Source of the DNA: Bdellovibrionales bacterium RIFOXYC1_FULL_37_79
Lineage (GTDB): Bacteria > Bdellovibrionota > Bacteriovoracia > Bacteriovoracales > Bacteriovoracaceae
NCBI GenBank assembly: GCA_001770015.1
Contig: MEQB01000002.1
Location: 1-64,000, forward strand
DNA length: 64,000 bases
Reading direction: 5' to 3'
Shown one piece after another: positions 1 through 64,000 of the stretch. The position numbers were made by a program, and so were the translations under genes. The notes below the pieces were generated by a model. It had not been told where the DNA came from, did no database searches, and was given only the letters and a program-made list of their open reading frames with translations. The first letter of the stretch is position 1. Each line of letters opens with the position of its first letter.

Positions 1-176
1 AGGGAAAAATGCCTTTTACCCCATATCATGGCGGAATTGGAATATTATTAAAATCTTTTTTTCTAAAAAGATTTAGCCTTATAATATTTTTATGGTCACA
101 ATTTTTATATGATGTTGAGGTTTTATTTAATATTTTATTGGATTCTAATCGACTTCATTCCTGGTCGCAATTTATC

Positions 177-1037
177 TTACACCTTACTTTTCTTTTTAGT
201 TTTTGGTTTAAGAGCTTTCTTAGTTGAAGGTGGAAGATAACTTTCACTTGTCACAACTTTTTTTCCTGTCTTCTTTTCAAGTTCAATTTTAGCTCTTTTG
301 GCAATACCGCCACCGATTTTGGAAGCCACTTTGTTTTCTTCCATTCCTACTGCATTGGTTGTTTCTGCAATTTGTCTCGTTGAAAGTTCTGCAAGTGCTG
401 TAAAAATTAGCTCTGCCTCATTCATGTGATCTCTAAGGTTTTGCGTCTTCAGTCCTTTTAATTCTTTATGTTGTTTTATTGAAACATCGGCCCACTCTTC
501 ATGGATAAGATTGGTGAGAATGGCATATTCTTCTTCTTTTTTTATATCGTGATCTTTCCAATAATCAGTGAGCTTGTTTCTGGTCTCTTGTCCCATCATG
601 CGTTGCTGTATCCACTTTTCACTTCGTCCATGCTTTTGCCAAAATTCTCTAGCTCGATCTACTGAACGAGAAGGATCAGCAATATCTTGCATACGTTCAT
701 ATCCAACTTTAGCAAGCCATAATTTGATAGGCTCGGCCTTTGGACTTGGAACGGATTGGATTAAACGCAGGAGAGTTTCGGCATCAGCAACGTCAGTCAG
801 TCTCATTTTTCCATCTTCGGCAGTCATTTTCAACTGGTTACATTTTGTAACCGTTTCACTTCCTTCATTATTTAGGCGGTTCTTTAAAACCTTCCAATAA
901 TTCCTAGCAACTTGATAATCATCTTGTTGAGTCAGCACTTGAATTATATCAATAATTGAAAAATACCATTTTTCGGCTTGTTCATCATAGATTCTACGAA
1001 TTTTATAATTTTCAAAAACGGCCAATGAATTTTGCAT
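177..1037 (-). CDS. Bro-N / DinD-like DNA-damage-associated protein
   Basis: 286 residues. The N-terminal ~110 residues resemble the Bro-N (BRO family) fold: FENYKIRRIYDE and WYFSIIDIIQVLT, then RLTDVADAETLLRLIQSVPS. The C-terminal half (DYWKDHDIKKEEEYAILTNL, LRDHMNEAELIFTALAELST, TTNAVGMEENKVASKIGGG) matches the tail common in DinD-like and phage-antirepressor-like proteins, and it ends in a Lys-rich stretch. Bro-N proteins are DNA-binding and often phage- or plasmid-derived; the role here is unknown. The start ATG is preceded by AAGGAGAG at good spacing. No operon partner is visible, and an IS91-like element lies upstream. It is probably an accessory gene acquired by transfer (inference from family and neighbour). 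Confidence 0.8.
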   Translation of the reverse strand: MQNSLAVFENYKIRRIYDEQAEKWYFSIIDIIQVLTQQDDYQVARNYWKVLKNRLNNEGSETVTKCNQLKMTAEDGKMRLTDVADAETLLRLIQSVPSPKAEPIKLWLAKVGYERMQDIADPSRSVDRAREFWQKHGRSEKWIQQRMMGQETRNKLTDYWKDHDIKKEEEYAILTNLIHEEWADVSIKQHKELKGLKTQNLRDHMNEAELIFTALAELSTRQIAETTNAVGMEENKVASKIGGGIAKRAKIELEKKTGKKVVTSESYLPPSTKKALKPKTKKKSKV

Positions 1038-1594
1038 AATTCTCTCCTTAATATAAGATTTAACTATTATTTCACAAAATAGACAACTTGACTTGCATCT
1101 CGGTTAGGAGAAAACGAGATATTTCATTTTTGATAAATCAACAAAAGGAAAAAAGGAATGCGGTTTTATTTCTTTCAAACGTTTTTAGCATGGGGATTAT
1201 GCAAGGAGATTTTTTCTGATTTTGTCTTTTCAATTAATTGAATGCCTCCCTTCAGAGTGTTCCCGCTTATAACATCGCATTGGAAATTTCGTAATTAATT
1301 GTGTATAGTGTTCATTTAATGACTGACCAAGATGCATTGCTTTAATTTTTGAATCTATCAATTATTATAATTTTCCGATTTTTCCCTGAAGGTCAGGCCG
1401 TTAAATGAATTGACATTGGACTAAAAACGGTTGAAACCACCAAAGGCTATGGGGATTCATTTTTAAGCAGATATTTTGATGGAAGATAAATTTTGCTAGT
1501 AAATAAAACGTTGTCCAGCACAGACTTAACCAATATCGAATCATTTTTCATTTTCCCTTTTATCTTTTCTTCTTTTTTTCACTAAATTGTGAAT
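1038..1594. other. Intergenic region, no gene seen
   Basis: About 560 AT-rich bases between the Bro-N gene and the end of the IS91-like element. Only very short frames occur, for example a 27-codon one near 1160 behind an AAGGAA stretch, and none resembles a known protein. The first ~60 bases should hold the Bro-N gene's promoter (minus-strand TTGTCT-N17-TTAAAT is a weak candidate). Confidence 0.4.
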
Positions 1595-1630
1595 AAAGGG
1601 CGTACCTATCCATTCAAGGTACAACCCTTT
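1595..1630. repeat. Imperfect stem-loop 3' of the transposase
   Basis: AAAGGG-C-GTACC, an 11-base loop, then GGTAC-AA-CCCTTT. It lies about 30 bases beyond the transposase stop. It could be the oriIS-type terminal structure of the element or a transcription terminator, since T-rich sequence follows on one side. Confidence 0.4.
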
Positions 1631-1660
1631 TTAAAATCAATATATTTTCTGATCATTTTT

Positions 1661-2830
1661 TTAACTTGAGTTAAGCAAACTTTTGATTTCTGCGATTTTA
1701 AAGAATGTCCCTTTTTTACATTTTGGACAAAGGTTCACACAAATCCCAGTGGTCTTCTCAATAATCTCTTGCCAACTTTCTTCCAACTTTTCTTGAATTT
1801 TTTCAATAATTCCTTTGAGTCTTCTGATAATAGCAATTTTTTCTTTCCTGAGACGGTTACCAAGAAGCCCAAAGTGACGAATTCGGACAAACTTTTCAGG
1901 AAGTACATGCAAAAGAAAGCGTCTCATAAACTCTTTTGCATGAAGGGCCATTTCTATTTTCTTGCCGGGATTATTATTATCACGGCATTTGAAAATAACT
2001 TGATCATCTTCAAGTTTCACCAACCGAAAGTTAGAAATTGCAATTCGATGAGTATATCCTCCAAGATAATTAATCACCTGTTGCGGGCCTGCAAATGGTT
2101 TTTTAGAATAAACTATCCAGTCTTTTTCAACACAACTTTCAAGTAGTCCTTTGAAGTTTGCAGGGGATTCGAGATATTCGATATCTCCCATAAAGTTAAG
2201 ATTGTTTTTATAAAAAGATTCTTCTAAAAATCCAAGCATCTTTCCTCTAAAAACTTTTGACAGGATATGTATTGGTAAAAAATAATCATGCTTGCAAGGA
2301 ATCCATTTAGTCTTTTCTTTATTAAGTCCTCCTCCTGGAACAATAAAATGAACATGAGGATGATCCATTAAATTTTGACTCCAGGTATGAAGAACTCCTA
2401 TGAAACCAATTTCTGCTCCTAAGTTTTTTGGATTCTCAGCTACTTCCTTGAGTGTTTGAGAGGCAGCTTTAAAAAGAAGATTATAAGTAATCTTTTTATT
2501 TCTGAGCATCAACTCTCGAAGCTTTGATGGGACTGTAAAGACCACATGGAAATATTCACAGGGAAGTAAATCGTCTTTTCTTTTTTCAATCCACTTCACC
2601 CGTGCTAAAAACTGGCATTTAGGGCAATGACGATTTCTGCATGAATTATAAGCATTTTTCTGATAGTGGCAGCTATCACATTCAAGCTTATGCCCTCCCA
2701 AAACGTCTGTCCTGCAATTTTTAATATCCTGTACGACTTTATGTTGTTCCTTCGGTATAGGCCCGAGTAAATGCCCAAACTTTTTAAAAATATGGGTCAC
2801 TTCTAAAGTTGGCCTATAAAACGTGGTCAT
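1661..2830 (-). CDS. IS91 family transposase
   Basis: 389 residues. The N-terminus carries a zinc-binding transposase domain: [20 protein letters not shown] with CPKCQF (residues ~50-75). The core includes the HUH metal-binding motif [12 protein letters not shown] (~155-166), and later [16 protein letters not shown] and the [13 protein letters not shown] segment typical of the family (PF04986). A final CxxC pair (CPKCKKG) is present, so the protein looks intact. It should nick single-stranded element ends and drive rolling-circle transposition. Its ATG overlaps the in-frame (after frameshift) stop of the upstream recombinase as ATGA, so translation is probably coupled. Confidence 0.93.
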
Positions 2831-3710
2831 TGGTTTTTCTCAGTGGAAAAAATATTATCCAGTGGACTCAAGACATTTATCTGTTGGATATTGGTAATAT
2901 GAGTGTATCTAACTGTAGTTCTAATATCTGTATGGCCTAAAAGATATTGGATATGTCGGATATTATTTCCCTGTTCGAGAAGATGAATGGCAAAGCTATG
3001 TCTTAAAGAGTGGGGATGGATTTTTTTTTAATACCTGCTGCATTTGCTGCTGTTTTTAAAACATATGCAATTGCGGTATGAGAAAGTTTCTTGCTTAGAT
3101 TGGTTGGATCAAAAGTATTTATTGAAGGAGCAAATAAAAATTTTGATTTATCATCCTCATTGATTTTCCAATATGTTCTAAGTACCGATAACAGATGCGG
3201 AGATAAAAGTGCCTGACGATCTTTTCCCCCCTTACCATTTCGAATATTAATAACCATTCTCTTGCTATCTATATCAGTTGCTTTCAGATTCTGGATTTCA
3301 GAGAGTCTCATTCCAGTTGAATAAAGCGTCATAAATATGGCCTTGAATTTAATATTCGTAAGAACATTGATCATTTTTTTAATTTCATCTTGGGTAAAAA
3401 AAAGAGGAATTTTACTTTCTCTTTTAACTTTTGGAAGCTGTTCGCTAAAATCTTTTCTATTCAGTACAATTTGATAAAAAAACCGAAAACCAGAGTTGTA
3501 ACGGTTTAAAGTATTATTGGATAATTTATCTCCGTTATACTTTCTTTTATTAACAAGAAAAGTTTTGACATCTTCGATATCCAATAGCTCAGGGGATTTG
3601 CAGTGATACTTAATTAAGTGCTTCATTGAGTTTAAATAGCTGTTCTTGGTGTTTTCAGTAAGTCCTCTTAGGTCCATTTCAAAAATCATTTTTGTTAAAT
3701 ACTTATTCAC
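2827..3710 (-). CDS. Tyrosine recombinase of the IS91-like element, -1 frameshifted
   Basis: Starts at GTG 3710 behind AAGGAG. Zero-frame translation gives the SAM-like core-binding domain (to ~residue 95) and the first catalytic part with the active-site Arg in [12 protein letters not shown], then stops at 3003 after 235 residues. Reading -1 at the run of nine A (3021-3029) restores [37 protein letters not shown] and a stop at 2827-2829 that overlaps the transposase start. The restored part holds the R-H..H..Y residues, so the full ~294-residue XerC/D-like enzyme is present across two frames. It is either made by programmed -1 slippage or inactivated by one base loss in a homopolymer; the sequence alone cannot decide. 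Confidence 0.85.
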
Positions 3711-3911
3711 TTTTTTCTCCTTGTGAAAAGTTAGTATGAAACTCGATTTTGAAGGAGAGCTACGCGTAAAAGAAAGAATGAAAAATTACGGAAAATATTT
3801 GCACCTTGACAGGCAGGGACCGTCGAACATTTTCCAAGCCGGAACGGCTTTTAGTCCATTGTCCCTTCTAGAAAACACTTTCACTGGTCGAGTCGAGTGG
3901 TTTCTTTCATG

Positions 3912-3928
3912 TAGGGGAAGCTCCCCTA
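3912..3928. repeat. Short hairpin at the 5' side of the IS91-like element
   Basis: TAGGGGA-agc-TCCCCTA, a perfect 7-bp stem with a 3-base loop, about 200 bases upstream of the recombinase start. It is a plausible ter-end structure of the element or the end signal of the downstream minus-strand gap. No T-run follows on the plus side. Confidence 0.35.
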
Positions 3929-3963
3929 AGTAGACTTAAAATTTTACAATAATTGATGATCCT

Positions 3964-4410
3964 TCATAGACAAATTGAAACATCAATTTTTCTCTCGATT
4001 GTTCCACTTGTGTACGGAAGAATCAAAATATCAATGGTTCCACTTTCTTTAAGACTTAAACTAGCATCAAAAAATAATTTGCCACCATCTTCTAAATTAC
4101 ATTGTGAATACAAGCTAATCCTACCACTTAATCTGTCATAATCATTCTCGTTGGGATTACAATAGCTCACAACGTGACCACCACGATTTAAACCTTCATA
4201 AAATTTTTCGATTTTATCCGTAAATGTTCCATCAGAGTTGGGAATTTTATGTATATAATCAAGATAAGTAACATTGTGATCAAGTTGGATTAATATGTAT
4301 TCGTTGGGCCAACTTGTTGGGTTTGTTGGATCTACAACTTCACATTTCAAAATTTTTGCTGACACATTTATTGCTACAAAAAGGAAAGCAACTATAACAA
4401 GTTTCTTCAT
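3964..4410 (-). CDS. Small secreted protein, unknown function
   Basis: 148 residues from ATG 4410. This start is chosen because GGAG lies seven bases upstream; the longer frame (ATG 4422) would add four residues in front of the signal peptide. Signal peptide MKKLVIVAFLFVAINVSA, then a mature domain of ~128 residues with Cys in LKCEVV, VVSYCN, SQCNLED and the last segment (VSICL), suggesting disulfides and a beta-rich periplasmic or exported protein. No family recognised. Small secreted proteins with a similar Cys pattern recur in this window (16276-16785, 53177-53710), but no clear sequence similarity was seen. Confidence 0.75.
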   Translation of the reverse strand: MKKLVIVAFLFVAINVSAKILKCEVVDPTNPTSWPNEYILIQLDHNVTYLDYIHKIPNSDGTFTDKIEKFYEGLNRGGHVVSYCNPNENDYDRLSGRISLYSQCNLEDGGKLFFDASLSLKESGTIDILILPYTSGTIERKIDVSICL

Positions 4411-4528
4411 AAGAATCTCCATCTTTAGTTAGTAAATTGACTATATAAAACAATCAAATAACTTTGCATATGAAAACTAGCTTTCTCACATAATAAAAAG
4501 ACAATTGATAGGCCTTTGAGTTAATTTT

Positions 4529-4786
4529 TTGAAAGCTTTTATTAGAAATAATACTCAAATTAAAAATCAACTTACGCCTGATGGAAGTTCAAATCGAATT
4601 TACAGGCACTTACGGTCAATTGTTGTCGCTGGTGGTACTATAGTACTTATAAACAGCAGGTACTATGGCCTAAATAAACAGTGGTAAATCAATGTTGAGG
4701 TACCACTGGCTTCTGTAATTGACTCCCAACTCACTGAAATTATAATTGAACCACTAGAAAGTGAAATCGATAATTTTCTCATCTGA
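4529..4786 (+). pseudogene. Possible decayed small gene with one internal stop
   Basis: An 86-codon frame from TTG 4529 to TGA 4784-4786, interrupted by a single TAA at 4685-4687. The two halves (TPDGSSNRIYRHLRSIVVAG... and ...VPLASVIDSQLTEIIIEPLE) read like ordinary protein rather than random AT-rich sequence. No family is recognised and no ribosome-binding site is evident. It occupies most of the 490-base gap before the S41 gene. Low confidence. Confidence 0.25.
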
Positions 4787-4897
4787 TTATTTAATAGAAT
4801 TGAAATAGTTATATGGCGAAATATCCAATTGGTCTTTTATTATCCACTTTGATATTGATATTTTTATAGTTTTGTTTAGACGATTCAAGAGGTGAAC

Positions 4898-6334
4898 ATG
4901 AAAATCTCCACTATCGCATTAGTTCTTTTTACTGCAACTATTTCATCCTTGTCTTTTGCGAACTGTTCATGGAATGAACCTAATGATTTATTAATCAATT
5001 CACTTGATGAAATTAATGGCACCCTTCGTCCTCTATCGTTAGAAGAATTGCAAAGTGATCTTGATTGCCTTAAAAATATTTTTCAAAAGCAATATATTGC
5101 AGAGCATATCTATAATAATGAAAACGTTTTCTTACTAGACCAAGTTAGAAATTTCAGTACCAGTTTGATTTCACCGATCAACCAAGAAAAATTCATGAAC
5201 GGAATCATAGGTATTCATGATAACGCTTATGATGCTCACGTTGGCTATTCATTTACCACGAAAGATCAATCTCAAATAATAAAAAGGTTACCTCATTTCA
5301 AACTCTACAGCACAAAAGGAAAGTTTCAAAAAGTCGGAAATTTTTATGAAGATCTAACAGATGCATCAATTCAAATATCAAGCTGTGACAATTTTTCTCC
5401 ATATCTTGCACTCAAAGAAGATGGCATTACAGAAATTTATTCCTTTATCACTCAAAATAATACAACCAGTCCCGACAAAGCAAAATGCATCACTTCAGAT
5501 AATAAATTTTTGGAATTACCAGTTGAAGAAATACCACTAAATAAACTTGAACAAGAGCACAAACAATTCCACTTTAAAATTATTGAAAACAACATTCTGT
5601 ATGTCAGAATTCCGCAATTTACTCCCGGTATTTCTCCTGATCAAAAGAAATTAGTGGATTATCTCAAAGATGAGAATCATGTGCATCCGATCATATTCGA
5701 TTTAAGACAAAATGGTGGCGGCGATGATACTTTTGCCTATGAACTAAGTAAAACTTTACGATCAAATACTGATCGACTGCCGTCACTGAATTTTTATGAC
5801 AAAGATTCTCTTCATAGTACAGCAAGCTTCGTAAATGCGTTTTTCATACAATGGAAAATACTTGAATCAAACAATAGTCCAAATGCCGATACTTACAAGG
5901 AGTTGTACAATGAGTATCTATCCATTTTTAAAAATCAAGTTAAAGACGGGTGGACTCTGGATTACCTCAATATCAGAAAACAAACGGAGTTTGGACAATC
6001 AGGAACTAGAAGTCAGAAATATCCCCCCAAAATTATTTTATTATACGATAAAATGTGCGCATCTGCTTGCGAATCCATGATGGGAGTATTTTCTGGAATG
6101 GACAATGTTATTAAAATAGGCACTCACAGCGCGGGACTTTTACATTTTGGAAATATGGGCATTAGCGTTTTACCTAATTCAAAGATAGCCGTCATAACCG
6201 GCTGGCGAGCATTTGAATATCCAGAACTTGTTCCTGAAGGCCTTGGATATAAACCAGATTATTACTCGGCCAATAATGATTTATTAAACACTGCAATTAA
6301 TTATCTTAAATTTAATCAAAGAGGTATATTATGA
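4898..6334 (+). CDS. Secreted S41-family (C-terminal-processing-like) peptidase
   Basis: 478 residues from ATG 4898, preferred over GTG 4892 because AAGAGGTG sits just upstream. Signal peptide MKISTIALVLFTATISSLSFA. The S41 core is clear: FDLRQNGGGDDTFAYELS (~266-283), then MCASACESMMGVFSG with the predicted nucleophile Ser389, and the GTHSAGLLHFGNM loop. No PDZ domain is seen before the core. The Lys that serves as general base in Tsp/CtpA is not at its usual place in the GTHSAG region, so the enzyme may use another dyad or be non-peptidolytic. The stop overlaps the start of the next gene as ATGA, so the two are translationally coupled. Confidence 0.85.
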   Translation: MKISTIALVLFTATISSLSFANCSWNEPNDLLINSLDEINGTLRPLSLEELQSDLDCLKNIFQKQYIAEHIYNNENVFLLDQVRNFSTSLISPINQEKFMNGIIGIHDNAYDAHVGYSFTTKDQSQIIKRLPHFKLYSTKGKFQKVGNFYEDLTDASIQISSCDNFSPYLALKEDGITEIYSFITQNNTTSPDKAKCITSDNKFLELPVEEIPLNKLEQEHKQFHFKIIENNILYVRIPQFTPGISPDQKKLVDYLKDENHVHPIIFDLRQNGGGDDTFAYELSKTLRSNTDRLPSLNFYDKDSLHSTASFVNAFFIQWKILESNNSPNADTYKELYNEYLSIFKNQVKDGWTLDYLNIRKQTEFGQSGTRSQKYPPKIILLYDKMCASACESMMGVFSGMDNVIKIGTHSAGLLHFGNMGISVLPNSKIAVITGWRAFEYPELVPEGLGYKPDYYSANNDLLNTAINYLKFNQRGIL

Positions 6335-7167
6335 AGCTCAAGCTTTTATTTTTTGTTAGTACTGTATTATTTTTTGTGAATGGATTTTCCGTTGAAATAA
6401 TATTGAAGGATGGGCAAATCAGTTCTGGTAAGATTTACCTTCCTTGTTCCTTTGATTCTATCGAATATGAGTGTTTCTTTGATTCTGGCGCCGAAAGGTC
6501 TAAAGTTCCACTCGTTGGTTTTGAAGATTTTCAAAAAGTGGGAGAATATGAATCTGGTGGTGCTGCCGGCCTTAGAAAAAAGTATGATGAAGTAATTATA
6601 GGTAATCTAAATGTCGGTGAGTTTAGTCGAGTAGATTTTAAGATAGGAAGATCCCAAGAAATGATTGAAGCATCTCCCACGATTGGAAGTGGTTTCTTTA
6701 GTAATTCGAGTCTTTACTTTGACTTTAAGCATAGAGAGATCAAGCAAAAGCATATACCTCTTGAAAATATTTCATCTTATCCATTAAAAACGCTTGAAGG
6801 GCGACCTCTTATAGACGTTGAGATCAAAGCTTCTAAGTTGAAAGGCATCTGGGATACTGGCGCTGTCCTAACAACAATAGATCAAGATTATATTGATAAA
6901 AATTTAAATTCATTTATTTTTATTCAAGACATAGAAGACGGAGTGGATTCAACCGGAACTCAAGTTTTTCTAAAACTCTATATTTTGAAAGAATTCTACA
7001 TATTGACTTCGAAATTTGAAAATATTTATATTCTTGGAATGGATTTTTCCCCAATGCGAAAACTAGGAGTGCCCACCGATATACAATTTATTATTGGATA
7101 CAATTCTATAATAAAAAGCAATTGGTACTTTGATTATGTAAATCAACTTTGGGCAATTGAAGATTAA
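6331..7167 (+). CDS. Secreted retropepsin/pepsin-like aspartic protease with two D-S/T-G motifs
   Basis: 278 residues with signal peptide MKLKLLFFVSTVLFFVNGFS. Two aspartic-protease motifs are visible: CFFDSGAE with Asp51 and GIWDTGAV with Asp175, each at the start of a similar half (short strand, D[ST]GA, then a G-rich segment such as VGFEDF or an Ile-rich segment). Bacterial retropepsin-like proteins usually carry one motif per chain and act as dimers, so a two-motif chain suggests an internally duplicated, pepsin-like monomer. Coupled by ATGA to the S41 gene and followed 103 bases later by a metalloprotease gene. Substrate unknown; periplasmic or exported action is inferred. Confidence 0.75.
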   Translation: MKLKLLFFVSTVLFFVNGFSVEIILKDGQISSGKIYLPCSFDSIEYECFFDSGAERSKVPLVGFEDFQKVGEYESGGAAGLRKKYDEVIIGNLNVGEFSRVDFKIGRSQEMIEASPTIGSGFFSNSSLYFDFKHREIKQKHIPLENISSYPLKTLEGRPLIDVEIKASKLKGIWDTGAVLTTIDQDYIDKNLNSFIFIQDIEDGVDSTGTQVFLKLYILKEFYILTSKFENIYILGMDFSPMRKLGVPTDIQFIIGYNSIIKSNWYFDYVNQLWAIED

Positions 7168-7270
7168 AAATATTTAACCAAACAAGCGTTTAAAAAATGG
7201 CTTGCTTTCGCCTCAGAGATATTATAAGAAACGAAAACGTTAAGAGATAATTCAGAATAGGGGTTTAAGA

Positions 7271-8623
7271 ATGATAAGATATTGCACACAAAGTTTAATC
7301 ATCTTCCTGATATTTACTTCTTTAGCGAATTCCTCTTCCTTTCAGGCCAAGAAATCTATCTCAAATGATGCAATTTTATTATTAAATATTTTGTCTGATA
7401 ATGAAAACTTTTACTCAAAATATTTAGATGTGAAAAAATATTGGGAAGAAAAATTTTTAACTGATGTCGAAGCTCGTAATGCGCTTAATGAATTAAAAGG
7501 GAATGGGGTTGGCCTATCTTATCTTCTCACATATTTTTTGAGTGATAATTTGGATGATTTGATATCCTCATTGGAAAATTTTGATCAAACAATTTCTATA
7601 ATTAAAAATCAATTTGATGAACAAGTATATTTTTCCACATTACAATTTCTTGAAACACATGGCGAAGAACTAAAAACATATATCAAATTTTTAAGAAAAA
7701 ATAATTTTTCTACCTACATGGATTCTCAATATGGTAAAGCTTTGTCTGAAGCAATAGTTATTGCCAATCAAGCCTTGTCCAAAATTGATTCAAATAAATT
7801 TGATATTGCATTGGGTTTTTTTATTCCTGAAAAGTTTTTTAATAGTCATATACCACGTATTATATATATCCCGGCGCTTGCTGGTTATCTTAATGGTTAT
7901 GAGATGATGGGATTGAATGTGGCACTATCCAAAGATAGCGTTGATGAATTACATATGATTTTGCCTCATGAACTTTGTCATAAATTTGAACCTTTTCAAA
8001 AGAATATTGATTTTTTAAAACAATTGGCAAAAGAGGATGAGTATTACAAAGGCTATTTTAATAGGATTTATAATTTTTATAATGAGGCCTATGAGGAAGA
8101 ATTTGTTTATGCTGCTGGAGCATATGTTGCTGTTTATTCAGGTCTTCAATCGTATAAGTTTGCATTAAGAAATATCAAAGGTGCTTATCCTGAGACCAAC
8201 AATCTTTTTTATTCAGGTGTTCCTATCGCAGGGATAATATTCAATCAATTGCATGCTTTCAACCCAACTTCAGGTTTCAATTATAACGATTATATAAATG
8301 AGCTTTTTGAAACAGGTTTTCTCAGAGCTAATACGATAGAAGTAAAATTTAAGGATTCAATTTCAATAATAGGAGGAATAGCAGGCTTAGGATTTGAGGT
8401 TTTGCCCGCAGGAATAATGATAACTCAACTCTATGAAGGATATCCGGCCTATGAGAGTGGTTTAAAAGTTGGAGATAATATTCTATCAATTAATGATATT
8501 TTTGTTACTAATCTTAATAAAAATGAAATTCTTTCATTGATTATGGGACCAAAAGGTGAAGAAAAGAAATTTGTTATAAAAAGAAATGAAACTGCACTAT
8601 CGTTCTTTTTTCATTTGAAATAA
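7271..8623 (+). CDS. Secreted HExxH metalloprotease-like protein with C-terminal PDZ domain
   Basis: 450 residues. Signal peptide MIRYCTQSLIIFLIFTSLAN. A helical N-terminal half leads to HELCHKFEPF (~residues 233-242), a canonical HExxH zinc site, with a possible third ligand Glu in NEAYEEEFVYAAGAY ~45 residues later. The last ~80 residues form a PDZ domain: IAGLGFEVLPAGIMITQLYE, PAYESGLKVGDNILSIND, GPKGEEKKFVIKR. PDZ domains select C-terminal tails or exposed peptides, so this is probably a processing protease in the periplasm or on the surface. Not matched to a named peptidase family. It is the third protease of a different catalytic class in this cluster. Confidence 0.75.
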   Translation: MIRYCTQSLIIFLIFTSLANSSSFQAKKSISNDAILLLNILSDNENFYSKYLDVKKYWEEKFLTDVEARNALNELKGNGVGLSYLLTYFLSDNLDDLISSLENFDQTISIIKNQFDEQVYFSTLQFLETHGEELKTYIKFLRKNNFSTYMDSQYGKALSEAIVIANQALSKIDSNKFDIALGFFIPEKFFNSHIPRIIYIPALAGYLNGYEMMGLNVALSKDSVDELHMILPHELCHKFEPFQKNIDFLKQLAKEDEYYKGYFNRIYNFYNEAYEEEFVYAAGAYVAVYSGLQSYKFALRNIKGAYPETNNLFYSGVPIAGIIFNQLHAFNPTSGFNYNDYINELFETGFLRANTIEVKFKDSISIIGGIAGLGFEVLPAGIMITQLYEGYPAYESGLKVGDNILSINDIFVTNLNKNEILSLIMGPKGEEKKFVIKRNETALSFFFHLK

Positions 8624-8816
8624 TTCCAAATTACCAAGCAAAACATTCATATGTTCGATTTTTATATAACAAATTTCTGAACGTATTATTGGGCCAGTGG
8701 TTCTGATTCGTATTAGAACGCTTGGATATTCAATAGATTGTGATTGATTTACAATTTTTTTTCTTTGTAGATATACTACCTATATAAGTAAAATAGTTAT
8801 ATAGGTGGATTGAAAT

Positions 8817-9275
8817 ATGGAAATAGATGAAGACAAATTAATTATTATAGACCAAAAGGATACAACCCAGATCTCTTATTCCGCTGATCCAGAAGAATGG
8901 GAAACAGACTACGATTTAATAGATAGTGAAAGTTGGCCTGAACTTTTAAAATATCGTGAACAGGTTGCTAGGCAGAGGCTAAATTGTATTGAAGAGCAAT
9001 TGAATCTGTGTGAAGCATACATCTATAATGGGTTATATGAGAAGGCACTTAATTATCTTTCAATATTATATAAGGAGATCCCTGATCATCCAAGTATTGT
9101 TCATTCAATTGTAGAAGTTTTATTATTACTTGGACATCATGAGCATGATTTTAAATGGAAAACTCCACCTAAAGTTTTCCATTTAGGTAGAGATATACTG
9201 GAGACATGTTATCAATATTTAAAACCAAAGCGTAACCTTATCGTCTCCTTGATTTATACTGTCACTTGTGGATAG
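8817..9275 (+). CDS. TPR-like protein, N-terminal part of a probably broken gene
   Basis: 152 residues, acidic at the start, with helical pairs resembling tetratricopeptide repeats (EEQLNLCEAYIYNGLYEKAL, NYLSILYKEIPDHPSIVHSI). No signal peptide. It ends at TAG 9273-9275, overlapping the next frame by ten bases; the downstream frame starts only with TTG and has no ribosome-binding site. The simplest reading is one ancestral TPR plus zinc-ribbon gene split by a frameshift near 9240-9270. Translational coupling of two real genes is the alternative. Function unknown. Confidence 0.55.
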   Translation: MEIDEDKLIIIDQKDTTQISYSADPEEWETDYDLIDSESWPELLKYREQVARQRLNCIEEQLNLCEAYIYNGLYEKALNYLSILYKEIPDHPSIVHSIVEVLLLLGHHEHDFKWKTPPKVFHLGRDILETCYQYLKPKRNLIVSLIYTVTCG

Positions 9276-9718
9276 GTGCAGATTTTATTTCATTTAGCGA
9301 AAATGATTTATTTATACTTCTTAAAAAGGATGAAAGATTTTTAGTTCTTGATGAGTTCTGTTTTTCTACAAGGATATATATAAATAGAAAAATTAAAAAT
9401 AAATCATATGAATATTACTGCTGGTGCTGTAAAGAATTAAGGTCTGACCATGATTTTTCTGAAAAAAATAAAAGTGATCAACTTTGTAAAGATTGTTCGA
9501 AGCTTTCTTCTGAAGATTTAAAATATAGACAGACAATACGAAACATTGATCGTCTACTAGGTTTTGGGGATTTGATTAGTCCAAGGAATAAAAAGGCCTT
9601 GGAAAATTATCTTGGGAACGAAGACTTGCGGATTTGTGAATATGTAAAAATGGCACTTGTAAAAGGTAAAGATTACCGTTTACAAAATAAAACTTCTCCT
9701 TTTTCTAGTTGTGACTAA
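9266..9718 (+). CDS. Zinc-ribbon protein, probable C-terminal part of the preceding gene
   Basis: 150 residues from TTG 9266, no Shine-Dalgarno sequence. A four-Cys zinc ribbon is clear: YYCWCCKELR ... QLCKDCSKL, the CxxC-x~20-CxxC spacing seen in zinc ribbons that accompany HNH nucleases and in some phage proteins. The frame stops at TAA 9716-9718, but the same frame continues with sensible protein to 9859, so the gene seems broken twice. Intact it would have been ~340 residues. Function unknown; DNA or RNA binding is only a guess from the zinc ribbon. Confidence 0.5.
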   Translation: MWIGADFISFSENDLFILLKKDERFLVLDEFCFSTRIYINRKIKNKSYEYYCWCCKELRSDHDFSEKNKSDQLCKDCSKLSSEDLKYRQTIRNIDRLLGFGDLISPRNKKALENYLGNEDLRICEYVKMALVKGKDYRLQNKTSPFSSCD

Positions 9719-9859
9719 CGGGAAGAGAATTATCTTACGACTATTCTCCCACCTCAAAATAAGGTATTGTTACATTGTCAGGAACGCTTCTTTATTCAGT
9801 TCCCTAGGTTCATTCAGTGGCATGAATGGTTGCTGTACTTCTTCAGAAAAAACTCTTAA
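9719..9859 (+). pseudogene. Probable C-terminal remnant of the zinc-ribbon gene
   Basis: After the TAA at 9716-9718, the same frame reads REENYLTTILPPQNKVLLHC, QERFFIQFPRFIQWHEWLLY and ends FFRKNS-stop at 9857-9859. The amino-acid character is protein-like and the frame is that of the zinc-ribbon ORF, so the TAA is likely a nonsense mutation. Confidence 0.4.
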
Positions 9860-10278
9860 AGCCTTCTTTCAATCGCACTATCGTGACGTACTCATCTCGT
9901 CTTTGTGGCGTTCGGCTTAGATCTTCTGGGCTTCGTTTTATCTAAGTGGCCGTTCACATGTTTGCTGCTAGATTGAATCCTTTCTCATCTTACCCCCGGC
10001 GCCTGTCGACTCTCTTAGCTGAGTAACTATTGCTATTTTTAACCGTCCACCTCTTAAAATTAACAGAAAAATAAGATAGTTGAATAGAACCTGTAGAAAA
10101 GATATGCCTTAGTCTCAACTTATGATGAGTTCTTGCTTTATATACAGGTAAATTTCCTTATGGAAAATCCTCTTTAAGAAATTTACTTAGTAGTAAAATA
10201 TAAATCAAAAGACCCAAGTTTCAGACCTCTGATGATAAAAAATATTGAAGAGAATTTAACATGTTTTTGTACTAGGTA
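9860..10278. other. Gene-free stretch of unlike base composition
   Basis: About 420 bases. The first ~170 (9860-10030) are richer in G and C than the flanks, and all six frames hit stops; no tRNA fold or known RNA was recognised. Towards 10120-10277 a plus frame reads VSTYDEFLLYIQ and later VKYKSKDPSFRPLMIKNIEE with stops between, possibly the rest of a toxin or regulator gene once paired with the antitoxin that follows. Confidence 0.3.
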
Positions 10279-10473
10279 ATGCTCATTTTTATTGATGAAG
10301 CTGAAATAAGAAATCATAGGGAAATAGGTAGAAAAACGCCTATGAGTGTTTCTTTGCCACCTGAAGTTGTAGACGAATTAAAGAAATTGGCAGAAAAAAA
10401 AGGAATTCCTTATCAGGTGCTTATGAGAAGTTTTATTATTGCAGGATTAGATAAAATGAAAAAAGTCTCATAG
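10279..10473 (+). CDS. CopG/ribbon-helix-helix antitoxin-like protein, no partner
   Basis: 64 residues. RKTPMSVSLPPEVVDELKKL followed by AEKKGIPYQVLMRSFIIAGL is the usual C-terminal part of CopG-type (PF12441-like) antitoxins: a beta strand, then two helices with the GIPYQ turn. Such proteins bind DNA as dimers and neutralise a cognate RelE- or BrnT-like toxin, but no intact toxin gene is adjacent. The upstream 150 bases hold only broken coding-like frames. AGG lies shortly before the ATG. It is either an orphan antitoxin or a remnant of a decayed toxin-antitoxin locus. The stop overlaps the end of the convergent gene by six bases. Confidence 0.65.
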   Translation: MLIFIDEAEIRNHREIGRKTPMSVSLPPEVVDELKKLAEKKGIPYQVLMRSFIIAGLDKMKKVS

Positions 10474-11937
10474 CATTTTTAATGCGTTTAAATAGTCATT
10501 CATCATTTTGTCAGAAAAGTGTTCAAAGCATTTTCTCCTGGTAAAAAATTCGTGAACCCAGGGTTCTTTTAAGAAGGAAAGCATTTGCTTTGGCAAGGTC
10601 GGATATTTTTCCTTTGCGATTTCATTACCAGCTAAGGCCCAAAGTACTTCTGACATATCAATAATATCAGAATTGGTTAGGCTATTTGCGTTCTCTATAA
10701 AATAGGTCAAGGCAACCTTAGCGCTGATTTTATTGCTAAGAAGATGAAGAAACGATTTTCTTGCAAGTACTGCTTTGACTTCTTGGTCATCAATTGAAAA
10801 ATTCTCCAACAATATTTTTTTAAAAGTGTCCATGTTCAGATATTTTAAATTGAATAAATAATCCCTCGGTACGGAGATTGAGTAAGGGGGTGCCTCTGGT
10901 AATGTCTGTTCGATCGATAAAACTAAATTTAATAACTTATTTTTATTATCTTTGGCGGAAAGTATTTTTGAAAATAACTCTGGATCATGACGCGTGTCCA
11001 ATGAAAGTAATGATCGTCCCTTTCTCCTGAGATGATTTTCCACTTTAAGCAGGTTTAAATAAGATTGTAATTCTTTAAGATTTTCATGAAAGCTTTTTAG
11101 GGCATGAGGTGGCAGATCCATGTGAGCTACTTGTCTATTAATTTCTGCTATCCGATCCTCCAAATAATAAATAGTACGGTTTATATCAGTATTTAGCTCT
11201 TTAGAAATTCCCTTCTGGCCAATCCAGCTTGCGAGATAATCAATAACTGTATAATCTATTTCCCCCCAAATTGTATAATCATGACTGGTTGTTGTTAAAT
11301 ACGGTATATCTTGAAATAACTTTGGAAAAAACGTTTGCAGCTTACCTTTCTCCAATATATCAGTTCCATCTACTAAAACTATATTTGATGGAAATCTTTC
11401 CGCTTTGAAGCGAATTGAACCTTGTTCATCAAGAAAATTATTAACAGCTTCCTTGATACCTAAGGCCCCATCATATTGTATTATTTTAAAAGTTGCATCT
11501 TCTGGGACTTCCTCTCCAAAAGGTAGAAAAACAACTGCTTCTTTAGGAATTTTGAAGTCTCCTAAAATAAAGGTATCTTGAGGAAATAAATTAAGTAACT
11601 GCGGACGAAGAGAACTTAGTGGAGTTACAACAGCATAAGATCTTTTTGTCCAATGTCCCCAATGATGATCGATGACAGGTTCACCCAGGCTAAAATGTAA
11701 AGTAGCACTAAAGCGTCCTCTATTTTTTGTTACAGCTTTTATAAACCCATGTGACGGATAAAAATCTGTGAGATGAATTGCATAAACTTTTTTTTCGTTT
11801 GGATCTGCTACATTGGTAGATTTTTGTATAAAGGCCCGTGCAGCTTCTGTGCACGACATTGATAAAGCTGGTTGACTTCCACCCAAGAGATAAGCTGCCA
11901 TGCTTATTAAAAATAGGTTGGATATGAAATATTTCAT
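10468..11937 (-). CDS. Large secreted protein, unknown function
   Basis: 489 residues. N-terminal signal peptide up to about ALSMS (MKYFISNLFLISMAAYLLGG then SQPALS). The mature part begins with CTEAARAFIQ, followed by a mixed alpha/beta region (residues ~45-200: YAIHLTDFYPSHGFIKAV, PVIDHHWGHWTKRSYAVVTP) and a mainly helical C-terminal half. His-rich HHWGHW could bind metal but is not a known motif. No family recognised. Coding sequence is intact although both flanks are decayed genes. GAGAAT precedes the ATG. Confidence 0.7.
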   Translation of the reverse strand: MKYFISNLFLISMAAYLLGGSQPALSMSCTEAARAFIQKSTNVADPNEKKVYAIHLTDFYPSHGFIKAVTKNRGRFSATLHFSLGEPVIDHHWGHWTKRSYAVVTPLSSLRPQLLNLFPQDTFILGDFKIPKEAVVFLPFGEEVPEDATFKIIQYDGALGIKEAVNNFLDEQGSIRFKAERFPSNIVLVDGTDILEKGKLQTFFPKLFQDIPYLTTTSHDYTIWGEIDYTVIDYLASWIGQKGISKELNTDINRTIYYLEDRIAEINRQVAHMDLPPHALKSFHENLKELQSYLNLLKVENHLRRKGRSLLSLDTRHDPELFSKILSAKDNKNKLLNLVLSIEQTLPEAPPYSISVPRDYLFNLKYLNMDTFKKILLENFSIDDQEVKAVLARKSFLHLLSNKISAKVALTYFIENANSLTNSDIIDMSEVLWALAGNEIAKEKYPTLPKQMLSFLKEPWVHEFFTRRKCFEHFSDKMMNDYLNALKML

Positions 11938-11953
11938 GTTATTCTCAATTTTT

Positions 11954-12161
11954 TCACTGGTTTAACTGACTTATTTTAGCATAGGTTTTTGCCTGTTTAC
12001 ATGGCGCAGCAATTTTTACAATTTTGTCAGCGACATCGCCGAATTGATTCAAAATATCGGCTATATCCGGGGTTTTTAAACGTAAAATCAGTAACTTGAC
12101 CTGTTTTATTATCTACTAAATTTTTGCAGACTAACGCCCTTTTGGTTGTTGGATAGGCCAA
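11954..12161 (-). pseudogene. C-terminal remnant of an unknown gene, one frameshift
   Basis: The minus strand reads AYPTTKRALVCKNLVDNKTG then QVTDFTFK, and after one frame change near 12080 (an A5C4 run) KTPDIADILNQFGDVADKIV then KIAAPCKQAKTYAKISQLNQ-stop (11954-11956). Both parts look like real protein. No start is available because the frame closes at 12161, next to the unrelated AbiEii-like tail on the other strand. Confidence 0.4.
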
Positions 12162-12183
12162 TTACTCGACAGCTCGAAAAGGT

Positions 12184-12339
12184 AGTTTAAAACTTTTTCC
12201 GCAAGATCGGACATTGCGGGATCTCGAAGAAGATTTTCGTCTCATGAAGCAAATGTTATTGCAGGAAGCCCCGGATTGGCAACTGATCCTCAAGACGTTT
12301 GAGGAATTTGAAGCCGATTCGATCTTTCGAAAGACATAA
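12184..12339 (+). pseudogene. Tail of an AbiEii-like nucleotidyltransferase gene
   Basis: 52 codons: KLFPQDRTLRDLEEDFRLMK, QMLLQEAPDWQLILKTFEEF, EADSIFRKT-stop. The pattern D-x2-x-M, then a small segment with P and W/F, then helix ending in N/D is the usual end of AbiEii/DUF1814-type nucleotidyltransferase toxins of abortive-infection systems. No start or upstream domain is left, as the frame closes at a TAG shortly before. Sequence is richer in G and C than the flanking gap, consistent with transfer. Confidence 0.45.
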
Positions 12340-12370
12340 GTACCAACCCGTCCGAGGTTAAGCGAGCCAG

Positions 12371-13723
12371 TTAGTTTATTACACTTTCAATTGATAAAAA
12401 AGCGTTTTTTACCCTTTGTTTTATAACCCAGGTTTCACTCAGACAGGAATATCCTCCCCGGCCCCAACCTTCGCCCCAGCTATTGGCGGTGATAAAACAG
12501 ACTTGCCCTTCCTCTGCGTGATGTTTGGCAGGCAAAGGGATATAGCCAATCAGTAAAATGGCGTGCCCTTCGGCGTGAGAATCCATCTGGCCTTTACTTT
12601 TAGAATCCTTGTAAGTGATGAAACCATTTGATAGGTAGAAATTGGGAGTCAAGGTAAATCCGGCAATCACTGGTTTACCGGCGTCTAGTGCGGCCATGGT
12701 TTCAGGTAAGCTGTTAAGACGCTTATAGTGATTGATTTTCACAAACCCTTCCTGGCAAGTTTGGCCCAGGGGAATCTGAGTCTCGTTATTGCTGATGCTG
12801 ACTTCTTTGTAGGGACAAAATTTTTCCAGGGGAATGTCTGGCATTTTGGCCTGCATGGATTGATCGTACCCTTTGGCCGCCCATGATCCTTTGCTCGAGC
12901 AGGGGGCCTGCTGGCAAGAAGGCCTAGACGACCAGTAAAAATATTGTTCCGATAAATCACTATCGATGTTATTAGATTTTAATAAAACCTCAATGGCCCG
13001 AATACCGGAAAAGGCGGCACAAGTCGGCCGCTTTCCTTGATTGCGAATAGGTATGTCCATGGCCTGTTTGATCAGCCGGTAGTCACTACTACTTAATTTT
13101 TCCACATAATTTTTAGACAGGGGAGTGATGGTAAAATCATGGGATCCGGATTGTAATTTTTCCTCGTGATCTTCCAGGTTAAAAGTATTTTTCTTATAAG
13201 TTTTAACATTGCCTAAAAATTCTTTCCTCATTTCCTCCCAATGCTCGCGGGTCTTTTTAATTTCATCACTCCATTCCTTAAGCGTGGCCTGGTTTTCATT
13301 TTTAAGCTTTTTTAGATTTTCCTCATTTTCCGCTTTTATTTCAGCATAGAAGCTATCGTCCTTCTTATAGTATTTTTTCTTGAAGGCAGCATCTTTTTCA
13401 TCCTCTTTTTGTTTCTTGAGAGCCGCCTTGTTTTTGTTTAAAAGTTCTTGAATTTTTAATTCACCCGCCGACATTTGCTTGGGAGCTTCGGTGGGAACGA
13501 GAGTGGGGGTGGGGATCGGAGAGTGGATAGGGATGGGGGCCGGAGCCGGTTTATTTTCAACGGTGGGCTGAATTTTTTTCTCGATGCCAATATCACTAAA
13601 AAGGGTTTCTAAAATAATTTTGGTTTGCTTACTGGGATTTTGGTCATTTTCGCTACTGGCGTGGATTATTTCCGCCAGTGATTTGAAGGAAAACAGAACC
13701 AATAAAATTAAAAGATATTTCAT
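12371..13723 (-). CDS. Secreted papain-family (C1A) cysteine protease
   Basis: 450 residues. Signal peptide MKYLLILLVLFSFKSLA. Residues ~59-84 are Pro-rich (PAPAPIPIHSPIPTPTLVPT), ~85-190 a Lys/Glu-rich helical or coiled-coil stalk, and ~220-450 the protease. The catalytic triad is in place: Cys in NQGKRPTCAAFSG (~236), His in GHAILLIGY (~385) and Asn in TANSWGEGWGRGGYS (~411). The oxyanion Gln is in NQG. GAGGAAA precedes the ATG. The long N-terminal part could be a propeptide or a cell-wall-spanning stalk. Likely exported and active on proteins; whether against prey or nutrients is unknown. Confidence 0.9.
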   Translation of the reverse strand: MKYLLILLVLFSFKSLAEIIHASSENDQNPSKQTKIILETLFSDIGIEKKIQPTVENKPAPAPIPIHSPIPTPTLVPTEAPKQMSAGELKIQELLNKNKAALKKQKEDEKDAAFKKKYYKKDDSFYAEIKAENEENLKKLKNENQATLKEWSDEIKKTREHWEEMRKEFLGNVKTYKKNTFNLEDHEEKLQSGSHDFTITPLSKNYVEKLSSSDYRLIKQAMDIPIRNQGKRPTCAAFSGIRAIEVLLKSNNIDSDLSEQYFYWSSRPSCQQAPCSSKGSWAAKGYDQSMQAKMPDIPLEKFCPYKEVSISNNETQIPLGQTCQEGFVKINHYKRLNSLPETMAALDAGKPVIAGFTLTPNFYLSNGFITYKDSKSKGQMDSHAEGHAILLIGYIPLPAKHHAEEGQVCFITANSWGEGWGRGGYSCLSETWVIKQRVKNAFLSIESVIN

Positions 13724-13779
13724 AATATTTCCTCATAAAAGTTTGATGAGAAAAGATATCATGTCATTTAACAAAAAAA

Positions 13780-13803
13780 AAGGGGAACCGTTTGGTTCCC
13801 CTT
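13780..13803 (-). terminator. Rho-independent terminator of the porin gene
   Basis: AAGGGGAACC-gttt-GGTTCCCCTT, a perfect 10-bp stem, flanked on the minus-strand 3' side by a run of nine T. It ends porin transcription just upstream of the papain-like gene, which must therefore have its own promoter within 13724-13775. Confidence 0.9.
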
Positions 13804-13828
13804 CTTTTATTAACTAACTAAATTCAAA

Positions 13829-14944
13829 TTAGAAAGTAATTGTTGTTCCAACTGCAGCAACAGTAGCTTTAAATCCACCACCATTAGCAATAGTATCTGT
13901 GTTAAGCGTGGTGTCTTCTTGTTCTTTTTCAACGATTCCGTAAGAGGCTCTTACAGATACATTTTTATGAAGTTCTTTGATGAATGCAGCAGCAATTTGT
14001 GACTGATTGTTTTTGGCAGCGTTGCCAGTTACGTTTTTGTCTTCATTTGACATTTTACCGTAGGTAACGGCAACGGTATTGGTATCCATGAAGGTGTATT
14101 TACCAGTAACCATCATCTGAGTTGTTTCAAGTGGTTTTGGCATAGCTAGGTCAGCGTCTGTGTAGATAGCTTCTGATTTAGTATACATACCCGTTAAACC
14201 AAAGCCCATCATGCCAAAGCTTGCTCCGAAACCCATAACTGAAGCGTCTTTTAATCCACCGCTTGATAATACATCGTAAGCAGCATATACGCCCAAATTC
14301 ATGCCGTTCATTTCTTTTTCAAAAGATGCTTGGTTGCTCCAAACAGTCATTGTGTTGCCAGCAAGAGCTACACTATCATCGTTGTCGATGGTTGTGTAAT
14401 ACTGGAAACCAGCAAAATTAGGTGTCCTATAACCAATTAGTTCCTGTCGACTTCTGTAGGTATAACCAATACCGTAAGCGCCAAGTGCATGGTCGCTAGC
14501 AATATCATAAGAGTCAACAAGAGTTTTTTGAATGTCAACAGCTTCTAATCCAGCACTTGTTCCACTTAAAGGATCAAGCTTTAAACCAACCATGTCACCG
14601 GCAGCATAAGTTTGTCCAGTAATAATGGAACCCCAGAAACCGCCAATATCAACATAAGACTCTCTGATGCCAATCGTGTTAGTACCTGAGTTCAAACCTA
14701 GTTCTAAAACGTACTTGGCAGTATGGTCATTAAATTGGTATTCACCTTTTACGCCAATTCTTGATTCAGAGTTAGCAACATCGTTTGCACGGATGTTTTT
14801 AAGATCTTTAGTAGCAGCATTTTCTGAATCCAAATCCCTCATTTGGACTTCGCGGTTTACTTTTCCGTAGATTGTTGGCATAACGTCTGCGATTGCAGGA
14901 ACTGCTAACAACATACCAAGTGTAATTACAAATAATTTTCTCAT
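13829..14944 (-). CDS. Outer-membrane porin
   Basis: 371 residues from ATG 14944, chosen over the in-frame TTG one codon upstream because GGGAG lies five bases before the ATG. Signal peptide MRKLFVITLGMLLAVPAIA. PTIYGKVNREV opens the barrel, followed by repeated amphipathic beta strands (ESRIGVKGEYQFNDH, GFGASFGMMGFGLTGMY, TVAVTYGKMSNE), the GSIITGQTY loop before the constriction region, and a C-terminal strand ending in Phe (TVAAVGTTITF), the outer-membrane targeting signal. Matches general porins (Porin_4). Strong upstream -10-like sequence, strong terminator and monocistronic layout suggest abundant expression. Confidence 0.9.
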   Translation of the reverse strand: MRKLFVITLGMLLAVPAIADVMPTIYGKVNREVQMRDLDSENAATKDLKNIRANDVANSESRIGVKGEYQFNDHTAKYVLELGLNSGTNTIGIRESYVDIGGFWGSIITGQTYAAGDMVGLKLDPLSGTSAGLEAVDIQKTLVDSYDIASDHALGAYGIGYTYRSRQELIGYRTPNFAGFQYYTTIDNDDSVALAGNTMTVWSNQASFEKEMNGMNLGVYAAYDVLSSGGLKDASVMGFGASFGMMGFGLTGMYTKSEAIYTDADLAMPKPLETTQMMVTGKYTFMDTNTVAVTYGKMSNEDKNVTGNAAKNNQSQIAAAFIKELHKNVSVRASYGIVEKEQEDTTLNTDTIANGGGFKATVAAVGTTITF

Positions 14945-15103
14945 CAATACTCCCTTAGTTATGATTAATGATTAATATTAAAAACTATACAATACAAAAA
15001 TTATAAAGTTTGTTTTTTATCTTTACAACACTTTTGTGCTATATCTTTTAAAAAAATTTATTAAGTTTTGATTAAGATTGTGGTCCTATAAGGATAAAAA
15101 ATT

Positions 15104-16144
15104 ATGGAAAAAAAGAAACTTTTGATCATGAGATTTTCCAGTTTTGGTGACATCATTCAATCCATGTCTGCCATCGATTTACTTAAAATGATGTACCCTA
15201 TAAGTGAAATTCACTTCGCCACCAAAAAAGAATTTGTCTCGCTGGTTAAACTTCATCCGCAGGTGGATCAGGTGCTTGGTTATGATAAAAAGGAGGGGCT
15301 GATTGCGTTTATAAAAAAACTCCGGGAGCATGATTACGAGCTGGTGTACGATGCTCATAAAAGTTTAAGATCGCAGTTCATTACCAAGATTTTTTATCAT
15401 TCCATTTTTCATTATATATGTACCAAATCCATTGATCCGGTGGTGGTAACCAGAGGCAAGGACCGGCTCAAAAGGTTTCTTTTGTTTTACTGTCATAAGA
15501 ATTTTTTTCCATGGCCTTTTAAAGGGCGGGTTTCTTTTCAAGCACCACTTTTGAAACTGATAAAATCCAGGCCGGTCATAAAAAAAGTCGCATTTAATTT
15601 TGGAGAAATGAGGGATAAAAATGGATATCTTAAAATCTGTCAAGAAGTTGACAAGAAAACTCTTACAATTGCTCCTTCGGCAACCAGGGACATGAAAAAA
15701 TGGCCACTCTCCCATTGGCTTTCATTTGTAGAGAAACTTTCCGATTATCGTTTTATCATTCTCGGTGGCCCGGAGGATACCTACCTGCAGATCTTTGAAG
15801 AAAAATTTGGAAACCGGGTGATTAATCTGGCAGGGAAATTAAATCTGATAGAAAGCTGCTATGTGGTTAGCAAGTCCAATGTTTTAATCGCGGCGGATAC
15901 CGGTCTTATGCATGTGGGGGATTATCTTGGTATTCCAACGATTGCACTTATAGGCCCGACCGCCTTTGGCTTTCCTGCGGGAGATAATTCCATCACTTTG
16001 GAGGTTAATTTAAAATGCAGGCCCTGCACCAAGGATGGCAGAGGTAAATGTTCTCAAGCGGTTTATCAAAAATGTCTGGTGGATATCACCCCGGATCGGG
16101 TGATGGATGTCTTAAACAATTTGCTTGCGCATATCCCAGAGTAA
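15104..16144 (+). CDS. Glycosyltransferase family 9 (heptosyltransferase-like)
   Basis: 346 residues, GT-B fold. N-terminal LLIMRFSSFGDIIQSMSAID is the family start (acceptor side), then VDQVLGYD and ELVYDAHKSLRSQF. The donor-binding domain shows IAPSATRDMKKWPLSHW, FIILGGPED, and VLIAADTGLMHVGDYLGIPT followed by ALIGPT. This is the ADP-heptose:LPS heptosyltransferase family, which adds core sugars to lipid A at the inner face of the inner membrane. AAGGAT precedes the ATG. The last nine codons lie in a 51-base sequence that is repeated at 17079-17130, in the end of the adenosine deaminase-like gene. Confidence 0.88.
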   Translation: MEKKKLLIMRFSSFGDIIQSMSAIDLLKMMYPISEIHFATKKEFVSLVKLHPQVDQVLGYDKKEGLIAFIKKLREHDYELVYDAHKSLRSQFITKIFYHSIFHYICTKSIDPVVVTRGKDRLKRFLLFYCHKNFFPWPFKGRVSFQAPLLKLIKSRPVIKKVAFNFGEMRDKNGYLKICQEVDKKTLTIAPSATRDMKKWPLSHWLSFVEKLSDYRFIILGGPEDTYLQIFEEKFGNRVINLAGKLNLIESCYVVSKSNVLIAADTGLMHVGDYLGIPTIALIGPTAFGFPAGDNSITLEVNLKCRPCTKDGRGKCSQAVYQKCLVDITPDRVMDVLNNLLAHIPE

Positions 16145-16163
16145 ATTACTGATATAGGCCGTC
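16113..16163. repeat. Left copy of a 51/52-bp direct repeat
   Basis: Matches 17079-17130 at about 48 of 52 positions. It covers the end of the GT9 gene on the plus strand and, on the minus strand, still encodes YISNLLWDMRKQIV-stop, the tail of the adenosine deaminase-like protein. Base changes are partly synonymous. Confidence 0.9.
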
Positions 16164-16275
16164 CAAAATCCTTAATCGCTTTGCGCTTATTCCGATTTTA
16201 TATCCAAGGTCGCTGTAAAGTTTTTTTTAGTTTCTTCCAGATGGGCCCCATGAGATCAGCAGAAATTTTTGTTCC

Positions 16276-16785
16276 CTAGTATGACAGTTGCGGAATAGGA
16301 AATCTGAAATTAAAATTATGCTGACCACTTACTGGATCGACGAGCCAACGATCAAATGTTGGTGACACTGCAACCTGCTGGTAACAGTTTGTCTCTCCTC
16401 CATGATTGGCCCACCGAGTGACAATATCGTCAGAGATGTAAGTGGCCCCTTGCACCTGAACACTACAATTTTTTTGATTCACCCAAGTCCCATCATTGTT
16501 ATATTCACAGTTGTAAATAATTTGTGATGGTTCAGATGTCCACTCATTTGATGGAACACAGTTATTAATCAAAACAATACGCGAGGTTCCAGGAATCGCA
16601 CCGTCAACGACCACATGCACTCCAGAGGCAATACTTTCGGCCGTATTTCCATTGGTTGTATGTTTTGTGGCAAACCAAATACGAATATTTTCGCCTGATA
16701 AAGCCGTGAGGGTTATGGGGCCATCTGCCATTGCTGTTGAAAGTGATATTAGGCATGTCAAAGTCACTAAAAATAGGGTATGCAT
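16276..16785 (-). CDS. Small secreted Cys-containing protein, unknown function
   Basis: 169 residues with signal peptide MHTLFLVTLTCLISLSTAMA and a strong GGAGGAA ribosome-binding site. The mature part is beta-rich with Cys in LINNCVPS, IIYNCEYN, QKNCSVQ and ETNCYQQ, likely two disulfides. No family recognised. It lies alone inside a ~920-base segment bounded by the two copies of a 51/52-bp direct repeat, so it appears to have been inserted between two formerly overlapping convergent genes. Exported; role unknown. Confidence 0.75.
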   Translation of the reverse strand: MHTLFLVTLTCLISLSTAMADGPITLTALSGENIRIWFATKHTTNGNTAESIASGVHVVVDGAIPGTSRIVLINNCVPSNEWTSEPSQIIYNCEYNNDGTWVNQKNCSVQVQGATYISDDIVTRWANHGGETNCYQQVAVSPTFDRWLVDPVSGQHNFNFRFPIPQLSY

Positions 16786-17077
16786 ATTTATTCCTCCAAG
16801 TTGTAAAAGTAATTCATTAATTTTCTAGTTGAGTGAATCATCCATATCAAAGCATAAAATGAAAAACAATTTAATGTTTTTACAGTGTAATTATTTCATT
16901 TCATCTGATTGTGCTAAAGAATATCGATAGCAACCATGTAATAATGGTGGTTCAATTGTTTATTATTTAAATTATTATCGAACATCAAGAGACGGTATTG
17001 ATGATTTTTTTAGGATAAAATTCAGCATATCGTCCCGTTTTTTTATACTTGTTTTGACGCAGTGGCATAGGTCCTTC
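16786..17077. other. Promoter side of the inserted segment, no gene
   Basis: About 290 very AT-rich bases upstream of the small secreted gene. The only structure noted is CATCAA-n9-TTGATG followed by seven T near 16985-17012, a weak terminator-like hairpin on the plus strand. No coding frame of note. Confidence 0.3.
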
Positions 17078-18700
17078 CTAAACAATTTTCTTGCGCATAT
17101 CCCAGAGTAGGTTACTGATATAGGCCCGTCTTTTTTCACGGGTGGCAACACTTAAAAGCTTGTTGATTTTTAAATTATCGGGATCTGAATAAAGCAGGAT
17201 CAAAAGCTCCTGAATGAAGTTGGTATTCAAGGTGATGTAGTTATCGGTGCCAATTCCCAGGCGCAGTCCCTTTTTTTCCCACCAGGAAAAGGGATGGTCC
17301 TTATAGTAATCAAAGCGACCGGTCAGTTTTAAATTGGAGGTGGGCAGGGAAATGAGGGGAACATTTTTGTTGATCATATGGTTTAAAACATCATGCTGGT
17401 AATGTTCGGTTTCCAAAGCGGTGTGAAATTTGGTTTTTATAAAGCTGGTGACTTCGCTATCCGATAAAGGAATGCCTTGATAAAGTTTTTCGGGTACACT
17501 ATAGTCCGGCCAATCCATATTTTTTACTTCATTATATTCGTGGGAGTGTTCCCGGAGCGGAATTTTTTGTTGATTGTCCTTGATCACCCGGTCAACAATT
17601 CTCTGGTAATAAAAATTGGGATTGATACCAAGACTTATGCCATGTTCGAGGGTATCAATTCTCCAGATATTGAGGGCATTGTCAACGGATTGCACGCCTT
17701 TTCTCAGGGTTTCAAAAGACTCTCCGTGATGACTTCTGATTTTAAGCCCTTTGTATTGAAGCCTTCTAAATCCATGTTTCATCTCCATGAAATGGACTTT
17801 TCGGAAAAGCTCTTTTTCGTTTCCCACGGTATCCACTTCTCTCAGATAAGGGGTCAGTTCCGGAAAATTATCCAGTAGATTTAAAATGGTTTCCACTTGG
17901 TGGTCAATATGGTCTTTTTTGGATTTAAAACGGGCCTGATCATAAAAATCGAGTTCTTTTCTAAAACATGGGGTTAGGACAAAATCAAAATCATTATGTT
18001 CCTTTTTAAATTGCATGAATCCGTCATAAAGACCAAGGACCACATCCTTAGAGCTTAGATAATTTTCGCTGGGTAGAATTTCCTCTTTTAATCCGTTGAT
18101 GCGCGATAAGGTGAATTTTAGCCGGATTCGTCCCACATTATAATTGTGATAGAGGTTGGAAGCCATATGATAAGCGGCGTCCTGGTGGATTTGACGATCT
18201 CTCAAGATGAGTTTGGGAAGGAACAGAATTTTTAAGTATTCATCAAAATGCTGATGATCCTTTAAACAGATCAATTTCCTTATATCGTCGGGGGATTGGA
18301 TACCCCGATAGGAAAATTCGTAAACATTTTTTAACAGTTTTTCGATTTTATCTTTTTTGGGCCCGTTTAGAATGTGCATCAAGTGAGGATAGATAAATTC
18401 GGGGGTAAGCGAGCCGGTCAGATGGATATGCTCTTCGTGATATTTCAAAGGAAACGATTTAAAAAATTGAAAAAGGGCGTGGGAAAAAGGATGGGACAAC
18501 AATTCCTTGATGGGGATTTTTTTTGATCTATTTTGATAAAGGAGGTTAACAAAGGATTCAATCTCCTTTTTGGACTCATTATCATGTTCCAGATAGTTGG
18601 ATTTTAAAAGCAGTTCAATGGTGTTCCCCAGGGTAAGTCCGTTGGTTTCACTGATGATTCGAATAAGTAAATTGGTAAGTTTTTGAGTGGGGGTTATCAT
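17078..18700 (-). CDS. Adenosine deaminase-like metal-dependent hydrolase
   Basis: 540 residues, longer than classical adenosine deaminase (~350) because of ~85 extra N-terminal residues and insertions. Family motifs are in order: EEHIHLTGSLTPEF (HxH metal ligands, ~residue 90), IRSHHGESFETL (HxGE), DTLEHGISLG (His ligand), LPTSNLKLTG and LGIGTDNYIT (metal Asp; the usual TDDP is TDNY). It probably deaminates a purine nucleoside or related compound in the cytoplasm; substrate is uncertain because of the altered TDDP site. No clear ribosome-binding site was seen before the ATG. Its last 16 codons are part of the 52-bp repeat. Confidence 0.8.
   Translation of the reverse strand: MITPTQKLTNLLIRIISETNGLTLGNTIELLLKSNYLEHDNESKKEIESFVNLLYQNRSKKIPIKELLSHPFSHALFQFFKSFPLKYHEEHIHLTGSLTPEFIYPHLMHILNGPKKDKIEKLLKNVYEFSYRGIQSPDDIRKLICLKDHQHFDEYLKILFLPKLILRDRQIHQDAAYHMASNLYHNYNVGRIRLKFTLSRINGLKEEILPSENYLSSKDVVLGLYDGFMQFKKEHNDFDFVLTPCFRKELDFYDQARFKSKKDHIDHQVETILNLLDNFPELTPYLREVDTVGNEKELFRKVHFMEMKHGFRRLQYKGLKIRSHHGESFETLRKGVQSVDNALNIWRIDTLEHGISLGINPNFYYQRIVDRVIKDNQQKIPLREHSHEYNEVKNMDWPDYSVPEKLYQGIPLSDSEVTSFIKTKFHTALETEHYQHDVLNHMINKNVPLISLPTSNLKLTGRFDYYKDHPFSWWEKKGLRLGIGTDNYITLNTNFIQELLILLYSDPDNLKINKLLSVATREKRRAYISNLLWDMRKKIV
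17079..17130. repeat. Right copy of a 51/52-bp direct repeat
   Basis: Second copy of the sequence at 16113-16163, here in its place at the 3' end of the adenosine deaminase-like gene. On the plus strand it also retains the reading frame NNFLAHIPE-stop, the tail of the GT9 protein, so each copy keeps both gene ends. Confidence 0.9.
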
Positions 18701-18795
18701 ATAATATATGTCATATTTCAGTTTGTTAACTTAGTCCTATTTAGAGTATAATTACTTGGATACCAATGTCCAGTCTTTAGATTTTTGAGGTTGTA

Positions 18796-19794
18796 ATGCT
18801 AACTTGGAGTATGAGAGAAATAGAATTGCCGCTTAAATTTGTTTGGAAAATCGCCCGTGGCAGCGTTACCAGCAAAACTAATTATATTGTGGAAGTTTTC
18901 GGTGGTGATATGAGCGCAGCGGGAGAGGTTTCGATCTGTTCCCGTTTTGGTGAGACCCCGGAACAAATTCATGAGGGGTTTAATAAATTTATAAGTTCCT
19001 TGCCCGGCCCGGTGAGAAGTGTGGAGGAACTGATTGAATTTTTAAACGATCTTGAGTTACCCGGTTCGCTGCGGTTTGGAATTGAATCCGCCTTTGTTTC
19101 CTATCTTTCCCAGCTCTCGGAAAAACCGGTGGAGGAGTTGCTAGGCCAAAAAAGTGTCAATGTTTTGGAGACCTCTATCTCGCTTCCCATCATGCCGGTA
19201 GGTGATATCAAAAAATTTATTGATGATTATGACCTGACCCGTTTTAAAACCATGAAAGTCAAGGTGGGCAGGGATTCAGATCCAGATTTTATCCAGGAAG
19301 TACTCAAGCATTTTTTTGGCAAGATATGTATTGATGCCAACGAGAGCTTTAACAACCCCGACGAGGTTTTGCAATTTTTGGAAAGACAGGATCTGGAGAA
19401 AATTGTTTTTTTAGAACAACCCATGCATGCTGATCAACATGATGCCTATCTTTATTTGAAAGAGAATTCGCCGGTGTATTTGATTGCCGACGAGTCAATC
19501 ACCACTCAAAATGTTACGGAATATTATGTGAGAAGGTTTCATGGAATTAATATAAAGCTGATGAAATCGGGCGGGTATCTGAAGGCGATCTCCCAGCTAA
19601 GAAAGGCCAGGGAGTTGGGACTCAAAACCATGCTTGGTTGTATGCTGGAAACTTCCCTGGGAATTTCATCGGCGTTTAATCTGGCTTACAAGGTTGATTA
19701 TATAGATTTGGACAGTCACCTTTTTTTAAAAAATGAACCCTTCAATTTACTGACAGAGGAAAATGGCAGACTGTTTCGCAATCACCTGCAATAG
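18796..19794 (+). CDS. Dipeptide epimerase (enolase superfamily, MLE subgroup)
   Basis: 332 residues. The N-terminal capping domain precedes the barrel. Catalytic marks: KTMKVKVGRD (KxK base, ~150), CIDANESF (metal Asp), VFLEQPMHADQ (metal Glu), YLIADESITT (metal Asp), NIKLMKSGG (second Lys base) and MLGCMLETSLG with the C-terminal DLDSHLFL typical of L-Ala-D/L-Glu epimerases. It would convert L-Ala-D-Glu from murein to L-Ala-L-Glu in the cytoplasm. Ribosome-binding site GAGG. A lytic transglycosylase gene follows 91 bases downstream, consistent with murein recycling. Divergent from the adenosine deaminase-like gene. Confidence 0.9.
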   Translation: MLTWSMREIELPLKFVWKIARGSVTSKTNYIVEVFGGDMSAAGEVSICSRFGETPEQIHEGFNKFISSLPGPVRSVEELIEFLNDLELPGSLRFGIESAFVSYLSQLSEKPVEELLGQKSVNVLETSISLPIMPVGDIKKFIDDYDLTRFKTMKVKVGRDSDPDFIQEVLKHFFGKICIDANESFNNPDEVLQFLERQDLEKIVFLEQPMHADQHDAYLYLKENSPVYLIADESITTQNVTEYYVRRFHGINIKLMKSGGYLKAISQLRKARELGLKTMLGCMLETSLGISSAFNLAYKVDYIDLDSHLFLKNEPFNLLTEENGRLFRNHLQ

Positions 19795-19885
19795 GCCGGT
19801 GTCCAAGAGATGTTTTGGGAGGTAGATCTTTCCTCCTTAAGCTTTTGACTCATTTCGTTTAAAATAGTGGGATAGTCGCATTATT

Positions 19886-21100
19886 ATGATGGTGATGATG
19901 AAGGGGATCTCATTGAAGTGTTGTTATTTAATTATTTTGATTAGCTTGGTAATCGGTTGTGCGAGTCAACCGGCCTCACAACGTCCCAAACCGGAGTTGC
20001 CTCAACTGACCATGGAGGAGCTTACCGACGATGCCATGATGAGTGAGGAGTTTGTAAAAGAAAATCTGAGTATCGTAGAAAAAAAAGATGTGGTGATTTT
20101 ACAAAAAGTAAAAAAGCAGAGTGCGGCAGTCAAAAAAATTGAAAACACTTCGCTTAATATGCATTCGATGAATCTGCGTTACTCTAAAAAATTATATGAT
20201 TTTTGGATCAATTATTTAACCAGTAGATTCAGGGACACTTTTCAAAATCATCTGGGTAACGCTTTAAAGTATAAGGACACGGTCATGCAAATTTTGGCGC
20301 GATATAATCTGCCAAAAGAGCTTTTTTATGTGGGGTTGATTGAAAGTGGTTACAATCTGCGGATAAAAAGCAGGGCCGGGGCAGCCGGTCCCTGGCAGTT
20401 TATGAAATCAACGGCCATACACTACGGGTTGAAGATTAAAAGAGGGGTTGATGAAAGAAATGATCTCATTAAATCCACTCATGCCGCATGCAGATACTTC
20501 AAGGATTTATATAATATTTTCGGCAGCTGGGAATTTGCCCTGCTGGCATATAATAAGGGGGAGTACGGGGTGATCCGGGCCATTAGAAGAGGAAATAGCC
20601 GGGATTATAAGGTGCTGGTGGCCCAAAAATTATTACCCAGGGAAACGATTTATTATATTCCCAAGATCGTAGCAGCCAGGGACATTTTTAATCAGATGGA
20701 TCAATATGGTTTCAGTGGACAGAGTCGGACTTTGGCGACCCAGGAGGTTTCTGTTCAAGTAGCAAAATCTCAAACCACTCCCAGGCCAAAGGTGGTTTAC
20801 AAAAAGCACTTGACCCATAAGGTTAGAAAGGGTGATACCTTGCTTGGCCTCTCCCAGAGATATGCAGTGTCCCTGGCCAAGATAAAACAATCTAATTCAT
20901 TGCGTTCTAACCGGCTGTTAAAAAATCAGAAAATAAAAATACCGGTAAAAGTTTCTTACTACACTGTTCGAGAAGGCGACAATCTTACTTTGGTTGCGCA
21001 AAAATTTGGATTGTCAGTTGGAAAAATTCTAAGCTACAATTCCCTTGATTCAGAAAAAATTTATCCTAGACAAAGATTGGTGATACCGGTCTTATTGTAA
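19886..21100 (+). CDS. mltD: Membrane-bound lytic transglycosylase D-like lipoprotein, SLT plus two LysM
   Basis: 404 residues. Lipoprotein signal with lipobox LVIGC; the start is uncertain among clustered ATGs at 19886-19898. The SLT domain (~125-255) shows FYVGLIESGYN with the catalytic Glu, SRAGAAGPWQFM, and LLAYNKGEYGVIRA. Two LysM domains follow: HKVRKGDTLLGLSQRYAVSL (~310-355) and YTVREGDNLTLVAQKFGLSV (~358-402). The enzyme cleaves glycan strands to 1,6-anhydro-MurNAc at the outer-membrane inner leaflet. It suits both wall growth and, if this is a predator, prey-wall modification (inference). Confidence 0.92.
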   Translation: MMVMMKGISLKCCYLIILISLVIGCASQPASQRPKPELPQLTMEELTDDAMMSEEFVKENLSIVEKKDVVILQKVKKQSAAVKKIENTSLNMHSMNLRYSKKLYDFWINYLTSRFRDTFQNHLGNALKYKDTVMQILARYNLPKELFYVGLIESGYNLRIKSRAGAAGPWQFMKSTAIHYGLKIKRGVDERNDLIKSTHAACRYFKDLYNIFGSWEFALLAYNKGEYGVIRAIRRGNSRDYKVLVAQKLLPRETIYYIPKIVAARDIFNQMDQYGFSGQSRTLATQEVSVQVAKSQTTPRPKVVYKKHLTHKVRKGDTLLGLSQRYAVSLAKIKQSNSLRSNRLLKNQKIKIPVKVSYYTVREGDNLTLVAQKFGLSVGKILSYNSLDSEKIYPRQRLVIPVLL

Positions 21101-21124
21101 GCACAGGGAAGGAATTTTAAGCAC

Positions 21125-22270
21125 ATGAAAATTGCATTCGATGCTAAAAGGGCGTTTCATAATTTTCGAGGTCTTGGTAATTACTCCAGAACGCTGATTG
21201 AAGGGCTGGTTTTAAATTTTCCAGAAAATGAATATGTGCTTTATACGCCGCCGTTTAAGGATGAAAGGGCACGAAAATGGTATGAGGATTTGAAAAATAA
21301 AGGCAATTTAAAACTGGTGGTGCCCAGTAGTTTTTTAACTCAAACTTTTTCTTCCTCCTGGCGCAGTCTTTTTTTAACTAATGTTTTGAAAAAGGACAAA
21401 CCGGATATCTTCCACGGGCTTTCCCATGAATTACCTCCTAAAATTGACCAACTGGGGATCAAGACTGTGGTGACCATCCACGATTTATTATTTATGAGAT
21501 ATCCGGGTATGTTCAGTTCCGTGGATCGAAGAATTTACAAAAAAAAATATACCTATAGCTGCAAGGTAGCCGATCGGGTGGTGGCTATTTGTGAACAAAC
21601 CAAAAATGACCTGGACCAATACCTGAAAGTGGATGCTAATAAAGTGGATGTGGTTTATCAAAGTTGTGACCCGATGTTTTACCATTTGGAGGATAAGGCA
21701 AAACAGGATGAAGTTCGTAAAAAGTATTTTTTACCTCATCACTATATTTTGTATGTGGGGGCCTTTTCCAAATTAAAAAATCTTGAGCATCTGATCACCA
21801 GCTATAAATACGTTTCCCAGTATCATGATTTGCCACTGGTGTTGGTGGGACAGGGAGCTAAATATCGTCACCACCTCGTGCAGCATGCCTGCAAACTCAA
21901 CCTGGAAAATCATGTTATTTTTCTGGAGGATGTACCCAGCCGGGATCTACCAGCACTTTATCAGCAGGCCACCGTGTTTGTTTTCCCTTCTTTGTTTGAA
22001 GGATTTGGCATACCCATTATTGAATCACTGTTTAGTGGTGTCCCGGTCATCACATCCACTGGCTCATGTTTTGGTGAAACCGGAGGGGATGCGGTGGAAT
22101 ATGTCGATCCTCATGACAGTGACAAGCTCGGAAAGGCCATGACCAGATTGGTGGAAAATGATAAACTTCGCGAGGAAATGAGTGAAAAAGGCCATAAATG
22201 GGTTAAGAGATTTCATCTGGAATTAACTTCTACCAATATGATTAAGTTATACAAATCACTGCTATCTTAA
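21125..22270 (+). CDS. Glycosyltransferase family 4
   Basis: 381 residues, GT-B fold. The N-terminal FDAKRAFHNFRGLGNYSRTL is the acceptor-side glycine motif of GT4 enzymes. TIHDLLFMRYPGMFS, ILYVGAFSKLKNLEHLI and the donor-site signature VFPSLFEGFGIPIIESLFSG with E-x7-E are all present. It likely transfers a nucleotide-activated hexose during surface polysaccharide or LPS synthesis at the cytoplasmic face. Ribosome-binding sequence GGAAGGA is about a dozen bases before the ATG, a little far. It follows the mltD-like gene by 24 bases and is probably co-transcribed. Confidence 0.9.
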   Translation: MKIAFDAKRAFHNFRGLGNYSRTLIEGLVLNFPENEYVLYTPPFKDERARKWYEDLKNKGNLKLVVPSSFLTQTFSSSWRSLFLTNVLKKDKPDIFHGLSHELPPKIDQLGIKTVVTIHDLLFMRYPGMFSSVDRRIYKKKYTYSCKVADRVVAICEQTKNDLDQYLKVDANKVDVVYQSCDPMFYHLEDKAKQDEVRKKYFLPHHYILYVGAFSKLKNLEHLITSYKYVSQYHDLPLVLVGQGAKYRHHLVQHACKLNLENHVIFLEDVPSRDLPALYQQATVFVFPSLFEGFGIPIIESLFSGVPVITSTGSCFGETGGDAVEYVDPHDSDKLGKAMTRLVENDKLREEMSEKGHKWVKRFHLELTSTNMIKLYKSLLS

Positions 22271-22353
22271 CTAAACCTTTTAAGTTTCTAGTAATTTCTT
22301 CATTTATAAGTTAACTTATTTTGATAATATTTTTTCAAAATAGTGAGGTGTAT

Positions 22354-22872
22354 ATGGCAATCAAAAAAATAATGGAACAGGCCTTAAACAATCAATTAAA
22401 CGCCGAATCGGAGTCCGAGTATTTATATCTTTCCATGAGCGCTTATTTTGAAAGTATCAATTTAAAGGGGATGGCTCATTGGATGTATGTCCAGTTTCAA
22501 GAGGAGCAGACCCATAAAATGAAAATTTTTCGTTATATCAATGAGCGAGGAGGTTTTATCAATTTTAAAAGCCTTAACGCACCCAAAGCTCAATGGAGTG
22601 GACCGCTTAACGTCTTTGAGGAAACCCTTGTGCATGAGATGAAAGTAACCGAGATGATCAATAATCTGGTAGAGCTTGCCATGAAGGAAAAAGACTTTGC
22701 CACCTATCAATTTTTACAGTGGTATGTAAATGAACAGGTGGAGGAAGAGGCGAATGTGGTCAATATCGTGGAAAATATAAAAAGGGTTCAAAATTCCTCG
22801 GAAGGTCTCTATATGCTTGACAAGGAATTGGCCAGCAGGGTGTTTATTGATGCTACCATGACTGCGGTTTAA
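22354..22872 (+). CDS. Ferritin (non-haem)
   Basis: 172 residues from ATG 22354, preferred over the longer TTG-initiated frame because GAGGTG lies just upstream. Four-helix ferritin with ferroxidase ligands visible: NAESESEYLYLSMSAYFESI (Glu on helix A), QEEQTHKMKIF (ExxH on helix B), FEETLVHEMKV, and NEQVEEEANV. It stores and oxidises Fe(II). The stop is only three bases before cydA, so ferritin and cytochrome bd are probably one operon, linking iron storage with oxygen scavenging. Confidence 0.93.
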   Translation: MAIKKIMEQALNNQLNAESESEYLYLSMSAYFESINLKGMAHWMYVQFQEEQTHKMKIFRYINERGGFINFKSLNAPKAQWSGPLNVFEETLVHEMKVTEMINNLVELAMKEKDFATYQFLQWYVNEQVEEEANVVNIVENIKRVQNSSEGLYMLDKELASRVFIDATMTAV

Positions 22873-22875
22873 GTT

Positions 22876-24186
22876 ATGGATCAGGTACTGCTTGCCAGAT
22901 TGCAATTTGCTTTTACCATCGGCTTTCATTATATCTTTCCACCCCTGACCATCGGTATGGCGTGGCTTATTTTTATTTTTGAGTCATTGCATTTGAAAGA
23001 TGCTTCCACACTCTACCGGTCAATTTCCAGATTTTGGCTTAAGCTTTTTATTGTTTCGTTTGCCGTGGGAGTGGCCACTGGCATAACCATGGAATTTCAA
23101 TTTGGTACCAACTGGGCACAGTATTCCAAGTTTGTGGGTGATATTTTCGGAGCCCCGCTGGCCGCAGAGGGAATATTTGCTTTTTTTCTGGAGTCTTGTT
23201 TTATTTCCATTCTGATTTATGGAGAAAAAAGAGTGTCATCCAGAATGTATTGGTTTTCCACTTTAATGGTGGCGATTGGATCAACGCTTTCAGCTTTTTG
23301 GATTATTGTGGCCAATTCCTGGCAACAAACCCCGGCCGGTTTTGAAATGATTGAAGGCAAGCCGGTGTTGACCAATTTTTTATTAGCAGTTTTTAACCCA
23401 TCCACGATTCCCAGATATTTTCATACCATAAGCGGAGCATTGATTACCGGAGCTTTTTTTATCATGGGGATTTCTGCCTATTATCTACTTAAAAAAATGC
23501 ATGTGGAATTTGCCAAGACTTCTTTTAAAGTGGCCTTGATCTTTGGTTTTTTTTCGGTGTTTACGTTGCTGCCCATCGGACATTTTCATGGAGTGCAAGT
23601 GGCCAGAACCCAGGCGGCGAAAATGGCTGCCTTTGAGGGGATTTGGGAAAGTGGCACCCATGCTCCGATGCTGGTGTTTGGGATTCCCGATGAGAAAGCC
23701 GAGTTAACCAAATACCGGTTGGAAATTCCCAGTCTGTTGAGTATTTTAATTGGAGGAACTCCCCATCATAAGGTGGTCGGGCTAAAGGATTTTCCCAGGG
23801 AGGAAAGACCTCCTCTTTTTATAACGTTTACCAGTTTCCATCTAATGGTCTTGTGCGGACTTTACTTTTTGTGTTTTACCGTGGGAGGACTGATTTTGCT
23901 CGGTAAGAACCGGCTGTTTGAAAATACCTTTTTTCTAAGACTTGCGATGTACTCCCTGCCGATCCCTTTCATTGCTAACGAACTGGGGTGGATAGCTGCC
24001 GAAGTGGGAAGGCAGCCTTGGATTGTGTGGGGGCTTTTAAAAACTAAGGAAGCGATCTCTCTAAATGTCCCACCCATTCAGATTCTCATGACCCTGGTGA
24101 TGTTTGGTTTCATTTATGCCTTGTTATTTATTATCTGGGTGGTGGTGCTTAGAAAAAAAATATTAAAAGGCCCGGAAATATTTTAA
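22876..24186 (+). CDS. cydA: Cytochrome bd ubiquinol oxidase subunit I
   Basis: 436 residues, about nine membrane helices. The haem ligand His18 is in FTIGFHYIFPPLTIG, a second in IPRYFHTISGALITG (haem b595/b558 side), and the conserved GRQPW motif is in AAEVGRQPWIVWG. GHFHGVQVARTQAAKMAAFE precedes a short Q-loop, so this is the short-loop (CioA-like) type rather than the long E. coli type. It oxidises quinol and reduces O2 to water with high affinity. It lies three bases after ferritin and 31 bases before cydB. Confidence 0.96.
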   Translation: MDQVLLARLQFAFTIGFHYIFPPLTIGMAWLIFIFESLHLKDASTLYRSISRFWLKLFIVSFAVGVATGITMEFQFGTNWAQYSKFVGDIFGAPLAAEGIFAFFLESCFISILIYGEKRVSSRMYWFSTLMVAIGSTLSAFWIIVANSWQQTPAGFEMIEGKPVLTNFLLAVFNPSTIPRYFHTISGALITGAFFIMGISAYYLLKKMHVEFAKTSFKVALIFGFFSVFTLLPIGHFHGVQVARTQAAKMAAFEGIWESGTHAPMLVFGIPDEKAELTKYRLEIPSLLSILIGGTPHHKVVGLKDFPREERPPLFITFTSFHLMVLCGLYFLCFTVGGLILLGKNRLFENTFFLRLAMYSLPIPFIANELGWIAAEVGRQPWIVWGLLKTKEAISLNVPPIQILMTLVMFGFIYALLFIIWVVVLRKKILKGPEIF

Positions 24187-24217
24187 AATATTAAGTTGAA
24201 TTGTTAAGGAGTTGGCG

Positions 24218-25216
24218 TTGGAAACTTTACAAATAATCTGGCTCTTACTAATTGGCCTGCTTTTTATGGGATATGCCGTCTTGGATGGATTTGATCTGGG
24301 CGCAGGGGTGCTTTATTTATTGGTTAAAAAAGAAGAGGAGAAAAAGGCTATTTTACGAAGTATTGGTCCCTTTTGGGATGGTAATGAAGTCTGGCTTTTA
24401 ACCGGGGGAGGTGCTTTGTTTGCGGCCTATCCCGCAGTTTATGCGGCCACCTTTAGCGGTTTTTATCTGGCCATGATGCTGGTGTTATTCGGACTTATTT
24501 TTCGAGCGGTCAGTATTGAATTTAGAAACCAAAGCGATTCTAAATTTTGGAAAAAGCTCTTTGACTATGGGTTTGTCATTGGCAGTTTTTTGCCGGCACT
24601 TCTTTATGGTGTGGCGGTGGGAAATGTTGTCAGAGGACTTCCCCTGGATGCCGATTACAATTATACCGGAACATTTTTTGATCTCCTCAATCCTTATGCC
24701 CTGGGAGTTGGACTCACTGGTCTTTTTATGTTCATCACCCATGGAGCAGTTTTTGTGGCCATGCGTACGGAGGGAGAACTTGCCAGGAAGGCCAAAGCCT
24801 GGGCGCAAATCAGTTATTGGCCATATCTTGGTTTGTTTATTGGCATATCCCTGTGGAGTTTTATTTCTCATCATCGCGGTCCGTTTGTGCTTTCCCCTTG
24901 GATCAATATCACGGCCTTGCTGGGCATGATTTTGCTTAGAGTTTTTATTAATTATAGTCAATTCGGCCGGGCCTTGCTTTGTTCGGGAGCTGTTATTATG
25001 GGTATCATGTTGACGGTGGGCATTGGCATTTATCCTTATTGGGTACCACCTCTTTACGAGGGAGGAATTGGCCTTACGGTTTTTAATTCTTCTTCGTCGT
25101 TTTACACTTTAATCTCCATGCTGATCATTGCGATGATTGGCATGCCGGTAGTAATCGCCTATAATGTTTATATTTATAAATTGTTTTTAAAAGAAAATAT
25201 CAAATCAAATACATAA
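24218..25216 (+). CDS. cydB: Cytochrome bd ubiquinol oxidase subunit II
   Basis: 332 residues from TTG 24218. AAGGAG ends at 24211, which gives six bases to this TTG and none to the TTG at 24212. Typical CydB start LQIIWLLLIGLLFMGYAVLD then GFDLGAGVLYL, and GPFWDGNEVWLLTGGGALFA, the family signature. Eight or nine membrane helices. It forms the bd oxidase with CydA. No cydX-like small gene is seen after it; the OPT transporter follows after 12 bases. Confidence 0.95.
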   Translation: METLQIIWLLLIGLLFMGYAVLDGFDLGAGVLYLLVKKEEEKKAILRSIGPFWDGNEVWLLTGGGALFAAYPAVYAATFSGFYLAMMLVLFGLIFRAVSIEFRNQSDSKFWKKLFDYGFVIGSFLPALLYGVAVGNVVRGLPLDADYNYTGTFFDLLNPYALGVGLTGLFMFITHGAVFVAMRTEGELARKAKAWAQISYWPYLGLFIGISLWSFISHHRGPFVLSPWINITALLGMILLRVFINYSQFGRALLCSGAVIMGIMLTVGIGIYPYWVPPLYEGGIGLTVFNSSSSFYTLISMLIIAMIGMPVVIAYNVYIYKLFLKENIKSNT

Positions 25217-25228
25217 TCTGGAGTGCAT

Positions 25229-27088
25229 ATGAACAATCAAGGGAATAAGGTTTTGGAATTCACCATCTCAGCCGTGGTGATTGGCGTAGTGATTGGCGTG
25301 GTCATGACGGCAGCCAATGTTTATCTGGGGCTTTATGCCGGTATGACGGTATCAGCTTCTATCCCGGCGGCGGTTATTGCAATGGGGATCTATAAGGGGC
25401 TGCTTAAAAAAAATAGTATTTTGGAAAGTAATATGGTGCAAACGATTGCCTCTGCAGGGGAATCGTTAGCGGCAGGTATTATTTTTACACTTCCCGCACT
25501 GGTATTGGTAGGGGCCTGGCAAAATTTTGAATTTTGGCCGACGACTTTGATAGCTATCGCTGGAGGATTGTTGGGGGTCGTTTTTATGATTCCTCTAAGG
25601 AGAGCACTGATTGTGGAAGATAAAGACCTGACCTATCCTGAAGGGGTGGCCTGTGCCACGGTTTTGGAGGCAGGTTCCAGTGAAGGGAAGAAAGGTTTTA
25701 TCACCATTTTATTCGGTCTTGGGATTGGTGGAATTTTTAAATTATTAACTTCTGGTTTTAAAGTGGTTCAAGGCAGTGTGGAAAAAGCATTTATCGGAGG
25801 AGACCGGGTGTGGTTTTTTGGCAGTGATATTTCTCCGGCACTGCTGGCGGTGGGATACATTGTTAATTTGGAAGTAGCCTTGCTGGTTTTTATTGGTGGG
25901 TCGCTGGGTTGGTTTATTACGATGCCTATTTTGGGTCTTAGTGGTGATCTGGCTTCCAAAGATGCTTTGGAGGTTGCCTGGGAATTGTGGTCAAAACAGA
26001 TTCGCTATCTGGGCGTGGGTGCCATGTTAACGGGCGGAGTGTGGTCGATTATCTCAGTTAGAAAAGGTATTGTTAAAGGGGTTGGCGAACTTAAAAATAC
26101 TTATTCCAGAGGCAAAAATCAGACCGTTAAAAGAACGGAACAGGATATGAATTTACTCGCCATCCTGGTTATGTTTATTATCAGTTTTGTGATTATGCTT
26201 TTGGTTTACCAGTCCATGATTCACCATATTGGTTTAACTATTTTCACCAGTGTGGTGATGACCATCCTGGCTTTTTTGTTTGTGGCCGTTTCCAGTTATA
26301 TTGTGGGATTGGTGGGCAGTTCCAATAATCCAGTTTCAGGCATGACGATTTCGGCCCTGTTGGTTACTGCTTCCTTGTTTTTAGTTTTAGGCTTTACAGG
26401 AAACTCGGCCATATTGGCAACCCTTGGGGTGGCTGCTATTGTTTGTTGTGCAGCTTGTACCGCCGGTGATTGCTCACAAGATTTAAAAACTGGATATTTA
26501 GTCGGGGCCACTCCCAAATATCAACAGATCGCTGAGATGATTGGGGTGGTGATACCTGCATTTGTGATTGCCCCGGTTTTATCAGTTCTTCATTCCGCTT
26601 ACGGAATTGGAACCGGGTTAAAGGCCCCTCAGGCCACCTTGTTTGCCAGCATTACCAATGCACTGTTTGGTGACGGCAATCTTCCCTATAGGATGGTTAT
26701 TATCGGTGCCGCCAGTGGGGTTTTAATTATTATATTTGATCAAGTGATACTTAAAAAAATTGGGAAATTCAGACTTCATTTAATGCCGATGGCGGTGGGG
26801 ATCTATTTGCCTATTACCCTGGCCGTGCCCATGCTGATGGGAGGGCTTATCAGATATTTTGTGGATCGGAAAAATAAATCTCACAATGAAGCAGGCAATG
26901 GGGTATTACTCAGCTCCGGTTTGATTGCTGGTGAGGCCATTATGGGTGTTGTTTTGGCCTTTATTATTTATATGAATATCGATATATCCGGTAGCTTTTC
27001 CAACTATGGGGCGAAAGATTTGGTGTCGGTGGGGCTTTTAATACTGGTGAGTGCGTATTTATGGATGCAGGCCAGAAAGAAACAATAA
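25229..27088 (+). CDS. OPT family oligopeptide transporter
   Basis: 619 residues from ATG 25229, chosen because TCTGGAG precedes it at five bases; GTG 25223 lies inside the ribosome-binding site. About 14-16 hydrophobic helices. Family motifs include TAANVYLGLYAGMTVSASIP, ESNMVQTIASAGESLAAGI and the cytoplasmic DLTYPEGVACATVLEAG, and CAACTAGDCSQDLKTGYLVG near 400, both hallmarks of the prokaryotic OPT/EspB-like branch. Proton-coupled uptake of small peptides or metal chelates across the inner membrane is the family role. A peptide importer suits an organism with many secreted proteases. Follows cydB by 12 bases. Confidence 0.93.
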   Translation: MNNQGNKVLEFTISAVVIGVVIGVVMTAANVYLGLYAGMTVSASIPAAVIAMGIYKGLLKKNSILESNMVQTIASAGESLAAGIIFTLPALVLVGAWQNFEFWPTTLIAIAGGLLGVVFMIPLRRALIVEDKDLTYPEGVACATVLEAGSSEGKKGFITILFGLGIGGIFKLLTSGFKVVQGSVEKAFIGGDRVWFFGSDISPALLAVGYIVNLEVALLVFIGGSLGWFITMPILGLSGDLASKDALEVAWELWSKQIRYLGVGAMLTGGVWSIISVRKGIVKGVGELKNTYSRGKNQTVKRTEQDMNLLAILVMFIISFVIMLLVYQSMIHHIGLTIFTSVVMTILAFLFVAVSSYIVGLVGSSNNPVSGMTISALLVTASLFLVLGFTGNSAILATLGVAAIVCCAACTAGDCSQDLKTGYLVGATPKYQQIAEMIGVVIPAFVIAPVLSVLHSAYGIGTGLKAPQATLFASITNALFGDGNLPYRMVIIGAASGVLIIIFDQVILKKIGKFRLHLMPMAVGIYLPITLAVPMLMGGLIRYFVDRKNKSHNEAGNGVLLSSGLIAGEAIMGVVLAFIIYMNIDISGSFSNYGAKDLVSVGLLILVSAYLWMQARKKQ

Positions 27089-27094
27089 CTGGTA

Positions 27095-27430
27095 TTAGTT
27101 AGCGTAAAGTCGGAACAGATAATTTTTAATTATCCCTAATCTATCGGGATCAATGGAGTTGTTTACTTCGTATTTGGGATAGTCGACAATGACGATATCT
27201 TTCAAGGCTATCCAGTAATTAAACCCGTCTAAATTGATTTTTTGTGCACGATGGTTATTATGCACGCTATTTACGATGATGGCCTCTTGGTTAATTTTAG
27301 CAAGTTGGACCACCTCCGTTAACTGGTGATCACTAAATAATTCAGCCTGGTCTCTTACAATGAAGCCCAGGGTGTCCACGCTGGAAAAGACCGGAGTGGA
27401 AAGAAAAAATAACAATATAATATGTAACAT
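27095..27430 (-). CDS. Small secreted protein, unknown function
   Basis: 111 residues. Signal peptide MLHIILLFFLSTPVFSS. The mature ~95 residues are mixed alpha/beta (TLGFIVRDQAELFSDHQL, AIIVNSVHNNHRAQKI, NYWIALKDIVIVDYPKYEVN). No family recognised and no convincing ribosome-binding site before ATG. It is convergent with the OPT transporter, ends seven bases from it, and is divergent from 27523-27954. Real but low information. Confidence 0.6.
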   Translation of the reverse strand: MLHIILLFFLSTPVFSSVDTLGFIVRDQAELFSDHQLTEVVQLAKINQEAIIVNSVHNNHRAQKINLDGFNYWIALKDIVIVDYPKYEVNNSIDPDRLGIIKNYLFRLYAN

Positions 27431-27522
27431 ATTTTAATAGTACATTGCCTTGATCAGATAATGAAAGAGGGGGATTTCTTTTCCTTGTTTGTGGGAATGG
27501 GATACGAAGCTAAAATAAGAGC

Positions 27523-27954
27523 ATGCAACTTAGAGCGAACATCTTGCTTATCTTATTTTGGTTTTTAGGGGTGATTTTATGGCCGGTTCAACATGTTCAA
27601 TCCAGTGAGGTTTCTAATTTGAAGATCACGCCCCGGACCTTTACCATCATGGAAGCCTCACCCACCGGAAGAACACTTCGGATAGATCGAGGGTATTTTG
27701 ATGATATCAGGGTGGGGGATGTCGGAGAATTTTATACCGGCTATGACCAATCCAAATTGATTGGAATTGGTGAGGCCGTGAAAGTGGATAATGCTTCCTC
27801 ATATTGGTTTTTTAAAAAAATAGTGATTGGTGGTGATTTTTTAAAAGGAAAAATGACGGTCTATTTTAACACCAGCAGTAGACGTACCGTTATAGATAAT
27901 AATATCAGCACCGAAAAAAATGATCTGGATTATATAGAACGAGAATTTTATTAA
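27523..27954 (+). CDS. Secreted protein, unknown function
   Basis: 143 residues. A signal peptide or anchor covers the first ~28 residues (ILLILFWFLGVILWPVQHVQ). The middle resembles the short beta-barrel often annotated in outer-membrane-associated proteins: LRIDRGYFDDIRVGDVGEFY and IGIGEAVKVDNASSYWFFK, which suggests an OB/FlgA-like beta fold. No named family. It is followed by the HD-domain gene after 15 bases, so the two and the RMD1-family gene probably form an operon. Confidence 0.65.
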   Translation: MQLRANILLILFWFLGVILWPVQHVQSSEVSNLKITPRTFTIMEASPTGRTLRIDRGYFDDIRVGDVGEFYTGYDQSKLIGIGEAVKVDNASSYWFFKKIVIGGDFLKGKMTVYFNTSSRRTVIDNNISTEKNDLDYIEREFY

Positions 27955-27969
27955 ATTGGAAAAAAAATT

Positions 27970-28881
27970 ATGAAAAAAATTAATCTGGCTGCCTTGGTCC
28001 CCAATTATGATGTCGATTCAATCAGCAATGCGATTATGGAAACCATCAAATTAATTTCCAAGGAAATTGATTTGATCAAGGTGAAAAATCTGATAGCGGA
28101 ATTCAAGAAAATTTTTCAAGGTGAATATCCCGGATATCAGTCCTGTTCGACTGACTATCATGATATCTTCCATACGTTGGATGCGACTTTGGCATTTGTA
28201 CGTATTGTGCATGGTGCTTCTTTGGCCGGAAAAAAATACCAGTCAGGGGATGTTTTTTTAGGGGTACTGGCGACGCTTTTCCATGATACAGGCTATATTT
28301 TGCCAGAAACTGATAAAACGGGCACGGGGGCGAAGTTCACCCTTAATCACGTGGAACTCAGTGTTGATTTTGTGGAAAAGTATCTGCAGACCAAGGGGTA
28401 TAGCGATCTGGATTTTGAAAAAGTCGCTTCCATGATCAGATGTACTGGTGTGAGTATTGATTTGACCAGGATTAAATTTCCTTATAAAGAGATCGAGGAT
28501 TTGGGGAAAATTTTAGGCGCAGCGGATTTAATCGGCCAGATGTCTGATCGTAATTATTTGGAAAAACTTTTATTTTTAGTGAAAGAGTTTGATGAAGGGA
28601 AGGTGCCGGGTTTTGATGGAGAACGGGATCTTTTTCAAAAAACCATTTCCTTTAAAAAAGAGGCTGAAAATAGATTGAATAAGACCCTGGGTGGTTTTCA
28701 TAAATATGTTCATTTGCATTTCAAGCACCGGTATAATGTTGATGAGGATTTGTATCAAGAAGCAATAGATCACCATATCACTTACTTGGATAAAGTTTTA
28801 AAAGAACATCCAAATGTTTATAGGGAGTTTTTGCGCAGAGGTGGGATTGTAAAAAAATTCCAGTCGAAGTACGAAAAATAA
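27970..28881 (+). CDS. HD-domain phosphohydrolase
   Basis: 303 residues, soluble. Metal-binding motifs: DYHDIFHTLDATLAF (first His), GVLATLFHDTGYI (HD doublet, ~residue 107), NHVELSVDFVEKYL and GAADLIGQMSDRNY (last Asp). The arrangement resembles the catalytic part of cyclic-nucleotide phosphodiesterase-like HD proteins. The substrate cannot be inferred. A weak ribosome-binding site (GGAAAA) lies before the ATG. Likely co-transcribed with 27523-27954 and the membrane protein that follows six bases later. Confidence 0.85.
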   Translation: MKKINLAALVPNYDVDSISNAIMETIKLISKEIDLIKVKNLIAEFKKIFQGEYPGYQSCSTDYHDIFHTLDATLAFVRIVHGASLAGKKYQSGDVFLGVLATLFHDTGYILPETDKTGTGAKFTLNHVELSVDFVEKYLQTKGYSDLDFEKVASMIRCTGVSIDLTRIKFPYKEIEDLGKILGAADLIGQMSDRNYLEKLLFLVKEFDEGKVPGFDGERDLFQKTISFKKEAENRLNKTLGGFHKYVHLHFKHRYNVDEDLYQEAIDHHITYLDKVLKEHPNVYREFLRRGGIVKKFQSKYEK

Positions 28882-28887
28882 AAATAT

Positions 28888-29997
28888 ATGATGAAATTTT
28901 CCGGTTATATTAATTGTTATAGATTTTTTGATATTGGCGGGGAAGTCAATCTGCATGAGGCTGACTCCATTTTAAATACCCAGGCGGCTCAAAAGGATTT
29001 TAATCTGGGAAAGATCTCCCGTGCCTTGGTTATTGAAGAAGAGCCGCTGGTTATCTTCTTAGGGCAACAGTTGCGGGAAATTCAAGGGGCGGAATATTTA
29101 GTCACCATCACCGGAAAGATTTGGAATTTTGGGGCGCTTTCCATCATTATCAAAGTAAATATTGCCAAAGAGATGGATTTGAATCTGCTTAAGGAGCTTG
29201 CTCACTTTTTAGAAAAAGATGCCTCCATTCACGAACTGGCCCGGATTAAAATGGAGGATGTCTATACCAGGCTGGCCAGTGCCATCCGGGAAAAGAAGGT
29301 GTGGAGTGAATATGAGGATTATCTCATCTTCGTGCATGATGCGGACAAATTGCCTATTACCGATATTGATCAGCTCCTAAGTAGCAATGAACTGTATGAA
29401 TTGGTGCTGCTGGAAAGTTCCAACAAAGTGAATGATCAAATGATTGCTCCCATTAAAAAATATACTTTTCGCTATACTAATGACGATGCGGTTTTACTTG
29501 ATTGGAACAGCTCTTTTATTTTAAGCAAGGACGACGCCAAGGATATTTGTGATGTCATCGAATTTTCAGTGTGTCAGTTATTGGAACTGCGCTATTATGA
29601 TGATCTGCTGGATAAAGAATTGAATGCCCTTTATCGTTCTATTAAAAAAACCAGCGGGTTTGCTTGGAAAAATAAATATTCCCAGATGTTTGAAAAGGCC
29701 TCTAAACTCTATATTGAGATCAGTGAAGTTATTGAAAAAGTGGAAAACTCTCTAAAGCTTATCGGGGATGCCTATTATGCCAAAATATATAGGGCATCCA
29801 ATGAAAGGCTCAGGCTTAATGACTGGCAAACCAGCGTTGACCAAAAACTCAGAAATCTTTTAGATATCTCAACTCTTTTTCAAAGCGAAATCCATAGTCG
29901 CAAAAATCAATTGCTTGAAATTGTTATTATTATTTTAATTGCCATTGAAGTTATCCCCTTGCTTTGGAATTTCTTTAAAAATTTAAGTGTTGTTTAA
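28888..29997 (+). CDS. RMD1/YagE (DUF155) family membrane-anchored protein
   Basis: 369 residues. The C-terminal half has the DUF155 signature: CQLLELRYYDDLLDKELNAL, SLKLIGDAYYAKIYRASNER, LNDWQTSVDQKLRNLLDIST, then one membrane helix (LLEIVIIILIAIEVIPLLWN). The N-terminal part contains a mixed alpha/beta domain (FGALSIIIKVNIAKEMDLN). In yeast, Rmd1-family proteins sit in mitochondria or vesicle membranes; the bacterial role is unknown. Follows the HD-domain gene by six bases, so the hydrolase and this protein may act together at the membrane. Confidence 0.85.
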   Translation: MMKFSGYINCYRFFDIGGEVNLHEADSILNTQAAQKDFNLGKISRALVIEEEPLVIFLGQQLREIQGAEYLVTITGKIWNFGALSIIIKVNIAKEMDLNLLKELAHFLEKDASIHELARIKMEDVYTRLASAIREKKVWSEYEDYLIFVHDADKLPITDIDQLLSSNELYELVLLESSNKVNDQMIAPIKKYTFRYTNDDAVLLDWNSSFILSKDDAKDICDVIEFSVCQLLELRYYDDLLDKELNALYRSIKKTSGFAWKNKYSQMFEKASKLYIEISEVIEKVENSLKLIGDAYYAKIYRASNERLRLNDWQTSVDQKLRNLLDISTLFQSEIHSRKNQLLEIVIIILIAIEVIPLLWNFFKNLSVV

Positions 29998-30045
29998 CCA
30001 CATTTACTGGTATTTTAAAGAGGTAGTATTTTTAGGGATTATTTT

Positions 30046-30858
30046 ATGCGCATTGTTTGTGATCTTCATACCCATACGAATTGCTCTGATGGAATCTATT
30101 CGCCGGATGAAATTGTTGATTTGGCAATCAAACGAAAATTGAAAAGTATTGCGATTACGGATCATGATACGGTGGCGGGTATCTCACCGGCCATCGGTTT
30201 TTCAGATCACCGGATCGAAGTTATTCCGGGCATAGAATTATCCACCGAGATTGAAGGGCATGATGTTCATATCTTAGGTTATTATGTGGATTATAAGAAT
30301 AAAATGCTTTTAGAGGTTTTAAATAGGTGCAAGGAAGTTAGACAAGCACGGGGACTTAAAATTGTGAATAAATTAATTCAGGCGGGTATTCAAATTACCT
30401 TTGAGCAAATTCAAAAATGTGCGGGACTGGGGGTAATCGGCAGAATGCATATTGCCAAGGTTTTATATGATAACGGACAAGTGGGTTCCATTCAAGATGC
30501 TTTTAGAACATATTTGGGAGATCAAAGTCCATTTTATGAGCCGAAATTTAAAATCACTCCCCATGATGCCTTTGCCCTGATAAAAAAGGCCGGTGGCATC
30601 TGTGTGTGGGCCCATCCTGGGTGTGAGGATTTAGACTCTTTAATGAAGCAGTTTGTGGAGGATGGATTACAAGGTCTGGAAGTCTGGCACCCCAAGCATA
30701 CCAACAAGAATGTCAGACATTATTTTGAATTGGCAAAATTTTATAACTTGTTGGCGACCGGTGGCAGCGATTATCACGGCCATAATAATTATACCTTGGG
30801 CGAATATGGGCTGGATGAAGAGCATTTTACCAAATTTAAATTGTTCAGTAATAAATAA
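30046..30858 (+). CDS. PHP-domain phosphoesterase
   Basis: 270 residues. N-terminal CDLHTHTNCSDGIYSPDEIV and SIAITDHDTVAGI give the first metal ligands. IPGIELSTEIEGHDVHILGY, then CVWAHPGCEDL, and ATGGSDYHGHNNY give the rest. Length and order match the YciV/RNase AM group (3',5'-bisphosphate nucleotide phosphatase or 5'-3' trimming of short RNA), here a reasonable but untested assignment. AGGGA precedes the ATG. Transcription ends at the hairpin just downstream. Confidence 0.88.
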   Translation: MRIVCDLHTHTNCSDGIYSPDEIVDLAIKRKLKSIAITDHDTVAGISPAIGFSDHRIEVIPGIELSTEIEGHDVHILGYYVDYKNKMLLEVLNRCKEVRQARGLKIVNKLIQAGIQITFEQIQKCAGLGVIGRMHIAKVLYDNGQVGSIQDAFRTYLGDQSPFYEPKFKITPHDAFALIKKAGGICVWAHPGCEDLDSLMKQFVEDGLQGLEVWHPKHTNKNVRHYFELAKFYNLLATGGSDYHGHNNYTLGEYGLDEEHFTKFKLFSNK

Positions 30859-30863
30859 AATAA

Positions 30864-30885
30864 AGGCCGGAAAATTTCCCGGCCT
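30864..30885. terminator. Bidirectional terminator between PHP and C25 genes
   Basis: AGGCCGG-n8-CCGGCCT, a 7-bp GC-rich stem between two convergent genes. The minus-strand side is followed by TTTATTTTATT and the plus side by a T-containing tract, so it can serve both. Confidence 0.8.
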
Positions 30886-30915
30886 CAATTCTTTCAATCC
30901 CTAAAAGAGAAAAGT

Positions 30916-33891
30916 TTAATCCATCAAACCTTTTATTTTGATTTTAAGATAAGTCAGCGTGCCAGCATCACCATGGGTATCATCGATAACAATTAATTTC
31001 CATATGCCTTGGGAAGGCTTATGTTTAAGCTTGTCAAGATCAGGCGTAACGATCCCATCCATGCCATAAACGTCATTTATATTATCTTCAGTGCTGCCGA
31101 CTTCCTCTCTAAGTTTTATCCTGGTGCCATCAGGATGGATCAAATAAAGGGATAGATCACCAACGTAAGAGTGAGTGATTTTAACCTGGACACTCAGATC
31201 TTTTATGATGGAAATATCGCCATTAATGTTAAAAGTGTAGGTTATGGAGGATTGATCTGGAATATTTATTGAGAGATTTTGCTCCCACGCAAACATACCG
31301 AATTTACCAATTTGAAAGGAGGCTTGTCCGGTTAGATCAATTTGGGTGCAAGATCCGTAACTGCCAATAAGTTTGAATTTTGCCATCTGGTTAGCTTGGC
31401 AACGGCTTTTTAAGGTGACCGAAAGGGGGGTTGGTGAACGAAAGGTGTCTCCAGGGGCCAGCTGGTCCATAAAAACGGCGCCATTAACAGATTCTACACA
31501 TGTATCAATCTCAGGATAGAGATTGATATTTTCCATGTTGGCATTGCCGGAGTTTTTGATGGTCACATAAAGATCACCGGAGGCCCCAGGCGAAATGCCA
31601 CCGTAATCAGGATTTTGTTGATCGCCGTAGTCAATCGTCGTGATAGAGACCATCCCCCGATTGACCAGCAAGGTTACTTTGCCGGTACCTTCTTGTCCTT
31701 CCAAGGTGATCCATTTGAGATGGGCCGTTATGCGTTCTTGATCGGCAGCATCGTCTATCCTGATTTTTAGTCCGCTTTCTTGATAATGATAGGAGGTGTT
31801 TGGTTCCAAAGCAGGAATGGCGATCATTTTTTCTTCTATGATACTGGCCGCTCCTTCAATTTTTTCAATGGAAACCTGGGCCCCTTTGGTTTTGATGTTA
31901 GCAATATTTTTGGCCTTAAAATTAAGGGCCAGTTGTGCGAAAGGATGCACCTTTAAGTCATCCTGGCCACTAATGACAATGTCGCTTAAAACAATGAATG
32001 GCTGGTCATTAAGAATAATCGAAAAATTTTTCTCAATAATTTTGGTGTTGATACCATAAATTTGCAGCTTGTAGTTTCCCTGCACTAAATCAAAGGGAAT
32101 GTCTAATTGGGCAATTCCCTCAGCGTCGGTTCTCGCTGTGGCCTTTAACTCATTACCTTGCATAAGGGATAGGTTGGCGTTTGGCGCAATGGTGCCATCG
32201 TCGTAGGTTAATTTGAATTCTACACTGGGCACTCCTTGCGGGATGGCGGATGGGCCGTTTATAATCAGGTTTTTGGTTGGTCGGGTACGCAGTTTAATGG
32301 ACGGGTCACCAAAGGTGACATAGGTTTCCCAATAATATGTGGATCTATTCTCACCACCATATCTTCGCCAAAGTTCCCTGAGGGCGTATTGGGTGATTTC
32401 AGAAAATTCAGCATTGTTTAATTCATAAATACCCTTATACATATCTTTTTCGAGGAAATCATCCTCATCCCAGTAAGTGCTGTCCATTGATCCCCAGAAC
32501 ATGATGGCACCACTTGGATGTTTGATCCAGGTTTCGCCAAATGATTCATCAACGGTAAATTGACCGGTGATACAAGCATTAGAGATTACAAAAGGGAGGG
32601 CGTTTGGATGATTGAGCGACTGTACATCTTCCTGGGTAACCGTAGGGCCTGCCCACAGACGGGCCCCTCCATGTCCAGAATAATTGATGATCGTGCGTCC
32701 TAGCCTCATGGTTTTCACCACCTGTTCGTCACTGGCCCGATAAGTGATGGCATAGAGTTTATCTCCACCAAGCTGATAAGCAGAAGGGAAAACGCCTCGG
32801 TAACCCCGGGGTGCCATATAAGAACTAATAGCATGGTTGTGTGAACCCTCGGCAACCTCATAACGATCATCGGTGGCAATAAACGAAACTCCCTCCAGCC
32901 AGGATTCATCACTAAAATTGGCAGTTTGATATTTGATAAATTTCTCTACCACCTGGGCCAGTTCCTGTTCGTTTTTAATGGTCACTCGGCCAACTCCAAT
33001 ATCTGGCCCGTTGACGTCAGAGGCGTAGTCATCATTGTCAATAGCCCGATAGTAATGATCGGTGACCCCTAATATATTGGCTGATCTCTTGGCGGGTACA
33101 TGTTCGGCATCACCAAAAATCAAAGCATATTTTACGTTTAAAGAGCGATATAATTCCTGTAATTTGGCACGGATGGTTTCCGGAGAATTGATATTTCCTT
33201 CGACAATGATTCTTACAACGTTATAGCCCAATTGTTTTTTGAAATTTTCATATTGCAGGATGGAGGGACTGTTTTTAAATTGTCCCCCAATGATAAAGAC
33301 AAAGGTTTCAGCAGCCGATCCTATCATTTTTTGGTTGGGGTCAGCTTTGACGTTTATTCGGAAATGATCAATCAACTGATAACTTTTTAAAACTGGATTC
33401 CAAGACAGTGGGTAGACCGTGACCAGTAAAGTGGCCTTGCCAGCCAGGGTGCCGGCATCTGTCACTTCGTAGCTTTTATCAGGATAAAAGTTGTTGGATT
33501 TTTGAAATGCTTTATTAATAAAAAGCTTGCGCTTGCTACCTGGAATTTTTTCCAAGGATTCCAGGTTGGGAATTAGATCACCTGAGAGTTTTACCGGGTC
33601 GCTCAAATCTTTGGTGTCTGCCATTTGAACGTCAACTTCGCCTGCGGGGACATATAATCGAACCACCGGAATTTCTGGCATGCCAAGTTCAAATTTAATG
33701 GCCGCAAATTCATTCACTCCTTTTAAACTGGCCTTGATAAAGGATTTTCCTTCCACCAAAACCTTCTGGGTTTCCAAAGTAATCCCCGTAAATTCATAAG
33801 AGGTGGTGTCGGCTTGTTTGGTAATGGTCACGGCAGTAAAAACGTTAAATGAAAAGGAGAAAAAAAGCATCAGGGTCATAAAATGTTTCAT
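30916..33891 (-). CDS. Gingipain-like C25 cysteine peptidase with C-terminal P domain
   Basis: 991 residues. Signal peptide MKHFMTLMLFFSFSFNVFTA, then a propeptide-like region (LESLEKIPGSKRKLFINKAF; DAGTLAGKATLLVTVYPLSW). The peptidase shows KYALIFGDAEHVPAKRS, GPDIGVGRVTI, the catalytic His in NYSGHGGARLW (~404) and Cys in VISNACITGQF (~438), with WGSMDSTYWDEDDFLEKDM after it. An Ig-like domain follows (~560-650), a CARDB-like region (~670-850), and a proprotein-convertase P domain at the end (SYVGDLSLYLIHPDGTRIKL ... GIWKLIVIDDTHGDAGTL). Exported protease, a tandem paralogue of 34086-35705 with a similar promoter. Ribosome-binding site GGAAGAAG. Confidence 0.9.
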   Translation of the reverse strand: MKHFMTLMLFFSFSFNVFTAVTITKQADTTSYEFTGITLETQKVLVEGKSFIKASLKGVNEFAAIKFELGMPEIPVVRLYVPAGEVDVQMADTKDLSDPVKLSGDLIPNLESLEKIPGSKRKLFINKAFQKSNNFYPDKSYEVTDAGTLAGKATLLVTVYPLSWNPVLKSYQLIDHFRINVKADPNQKMIGSAAETFVFIIGGQFKNSPSILQYENFKKQLGYNVVRIIVEGNINSPETIRAKLQELYRSLNVKYALIFGDAEHVPAKRSANILGVTDHYYRAIDNDDYASDVNGPDIGVGRVTIKNEQELAQVVEKFIKYQTANFSDESWLEGVSFIATDDRYEVAEGSHNHAISSYMAPRGYRGVFPSAYQLGGDKLYAITYRASDEQVVKTMRLGRTIINYSGHGGARLWAGPTVTQEDVQSLNHPNALPFVISNACITGQFTVDESFGETWIKHPSGAIMFWGSMDSTYWDEDDFLEKDMYKGIYELNNAEFSEITQYALRELWRRYGGENRSTYYWETYVTFGDPSIKLRTRPTKNLIINGPSAIPQGVPSVEFKLTYDDGTIAPNANLSLMQGNELKATARTDAEGIAQLDIPFDLVQGNYKLQIYGINTKIIEKNFSIILNDQPFIVLSDIVISGQDDLKVHPFAQLALNFKAKNIANIKTKGAQVSIEKIEGAASIIEEKMIAIPALEPNTSYHYQESGLKIRIDDAADQERITAHLKWITLEGQEGTGKVTLLVNRGMVSITTIDYGDQQNPDYGGISPGASGDLYVTIKNSGNANMENINLYPEIDTCVESVNGAVFMDQLAPGDTFRSPTPLSVTLKSRCQANQMAKFKLIGSYGSCTQIDLTGQASFQIGKFGMFAWEQNLSINIPDQSSITYTFNINGDISIIKDLSVQVKITHSYVGDLSLYLIHPDGTRIKLREEVGSTEDNINDVYGMDGIVTPDLDKLKHKPSQGIWKLIVIDDTHGDAGTLTYLKIKIKGLMD

Positions 33892-33935
33892 ATCTTCTTC
33901 CTTGCGTATAAGTCTTGAATTAGAAATACGAGAAA

Positions 33936-33996
33936 ATCATAACGACGCTGAAAACCTTCAGTCAAAAGGTTTATGAGGAATGTAATATAATGTTAG
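33936..33996 (-). promoter_or_regulatory. Promoter and upstream box of the large C25 gene
   Basis: On the minus strand: TTGACT (33960-33965), an 18-base spacer, TATGAT (33936-33941). The box CTAACATTATATTACA (33981-33996) lies exactly 15 bases upstream of the -35. The same three parts with the same spacings precede the paralogue. Confidence 0.7.
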
Positions 33997-34085
33997 TAAA
34001 GGGCCTGGGTAATTAGGTTTGGTAAATGACAGCGTTTCTTACCATCAAAAGTTAGATGGGAAGAAACGCTGATTAACGAGCGTAA

Positions 34086-35705
34086 TTAAATACGGTTGGT
34101 TCTAAGTTTTATAGAAGGGTCACCAAAAGTTAAATAGGTTTCCCAGTAATAAGAGGCCCGGTTTAGTCCGTTGTATCTTCTCCATAGCTCTCTCAAGGCG
34201 TAATGAGTGATGTCTGAAAAAGTTTCTTTGTTTAACTCAAAAATGCCTTTGAACATATCTCTTTCAAGGAAGTCATCTTCATCCCAGTAGGTGCTGTCCA
34301 TGGATCCCCAAAACATGATTGCTCCATTGGGGTGTTTGATCCAGGTTTCGGCAAAGGATTCATTAACGGTAAATTGTCCAGTTATGCAGGCGTTAGAGAC
34401 AACAAAGGGAAGTGCATCTGCATGATTCATGGATCGAATATTGGCCTGGGTAAATCGAGGAGCATCCCAAAAAGTGGTGGCGCCGTGACCAGAGTAGTTG
34501 ATGATGGATCTGCCGGCCTGGATGGCACTGACGACCTGTTCGTTTCTGACTTTGTAGGTAATGGCGTATAGCTTATCTCCACCAGGTTGATTGGCGTTTG
34601 GAAAAACACCGTGGTAGCCATTGGGGGCAGTATAGGTATCAATTGCAAAATTGTGGGAACCTTCTGCAACAGTGTAGCGATCATTGGTGGCCAGAAAGGA
34701 TGCGTTTTCCAACCATCCTTCAGTTCTATAATTTTGACCTTGGTATTTGATAAATTTATCAACTACTGCCAGTAATTCAGTTTCGTTTTTGATAGTGACC
34801 CGTCCCACACCGATATCTGGTCCATTGATGTCAGTGCTATAATTATTGGTGTCGATAGCAGCGTAAAAATGATCAGTCACCCCAGAAATGATAGAGGATC
34901 TCTTGGCAGGAACATGTTCGGCGTCCCCAAAAATGAGCGCATATTTCAAATTGGTAGATTTAAGCAGCTCCTGGAGTTGTGAACGAATTGCTTCAGGAGT
35001 ATTTATCGATCCTTCCACATTGATTCTGACCACGTTAAATCCCTGTTGTTTTTTAAAATTTTCATATTTTAAAATGGCGGGGCTATTTTTAAATTGTGAG
35101 CCGATAACGAAAGCAAAAGTTTCTTGACCTTCTGAGCTTTTACTCACTTCCGTGGACGTTTTAATCACTACTTGAAAATTCTTAATCAGTCTGATGGTTT
35201 TAGAAGCAGGATTAAAGGTTAGCGGATAGACGGTGATCAATTGTTCTTTTTCACCGCCGATAGTACCAGCATCGCTAATTTCAAATTGTTTGCTGGGATA
35301 AAAGGCGTTGGTTTTTTGAAAAGATTTGTTGATAACCAGTCTTCTTTGGCTGCCAGGAATTTTTTCAAGCGATTCGAGGTTTGGCACAAGATCCATGGCC
35401 AGTCTTTTGGATTGACCAAAATTTTTTTCGTTACCAAAAAGCACTTCAACTTCGCCTTGAGGCGCATAAAATCGAATAACTGGTATTTCAGGCATGCCCA
35501 GTTCAAATAAAACCGCTTCGTAATCATCAGCGCCTACGAGTTTCGTGCGAATAAAATCTGATCCTTCAATAACCAGATTTTCCGTGCTGATGGAGAGGTC
35601 AGAAAATTCATAGTTAACAAGGTCGCCTTGTTGGGTTACTTCAACCCGGCCTAGAACGTTGACGGCAAATAATGCAAGCAAAGAGAGGGATAAAATTTTA
35701 AACAT
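34086..35705 (-). CDS. Gingipain-like C25 cysteine peptidase, short form
   Basis: 539 residues, closely similar over its length to residues ~1-540 of the downstream C25 gene (shared KYALIFGDAEHVPAKRSS, GPDIGVGRVTIKNE, MFWGSMDSTYWDEDDFLERDM, HYALRELWRRYNGLNRASYY, TFGDPSIKLRT). Catalytic His in NYSGHGATTFW (~405) and Cys in VVSNACITGQF (~438). It stops just after the peptidase core and lacks the Ig, CARDB-like and P domains. Signal peptide MFKILSLSLLALFAVNVLG. Probably a tandem duplicate; the two may differ in target or localisation. AAGGAT precedes the ATG. Confidence 0.9.
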   Translation of the reverse strand: MFKILSLSLLALFAVNVLGRVEVTQQGDLVNYEFSDLSISTENLVIEGSDFIRTKLVGADDYEAVLFELGMPEIPVIRFYAPQGEVEVLFGNEKNFGQSKRLAMDLVPNLESLEKIPGSQRRLVINKSFQKTNAFYPSKQFEISDAGTIGGEKEQLITVYPLTFNPASKTIRLIKNFQVVIKTSTEVSKSSEGQETFAFVIGSQFKNSPAILKYENFKKQQGFNVVRINVEGSINTPEAIRSQLQELLKSTNLKYALIFGDAEHVPAKRSSIISGVTDHFYAAIDTNNYSTDINGPDIGVGRVTIKNETELLAVVDKFIKYQGQNYRTEGWLENASFLATNDRYTVAEGSHNFAIDTYTAPNGYHGVFPNANQPGGDKLYAITYKVRNEQVVSAIQAGRSIINYSGHGATTFWDAPRFTQANIRSMNHADALPFVVSNACITGQFTVNESFAETWIKHPNGAIMFWGSMDSTYWDEDDFLERDMFKGIFELNKETFSDITHYALRELWRRYNGLNRASYYWETYLTFGDPSIKLRTNRI

Positions 35706-35757
35706 AGGATCATCCTTGACGTTAGTTAATAAATGTAGTCACAACTACTTCTCTGGA

Positions 35758-35818
35758 ATCATATCTGGCCGTCAAACTTACCGTCAAAACCTTTTTAAAA
35801 AATGTAATATAATGTTAG
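35758..35818 (-). promoter_or_regulatory. Promoter and upstream box of the short C25 gene
   Basis: On the minus strand: TTGACG (35782-35787), an 18-base spacer, TATGAT (35758-35763). The box CTAACATTATATTACA (35803-35818) lies exactly 15 bases upstream of the -35. The geometry is identical to that at 33936-33996, while the spacer sequences have diverged. Confidence 0.7.
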
Positions 35819-35888
35819 ATATAAATTGTTTTTTGAAACTAGATAAGATAATTTTTAATCTACCCATTAAACCTGAAGGATAGAAGCT

Positions 35889-37565
35889 ATGCCGGTACCC
35901 AACACTTTGATTAAAATGATTAATAAAAACGCCCAAGTTGAAAGTTTTCAAATTTCAAAAGTCCAAAATGCCATTTCCAAATGCATTATAGATGTGGAGA
36001 ACGCAACTTCCTGGGAGGCCCAGGAGCGGGCCTTTAAATATGCCGACATGGTGAAGGAGAACGCCTATAATAATTTTTACAATATTGATTTTTTGGCCGA
36101 GTTTTTTACTCGAGTGATCAGATCTTTTGATAAAAGTGAACGGGAAATTCGTATCAGTCGCGTCGAGTTTGCCAGCCGGTTTACCACTTTGCTCTTGCTC
36201 CATTATATAAGCGAAAAAAAAATCCAGCTGTTGAATGACAAAAATAGCAGCGAATTGACTGACTTTATTGGTGCAGTATTTGCGAAATATCTTACTGATA
36301 AGGCACTATGGCGTGAGGTGACCGCTCTTTTTGTCAAAAAGGTTATGCTCAAGTCCAAGGAGGGATTAAAGGACAGTGATTATTTTCCCACCAGGGATTA
36401 TATCCAGGATCAAATTGAGACTACTCTTAAGGATATTGGCGAAGTGATGATTGCCGAGGGTTTTATGATTTTCAGGGAAGGAAAAAAGAAAATCATGCAA
36501 GGTGAAATATCCAAGGCCCAGTTTACCCATAACGGAATTCACAAAGAAAGGGTCAGGCAGACGCTCATGTGGAATATCCAAAATGAGTGTGACACCGTTT
36601 TTGGGCTAAATGATTGGATCATTGGACGCAATGGTAAAAGTTTCAAAGAGCTTATGAAACTTTCCGACCAGAGATTTTATAATGATATTGCCAGCGTGGT
36701 GAACAAGATTGTGGGAAGGCAAAATGAAATAAAAGTGGTAATTATCGCCGGTCCCAGTTGTTCTAACAAAACCACCACCACCACTATTATTGAAAAAGAA
36801 CTGGAAAAAAATGGACTTAAACTCAAGCAGCTCAATATTGATGATTATTTCTATAATTTAAGTGAGCATCCCAAGGATGAATTTGGTGATTACGATTACG
36901 AGATGCCGGAGGCCATCGATATCCCTCTGCTTAACGAGAATTTAAAAGACTTGGTTTCAGGCAAGACCATCAAGCGTCCCAAATATAATTTTAAAACCGG
37001 CATGCGCGATGGATATGTGGATTATAAAGTCGGCAAGGATGAAATTATTTTAATTGATTGTTTGCATGGCCTTTTTCAAAAACTCACTGCCAGTGTCCCT
37101 TCCCGAAATAAATTTAAAATCTACACGGAATCGGCCAATATGCTTAGAAGTTCGGATAGCTCTTACACCATGTGGACGGACATCAGGCTTTTAAAGCGCA
37201 TGATCAGGGATTCACTTTATCGTGCTTATGAGGCAAAAAAAACCCTCGAGCATTGGTTTTATGTGCGCAAGGGCGAGTTAAAACATATCATACCTTATGT
37301 TTATTCAGTGGATGCCGTGCTGAATTCCGGGCTTCCTTATGAGCTTCCCATTTTAAAATCAGTTTTAAAGGATAAACTTCCGGATAAAAAATATTTAAAT
37401 GAATTACTGGCCCAGGGAAGATTGGATGCCTACATTCGCGGGATTAGACTTTTATCCTTGCTTGATACTGTTTTGGAATATCCTCAGGTGGAGGAGGTGG
37501 ATCGTTATTCGCCGCTTAGGGAGTTTATCGGGGGAAGTGGATACGAGATTGCCCATAATGAGTAA
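35889..37565 (+). CDS. ATP-cone plus uridine-kinase-like (PRK family) protein
   Basis: 558 residues. The N-terminus (~10-95) is an ATP-cone-like domain (VESFQISKVQNAISKCIIDV), the nucleotide-sensing domain of NrdR and ribonucleotide reductases. Residues ~280-510 are a phosphoribulokinase/uridine-kinase domain: VVIIAGPSCSNKTTTTTIIE (P-loop 288-295), LKQLNIDDYFYNL, and GKTIKRPKYNFKTGMRDG. The P-loop reads GPSCSNKT, with Asn where Walker A has Gly; whether it still binds ATP is unclear. GAAGGA precedes the ATG. Its end overlaps the next gene, a 3'-phosphatase, by eight bases, so the pair is probably one functional unit. Confidence 0.8.
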   Translation: MPVPNTLIKMINKNAQVESFQISKVQNAISKCIIDVENATSWEAQERAFKYADMVKENAYNNFYNIDFLAEFFTRVIRSFDKSEREIRISRVEFASRFTTLLLLHYISEKKIQLLNDKNSSELTDFIGAVFAKYLTDKALWREVTALFVKKVMLKSKEGLKDSDYFPTRDYIQDQIETTLKDIGEVMIAEGFMIFREGKKKIMQGEISKAQFTHNGIHKERVRQTLMWNIQNECDTVFGLNDWIIGRNGKSFKELMKLSDQRFYNDIASVVNKIVGRQNEIKVVIIAGPSCSNKTTTTTIIEKELEKNGLKLKQLNIDDYFYNLSEHPKDEFGDYDYEMPEAIDIPLLNENLKDLVSGKTIKRPKYNFKTGMRDGYVDYKVGKDEIILIDCLHGLFQKLTASVPSRNKFKIYTESANMLRSSDSSYTMWTDIRLLKRMIRDSLYRAYEAKKTLEHWFYVRKGELKHIIPYVYSVDAVLNSGLPYELPILKSVLKDKLPDKKYLNELLAQGRLDAYIRGIRLLSLLDTVLEYPQVEEVDRYSPLREFIGGSGYEIAHNE

Positions 37566-38007
37566 GAAAAAAGCGATCATTGTTGATTTGGACGGGACCT
37601 TGGTCAGGATGGAACATCGGGTGTTTTTGGTCAGACAAAATCCGCCTGATTGGAAAAATTTTATGGAACAGATTCCCGCCGACAAAGTCAACCACTGGTG
37701 CCATGAATTGCTGGAGGCTTTTTCATTGCGAGGATACAAAATCATTATCATTACCGGCAGGGGAGAGCGTTTTGATCATTTGTCTAAGAAATGGTTAGCC
37801 GATCATCATATAGCCTATGATGGTTATTATTCCAGAAAATCCAAAGATCGCCGGGATGATGCCCTGGTGAAAAAAGAAATTTATCTTGATAAAATTAAAG
37901 ATCATTATGAGGTATTATTTGTACTTGATGATCGTTTAAGTGTCGTCAAAATGTGGCGGGATGAACTAGGGCTTACCACCTTGCAGCCGGACTGGGGAGA
38001 TTTTTAA
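37558..38007 (+). CDS. Polynucleotide 3'-phosphatase-like HAD protein (T4 Pnkp C-terminal domain type)
   Basis: 149 residues from ATG 37558; the longer frame from 37399 runs inside the kinase gene. HAD motifs: AIIVDLDGTLVR (nucleophile and acid Asp), IIIITGRGERFDHLSKKWL, DRRDDALVKKEIYLDKI, and FVLDDRLSVVKMWRDELGLT, ending in WGDF. The pattern RRDDxxVKxEI...DDRxxVVxMWR...GDF matches the phosphatase domain of phage T4 polynucleotide kinase closely. That domain removes 3'-phosphates or 2',3'-cyclic phosphates from RNA or DNA ends. Here it stands alone but overlaps a P-loop kinase gene by eight bases. Confidence 0.85.
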   Translation: MSKKKAIIVDLDGTLVRMEHRVFLVRQNPPDWKNFMEQIPADKVNHWCHELLEAFSLRGYKIIIITGRGERFDHLSKKWLADHHIAYDGYYSRKSKDRRDDALVKKEIYLDKIKDHYEVLFVLDDRLSVVKMWRDELGLTTLQPDWGDF

Positions 38008-38135
38008 TGGGAATCGGAAACTAATTTTTTATTTATATTAATGGGAAATTCCTTTTGGTGGTGACGAGTTATTTTGGTAGATTGTTTTGTGGCAAAAGAG
38101 GTAAAGGGGCCACTAAACTTAATCTGTAAAAAAAA

Positions 38136-38414
38136 GAACGAGAACTCTTTCATAGAAATCCTTACGAACTTTCGGGAGCGTTTAAACAAAAATATACAGG
38201 ATATGCCACAGATTATTATGATTCAATCATAGAAAAAACTATTGCCTGTGGAGGTCTTGATTTTGGATATATCGAATATGGCTGTATGCGTTGTGGCGGA
38301 TACAGGCGTCTTGAAGCATTTACTTGTAAGACCAAATTTTGTTTGAGGTATGGAAGAGTTGCATCTGAAAATTTTGTATCAAGGGTAATTGTAAGAATTA
38401 AAAGGCCATCTTGA
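38136..38414 (+). pseudogene. Remnant of an IS91-type transposase (zinc-binding end)
   Basis: An open frame without a start codon, reading DYYDSIIEKTIACGGLDFGY, IEYGCMRCGGYRRLEAFTCK then TKFCLRYGR. This is the N-terminal transposase zinc-binding domain (PF14319-like) of IS91 relatives; the last CxxC is degraded (CLRYG). The catalytic part is gone and the frame ends at TGA 38412-38414. It is not a copy of the element at 1595-3928, whose domain differs. Confidence 0.6.
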
Positions 38415-38430
38415 ATTAAGACGGCCTTTT
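38400..38430. terminator. Rho-independent terminator
   Basis: AAAAGGCC-n15-GGCCTTTT, an 8-bp stem with T-rich 3' ends on both strands, between the transposase remnant and the end of the convergent secreted-protein gene at 38468. Confidence 0.75.
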
Positions 38431-38467
38431 AAGTTAATTTGTTAATTTGAATATTAAAAAGATCAAC

Positions 38468-39337
38468 TTATTCTTCGCAAAACTTTCTTATTTCAGAGTC
38501 ATCCGCATAGGTTTCCAAGCGTTTTAAATATAATGCTTTTTTATAAAAACCATGCCGTATTGAAGAAGAATATCTTCCATCCATGGACTTACTAAGAAAA
38601 GCATCTACAAAGCTTGATAGAGCATCATTTCCAGCGCAAACACTATGTTTTACTTGTTCAATTTCGACGTTAATTACGTTTTCTTCAGAGGCAGTCATAA
38701 AATGACCAAAATTATAATTATTTAAAATGAGTTGAAACTCTTTTTCTCCTGGGAGTTTTTCTGTAAAGAGCAACCTATTCATCCTTCTTATATTTTTTTC
38801 CGATGACTTATCTAGTATTTTTTCCTGAAGTATGAACCCTACCAGTAACTCATGCATAATCAACCCTCCTTTATGTTCGGGCGTAACATCATTTCGATCA
38901 AACCAAGGTTGAAAAATTCGCACTTCATAATTGTCTTGGCAGCCGACAATCACTTTATCAACTTTTATCATACTTTCATTCAAGCAATCATTGTCACCTA
39001 TAGGTTTACTTTCAAAGTACCATTTTTTAGTTTTAGCTATTTTTAGCAATTGATATTTAAAAGATGGCACTTTTGATGCAACCGCATTTAAGATGGGGGC
39101 CACTACTGCTTTAAATACAACTAGCTTTTCCAATGTTATTTCACGAGTACCCTCATTTTCATAAAAATCAAAGAGTTGATTTCCTACTGCATTCCCACCA
39201 CCACTTAAGTCTCCTCCATCGCTTTTAATGGAAGTTTTAGTTGAACTGCTCGAACTACCTGTTCCGGCGGCAAATGAATTTGCGAAACTAGCTAAAACGA
39301 CAAAAAGTGCCAAAATGGTTCCAATTCTTGATTTCAT
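38468..39337 (-). CDS. Secreted protein, unknown function
   Basis: 289 residues. Signal peptide MKSRIGTILALFVVLASFANSFA, then a low-complexity GTGSSSSSTKTS and GGDLSGGGNAVG linker, and a helical domain. GLIMHELLVGFIL looks like a reduced metalloprotease helix (HE but no second His), so peptidase activity is doubtful. Cys residues NDCLNES, VGCQDN, HSVCAG and KFCEE suggest disulfides. Ribosome-binding site GGGGAA. It is divergent from the TIGR02147 regulator with 142 bases between, so that regulator may control it (inference). Confidence 0.75.
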   Translation of the reverse strand: MKSRIGTILALFVVLASFANSFAAGTGSSSSSTKTSIKSDGGDLSGGGNAVGNQLFDFYENEGTREITLEKLVVFKAVVAPILNAVASKVPSFKYQLLKIAKTKKWYFESKPIGDNDCLNESMIKVDKVIVGCQDNYEVRIFQPWFDRNDVTPEHKGGLIMHELLVGFILQEKILDKSSEKNIRRMNRLLFTEKLPGEKEFQLILNNYNFGHFMTASEENVINVEIEQVKHSVCAGNDALSSFVDAFLSKSMDGRYSSSIRHGFYKKALYLKRLETYADDSEIRKFCEE

Positions 39338-39479
39338 AAAATTCCCCTTTGTATAAAGTTTATTACGCTTTTTCGTTAAACACCTTATAATTGAAAAAAT
39401 AACACAGTGCTAGGTAAAAATTGTTCAAAGTTCTTATTATATGGTATTATTAGTACCAATAACTCAATAAGGTATAGAT

Positions 39480-40289
39480 ATGATACATGTTTTTAATTAC
39501 ACAGATTATTGCAAATTTTTAGTTGAATATGTTCAGTCTCAATTGATGCGAGGGCATGGCTTAAAATCAGCCTTTGCGGAGAAACTAGGATGCCAAACCA
39601 CTTATGTCTCACGTGTTTTAAATAAGAAGGCCCATTTTAGCCTAGAGCAATCCGAAAAAATTGCAGACTTCATCGGATTAACCGAATCAGAAACTCATTA
39701 CTTTCTCCTGTTAGTGCAAAAGGAAAGGGCAGGGACTCATCGTTTGAAAAAATATTTCAACGATCAAATCGAAAGTGAACGGAAAAAGCAACTCATATTA
39801 AAAAATCGTCTTAATGTTCAAAAAAGTTTATCACGGGAAAATCAAGCAATATATTACAGTTCATGGCTTTATTCCGCTGTCCATATCATGCTCACCATAC
39901 CTGAATTTCATGTTAAATCAAAATTGGTAAGCGCCTTAAATATACCGATTCAAAAATTGAACAACATTTTAGACTTTCTAATATCAATTGGACTCGTTGT
40001 TGAAAGCGATGGAAAATACCAAGTGGGAACTGCTCGGATGCATTTAGAAAATGACTCTCCCATGATTTCTAAACATCATATTAATTGGAGAATGCAGGCC
40101 ATCCAATCAATTGAAAAAAATAATCCTGAAAATATGCACTATTCCTCAATAATCACAATTTCCAATGATGATGCTCATCATATTAAAGAATTACTGATTA
40201 GATCAATTTCGGATTGTAAAAAAATTATCAAAGATTCCAAGGAAGAATCAGTTTGTGTTTTTGCTATCGACTTTTTTAATCTCTTTTAA
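39480..40289 (+). CDS. TIGR02147-type regulatory protein
   Basis: 269 residues. The family start is clear: FNYTDYCKFLVEYVQSQLMR, then an HTH region LKSAFAEKLGCQTTYVSRVL and SLEQSEKIADFIGLTESETH, and YFLLLVQKERAGTHRLKKYF. The C-terminal half has the winged-helix-like segment ALNIPIQKLNNILDFLISIG, LVVESDGKYQVGTARMH. TIGR02147 proteins are abundant in Fibrobacter and Bdellovibrio-like genomes and are thought to act as regulators. Start ATG follows AAGG. It is divergent from a secreted-protein gene. Confidence 0.88.
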   Translation: MIHVFNYTDYCKFLVEYVQSQLMRGHGLKSAFAEKLGCQTTYVSRVLNKKAHFSLEQSEKIADFIGLTESETHYFLLLVQKERAGTHRLKKYFNDQIESERKKQLILKNRLNVQKSLSRENQAIYYSSWLYSAVHIMLTIPEFHVKSKLVSALNIPIQKLNNILDFLISIGLVVESDGKYQVGTARMHLENDSPMISKHHINWRMQAIQSIEKNNPENMHYSSIITISNDDAHHIKELLIRSISDCKKIIKDSKEESVCVFAIDFFNLF

Positions 40290-40744
40290 TTTTTTTACCA
40301 TCTTTACCGGTATTATTGTCATGAGTGCGGTTTCGGTTCTTATTTCCAATGCTAATCTTTTTAATATTCTTATTTGATCACAAATCATTAATGAAACCTT
40401 AATCATAAAAATTGTCCTAAGAGCCTGTCAAAAAATGAGTGATCTTTTTCTATTGTGATTTAAGAATAGGTTTAATAAATTTAAGGTTAATGCGTTTCAA
40501 GATATTTTTAAAGCGACTGTAGCAAGTAGCTATATTGAGCTTAAGGCGCACTGAATGCTCCGTTTGGCGATTCTGACATTTTTCTATTATTGAAATTTAT
40601 GCAAGAAAATAGCAGCCAGGACACCCAAGGAAATTAGATGAATAAAAAAAATTACCAAAACCCTGGCACAGTTCCCTTGGGTGAATTTTTTCTCTTCTTG
40701 TTACAATAAATCTGAGGACATTTATGGTGTTTATTAAGGCCTTT
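40290..40744. other. Gene-free region with insertion-sequence-like remnant
   Basis: Contains a short minus-strand coding-like remnant (40450-40593) and the sequence GAGCCTGTCAAAAAATGAG at about 40430, which resembles insertion-sequence ends. Between 40628 and 40680, CCAAGG and CCTTGG repeats could pair as a hairpin. No intact gene. Confidence 0.3.
40450..40593 (-). pseudogene. Possible transposase C-terminal remnant
   Basis: 48 codons reading SIIEKCQNRQTEHSVRLKLN, IATCYSRFKNILKRINLKFI, KPILKSQ-stop, preceded by in-frame stops. The basic, hydrophobic ending just before an AAAAAATGAG...-type insertion-sequence end is reminiscent of DDE transposase tails. The identification is weak. Confidence 0.25.
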
Positions 40745-41290
40745 TCACCAATTGATCTGGGCATTCAAATCATTTCCCATATAATAAAATCTCAGCTGGT
40801 CAGGAAAACTTTTTTCCACCATTTCAAGACACCAGCAACTATTTTTAGGCCGGTCAGGTTTGTAGGCCTGGCTGGCAAAAATTTGTTGATGGTTAATGCT
40901 AATCAGATAGCGGTCAATCGAAAGTGCCATTAATCGTTTTTGATTCTTATCACCAAGCTGGATGGCCTTTTGTGCCCATAAATATGATTGCAAAAAATGT
41001 TTTGAGGTGGTTCCATATTGAAACATCATGGCAGCGGCGGCAAAATCTTTGGCGGACGTTAAACATCCTTCTTTAACCATTTCCTCTATCCGTAAAAGAC
41101 GTGCATTATCTTCTTTTGCCAATAATTGCAGCTGCTTTTTTGTCAAATTTTCAAAATTTTTTCGAGCATCCTGGCTTGCCTTAACCATGGTTTGAAGTTC
41201 ACTAGATCGATTGATCTGACAAGAAGTGGAAGTGCTTTCACTGGCAAATGTTCTTCCCCAAATAATTAGCAATAAAACTAAAAGTTTCAT
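40745..41290 (-). CDS. Secreted DUF6624-like protein
   Basis: 181 residues from ATG 41290, chosen over the longer TTG-initiated frame because AGAAAGG precedes it. Signal peptide MKLLVLLLIIWGRTFA. The mature part is helical, with ARLLRIEEMVKEGCLTSAKD, FAAAAMMFQYGTTSKHFLQS, YLWAQKAIQLGDKNQKRLMA and LSIDRYLISINHQQIFASQA, a pattern that matches the DUF6624 family, found often in secreted proteins of diverse bacteria. Function unknown. Confidence 0.7.
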   Translation of the reverse strand: MKLLVLLLIIWGRTFASESTSTSCQINRSSELQTMVKASQDARKNFENLTKKQLQLLAKEDNARLLRIEEMVKEGCLTSAKDFAAAAMMFQYGTTSKHFLQSYLWAQKAIQLGDKNQKRLMALSIDRYLISINHQQIFASQAYKPDRPKNSCWCLEMVEKSFPDQLRFYYMGNDLNAQINW

Positions 41291-41386
41291 AAAACCTTTC
41301 TCCAAATAATTTAATTGTAACTTCTTTTAGGTCATCCTGATATTTTTTTCTAGATTTATCCGATATATAATTATACAAGAGACCTG

Positions 41387-41668
41387 ATGAAAATGACTTT
41401 TTTGCATCCAATCAATCAGAAAATTATGGCCAACATTCGCACTATCGAAATGGTCGGCGTATTAATGAGAATATTTAGTTTTAGTCTGGTTAGCTGGCTC
41501 GGATCTAACAGTCCCTTTATGTTTGTTTGGATCTTGAATACCATCGACTCGGTAATACTTTCCTGGTGTTCCACTTTAAAAAAAGACTGCGCTTATATTT
41601 TACTTAATACTTTTTGGGTTTTTGTAAGCATTGTTGGAATATATCGGGCCTATAATCTGGTTCATTAA
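41387..41668 (+). CDS. Small membrane protein, CBU_0592-like
   Basis: 93 residues with two or three hydrophobic segments: VGVLMRIFSFSLVSWLG, FMFVWILNTIDSVILSW and AYILLNTFWVFVSIVGIYRA. The pattern N-x-G/D-..-S..-LKK-D-A-Y-I-LLN-x-FW resembles small CBU_0592-type membrane proteins. No clear function. Divergent from the DUF6624-like gene, with about 95 bases between. Confidence 0.6.
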   Translation: MKMTFLHPINQKIMANIRTIEMVGVLMRIFSFSLVSWLGSNSPFMFVWILNTIDSVILSWCSTLKKDCAYILLNTFWVFVSIVGIYRAYNLVH

Positions 41669-41699
41669 GAAATAATTTTTTCTAATCTTCAACTGGTTA

Positions 41700-42536
41700 T
41701 TATTTATTGGGGGAGAGTAGGTATTCCTTTCCGCAAAACTCGCAGGTGATTTTAATATTTTTTTCAGAGTTTTTAGTATTTTTTTCCAAAAGGCTTAAGG
41801 AGCGGGCCGCCCGTTCTTCGCTACATTCACACTTGAATTGAATTTCCTGATGATGATTCATGGAGATCATATCAATTTCGGATAAAAAGGCGTTTATAAT
41901 TTCATCATGACCGGCATGATCTGAAATCATCGAGGAAATTGATTTAATCTTGGAAACATTTTGTTCCAGCTGACTGATTAATTCCTCGGTATGCCCTGGC
42001 ATGAGCTCGACGATAATACCGCCACTGCCTTGAACGGACCCTTTTTTGTCCAGATAAATGCCAAGCGAAACAATGGAGGGAATTTGCTGGGATTGATAGA
42101 GGAAAAAAGCAATGTCATCACCGATTTCCGAAGTTTGCAAAAGGACTCGTCCTTGGTACATTCCTCCGTCTCCCATATTGTTAAACACAGAAAGTTCGCC
42201 CAGACCCAGGGTGTTTTTCAGGCTGAAATTATCCTCCGCCTTTTCCATGATGAGCCCTGGATTACTGACACAACCCCTGGTTTGTCCTTGGTAATTGGCC
42301 TCCGCATAGATGCTTCCCAAGGGACCGGTGCCTTTAAATTGCAGACCGACTTTATGATTGCTTTTGGTATTGGAGGCTAAAAGCAGTGCCCCTGACAAGG
42401 CCCGACCCAGGCCTATGGTGCTTACGGGAGATAGCTTCTGCATTTTTCTGATTTGTTCAATTAGCGCCGTATTGATGACTACTGACGCTCGAAGCGGGGA
42501 TTTCTTACCTACATATTTCTCGATATATTCTGGCAA
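41700..42536 (-). CDS. hslO: Hsp33 redox-regulated chaperone
   Basis: 278 residues. The start is TTG 42536, with GGAG seven bases upstream; no ATG or GTG fits. The N-terminal chaperone domain (ASVVINTALIEQIRKMQKLS, GLGRALSGALLLAS, GTGPLGSIYAEANYQGQTRG) and the C-terminal zinc redox switch (FKCECSEERAARSL then ITCEFCGKEY: CxC plus CxxC) are complete. Under oxidative heat stress the four Cys release zinc and form disulfides, activating a holdase. Cytoplasmic. Confidence 0.96.
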   Translation of the reverse strand: MPEYIEKYVGKKSPLRASVVINTALIEQIRKMQKLSPVSTIGLGRALSGALLLASNTKSNHKVGLQFKGTGPLGSIYAEANYQGQTRGCVSNPGLIMEKAEDNFSLKNTLGLGELSVFNNMGDGGMYQGRVLLQTSEIGDDIAFFLYQSQQIPSIVSLGIYLDKKGSVQGSGGIIVELMPGHTEELISQLEQNVSKIKSISSMISDHAGHDEIINAFLSEIDMISMNHHQEIQFKCECSEERAARSLSLLEKNTKNSEKNIKITCEFCGKEYLLSPNK

Positions 42537-42927
42537 ATGAAGACTCCAGTGTTAAAAGATCTCTATATCAAAAACAATCATTTTTGTCGATTGCACTTAT
42601 CATACAAACTTTTGATCCAGGTTTTCCATCGAGACGTTTGTGGAGTTTATCAAATATTAAAAGTTTTTTAGCATCATTTTTTTTCTATAACCTTTCGTCT
42701 ATCTTGACCTGTAAGTCATGATAGACGCGTCTATATTTTACTTCAAGTAAATTTAGCCGGAAAAGGTAAGGTAGGGGAGTTTATTGAAATATTTGGAATT
42801 TTTGTAAATACCCACCCGTAATTTGATCGTTTTTAATCAAAAGACAGGCCAAGTTCTATGTTCGATCTAATTGTTCTTGTTTTACGAGCAAACCACGCAA
42901 AAACTTTGGAAAAATCGTTAATTTAAT
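42537..42927. other. Intergenic region before hslO, structured
   Basis: About 390 bases between the 769-residue secreted-protein gene and hslO, both on the minus strand. It carries the palindrome cluster at 42696-42734 and a weaker TTTGAT/ATCAAA inverted repeat near 42820. No coding frame of note; it should hold the hslO promoter. Confidence 0.4.
42696..42734. repeat. Nested palindromes that can form alternative hairpins
   Basis: CGTCTATC-t-TGAC-n6-GTCA-t-GATAGACG (42696-42727) is a 12-bp stem with one T/T mismatch. The last arm overlaps a second perfect palindrome ATAGACGCGTCTAT (42721-42734). The middle GATAGACG can therefore pair with either the left or right CGTCTAT. Confidence 0.75.
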
Positions 42928-45237
42928 TTAAAAAGGAAGTGAAGGATTATGGCCTTTGACGATTTTTTCTAAATCCCCGACGATTACGTTTAATTTATCA
43001 AAATCCTCTGCTCTTTGTTGATCGGAATAGACAGAACGGATATCATTAACGATTGTATCTATTTTAAGCGTGTCGACATCTTTTAATGCTCTTAAATGCT
43101 TTTCCAGGTCTTTGAGTTGTTTTGAGCTTAAACTCTTATGTTGTAAATTTTTCATAAGCTTTGAAATTTCTTTATTGGGATGTGATGGATCATAAATTGA
43201 TTGAATGGCATTAATGCTTTCTTTCTTGAGCCCTGATCGTAATAGTCGATGTGTTATATCATGAATTTCTTGAGAATATCTGTTTTTATATTTGAGCAGT
43301 TTTTTTGAAATGTCTATCAACGTTTGGAAATCTTCAATAAACATATTTTTTATTTCATCAGATAGATCATTAATTTCTTTTGTATTTTTTGTACCATCGC
43401 TTTCCAATTTAATTAGCTTACTTAATTGATTTAATTTGGGTTGTATTTCTTTTGGTACCCAGCCTATGTTAAGATGGCCAATGAATTTAATATCACTTTC
43501 TAATGATTGGAGTAGCATTGATGGAGAAATGCTTTTAATATGATTGATAAAAAAATCACCATCTTCGGCGATAAAAGAAGCAATTTTGTAAGCATGATCC
43601 GTCATGTTTTGCACTGAGGTTAAATTACCAGATCGTAAATATGATCCAATATTTCTAGTATTTGCATAAAGTTCGTCTGCTGCAAAACCACGATCCCCAA
43701 TGTACGTTGTTAGCATCCTTTTAATTTGAGGAATATCATCTAGTGCTCTATCTGAAGTGGAAAAGCGAAATATATAAGGTGAGCGATCTCCTCTTTCATT
43801 TTTAAGATGTTGGAATAAATGCTGCATTTCATGTCTAAAAACATGGGCACCCTTGGGTGATTTAATTTCATCAATCAAACTATTTGGTGTTAGGGCAATT
43901 CTTTTGTCATCGAAAGTAAATTTCCCTGCTGCATCGAAGAGGTTCCTTATAATTACTGGTTGCTTTTGATCCTTGAGCAAACTCACACGATCCAAGAGTC
44001 TTTGGAAATAGACATGCTTGGGAAGTTCTTGGATTTCAAGAGCATACTCATTTTTAAATCTATCTATAGTTGAGTTTAGGTCGAAAACTCTTACCTTAAC
44101 TCCCAGTTTCTCCAAATATATCTTGGTTAGTTTAAGTAATGCTTGGTCCGTGAGACGACGATCGTATTGATTATTGCGAATTTGTTTTTCTAAAAACTCG
44201 ATTAAATCCTGACCTGTTTTTGAATTAATACTATTTAATAATGTATTATCCAAATTTCCTGGAATGTCATCAACGTATCTCAGTTGATCAAAATATTTCA
44301 CATCAATTTCTTTTAGTCGTTGTTGGGTCTTAAGTTCTTTCAATAAATGGTCTAGGTTGTAATCAATAGTGAAAGAATCATTATCATATATGATAGGACG
44401 TTTTTTTGTTTCTACGGTTTGAGGATTATTGCTTTGATAAAACTTGCGATCGAAATCGATATTGATTACATAGTCATTCCCCTTAAGTTCAGTCAATTCA
44501 TTCATTTGTTTTGCGATTGGATGATCGGTTGAAAAAGAAACAACCCGCAATGCATAATATGGCCTGCCGTAATAGTCGCCGGTCTTGATAATATATGATT
44601 TAGCTCCAGCCCTATCGAGGTAGAGTTTTAACGCAACGATTTTGTTAATCTCTGCTTGCTTTTTATCTAAAAATATTTCCTCCAGTTCTTGCATGCTTTT
44701 ATTCTGATATCTTAGGTTTCTGCTTGATATAAGATCGTCAACGGAAACTGGGAGGTCAACTTTTTGTAAATTCTTCAATTCCTCTTCAAGTTTAATCCAA
44801 TCTTTTTTTAAAAATAATTGCTTAGATCTTTTTATGATGAACTCACGTTGTATATCGTTTAACTGATCCCATTTGCTTAAAAAGATTTCACTTAATTGAT
44901 CAATGTCTTTAATATTTTTTGATATTTCCTCAGTCACGGATTTTGCGTTAGATGTGAGACTAAATTGTAATTGTTGGATCATGGTATTTAGCGGGAGCGC
45001 AGCTGTTTCATCAAGTTCTTTAGTTAAAGGTTGAACAACACTTGCTGATGGAAAAGCAGGGATAGATTCCTCATGGGATGCGTTTTGCATATTGCGTGGA
45101 TGTGACTTTTTTTTCTCAGCAATGCTGGAATAAGCTTTGTTGTACAATTGTTGAAGACAAGAAAACATTGATGCATAACTCACGGCAGGCGATACCAAGG
45201 AAAGAATTAATAATATTTTTATCAAAAGTTTAGACAT
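42928..45237 (-). CDS. Large secreted HExxH-type metalloprotease-like protein
   Basis: 769 residues. Signal peptide MSKLLIKILLILSLVSPAVS. The N-terminal half is helical with mixed alpha/beta parts; HVFRHEMQHLFQHL (~residue 468) is an HExxH zinc site on a predicted helix, and GFAADELYANTRN ~55 residues later could give the Glu ligand. The C-terminal third is helical (SLSSKQLKDLEKHLRALKDV). No named peptidase family was recognised, so protease function rests on the HExxH motif alone. Exported; probably lineage-specific. Confidence 0.7.
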   Translation of the reverse strand: MSKLLIKILLILSLVSPAVSYASMFSCLQQLYNKAYSSIAEKKKSHPRNMQNASHEESIPAFPSASVVQPLTKELDETAALPLNTMIQQLQFSLTSNAKSVTEEISKNIKDIDQLSEIFLSKWDQLNDIQREFIIKRSKQLFLKKDWIKLEEELKNLQKVDLPVSVDDLISSRNLRYQNKSMQELEEIFLDKKQAEINKIVALKLYLDRAGAKSYIIKTGDYYGRPYYALRVVSFSTDHPIAKQMNELTELKGNDYVINIDFDRKFYQSNNPQTVETKKRPIIYDNDSFTIDYNLDHLLKELKTQQRLKEIDVKYFDQLRYVDDIPGNLDNTLLNSINSKTGQDLIEFLEKQIRNNQYDRRLTDQALLKLTKIYLEKLGVKVRVFDLNSTIDRFKNEYALEIQELPKHVYFQRLLDRVSLLKDQKQPVIIRNLFDAAGKFTFDDKRIALTPNSLIDEIKSPKGAHVFRHEMQHLFQHLKNERGDRSPYIFRFSTSDRALDDIPQIKRMLTTYIGDRGFAADELYANTRNIGSYLRSGNLTSVQNMTDHAYKIASFIAEDGDFFINHIKSISPSMLLQSLESDIKFIGHLNIGWVPKEIQPKLNQLSKLIKLESDGTKNTKEINDLSDEIKNMFIEDFQTLIDISKKLLKYKNRYSQEIHDITHRLLRSGLKKESINAIQSIYDPSHPNKEISKLMKNLQHKSLSSKQLKDLEKHLRALKDVDTLKIDTIVNDIRSVYSDQQRAEDFDKLNVIVGDLEKIVKGHNPSLPF

Positions 45238-45402
45238 AATCAGCTCTATACGCTGATCGGATTGAAACTTAATTCAATTAGGAGGTCGTTCAAATTCCCC
45301 AAAAATCTTTAAAGACTATACGCGCTAATCGTTTTATCATTTGTTTATTATTTCACATTTATGATAATATTTGACAGTTTTGGTAACCTAAAGGGAGCAG
45401 TT

Positions 45403-46332
45403 ATGTCCTTACTCTATATTTACGACGAGGTATTTAAAAAGCACGAGACCGATGATCATCCGGAAACCAAGTTTCGTTTGGATTGGATTAATGCAGGAAT
45501 TGAGCATTGTTCATTTAAAGATAAGTTGGTGATCAAAAAGCCTATCAAGGCCAAGCGAGAAGATTTGTTGCGGGTTCATCCAGAGTCACATATTAAAAGG
45601 GTAGAGGAAGCGGCTGTCCGGGAAATCAAGGCGCTGGATGCGGATACGGTGATCTGCAAGGATTCATTTGAGGTGGCCTTGTATGCTGCCGGAGCTGGTT
45701 TGTTGGCATGTGATGAGATTATGAATGGTCATTTCAAGCGGGCCTTTATTGCGGGGAGACCTCCGGGGCATCATGCGGAATCCAACAAACCCATGGGGTT
45801 TTGTTTGTTTAATAATGTGGCCATCACGGCAAAGTATCTGCAGGCCAAATATCAGATTAAAAAAATATTAATTTTGGATTGGGACGTTCACCACGGCAAT
45901 GGAACTGAAGAAATTTTTTATGAGGACAGCAGTGTCTATTATATCAGCCTGCACCAGTATCCTCACTATCCAGGCACCGGTGCTAGTAATGATATAGGTC
46001 GTAATGCCGGAAAGGGATATAATCGAAATTTCCCAATGAAAATTCATAGTGGTGATAAGGAATACCTGGAGGTCTTTAATCATGAGATTGTGCCGATTGT
46101 GCAAAATTTTGCTCCGGAATTTATTTTGATTTCGGCAGGGTTTGATGCTCATGAGAGGGATTTTTTATCGGGTATTAATTTGTCCAGTGAGGTTTTTGGT
46201 GAGTTTACGAAAATTATCAAGAATTCGACGGACTCCTTTAAGGGCAGGATTATTTCTTATCTGGAGGGTGGTTATGAACCGCAAGGTCTGACCGAAGGTG
46301 TGTTATATCATATGCGTGAGCTTTGTAATTAG
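45403..46332 (+). CDS. Histone-deacetylase-superfamily amidohydrolase
   Basis: 309 residues from ATG 45403, where GGGAG precedes it; the longer frame from 45361 lacks a ribosome-binding site. HDAC motifs are clear: RPPGHHAESNKPMGFCLFNN (His pair), ILDWDVHHGNGTEEIFY (zinc Asp/His), ISLHQYPHYPGTG, FILISAGFDAHERDF and YLEGGYEPQ with the catalytic Tyr neighbourhood. Bacterial members deacetylate polyamines, acetoin-related compounds or proteins. Convergent with the 2194-residue lipoprotein gene; their ends overlap by four bases. Confidence 0.92.
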   Translation: MSLLYIYDEVFKKHETDDHPETKFRLDWINAGIEHCSFKDKLVIKKPIKAKREDLLRVHPESHIKRVEEAAVREIKALDADTVICKDSFEVALYAAGAGLLACDEIMNGHFKRAFIAGRPPGHHAESNKPMGFCLFNNVAITAKYLQAKYQIKKILILDWDVHHGNGTEEIFYEDSSVYYISLHQYPHYPGTGASNDIGRNAGKGYNRNFPMKIHSGDKEYLEVFNHEIVPIVQNFAPEFILISAGFDAHERDFLSGINLSSEVFGEFTKIIKNSTDSFKGRIISYLEGGYEPQGLTEGVLYHMRELCN

Positions 46333-49300
46333 AACCCTAAAGTGGCTGAATTGGTGACGGTGTCGACGCTAGATCCATATGGAACCGTGTCTTCTGTGAG
46401 TAACTGACCGCTGCTATTATTACCCCAACATTTAACGGTGCGAGAATCTATGGCGCCGCAATTATGGTTTCCTCCCGAGAATAAATCGGTCATTACGGTG
46501 CTGCCATTGATATTGATTACGGCTGCATTGCTGGCGGTTTCGGTGGGATTATCGCCCCAGTTATCGGAGTCATCAGCTCCCAGCTGACCTAAGTCGTTTC
46601 TACCAAAGCATCTGGCCCGATTATTACTGTAGAGCATGCAGTTATGATTATAACCACTCGTCACTTTTGTTATCGTCAGTCCGCTAGGAAGTGGTAGGGG
46701 ATTTAGATTTAACATATCACCTGGGGTATCGCCCCGATTGGTGGTGTCACCCAATCCGAGTTGTCCGTAGGCATTTTCGCCGAAGCATTTTGCTTCACTG
46801 GTGCTTTTCGCTAAGATACAGGTGTGACGGTGACCAAGGGACATGTCAGTTAAAACAGTGCCGTTTAGTTCAACGTAGTTGGCAGGGGTGAAGTCACCTA
46901 CAGAGCCACCGGTATCGGAATTATGATCGTATCCCAGTTGTCCATCGCTATTTTCGCCCCAGCATTCAAGATTAGGTCCTGCGAATCTGGCGCAATTATG
47001 ATTTGAACCAGAGGCCACATCCCGAGGTGAGGTGGTGAAGAGGATGGAGTTAATATTGAAAATATCATTGGGCACGGTACCTAGATTCAAGATCGAGGGT
47101 TGTCCCAGATTTCCTGAATTATTGGAGCCCCAGCACTTGATCGTTTGATTACTTAAAAGTGCGCAGGTATGTTGTTCACCAGCCGAAAGTTTGGTAGCGG
47201 TTACGTCTGGGCCAAGGTTGACGGTGGGTAAATTATCTCCCATCTGGCCACCTAATCTGCCACGATCAATGGCATCACCAAGTCCCAGTTGACCTTCGTT
47301 GTTGAGTCCCCAGCACTTGACTAGTCCGGTGGTGGAAAGCGCACAGTTGTGATAGCTACCGGCCACAATTTGTTTGACACTGAAACCACTTCCCAAATCA
47401 ATGATTCCCTGGGCGGTAAGGGTTATCAGATCTTCGCCCGGTTCATCTCCAAAAGCGTCGTCGATCACTTCCATTCCTCTTTGGCCGTAAGTATTGTCGC
47501 CCCAACAATAAACTCCGCCATCCACCAAGGTACAAGTGTGTAAGGCCCCAATGGCCACTTTGATTTGATCATTATCGACGATGGTCATGGTATGAGTCGT
47601 AAGGGCACCGACACTGGCATTGACGGCACTGTCTAAATCGACCACGATAGTTTCGGGGTTTTCAGTGAGAACATCGTCAGTTATGTCGATGGTGGCGGTA
47701 TAACCGTTGGTCTGACCGGCCAAAATGACAATGGTTCCATCAATTAAATTATGGTCAACTCCCAAGCCTTGAGCGGTGGATGCCGGTTGGAGCGAGTAGT
47801 TGACGGTGGTGGCCTTTCCACTGGCCGGCGATAGTGAGAATTGAATTCGAGCAGTGCCGGTGTCTTCTTGGATGGTGGAAGTGGCCATGGTGAATTGAAC
47901 AGTGGGAGGCAGGTCATTATCTACGATATATACGCTGGCGGTAATGACGGTTCCCAGCTCCAGATTAATGGGTGCCAGCATGGTTATTTCAGCCACCTCG
48001 GTGTTTTCATAGCTGGTATCATCAATGATAGTGAAAGTGGCGGTATGGGTGGATACTCCAGCGGGAATAGAGATGCTTCCATTATCTGGCAAGTCGTGAT
48101 CCAGGCCGTAGGTGGTGGTGGTGCCAGGCCCAAATTCATAGGGCAGGGTCATGGTTTTTTCAGAAGTACTACTTAGAGTGATATCAATACTGACCACTCC
48201 AACATTTTCCATAACAGTCAAGGAGGTGGTGGCAAAGTCCACATAAGGGGATGGATCATTATCGATAATCGTCAGCGTGTGGTTAACGATTGGACCGATG
48301 GTGGCATTAACCGGGGAACCCATTTGCACTATAATAGTTTCGTTATATTCGTCGATGGCATCGTTGACGATGCTAAAGGTGACAGAAACGCTGGTATTTC
48401 CCTCTGAGACGGTGGCCGTACCTGATACCAGATCATGGTCAGCCGGATTGACCGCAGTGGAGGTGGCGGCAACGGTGTAGGGGACACTGACGATTTTACC
48501 AACCACATTATCCAGTACGAAGGTAAAGGTTCCCACCAGCGATGATTCATTTACGCTGGCCGCAACGGATTGAAAACTAACCCTGGTCACGGGATCATTA
48601 TCCAGGATGGTGACCGTAGCGGTGGCATCAATGGTGGAGATTACTCCAGTGGAGGTGCCGGTTATTTCAATATAGCCGATTTCATCATGTTCATCCAGGG
48701 TGTCGTTTATAGCTGTAAAAACCACACTGGTATTGGTGCTACCTGACGTGATTAAAACGGTACCAGCGCTGGGTGATATATCGGTCGGGGTAGCAGAAGA
48801 AGTGGGAGGCGGTGCCAGGCGGTATGACATGGTGATATCGGTGGTGATTGGTTCGTTAATTTTAAATTCGATGGAAAAGGTTGCCCCTTCGGCGACACTG
48901 ATTACAGTCGGGGTTAAGGAAGCACTGGCATCTTCTGTGCCGGCATCATTGATAATGACATGCAAACTATCATAAGCAGCGGTGGAAGCTCCGGTCACGC
49001 TGGTGATCTGAAGATCAAAGAATTCTGCCGGATCTATCGTGGGAGCATCATCTAAAATGGTGATCAGTGCGTAGGCGGTGGTACTACCCTCTGTAATGGT
49101 AATCGGACTTCCTGCAATGGTAAAATCGACTCCGTCCACTGCCGTACCGGATAAGGAGTAATATATTTCCGTATCTATACCGGAGGCTGCGGTTTGAGAA
49201 AAAGTGACGGTATAGGTAGTGGTGGCGCCGGCACCCGGTTCAAATAAGGTAATGCTATCTTGGAGCATTCTGACGATGGGTTTGGCGGAAGTATCAATGA

Positions 49301-52300
49301 GGGTTGCCGTAATGGTTGCCGGAGCTGTTGTGGCCGTGTTGATGGGGTTGACCAGATCAATTACCAGTGTTTCCTCATCATAGAAACCATCACTGATAAT
49401 AATAAAAGGAGTGCTGGTTATGGAGAGGCTGCCCGCCGGAATGGTTAAAGAACCGGTGGCAAAAGTATGATCCACTCCCAAGGCCATGGAGGCGGTCGTT
49501 AGGAGATTATAATCCAGATCAAAGGTTATATCATATTCGCTGGTGGAGGTGAGATTGATGGTGAAGTTGTAGAAGCCTCCTTCCAGAAACTCTGCGGTGG
49601 CGGTACTAAAGGAGATAGAGGGCGTGGCTTCATCATCGATGATGAAAATGGTGTGTTCGGTGGTGGCGCCTAGATTGGCGTTGGTAGGGGCAGATAATTC
49701 ATAAACAATTTGTTTATCAGGTTCGTCGGTTAAATCACCAATGATAGTGGTGGTGGCATGGTAAATAACTTCGCCGGCCAAAATGGTGATGGTTCCTAAA
49801 CTGTTCGTATAATCCTCATCCCAAATGGCCGTGGTCGTTAGGGTACTGGTGATATTGACGGTTATATCCTGGCCGGAAGTGGCAGATAAGGAGATGATGG
49901 GTGATACGGTAATATCCAGATTGGTTTCGCTGATGGTAGTGGAAGTAGCGGTGAAATAAATTGTTGGTTGAGCATCATTATCAATCAGGCTTATGTCCAT
50001 GGGATTGGAGGGGCCAGCGACGGCATTGACCAGGGTACCAAATTGTAAAACCAAATGTTCGGTGGCCTCGTTTAGTAAATCGTCGGTGATAGTAATAAGG
50101 GAGGTCGTGGCCATTGAGCTGCCTGCTAATATCGTCAAGGTGGAAGGTGTGAAGCTATAATCACTGGCGGTGGCGGTGGTTTGACCGGAATTGATGACGA
50201 TGGGGATAGACACATTAAAAGCCGAGGTGGCGTTCAGGGTGACGGTGGCGGTGAAAGAAAATCCTTCCGTTGCATCTAAAGTTACATCTACGAAATCAAC
50301 GCTGGGAGATCCGTCATCATCATTAATATAAATCATTTTAGTATCAACACTTCCCACCGTGGCCTGTGATGAGACTGAATCAATTTTGAAACTGATTGAT
50401 TCAGGATCTATTTCGTCAGCGATATCCTCGAATAACTCAATATCAAGGGCGGCGGTGGTACCATAGGCAGGTATGGTAATGGTGGCAACTCCGGTGACTG
50501 ATCCTGGCCAGTCAAAATCAGCAAAGGCCGTAGGGCTTGACGTGGCCGTAGTTTCAGAAGCTGTTAGCGTGATATAGGCTTCAATATCAAATCCAAATGA
50601 TCGATCGCTTTGAATTTGAATGGAGTAGGTGGTGGCATTTTCCGTTATATAGATTGAACTGGCTGAAGAAAACCTGATTTGCGGCAGTAAAACATCATCT
50701 TCCAAAATAGTGAGGTCGTAGGTTGCCAGAGCAATATCTGTGATGGTGGCATAACTGGTTAGATTGGTAGCGGTGAGTGTGAGATATTCGGTGGCCTCCA
50801 AGTGGACGTCGTTAACCATGGTAAGCGTAAAAATGGTGCTCAAACTTCCTGCCGGGATAACGATTGGAAGGGAGGGCAAGAGAACATCAGGATAAGGTGC
50901 GCTGGTGGTGGCGGTGCCTGATAGTTCAAAATCAAATTCCGTATCCCTAGCACTGATTTTATCAAGTATGGCGGTGATACCGATTTGGGCCGGCGAAATA
51001 TTTTCGGCCACTGTCGATGACAGGGTGGTAAAGGATAATTCTGCCAGGGCATCGGTATCAACGATATTCAAGGTAAAAGTGTCAGAGTAAGCGGCCAGTG
51101 AGGAGGTTACTGAATTGGTGATGGAATCAAGATTAAGGACGATATCCTCGAGTGGTTCCACCCCATCTCCATTTACCAGACTGATCAGTAAAGTCGTGGT
51201 GGTTTCCCCTGGATTAAAGGTGATGATGCTGCCGCTTGGAAAATCGTAATCAGTTCCACCAGGTGAAGCGGAGCCCGCCGCAGTTGAAAAATCAGCGGTG
51301 ATGGTTTTTTGGGAAGGGGTACGCAGACTGACGGTCACACTGTAGGTGACCATATCCTCATCCACTAAGGCACTGGTTTGCGGAAAGTATATGGTGGGAG
51401 CTAGGTCTTCATCAACGATGGTCACGGTATGTGTGATTATTCCGGTGGCTTCTACGTTGATTTGCGAGGCGGTAGCGAGATCAACGATAATGGTTTCATC
51501 ATCCTCATCAATCAGATCACCATAAGAAATGTAATACAGGTTGGTGGTCGTGGAACCTGCGGCAATCGTCAAAGAGCCCGAAGAGGTTCCAGTAAAACCG
51601 GTAAAGTTGCCGTAATCAAGATTGACGGTGGCCGTACCTGATAAATTATAATCAATGGTAATGATTTTTTCGCTCGCCACACTTAAGGTGAGTGGAATAA
51701 CCCGACTAAAATAACCGGTTTGGCCTTCCACAATACTTGAAGTGGAGGTATTAAAGGTCAAGGCGGGAAGATTGTCGTCGTCTTGGAGAGTGATGGTGAA
51801 GGCGTTGTTGGCGCCAATCGTGCCGCTACTGGGGGTGTTTAAAGTATATTCGATGGTTTGATCGTATTCATCTTTTAGATCATTGATCAGGGAAAAGGTT
51901 ACGGTAAACGTGGTCATTCCTGCGGGAATGGTGATGCTGGAGGAGGCGGTGTAATCGGCACCCCAGGTGGCATCGCCACTAGCGGTAAAATTAATGGTGG
52001 TATCAATCCCGTGGGCAAAGGAAAGATTGATGGTGGCATACACGGCACCATCACTTTCCAAAGCGTTGACCGCCAGAGGTGGGGTAAAATTGATTATGGC
52101 ACCGGCTTCATCATCCACTATTTTTAAATTAAAGATTCTGGCGGCAGGACTTAGTTGAAGTTCGTCAATGCCAAGCAGTTCGATATAAATATTTTCATCA
52201 TTTTCCAAAGTCGCATCCGCAACGATTGGAACATTGATATATTGGGTGGTCGTTCCTCTTGGGAAATGAATAAACCCGGCGGTCAGGCCGTGGTCGGCTG

Positions 52301-52913
52301 GATAGGAAGCGTCCCCATAAACCAGATAAGCAATATCCACATCCACATTGAGAGCGGCGCTGATGGAGACGGCCACATTTACCGATGCCGTTGCATCTTC
52401 AGTGGTTTGCGCATAGGTGGTCGGGAAAAAGAGGGTGGGTTTATTACCAGAGTCGTTATCAATGACGGTGATGAATCTGGTGGCAGGATCAGAAATAATC
52501 GCACCGGAAGCATTATAGATTTCCAGGTAAACGATTTCGTTGGTTTCAAAGTGATAGTCGTCACTGGCAATCAATGAAATATTGCCAGTCTTGTACCCAG
52601 CAGAAATACTGACAGTTCCGGCAGTGACGGAAAAGGCACTGGCCGTGGGTAAATCTCCCAGATTAACGATGCGCCAGAATGCGGTGACCTGGCTGCTTCC
52701 AGCTTTATCCAGATAAACGGGAATGTTGATGGTGGTGTTTGATTCAGTGATGGTGGTGGTACCGGCCGCAAGATTCATGCGGGGAGTGATTGCATTCTCA
52801 CCAAATTTTCCTGCGCTTTTTGAAGCGGGTGGGGGTTGAATACAGCTTGTTAGCACCAACCAAGTGGTCAGTAACAGCAGAATGAATGTGTTTTTCGTGC
52901 TTACAAACATCAT
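46329..52913 (-). CDS. Giant lipoprotein with Calx-beta domains and an RCC1-type propeller
   Basis: 2194 residues. Lipobox LVLTSC after STKNTFILLLLTTWLVL. Residues ~37-1778 are about 15 Calx-beta domains of ~115 residues, each ending in an acidic I/V-x-D-[DN]-[DE] strand (VIDNDSGN, IVDEDLAP, ILDNDPVT and so on) that in other Calx-beta proteins binds Ca2+. Residues ~1780-2194 hold seven RCC1-like repeats with a conserved HxC...CWG pattern (HTCTLVDGGVYCWG, HNCALSTTGLVKCWG, HTCALLSNQTIKCWG), enough for a seven-blade propeller with Cys pairs. A long Ca2+-stiffened stalk with a propeller tip on the outer surface fits an adhesin or receptor. Function not established. Confidence 0.9.
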   Translation of the reverse strand: MMFVSTKNTFILLLLTTWLVLTSCIQPPPASKSAGKFGENAITPRMNLAAGTTTITESNTTINIPVYLDKAGSSQVTAFWRIVNLGDLPTASAFSVTAGTVSISAGYKTGNISLIASDDYHFETNEIVYLEIYNASGAIISDPATRFITVIDNDSGNKPTLFFPTTYAQTTEDATASVNVAVSISAALNVDVDIAYLVYGDASYPADHGLTAGFIHFPRGTTTQYINVPIVADATLENDENIYIELLGIDELQLSPAARIFNLKIVDDEAGAIINFTPPLAVNALESDGAVYATINLSFAHGIDTTINFTASGDATWGADYTASSSITIPAGMTTFTVTFSLINDLKDEYDQTIEYTLNTPSSGTIGANNAFTITLQDDDNLPALTFNTSTSSIVEGQTGYFSRVIPLTLSVASEKIITIDYNLSGTATVNLDYGNFTGFTGTSSGSLTIAAGSTTTNLYYISYGDLIDEDDETIIVDLATASQINVEATGIITHTVTIVDEDLAPTIYFPQTSALVDEDMVTYSVTVSLRTPSQKTITADFSTAAGSASPGGTDYDFPSGSIITFNPGETTTTLLISLVNGDGVEPLEDIVLNLDSITNSVTSSLAAYSDTFTLNIVDTDALAELSFTTLSSTVAENISPAQIGITAILDKISARDTEFDFELSGTATTSAPYPDVLLPSLPIVIPAGSLSTIFTLTMVNDVHLEATEYLTLTATNLTSYATITDIALATYDLTILEDDVLLPQIRFSSASSIYITENATTYSIQIQSDRSFGFDIEAYITLTASETTATSSPTAFADFDWPGSVTGVATITIPAYGTTAALDIELFEDIADEIDPESISFKIDSVSSQATVGSVDTKMIYINDDDGSPSVDFVDVTLDATEGFSFTATVTLNATSAFNVSIPIVINSGQTTATASDYSFTPSTLTILAGSSMATTSLITITDDLLNEATEHLVLQFGTLVNAVAGPSNPMDISLIDNDAQPTIYFTATSTTISETNLDITVSPIISLSATSGQDITVNITSTLTTTAIWDEDYTNSLGTITILAGEVIYHATTTIIGDLTDEPDKQIVYELSAPTNANLGATTEHTIFIIDDEATPSISFSTATAEFLEGGFYNFTINLTSTSEYDITFDLDYNLLTTASMALGVDHTFATGSLTIPAGSLSITSTPFIIISDGFYDEETLVIDLVNPINTATTAPATITATLIDTSAKPIVRMLQDSITLFEPGAGATTTYTVTFSQTAASGIDTEIYYSLSGTAVDGVDFTIAGSPITITEGSTTAYALITILDDAPTIDPAEFFDLQITSVTGASTAAYDSLHVIINDAGTEDASASLTPTVISVAEGATFSIEFKINEPITTDITMSYRLAPPPTSSATPTDISPSAGTVLITSGSTNTSVVFTAINDTLDEHDEIGYIEITGTSTGVISTIDATATVTILDNDPVTRVSFQSVAASVNESSLVGTFTFVLDNVVGKIVSVPYTVAATSTAVNPADHDLVSGTATVSEGNTSVSVTFSIVNDAIDEYNETIIVQMGSPVNATIGPIVNHTLTIIDNDPSPYVDFATTSLTVMENVGVVSIDITLSSTSEKTMTLPYEFGPGTTTTYGLDHDLPDNGSISIPAGVSTHTATFTIIDDTSYENTEVAEITMLAPINLELGTVITASVYIVDNDLPPTVQFTMATSTIQEDTGTARIQFSLSPASGKATTVNYSLQPASTAQGLGVDHNLIDGTIVILAGQTNGYTATIDITDDVLTENPETIVVDLDSAVNASVGALTTHTMTIVDNDQIKVAIGALHTCTLVDGGVYCWGDNTYGQRGMEVIDDAFGDEPGEDLITLTAQGIIDLGSGFSVKQIVAGSYHNCALSTTGLVKCWGLNNEGQLGLGDAIDRGRLGGQMGDNLPTVNLGPDVTATKLSAGEQHTCALLSNQTIKCWGSNNSGNLGQPSILNLGTVPNDIFNINSILFTTSPRDVASGSNHNCARFAGPNLECWGENSDGQLGYDHNSDTGGSVGDFTPANYVELNGTVLTDMSLGHRHTCILAKSTSEAKCFGENAYGQLGLGDTTNRGDTPGDMLNLNPLPLPSGLTITKVTSGYNHNCMLYSNNRARCFGRNDLGQLGADDSDNWGDNPTETASNAAVININGSTVMTDLFSGGNHNCGAIDSRTVKCWGNNSSGQLLTEDTVPYGSSVDTVTNSATLGF

Positions 52914-52959
52914 AGGTATTTCTAAGTTAACTCATTGCATCCTTTGCATGGATTAATTC

Positions 52960-52965
52960 ATTATA
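52960..52965 (-). promoter_or_regulatory. -10-like element of the giant lipoprotein gene
   Basis: Perfect TATAAT on the minus strand about 47 bases before the first ATG. No good -35 is seen at 16-18 bases, so the promoter may need an activator or be weak. Confidence 0.4.
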
Positions 52966-53176
52966 GTCCACTCTGCTCAGCGTATCGGACGAAAGCGCGA
53001 AAACATAAAGGTTTTAACGGTTTACTTAGGGTAGATAGGATTTGCCTAGTATGAAAAAGCGATCAAATTAGGCCAATAATTGAGGCAATGCAGACTTTCT
53101 AACTTATTGAAAAGACGAATGAAAAATTCTGCGTAAATTAAAATTATTTTGTTGAAACCAAGTGCATCAGTTTAAT

Positions 53177-53710
53177 TTAAAACTGGCACTGATAACTCCA
53201 AGAATTTCCATCACCACCGAAATAGCCGGTCGCCGAATTGGATTCGCCAATCGTAAATCCACTAACTTCTGGTCTGACGGTATCAAAATGGGTGACGTCC
53301 TGTTGATAGTAATTCGATGAGAAACTGATTTTTACCCGGACTCCACTGACCAAACCACCGGGAAAAAAAGCATTTACGGTGACGGTGGGGCTACAATATT
53401 CGTCGGGATTTTTATCGCATGTACTGGTTTGGGCAATTCCACTCAGATATTTGTTTCTAATTTGGGCATCAGTGGTAATTTCATAATTCATTTCAAGCTG
53501 GGTTCGGGGGCTACCATGCTCAGTGTCCAGATACACTCTGCTGAATTGAAGCGCTAAACTACAGGAGTCATCAGTTTTAATATCGTGTCGCTTGGTGGTC
53601 TTGTTGTATGTGTATATGGTGCCGCCAGTATATTCGTGCACAGTATTTGAAAAAGCCGAGATTGAAAACGAAAGAAAGGTTAAAGCTGAGATTAAAGCGC
53701 CATATTTCAT
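53177..53710 (-). CDS. Secreted Cys-containing protein, unknown function
   Basis: 177 residues. Signal peptide MKYGALISALTFLSFSISAFS. The mature protein is beta-rich, with Cys in DDSCSLA, STCDKN, EYCSPT and the last SYQCQF, giving two likely disulfides. Strong ribosome-binding site GGAGC. Overall shape (signal peptide, ~150-residue beta protein, few Cys) resembles the products at 3964-4410 and 16276-16785, but no sequence identity was apparent. No family recognised. Confidence 0.75.
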   Translation of the reverse strand: MKYGALISALTFLSFSISAFSNTVHEYTGGTIYTYNKTTKRHDIKTDDSCSLALQFSRVYLDTEHGSPRTQLEMNYEITTDAQIRNKYLSGIAQTSTCDKNPDEYCSPTVTVNAFFPGGLVSGVRVKISFSSNYYQQDVTHFDTVRPEVSGFTIGESNSATGYFGGDGNSWSYQCQF

Positions 53711-53885
53711 TTTTTGCTCCAGGTTGGTTTGGATAAAAACATTGATAGGTTTTTGTAAATCAGAAAGGAATTTTAGTAAATATCTTTATGGGAGCCAGAT
53801 AAAAAATACCCGGTTTGAAATATTGGGTATGAACTTTAATCTGTGTGTTATATAAATGTCCGCCTGAACCGAATAAGGAGACGCT

Positions 53886-54434
53886 ATGAAATTATTAATT
53901 GTTTTTTGGCTGGTTTTTACCCTTGGACGAACTGGCTTTGCTCAATTACCTGATAAGATAGTAACGGCCCTTCAGGGAAATTACGATCTGGTGGATGCAG
54001 TTTTGACGGTTGGTGAATGTCCCTCGCGATTATCAGCGGAATACAAATGGGAAGAATCATTGGGTTTGGCCCAGCTTTATCTGGTTGATGTATCCAGTGG
54101 AACTGGAGAGTATTTTCAAGATCTCGCTTACGTGGATAAGGCGAGATACTCTGAATTTGAAGATGACGCGATTATCCCGACTCGTTTGAAAAGAGCTTTA
54201 TATGAAACCAATATAGAAAAAAGTGAAACTGGTTTTATTTTAACCAATATACTTCAGCGACAAAGTAGAAAAAACTGGTTTTCTGATTGGATAGCATGGT
54301 TTTCCAAGACCATCATGCTTGACTATGATGAAAAAGCATCGGTTCTAAATGTCACCGTCAAGAAGATGCGTCCGGGGGGAGAGTTCCCTGTACTTTTGGA
54401 CGTGGCATGCAAGTACCAGAAAAATATTCTCTAA
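53886..54434 (+). CDS. Secreted protein, unknown function
   Basis: 182 residues with signal peptide MKLLIVFWLVFTLGRTGFA and ribosome-binding site AAGGAG six bases before the ATG. The mature part is mixed alpha/beta (LPDKIVTALQGNYDLVDAVL, SLGLAQLYLVDVSSGTG, RKNWFSDWIAWFSKTIML, SVLNVTVKKMRPGGEFPVL). The two Cys (GECPSR, VACKYQ) may form a disulfide. No family recognised. Its 3' end overlaps the convergent HTH remnant by 90 bases. Confidence 0.65.
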   Translation: MKLLIVFWLVFTLGRTGFAQLPDKIVTALQGNYDLVDAVLTVGECPSRLSAEYKWEESLGLAQLYLVDVSSGTGEYFQDLAYVDKARYSEFEDDAIIPTRLKRALYETNIEKSETGFILTNILQRQSRKNWFSDWIAWFSKTIMLDYDEKASVLNVTVKKMRPGGEFPVLLDVACKYQKNIL

Positions 54435-54725
54435 GGACTTGTTCAAATCATGATGTAGATATTTACGATGGTTAGCGTTCAGTGGGTCTGTGATGCTTTT
54501 CAAGTTGTTAAGATCTAATTGGTCAATATTTAGTGTGTTTCCAATTTTAATCAGTAACCTGGTTTTCAGATCTCTCGTATTATTTTCGATGTGGTAGATA
54601 AGGGATGATGACACTCCAACCCTGGTAGCGAGTTCTTGAGGAGAAATATTTTGTTTTTCTCTGGCATCTCGAGTGAAATCACCAAACGAATTGTACCCCT
54701 CTAAATGGGGGTGAGTAGATACATT
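54345..54725 (-). pseudogene. Remnant of an Xre-type HTH regulator gene
   Basis: An open minus-strand frame reading YNSFGDFTRDAREKQNISPQ, ELATRVGVSSSLIYHIENNT then RDLKTRLLIKIGNTLNID, a complete Cro/C1-type helix-turn-helix. No ATG, GTG or TTG lies before the HTH; the only GTG (54614) is inside it, so the start has been lost. The end of the frame is antisense to the end of the 53886-54434 gene, suggesting a shortened or extended tail. It may be a decayed partner or competitor of the regulator in the nearby Xre-RES operon. Confidence 0.45.
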
Positions 54726-54795
54726 TTATGTTTAACACAGGCATGCTCAATAAATATCCTATAATATATTGTTATTTAAAGGTTTTTCTTAAATA

Positions 54796-54839
54796 TTGAC
54801 ATAAAGATATTTTCCTTGTTAGAGTCAAATCAAGGAAAA
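54796..54839 (+). promoter_or_regulatory. Promoter with inverted-repeat operator of the Xre-RES operon
   Basis: TTGACA (54796-54801), a 17-base spacer, TTAGAG (54819-54824) as a modest -10. A perfect 9-bp inverted repeat TTTTCCTTG-n12-CAAGGAAAA (54810-54818 and 54831-54839) surrounds the -10. Binding of the Xre antitoxin there would block the promoter, as in other toxin-antitoxin operons. The leader would be ~150 bases. Confidence 0.5.
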
Positions 54840-54979
54840 ACGAGAGGTTTTCAATAATATCAAATAATTATATAAATATTACACAATATACCGAATTTTA
54901 TAGAAAAATAGTGAAATTTAACATAAAGTTCTGGCACATAATTACGATATAGTTTATATTGGAATAAAGAGGAGGCGTC

Positions 54980-55660
54980 GTGTCAAATAAACATAAAACC
55001 AAACATCAATCGTCTCAAAACACCTTAATGCCTGTGAAAGGTGTACCAGGTATTGTATCTGATGAACGTGGCTACATGTTTTCAGTACACGATTTACCTA
55101 CGAGTGATCATTTCTTCTATGCAACGAATTTTAAGCTAATCAGAAAAGGAGATACCTTTGTGATTCTGTTTGGCAATCAATCAAGCTTTTCAAGCATGAA
55201 CCACTATGCACTGGCCATAGAAATTGTAATACCAATGAAATCAGCAATTGATTTTTTGTTTTCTACAATGTGGGAAATACCTTCTTCTGTAAGTAATCAA
55301 TCTTTTGGATTAACAGTACAGGAAAGGGTACGAAAAAATAATGATATCTATGGGGCAGAGGAAATTCCTGATAGTGATATAAATTTACCGGAAGATCCAA
55401 ATTGTTTTAGAAAATTTCCAGCCAATTATGTTGTTGGCTCAATCTCTAATGATCAAGCATTACTGGAATTTTTTGAGGCCAGTCCAGCCACAATGATTGG
55501 ACTTACCCATAGGGAGAGAGTTATTAGACCAAATTCGGGATTGAAAACAGTTGTCAGTGTACTTATGTCTGTAACTCTTTTAGATAAGTTTTTAGGGGAA
55601 GCTAAAAACATTTTAGAACCCTTTAAAGAACATTCATCTTTAACACAAATTGAGAGATGA
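54980..55660 (+). CDS. Unknown first gene of the Xre-RES operon (DUF3467-like beta domain)
   Basis: 226 residues from GTG 54980, with GAGG seven bases upstream. No signal peptide. The segment HFFYATNFKLIRKGDTFVIL, FGNQSSFSSMN then YALAIEIVIPMKSAIDFLFS, TMWEI resembles the compact DUF3467 fold in order (Y-A-N/T-N-F, strand, F-G, strand, I/V-x-P/S-x-x-A), but similarity is distant. The middle and C-terminal parts are not recognised. Three bases separate its stop from the antitoxin gene, and the three genes share one promoter, so it is probably a functional part of the module (inference). Confidence 0.65.
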   Translation: MSNKHKTKHQSSQNTLMPVKGVPGIVSDERGYMFSVHDLPTSDHFFYATNFKLIRKGDTFVILFGNQSSFSSMNHYALAIEIVIPMKSAIDFLFSTMWEIPSSVSNQSFGLTVQERVRKNNDIYGAEEIPDSDINLPEDPNCFRKFPANYVVGSISNDQALLEFFEASPATMIGLTHRERVIRPNSGLKTVVSVLMSVTLLDKFLGEAKNILEPFKEHSSLTQIER

Positions 55661-55663
55661 TTT

Positions 55664-56227
55664 ATGTTGAATACATTTTATGGTATAGAAACTCAATTTT
55701 TATATGGAAATACTTGTGAGGAAATTCCTAAAAGTGAAGTTCCAGAAGTGGCCAAGCGAAAGCAAACTAATGTTGATGTAAATCGAGTGAGAATAAAGAT
55801 AGATCCGCAAGAAAATGTTGCAGTAATTTGTGCATACCCGATTACTCCTTACGTAAGTAGTTCTCCTAAGAAGAAGGCTGTTTATAAATATTCTCTCTCA
55901 TGGCAAAAAGAGCTTAAACAGATAAGACAATTTTTTAAGTTTACACAAGATGATCTTGCAGAAATTTTGAAAGTTTCAAAGAGCACTATCCAAAAAATTG
56001 AATATGGAGATACAAAAAAACCATACGACAATACAATAGAAAGATTTGAAGCTATTTTAGAGCTGAAAAGAACTGTCTCTGAAAAGTTTAAAAACAAGAA
56101 ATATGCTATTAGAGCACTATTAAACGAAAAATTAACAGTGTTTGGAGAAAAATCTGCTATAGAAACTCTGAAGAATGGTGATGAAGAAACCATCTTCTTT
56201 GTTTTGGCAACTTTTAAACGAATGTAA
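55664..56227 (+). CDS. Xre-type HTH antitoxin of a RES toxin
   Basis: 187 residues. An N-terminal ~75-residue extension precedes an HTH of Xre type (~82-116): ELKQIRQFFKFTQDDLAEIL then KVSKSTIQKIEYG. The C-terminal ~70 residues (KKYAIRALLNEKLTVFGEKS then AIETLKNGDEETIF) would be the toxin-binding part; the usual MbcA/ParS (DUF2384) signature is not obvious. Such antitoxins cap the RES active site and repress their own promoter. Two bases separate it from the toxin gene. Confidence 0.8.
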   Translation: MLNTFYGIETQFLYGNTCEEIPKSEVPEVAKRKQTNVDVNRVRIKIDPQENVAVICAYPITPYVSSSPKKKAVYKYSLSWQKELKQIRQFFKFTQDDLAEILKVSKSTIQKIEYGDTKKPYDNTIERFEAILELKRTVSEKFKNKKYAIRALLNEKLTVFGEKSAIETLKNGDEETIFFVLATFKRM

Positions 56228-56229
56228 TA

Positions 56230-56907
56230 ATGAAATGCTATAGAGTAACAAGTTCCAAATACTCTGATCTTCAAAGCGTATGGGATGCAATTGGTTCAAT
56301 AGAAGGTGGACGTTGGAACAAAAGAAAAACAAAAGCTATCTATACGGCTAGTAATTATCAAGTTGCTGTCGCAGAAAAATCTTTTTATAAGATAATCCCC
56401 AAAGTCGAAGCCATCAAAGGAGAATCATCACCGAACTATCTTTTTGAAGAATGCACAAATGTACCTTTTGTCTTATTAGAATTAGATATAAATGGCTTGC
56501 AAAAAGACCTTATTAATCTAACTAAAAAAGTAACTTTGGAAGATTGGCTGTCAAAGGCAGGTCTTAAAAAGTATTCTGTGTCTGATTCTAGAAAATCTCC
56601 CTACGATTTTTTACCAGAACGATGGACAATGAAGTTAGCAGATTATCTGCGACAGCAAGATACTAAGGGCATTACAGCAAAATCTGCAAGAAGTGATTTG
56701 AGCAATAACCATATTTTTTATCCAACAAATTTATTACTAGAAGAAATAAATATTATTTCTCAAAAGGATATTAATATTTCTGCCATAGATTCAAAAAACA
56801 GAACTTATGAACAAGTAGGCAAAAAAATTAAATTTATAAAAAACAAAGTGCTCCTTGATATTGATAAAAGGTATGAAATTATTGATATTTTAAATTTTCC
56901 AATCTAG
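56230..56907 (+). CDS. RES-domain toxin (NAD+-degrading type)
   Basis: 225 residues. RES family hallmarks: YRVTSSKYSD (first Arg, residue 5), EGGRWNKRKTKAIYTASNYQ (GRW with Arg28, Tyr38) and VAVAEKSF (Glu49). These are the residues that line the NAD+ pocket in MbcT and ParT toxins. Family members phosphorolyse NAD+ or ADP-ribosylate a target, halting growth. The C-terminal ~90 residues (NISAIDSKNRTYEQVGKKIK) extend beyond the usual RES domain (~150 residues) and are unidentified. Immediately downstream of its Xre antitoxin. Confidence 0.85.
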   Translation: MKCYRVTSSKYSDLQSVWDAIGSIEGGRWNKRKTKAIYTASNYQVAVAEKSFYKIIPKVEAIKGESSPNYLFEECTNVPFVLLELDINGLQKDLINLTKKVTLEDWLSKAGLKKYSVSDSRKSPYDFLPERWTMKLADYLRQQDTKGITAKSARSDLSNNHIFYPTNLLLEEINIISQKDINISAIDSKNRTYEQVGKKIKFIKNKVLLDIDKRYEIIDILNFPI

Positions 56908-57017
56908 CAAAAATTCCATGCTTTTGATAAAGGCTTGACAGGGATTACATACTATTTTTTTGAAATGTTGTTTTGACCACTGGTCTGTGAATTTTTGCGT
57001 CTTTTTTTGCTAGTAAG

Positions 57018-57128
57018 GAAATTCCACATTTTTCCTTTACAGGAAGAGAGTACGATAAAGAAAGTTGGCTTTATTATTACAGGGCGAGCTACAGGCTGGC
57101 CGGAGCAGGAAACGTTAGTCTTTTATAA
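57018..57128 (+). pseudogene. Fragment of an RHS-repeat protein gene
   Basis: 37 codons reading KEIPHFSFTGREYDKESWLY, YYRASYRLAGAGNVSLL-stop. FTGREYDKE[ST]xLYYYRA is the RHS-core motif (FTGxxYDxETGLYYYRARYYDP) that precedes the variable toxic tip of RHS/YD-repeat proteins. The following RYYDP part is degraded. It lies between the RES toxin and a large lipoprotein gene, a leftover of an RHS locus. Confidence 0.6.
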
Positions 57129-57141
57129 AATTTAAACCCGC

Positions 57142-60100
57142 TTAGGGATTTGCTTGTTTATAAAAATAGTTGGTTTCTTGGTGAAAATTTCTGATCATTC
57201 CATCGACTTCCTCAAGCAAGGTTTCGCTTAAAATATCTTTTTCTACGATTTTGTCAATTTCGTAATGGATCGGTCCTTGTAATTTTTTAATTTCGGGATT
57301 GTTGTCTGGATCGATGGCCTTTTCAAAGTTTCTGATCTTGTTGATTTCATTCCATGCAATTTCCTTATACTTTTGAGACAGCAAGTTCTCGAATGTATCA
57401 CTTATGCTGAAAAGAAATTCGCCCCGAGTATTTTGGGTGTTCCAGTAGCTGGTTGCCATGTCTAATGCACCCATGCGTATATCTCTAACGAAATTAACAT
57501 TTTCATCTTTTATTAACCAAGGGAAAGTGGCGTAATCATCAAGCAGTGGTTCTTTTAATGCGTAGTAGAGCAAGTCGAAAATCCCCCAATTTTCCAGTCG
57601 ATTGGACATGGGGTGAACTATGCTAAACGCCAGGTTGAAATCATCTATTCTTCTGTTGCGGTTAACTTTTCGTAATATCGGTGCTTCTTGATCGTTGATA
57701 TGTAAAAATTCTTTTAAGTCATAACCAATTTTAAGCAGATCAGTAACTGGTAAATCCATGGTTATCTTTTGGCATCCCTTGCCGGTGTTTTTTAAACTGC
57801 ATTCTTCTTTTTCATATATTTCAAATTTGCCCAGTTTATACAAGGAAGCCATGGTGCGTGATCTTGAATTTAAGGTAAAGGGGTTGTATGTGTTAAAGCT
57901 TAGATCAACAAACCATGTGACAAATCCACGGGGATTATTGAGCCCATCATAAACGAGGTTGGAGAGGGCGCTCGATACAAATTCATCTTCGCTTAAACTG
58001 TTTAGATCAAACGTGAAGTAGTTTGTATCAGAAGATTGTGCGTAGAATTCGTGCTGACTCCAGTTATATTCGTTGTTAGGGGTGGTGATTTTTAAGTTTT
58101 TATAAAGCGGTGGAAATTGTTGGTTTTCAAGATTCAAACCTTTTTCAATAAATATTTTGGCCCTCACCAGATAATCAATTTGGGTGTAGTAAAAATGATT
58201 ATTTTGAATTTTGTTTAATCCGGTAAAGCCTTTTAGCCCGTATTTTTTAATTTTCTGGTTTAAGACTTCAAGGGAATTGTTTTTCTTGGCCTGTTGGTAC
58301 TGGTGGTATAAATCCCTCAGATACATTTCCTCGTAGGCTATCAGGTCCATTTGCAGTTTCTTTTCCTTTTTGTAAAGATTGAAGTAACAGTGATCGACTT
58401 CATGGTGGCGATTTATAAATTGAGTGAGATATGAGGTGGTAAGATGGTTGATTGGTGCTAAAACGGTGTTTAAATCTTGAATGGTTTGTTGGATTTTATT
58501 TTCATCCTTTTCAAATTTTCTAAGATATGCCTCGTAGGCGGAGATCATAACGGAAATCTGGCGATTGATTCTTTTGATGTTGGTTCTGATGCGCTCCAGG
58601 CTTCTTTCAAAGGATGGGCCGTAAAAACCGGGGTCGTTAGCAAGGCGTTCTCCCACTTTTGATCCTTGTAAAATGGAGGTGCGGGATTCTTTTAGGGTGA
58701 GCTGATGAATATAGTTGGAAGCGGGGTTGCAAAGATTTAAAAAGGTATTGTAGGTGTTGTCCGCTTGATAATTGGAAACCAGAGTTTGAAAATCAGTGCT
58801 TAGTTTGTTCAGTTCGTCGGTGGATAATTGTTCGGCAACAATTTGTAAAAATTGCTTCACCAGTTGGTATTCGTTGTTATTGGTGGCAAAATCGCGAAAT
58901 AGTCCCGTGTTGAGAGCAAAATAGAAGCTGTAGAGAATTTCGTCGGAGGATAGCGCTTGGACGTCGTTATTATAGCCAAAAAAGGATGGAAACTTACCTT
59001 CAAAAAATTCTTTCATGATCTGGTTTGAGGAAAGCTCATATTCCCCTCCATGAAAAGTGCGCATTTTTATGTTTAGGCCTTTTTTGGCAAATTCAAAAAT
59101 TAGCATCATCATTTCAGGGTAGGAGATCATATATTTTATGTTCATGTCGAGTACGGAAAAAAGATTTCTAAATAAATCCTGGTAGATTTGGGATGATGCA
59201 TTTTTTCCGTTTGTTAACATACTTTTTAAAAATAATTGTAGCTGCTCGCTTTTTTGATCGAGTTCTTGAAAGTGTGGAAAAGCTTCCGTACTTTTGGAAA
59301 TTGCTCGGGGAAAAAAAGTGGTGGAGGTGTAATTTTGTTTGTGAAAATAATCCACGATATTTTTGTGGGCGAGACTTAGTACTTGTAAAAATTTGATCTG
59401 GATATAAGTTTTGGCGATCTGCCCGAGTTTGTGGTGGTCAATCTTATGGAATGTTGCGATTTCGTTTAAAAAATAGGTGTTTCCGGTATTATGGTATGCG
59501 CTGGAGAGAATCAGATAGTAGATATCATAATCAAGGGAAGGGATTTCCAGGGATTTGAGGTAATAGGCAAGATCTGTTTGGTTGAAATGATCAAGTGTTT
59601 TTTGTTGTTTGATTTTAGCTTCAATAAAAAGATTTAGTTTGTTTTTATAAATTGATTTGGTTTTATTTTTAAGCAGGGTTTTGAAAACCAGCTCATCAAG
59701 GTTGGAGAAATATTTGTTGGAAGTTAACTCGTAGTTGGTGATAAAATTTTCAAATGAGGTCTGCTCTTCAAGACTTTTGGCATTTTCTGAAATGATATAA
59801 AGTGTTTCATTATGAAAATCCAGAAGATCCTTGTCGTTGCTGATTAACTTTCGGTATTTTTTTTCTTGTGCCAGATAAAGGTTAAATAGTTCAGCATCAA
59901 TTCTTTCGTTTTTAATTTCACTCCAGGCGTTTAAATAAAAATAATATTTGGCAATATCATGGGAATTTTGTTTGGCCAGATTGAGAAGAAGTGATCTCAT
60001 GCCTTGTACATTCCTGAGCTTTGAAAAATACAAACAGCCATTTAGATTGTGTTGGTTGCATCCTTCAAATATGATGGAGATGGAATCGATTAGTTCCTGG

Positions 60101-60387
60101 TCCTTGGAATTATGGTTGATTTTGGTATTTAAAATATTGACATATTTTTGTAGAAATTCAAGGACGCAAGGGGTGTTTGCAGAATATTCTGGCGTGGTCA
60201 TCACTTGTTCAAAGGTTTTGAAAGTGGATTCAAGGGGGCAGATGGACTTTTCATGGTTTGGTAAATGGTTGCTGGAAATAATAGCGGCCTTATGCTGGTT
60301 TGAAGCAGAGTCGATCTGTTTGGTGCATGAAAAACAAATCATTATTGCGGGTAAGGTGATCATCATTTTTATAAGCCAGTTCTTCAT
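57142..60387 (-). CDS. Large helical lipoprotein, paralogue of the product at 61230-64000
   Basis: 1081 residues with lipobox ICFSC at the end of an 18-20-residue hydrophobic segment, so probably an outer-membrane lipoprotein. Almost entirely helical; no enzymatic motif seen. Clear internal similarity to the third gene of the operon, for example YPEMMMLIFEFAKKG here and VPQMMLLTYKMAQKE there, and IMKEFFEGKFPSFF here and IINKFFQGDFPLWF there, plus shared EILYSFYFALN/ELIYAFDFALK. Ribosome-binding site AAGGTGA. It follows the predicted barrel gene by 12 bases. Function unknown, probably lineage-specific. Confidence 0.75.
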   Translation of the reverse strand: MKNWLIKMMITLPAIMICFSCTKQIDSASNQHKAAIISSNHLPNHEKSICPLESTFKTFEQVMTTPEYSANTPCVLEFLQKYVNILNTKINHNSKDQELIDSISIIFEGCNQHNLNGCLYFSKLRNVQGMRSLLLNLAKQNSHDIAKYYFYLNAWSEIKNERIDAELFNLYLAQEKKYRKLISNDKDLLDFHNETLYIISENAKSLEEQTSFENFITNYELTSNKYFSNLDELVFKTLLKNKTKSIYKNKLNLFIEAKIKQQKTLDHFNQTDLAYYLKSLEIPSLDYDIYYLILSSAYHNTGNTYFLNEIATFHKIDHHKLGQIAKTYIQIKFLQVLSLAHKNIVDYFHKQNYTSTTFFPRAISKSTEAFPHFQELDQKSEQLQLFLKSMLTNGKNASSQIYQDLFRNLFSVLDMNIKYMISYPEMMMLIFEFAKKGLNIKMRTFHGGEYELSSNQIMKEFFEGKFPSFFGYNNDVQALSSDEILYSFYFALNTGLFRDFATNNNEYQLVKQFLQIVAEQLSTDELNKLSTDFQTLVSNYQADNTYNTFLNLCNPASNYIHQLTLKESRTSILQGSKVGERLANDPGFYGPSFERSLERIRTNIKRINRQISVMISAYEAYLRKFEKDENKIQQTIQDLNTVLAPINHLTTSYLTQFINRHHEVDHCYFNLYKKEKKLQMDLIAYEEMYLRDLYHQYQQAKKNNSLEVLNQKIKKYGLKGFTGLNKIQNNHFYYTQIDYLVRAKIFIEKGLNLENQQFPPLYKNLKITTPNNEYNWSQHEFYAQSSDTNYFTFDLNSLSEDEFVSSALSNLVYDGLNNPRGFVTWFVDLSFNTYNPFTLNSRSRTMASLYKLGKFEIYEKEECSLKNTGKGCQKITMDLPVTDLLKIGYDLKEFLHINDQEAPILRKVNRNRRIDDFNLAFSIVHPMSNRLENWGIFDLLYYALKEPLLDDYATFPWLIKDENVNFVRDIRMGALDMATSYWNTQNTRGEFLFSISDTFENLLSQKYKEIAWNEINKIRNFEKAIDPDNNPEIKKLQGPIHYEIDKIVEKDILSETLLEEVDGMIRNFHQETNYFYKQANP

Positions 60388-60399
60388 AAATATTCACCT

Positions 60400-61233
60400 T
60401 TAAAAAGTTAATTCCACCGTTAGCGTAATTAGTCTTCTGGTATTATCCACATACCAAAGCTCAACCTTGTCGTTGGTGGTATGATCTCCTCCTGAATAAG
60501 CAAGTGATGAATGAAACGCCCCGTAGGTAAAGTCAAGGGAAGCGGAATTTTCAAAAGTGGTATTGGAGTCACCATTTACATTTTTCGCATATTTAAAGCT
60601 GAAGCCACCAGCGATCGAAAATCCCCAGATTAGGTTAAAGGAGTGTTCCTGGGAAAAAACGCTCATGGTGCTGGGGGATGGTAAATGGGTAGCAGGGTTA
60701 TGGGTGTAGGTGTTTATAACTTTAATGAAATTGGTGCCGTTAATCAGTGTATATGTGCCGTCAAAAAAGGTTGAATGTACGATTGCTTGTACGCCTGGAG
60801 ATGATTTATAACCCGCATATCTTGAACTTTCACTTGTGGGAATAATGTTAAAGAGCATGGGGATGATCTGGTGTTTTCCAATGAGTTGAAAATTTTTATC
60901 TTCAATTTTAAATGACCTGGTAAAGAGCAAAGTGGTGTCTGCGGCGTGGAGGCCATTTGAATCTGGATTTTCTTCATAGATGGAACTACCCAGCGTGGTG
61001 AAGGTAAGTGCACCCTTTAACTTGGTGTTGATATTATAGGGAAGGAAGTTTAAAGAGATGATGGTAAAAAGTCGATTGTCGTAGAGTCTGGGAGATTTTT
61101 CTTCTGCATAATCGCTGGTAATGTCATAACCTAAAGTTGCACCGAACATGGGAGTGGTTGATTTTGCTTCTTTGGCTACCAGGGAAAAGTTAAAAAAAAT
61201 CAGCATAAATATTATAAAGGACACCAGTCTCAT
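60400..61233 (-). CDS. Predicted outer-membrane beta-barrel protein
   Basis: 277 residues. Signal peptide MRLVSFIIFMLIFFNFSLVA. The rest is a series of amphipathic beta strands: TPMFGATLGYDITSDYAE, NINTKLKGALTFTTLGSS, FNLIWGFSIAGGFSFKYAKN, SASLDFTYGAFHSSLAYSGG, ending in TLTVELTF with terminal Phe. About 10-14 strands by eye. Its ATG overlaps the stop of the upstream large gene as ATGA, and the lipoprotein gene follows, so the barrel lies between two paralogous large proteins in one operon, perhaps as their membrane partner. Confidence 0.75.
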   Translation of the reverse strand: MRLVSFIIFMLIFFNFSLVAKEAKSTTPMFGATLGYDITSDYAEEKSPRLYDNRLFTIISLNFLPYNINTKLKGALTFTTLGSSIYEENPDSNGLHAADTTLLFTRSFKIEDKNFQLIGKHQIIPMLFNIIPTSESSRYAGYKSSPGVQAIVHSTFFDGTYTLINGTNFIKVINTYTHNPATHLPSPSTMSVFSQEHSFNLIWGFSIAGGFSFKYAKNVNGDSNTTFENSASLDFTYGAFHSSLAYSGGDHTTNDKVELWYVDNTRRLITLTVELTF

Positions 61234-64000
61234 TTATGTTTTCCTTTTTTTTGGTAGGAAAAATCTTGTTGAGTGTCTTGGTGAAAAATGGTCATGATGT
61301 TTTCATAGTCATTGATCTTGCCGCGGTTGAGATAAATCAGTTCTCCCGAGGGATCAATGGTTGATATGAAATCATGGTCGTCACCTTCGAGATCAATTTT
61401 ATAAAAATATTTAGTCAATGCTAGTTGCCCGTTTTGGGTATGCTTTTTTTCGATTAGCTTGACTCTATGGTGGAAATCTTCAACTATTTTAAAAGAATCC
61501 TGGATAAGTGGTGCATAATTATTTTTCATTATTTCAATGATTTTACCTGTTGGCATAAATAATAAATTCTGTCTGCTTTGGATGACTTGTTTGTGGAAGG
61601 TCAATGCTTCATTGGTAAGGTCGGTATTGTCAATGATTTCTTCGTAAACTTTTTCAAGCAGCGTAACAGGCTCGGATGGTGATTTGAAAAATAATTTTTC
61701 TTGTAAGTCGGCAGGATGTTTGCGATCCATATTTATAAGTTTCAAAGTGCTGATATCCTCTTCTGACAGGGATAATAATCGGGCAACCTTGAGGGTTTCT
61801 TCGATGACACGGGAAGGAGTTATATTAATTAATCTGTAGCAATCCACTTGAGTGAGCTTGCTTAGGTAACCAGAACAAAAAGATTCGTTGATTTTGTATA
61901 AATTGTGTCTTTTGCCTTTAAGAAGTTCAACTAGAAGACTTAACTTGTTGGGAAGGTAATCAAGGGTGTTGGGGCCTTTAAGATCTGCCCATCGGATTTG
62001 GGCGGTCGGACCATTAAAAGTTTTGTTTAAAACATTCTGGGTGAAAATTTGCAGACGTTGTTCATAGCTTCCCTCATCTTTGGGGAGGTAGGCTCCGTGA
62101 ATGGTATTGTCTTTATCTTTCTGGAAAAGATCGTTGGTTTGGATCGAGCCTGGAATATCAATCACGATATTGGGGTTTATTTCCTTAAGGAAGTTAATCA
62201 GTCTGCCGAGCATTCCCAGCTTGGAAAAATAATAGTAATTGTTGGTGATTTTATCAAAAAGTTCCTCTTCCTGATCAGGTGGTCTCTTTAGAATCGGCAA
62301 TAAGTTGGTTGAGTTGATCTGATGATTAAAGTCTGCTTGCAGTTGGGGGCGACTGGATGGGTCTGCCTTTTCAATTTCAATCATTTTATCAAAGATTGAT
62401 CTAATGTATTCAACTTCTTTTTTTATCAGCAAGTTTCTCTGGGCATATTCGCGTTCAATGAGTTTGTAGGTACAGTCGCTCGTACTTGCTTCAAAAATAA
62501 TGATGTTTTTGTAGATGTTTGCCAGCTTTTCTCTGATTGATGTCGTTTCATTATCTATGTCGTCTTGGACGGAGGGATTGTGTAGTTTGTAAAGATCCAG
62601 GAGGTTTTGCACAAATGATAGCTCCACTAAAATGTTTTTACGTAATGCCTTAAGGGGGTAAGACATATCCCCATTATGAAACTTGGCGACGTCTTCAACA
62701 TTTCCAAGCAAAGTTTTGAAGGTCATGTCCTTTAGGGGTATGGATAGGGTATAGTGGTCATCCTGGCAGACTTTGAAAAATTGGGTCAAGTTCTTTTTAT
62801 TTAATGCTTCAGATTTTTCTAACAGGGATTCAACTGATTCGCGGGTTTTTCTTAAATATCTGCCGATAACCACTTTGAAAAAATCTGCCGGGCTGATCTT
62901 TGCCTTGTTGGGGTTTTGGGTCGTGGTAAAATTATCAAAAACTTTGGTCTTAAGTGCAAAGTCAAATGCGTAAATGAGTTCCATCTTGTTTAATGGAGTG
63001 GTGTTTTCCACAAATTTAAACCAAAGGGGGAAGTCACCCTGGAAAAATTTATTAATTATTTCATTGGTGTCAACCTCTACTTTTCCCACAAAACCCATGA
63101 CGGAAATTTTGAATTCTTTTTGGGCCATTTTATAGGTTAAAAGCATCATTTGGGGAACGCTGGCGATATATTTGATGTTTTTATCGAGTTCCTGGAAAAG
63201 TGTTTCATATTTGGCAACTTGGACCTCTTTTCTGTTTTTGTTTAAATTATAAAGGGCAAAGCGTTTTAGTCTTTCTCTTTTGTCATTAAAATCCTGCCAG
63301 ACATTGATCAGGGCAAGGTTTTCATCAATTGCCTTTGAATAAATATTTTTGCTGGTTACGGTTTTGTCATTGTAATAAATTTCATGCATGATGACATTGG
63401 TTTGAATGACCGTATTAATCAGTTCGTATTTTATGTAAGCTTCCACCATTTCCAAAATGGTGCTGTTATTGAGATTTAGTTTGTCGGTAAGGCTTTGAGC
63501 ATCGTTTTCAGACCAGTTGTCCCTATAAAGGTTGTCGATAATATAAAGGTAGCTTGGGAATTGAACAAAAATATTGGCGGTGGTTTTCATTCCCATGGAG
63601 CTTAAGATGTCGGGATGCTGGCTTTTGATGGCGTCAATGGTTTTTAGAAAACTGTCACCCGACCGGTCTTTTACATTTTTGTTGTCATTCATCGATTTTG
63701 AAAAACATTTGATTAAACTATCTCCCATAAATTCTGAACTCAGGCCCAAAAGCTCGGGTTGACCATATTTAAAAAATTGGGATTGGTGGTTTTTTGAATA
63801 ATGACAAGGGTTGAATTGATTAATCGTGTTTAACACATGATTTTTGGTTTTCGATTTGTCAGCTATCTCGACGTATTGCTTTAGTTTGTTTTCAAAGAAA
63901 CTGCCATGTTCTTGGAGTTTTTCCATTTTATGGTTGCTATGTAAATGTTTGGCGTACTCAAAGGAGTATTTGATGTAATGGGCGTCGAGCAGCTCATTAC
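61230..64000 (-). CDS. Large helical protein, 5' end beyond the window (paralogue of 57142-60387)
   Basis: At least 923 residues; the reading frame is open to the window edge (ELLDAHYIKYSFEYAKHLHS lies upstream of the first visible ATG at 63926), so the start and any signal peptide are outside. Helical throughout, no enzymatic motif. Homologous along its length with the 1081-residue lipoprotein (see that entry). Its stop overlaps the ATG of the barrel gene as ATGA, so the three genes form an operon. Likely exported, by analogy with its paralogue. Confidence 0.75.
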   Translation of the reverse strand, partial: NELLDAHYIKYSFEYAKHLHSNHKMEKLQEHGSFFENKLKQYVEIADKSKTKNHVLNTINQFNPCHYSKNHQSQFFKYGQPELLGLSSEFMGDSLIKCFSKSMNDNKNVKDRSGDSFLKTIDAIKSQHPDILSSMGMKTTANIFVQFPSYLYIIDNLYRDNWSENDAQSLTDKLNLNNSTILEMVEAYIKYELINTVIQTNVIMHEIYYNDKTVTSKNIYSKAIDENLALINVWQDFNDKRERLKRFALYNLNKNRKEVQVAKYETLFQELDKNIKYIASVPQMMLLTYKMAQKEFKISVMGFVGKVEVDTNEIINKFFQGDFPLWFKFVENTTPLNKMELIYAFDFALKTKVFDNFTTTQNPNKAKISPADFFKVVIGRYLRKTRESVESLLEKSEALNKKNLTQFFKVCQDDHYTLSIPLKDMTFKTLLGNVEDVAKFHNGDMSYPLKALRKNILVELSFVQNLLDLYKLHNPSVQDDIDNETTSIREKLANIYKNIIIFEASTSDCTYKLIEREYAQRNLLIKKEVEYIRSIFDKMIEIEKADPSSRPQLQADFNHQINSTNLLPILKRPPDQEEELFDKITNNYYYFSKLGMLGRLINFLKEINPNIVIDIPGSIQTNDLFQKDKDNTIHGAYLPKDEGSYEQRLQIFTQNVLNKTFNGPTAQIRWADLKGPNTLDYLPNKLSLLVELLKGKRHNLYKINESFCSGYLSKLTQVDCYRLINITPSRVIEETLKVARLLSLSEEDISTLKLINMDRKHPADLQEKLFFKSPSEPVTLLEKVYEEIIDNTDLTNEALTFHKQVIQSRQNLLFMPTGKIIEIMKNNYAPLIQDSFKIVEDFHHRVKLIEKKHTQNGQLALTKYFYKIDLEGDDHDFISTIDPSGELIYLNRGKINDYENIMTIFHQDTQQDFSYQKKGKHK

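Follow-up and report, generated by a model that had tools for sequence, protein, structure and literature searches.

A predicted split-ATP-cone kinase paired with a predicted free-standing PNKP-type 3'-phosphatase in Bacteriovoracaceae

Introduction

The window, that is, the whole 64,000-nt stretch of Bdellovibrionales bacterium RIFOXYC1_FULL_37_79 DNA analysed here (contig MEQB01000002.1, positions 1 to 64,000), carries two overlapping genes, one for a kinase-like and one for a phosphatase-like (HAD) protein, which raises the question of whether the two products share a substrate and what that substrate would be. A sequence-only reading had suggested that they could be an uncoupled end-healing enzyme pair regulated by nucleotides through an ATP-cone. 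ATP-cones have been described mostly in ribonucleotide reductases and NrdR, where they act as switches, and an ATP-cone on a TGS-type kinase would show this switch moving to other nucleotide enzymes and tolerating a large insert. TGS/ThrRS-like "nucleoside kinases" are widely annotated, and the Thermotoga maritima representative TmUK is inactive on uridine; pairing of such a kinase with a 3'-phosphatase would give a testable substrate hint, namely 3'-phosphorylated nucleotides or nucleic-acid ends.

Gene organization

The source genome (G000; 4.36 Mb, 74 contigs) was compared with a genome of the same genus (G001, 85% complete) and one of the same family (G022). The pair locus of the window is 93% identical to that of the same-genus relative Bdellovibrionales MAG RIFOXYA1_FULL_36_14 (L047) and 68% identical to that of the same-family relative Bacteriovoracaceae MAG RS_8_16 (L048). 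The features of the pair are as follows.

35889–37565, plus strand: kinase gene, 558 aa, comprising a predicted split ATP-cone, helical insert, linker and a PRK/Udk domain of the TGS nucleoside kinase type
35910–36080, plus strand: predicted ATP-cone first half, aa 8–64 (PF03477 match at aa 10–62; joined-halves test)
36081–36365, plus strand: helical insert in the ATP-cone, aa 65–159 (conservation; low-confidence predicted helices)
36366–36503, plus strand: predicted ATP-cone second half, aa 160–205, RDYIQDQIE..L..GE..IAEGFMIFREGKKK (joined-halves test; NrdD/NrdA ATP-cone matches)
36729–37328, plus strand: PRK/Udk-fold kinase domain, aa 281–480 (PF00485, E 3e-15)
36750–36773, plus strand: variant Walker A motif GPSCSNKT, aa 288–295 (3/3 orthologs, 0/45 other family members)
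37558–38007, plus strand: predicted free-standing HAD_PNKP 3'-phosphatase, 149 aa (PF25109; AlphaFold model; PDB fold matches 4xru, 5uj0 and 1ltq)
37558–37565, plus strand: 8-bp overlap of the kinase and HAD genes, ATGAGTAA (ORF coordinates)

Both ORFs lie where the sequence-only reading had placed them, and the 8-bp overlap it described is present, since the HAD start codon is the ATG at 37558 (..CATAATGAGTAAG..) and the kinase stop codon ends at 37565. A longer ORF of 202 aa, listed from 37399, was rejected as the HAD gene: it extends the frame mechanically, and 37558 is the start that is conserved. The overlap, which is compatible with translational coupling, recurs in G001, and G022 has an 11-bp gap instead.

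Elsewhere in the window, two tandem C25 (gingipain-like) peptidases are encoded at 30916–35705 on the minus strand, with homologs upstream of the pair in L047 and L048, and a regulator with HTH and DUF4423 domains (39480–40289, plus strand) lies shortly downstream of the pair. A group II intron match lies at 9698–9829 on the minus strand (Rfam RF02012, 59.4 bits); no maturase was found beside it, and the nearby ORF at 10468–11937 had no Pfam match.

Kinase domain

The kinase matched PF00485 (PRK/uridine kinase) over aa 284–479 with an E-value of 3e-15, which bears out the uridine-kinase-type P-loop of the sequence-only reading. The score against the Udk equivalog TIGR00235 was 62.6 bits, far under the 220.3 cut-off, and aa 228–553 were approximately 35% identical to TGS/ThrRS-like nucleoside kinases, of which a paralog is encoded in the same genome (L002, on contig C43). 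In a kinase-domain tree of 48 sequences (the three cone kinases, i.e. the window kinase and its two orthologs, and 45 other family members), cone and TGS kinases stood apart from Udk with a support of 100, and the cone kinases may lie either inside the TGS kinases or as their sister, long branches being flagged. The C-terminal domain is thus assigned by its sequence to the TGS/ThrRS-like "nucleoside kinases" and not to uridine kinase. The cone kinase lacks the TGS/ThrRS-like N-terminal domains and the thrS match that is present in L002, and contains no T4- or Clp1-type 5'-OH polynucleotide kinase domain, its P-loop matching the PRK/Udk type only. Among the organisms covered by the searches, mainly close relatives, a predicted ATP-cone joined to a TGS-type kinase is a new architecture.

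The Walker A Lys and Thr, the catalytic Asp318 and the lid arginines (Arg433, 437 and 440) are retained. The Walker A sequence GPSCSNKT was found at aa 288–295 just as the earlier reading had it, and also in the two orthologs; Asn293 takes the place of the Gly before Lys in all three cone kinases and in none of the 45 others. An EG to DC change in the Walker B-like motif is likewise fixed in the three cone kinases; its Gly to Cys half is unique to them among the 48 sequences, whereas the Glu to Asp half is shared with Udk-like proteins. The two changes could lower catalysis. No residue other than Gly adopts left-handed conformations as often as Asn does, so that the Gly to Asn replacement may be tolerated. 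The position that sets pyrimidine recognition is occupied by His or Tyr in uridine-cytidine kinases of solved structure, and by Gly in the cone kinase (Gly371) and in most TGS kinases. The AlphaFold model of the kinase, built from three sequences, reached a pLDDT of 51.5 and a pTM of 0.33, so that only local helices are usable. TmUK, the only TGS-type nucleoside kinase for which we found an assay in the literature, made no UMP from uridine and hydrolysed ATP when uridine was present (PMC10248530).

Split ATP-cone

The native kinase scored 20.8 bits against PF03477, under the 25.8 cut-off, with the first half alone aligning, and N-terminal fragments scored 16–18 bits; the ATP-cone of the sequence-only reading is thus to be taken with caution. 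When the two halves were joined without aa 65 to ~160, scores rose above the cut-off (29.3 bits for G000 and 28.6 for G022), reaching profile positions 3–87 and 4–84 with the elements in order, against 15.3 bits for a control junction. The junction was picked after inspecting the sequence, so that the joined-halves match is support short of proof. The NrdD model aligned over kinase aa 8–245, and NrdD/NrdA ATP-cone matches extended into the second half. HHalign comparison of the N-terminus with the ATP-cones of six relatives was weak, and a second, tandem ATP-cone gave a weak signal only. The insert of ~96 aa, for which the low-confidence model predicted helices at a pLDDT of about 55–85, is the least conserved segment (42% identity to G022), the kinase domain being the most conserved (83%). 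The KRDG motif is degenerate, reading NKNA or HKNG. Taken together, the profile matches identify the N-terminus as a predicted ATP-cone that is split and somewhat degenerate.

3'-Phosphatase

The claim that the second protein matches the C-terminal domain of T4 polynucleotide kinase was borne out. PF25109 (HAD_PNKP) spans the whole protein (E 4e-34; 118.2 bits against a cut-off of 27.6; profile 2–143 of 143), the PHROG polynucleotide-kinase families agree with this assignment, and Pnkp1 and T4 Pnkp were the sequence matches in the PDB. T4 residues D165, D167, R176 and R213 align with HAD D10, D12, R21 and R68, and D254, K258, D277 and D278 with D101, K105, D124 and D125. All eight of these T4 Pnkp active-site positions are thus present, including the DxDGT nucleophile/acid-base pair, and they are invariant across six divergent homologs. 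The AlphaFold model (pLDDT 93.9) retrieved 4xru, 5uj0, 4xrp, 1ltq and 2ia5 as the top Foldseek ranks, followed by class C acid phosphatases, and the TM-scores to Pnkp1 and T4 Pnkp were 0.80–0.84. By sequence, active site and modelled fold, this is a predicted PNKP-type 3'-phosphatase. The class C acid phosphatases matched by the fold act on mononucleotides, and several of their structures have mononucleotides bound; the HAD would be active on 3'-phosphate nucleic-acid ends and/or 3'-mononucleotides.

Distribution, pairing and selection

Searches that reached close relatives found the full-length cone kinase in only three genomes (G000, G001 and G022), all Bacteriovoracaceae-type and related to predatory bacteria, and no match to it in viral contigs; phages and plasmids matched the kinase domain only, mostly under the name nucleoside kinase where annotated. 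A conserved gene pair, which the sequence-only reading had proposed looking for in other genomes, was found: the HAD lies directly downstream of the kinase in all three. That reading had also held that separate occurrence of the genes would count against it, and here the result is divided. The kinase was never found without the HAD (3/3), whereas the HAD, carried by 53 of 369 Bdellovibrionota genomes, occurs without the cone kinase in 50 of these 53. Free-standing HAD_PNKP is already common in Bacteriovoracaceae, and the HAD of the window is ordinary apart from its kinase pairing.

In the tree of Bacteriovoracaceae HADs, those of the pairs group as a single clade (91/99), and the genes downstream of the pair differ between the two genera. 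Over the kinase gene, G000 and G001 differ by a dN of 0.039 and a dS of 1.5; over the kinase domain, dN is 0.017 and dN/dS about 0.01. The kinase gene is under strong purifying selection, and the pairing is real and selected. A divergent C25 peptidase upstream of the pair is also retained in all three kinase genomes; given this, and because the three genomes are closely related, the adjacency argues less strongly for a joint pathway than it seems to.

Among 30 inspected unpaired HAD loci, 25 adjoin MFS-PlsC (MFS-acyltransferase) and/or PCC genes and none adjoins a kinase. A move of the paired HAD out of such a locus was considered; no PCC protein match was obtained in G000, G001 or G022. Bacteriovoracaceae loci L035–L045 and L066–L083 show a recurrent setting of MFS-PlsC fusion, PCC (DUF296), HAD, lipoprotein-like gene and transketolase. 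In L046 (G027, contig C27, 629–3422, minus strand), HAD_PNKP is flanked in a tight, same-strand cluster by two genes with PADLOC matches, a PDC-S06 ATPase (E 1.7e-173) on one side and a NucC/PD-DExK-like nuclease (E 1.6e-32) on the other, possibly a defence operon with a 3'-end phosphatase. A defence-system reading of the kinase–HAD pair itself was rejected, as PADLOC gave no match. Phage records matching the HAD numbered 2,960, many of them annotated complete polynucleotide kinases; free-standing forms occur in phage contigs, among them viral contig L101 (612–2411), where one lies near a ThyX thymidylate synthase that was putatively recognized by eye.

Proposed role of the pair

We favour, at a rough probability of 0.38, a reading in which the pair, controlled by the ATP-cone, turns 3'-phosphorylated nucleotides into 5'-phosphorylated ones. 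The two proteins would be the products of a lineage-specific two-gene operon: the HAD would clear the 3'-phosphate from RNA breakdown products, the kinase would add a 5'-phosphate, so that 3'-NMPs, or very short oligonucleotides with 3'-P/5'-OH ends, would be recycled as 5'-NMPs, and the ATP-cone would switch the kinase with the ATP/dATP level, as in ribonucleotide reductase and NrdR. The comparisons establish what the genes are, their orthology and adjacency, the selection and the motif changes, and from them we infer both activities, the gating, co-transcription and a common substrate; a common pathway is plausible. A canonical ~200-aa Udk was found in none of the three kinase genomes and is present in 10 of 11 compared relatives; its absence counts for conversion, but shared ancestry alone could also explain it. 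Against conversion stand Gly371 at the base-recognition position, the lack of UMP formation by TmUK (PMC10248530), the Walker A Gly to Asn and EG to DC changes, and the degenerate KRDG motif.

Three other accounts rank below conversion, in the order in which they are taken up here. The two genes may be independent neighbours, a general 3'-end phosphatase having landed by chance downstream of a kinase with an unrelated small-molecule or signalling substrate. The many genomes with an unpaired HAD, typically beside MFS-PlsC and/or PCC genes, point this way, as does the confinement of the pair to one small clade in which the C25 peptidase is equally conserved; the unfailing presence of the HAD with the kinase, the single clade of paired HADs, and the close spacing (8-bp overlap in one genus, 11-bp gap in the other) despite differing downstream genes argue against it, and we regard chance adjacency as rather unlikely. 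The end healing proposed by the sequence-only reading, in which the HAD removes 3'-phosphates, the kinase phosphorylates polynucleotide 5'-OH ends and the ATP-cone acts as a brake, draws on the fact that PNKP chemistry consists of exactly these two activities and that in fold the HAD comes nearest to Pnkp1 and T4 Pnkp, both end-healing modules. For the kinase, however, this claim is not supported: its fold is of the Udk/TGS type and not that of T4 PNK or Clp1, and we know of no member of this fold that acts on polynucleotides.

As for a partner that would seal healed RNA ends, none is visible in G000 or G001: RtcB was not found in either (it is present in G022), absences in G001 being weak because that genome is only 85% complete, and RNA_ligase matches stayed below cut-off in all three genomes. 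Weak PF09414 matches in ~630-aa ORFs of G000 and G001 are probably NAD-dependent DNA ligase, and a PF09511 (T4 Rnl1) search carries no weight, as no control genome gave a match. We consider end healing unlikely. The improbable case is a pseudo-kinase: phosphotransfer would have been lost, and the protein would regulate the phosphatase by sensing ATP/dATP or act as its ATPase. The unique P-loop and Walker B-like changes, fixed in all three kinases, and the ATP hydrolysis by TmUK without UMP in the presence of uridine (PMC10248530) would fit it; the retention of the catalytic Asp, the lid arginines and the Lys and Thr of Walker A, the possible tolerance of Asn at the Gly position, and the kinase domain being the most conserved part of the protein argue against it. 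Returning to conversion, the broader proposal of a new nucleotide-gated kinase class, in which a TGS-type kinase whose P-loop is altered has acquired an ATP-cone and, with its PNKP partner, forms a two-protein, ATP/dATP-controlled route from 3'-P/5'-OH to 3'-OH/5'-P, is doubtful and is put forward speculatively.

Comparison with known systems

With uridine-cytidine kinase/Udk (PF00485, TIGR00235), the cone kinase shares the PRK/Udk fold, the catalytic Asp and the lid arginines, but Udk forms a separate clade and carries a base-recognition His/Tyr where the cone kinase has Gly. The TGS/ThrRS-like family (TmUK and L002) shares with it the C-terminal ..EF(I/T)GGS.. tail and the Gly at the base position; this family has a TGS/synthetase-like N-terminus where the cone kinase has the predicted ATP-cone, and GP(S/T)(S/A)SGKT and EG where the cone kinase has GPSCSNKT and DC. 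Once the insert is removed, both halves of the predicted kinase cone match, in order, the PF03477 domain that ribonucleotide reductases and NrdR carry; the kinase cone differs from that domain in being split by the ~96-aa helical insert, in being part of a kinase and in its degenerate KRDG motif. The HAD has the fold, the mapped active-site residues and the ..GDF C-terminus of the 3'-phosphatase domain of T4 Pnkp and Pnkp1; in T4 Pnkp this phosphatase is fused to a T4-type kinase, whereas in the window it is free-standing.
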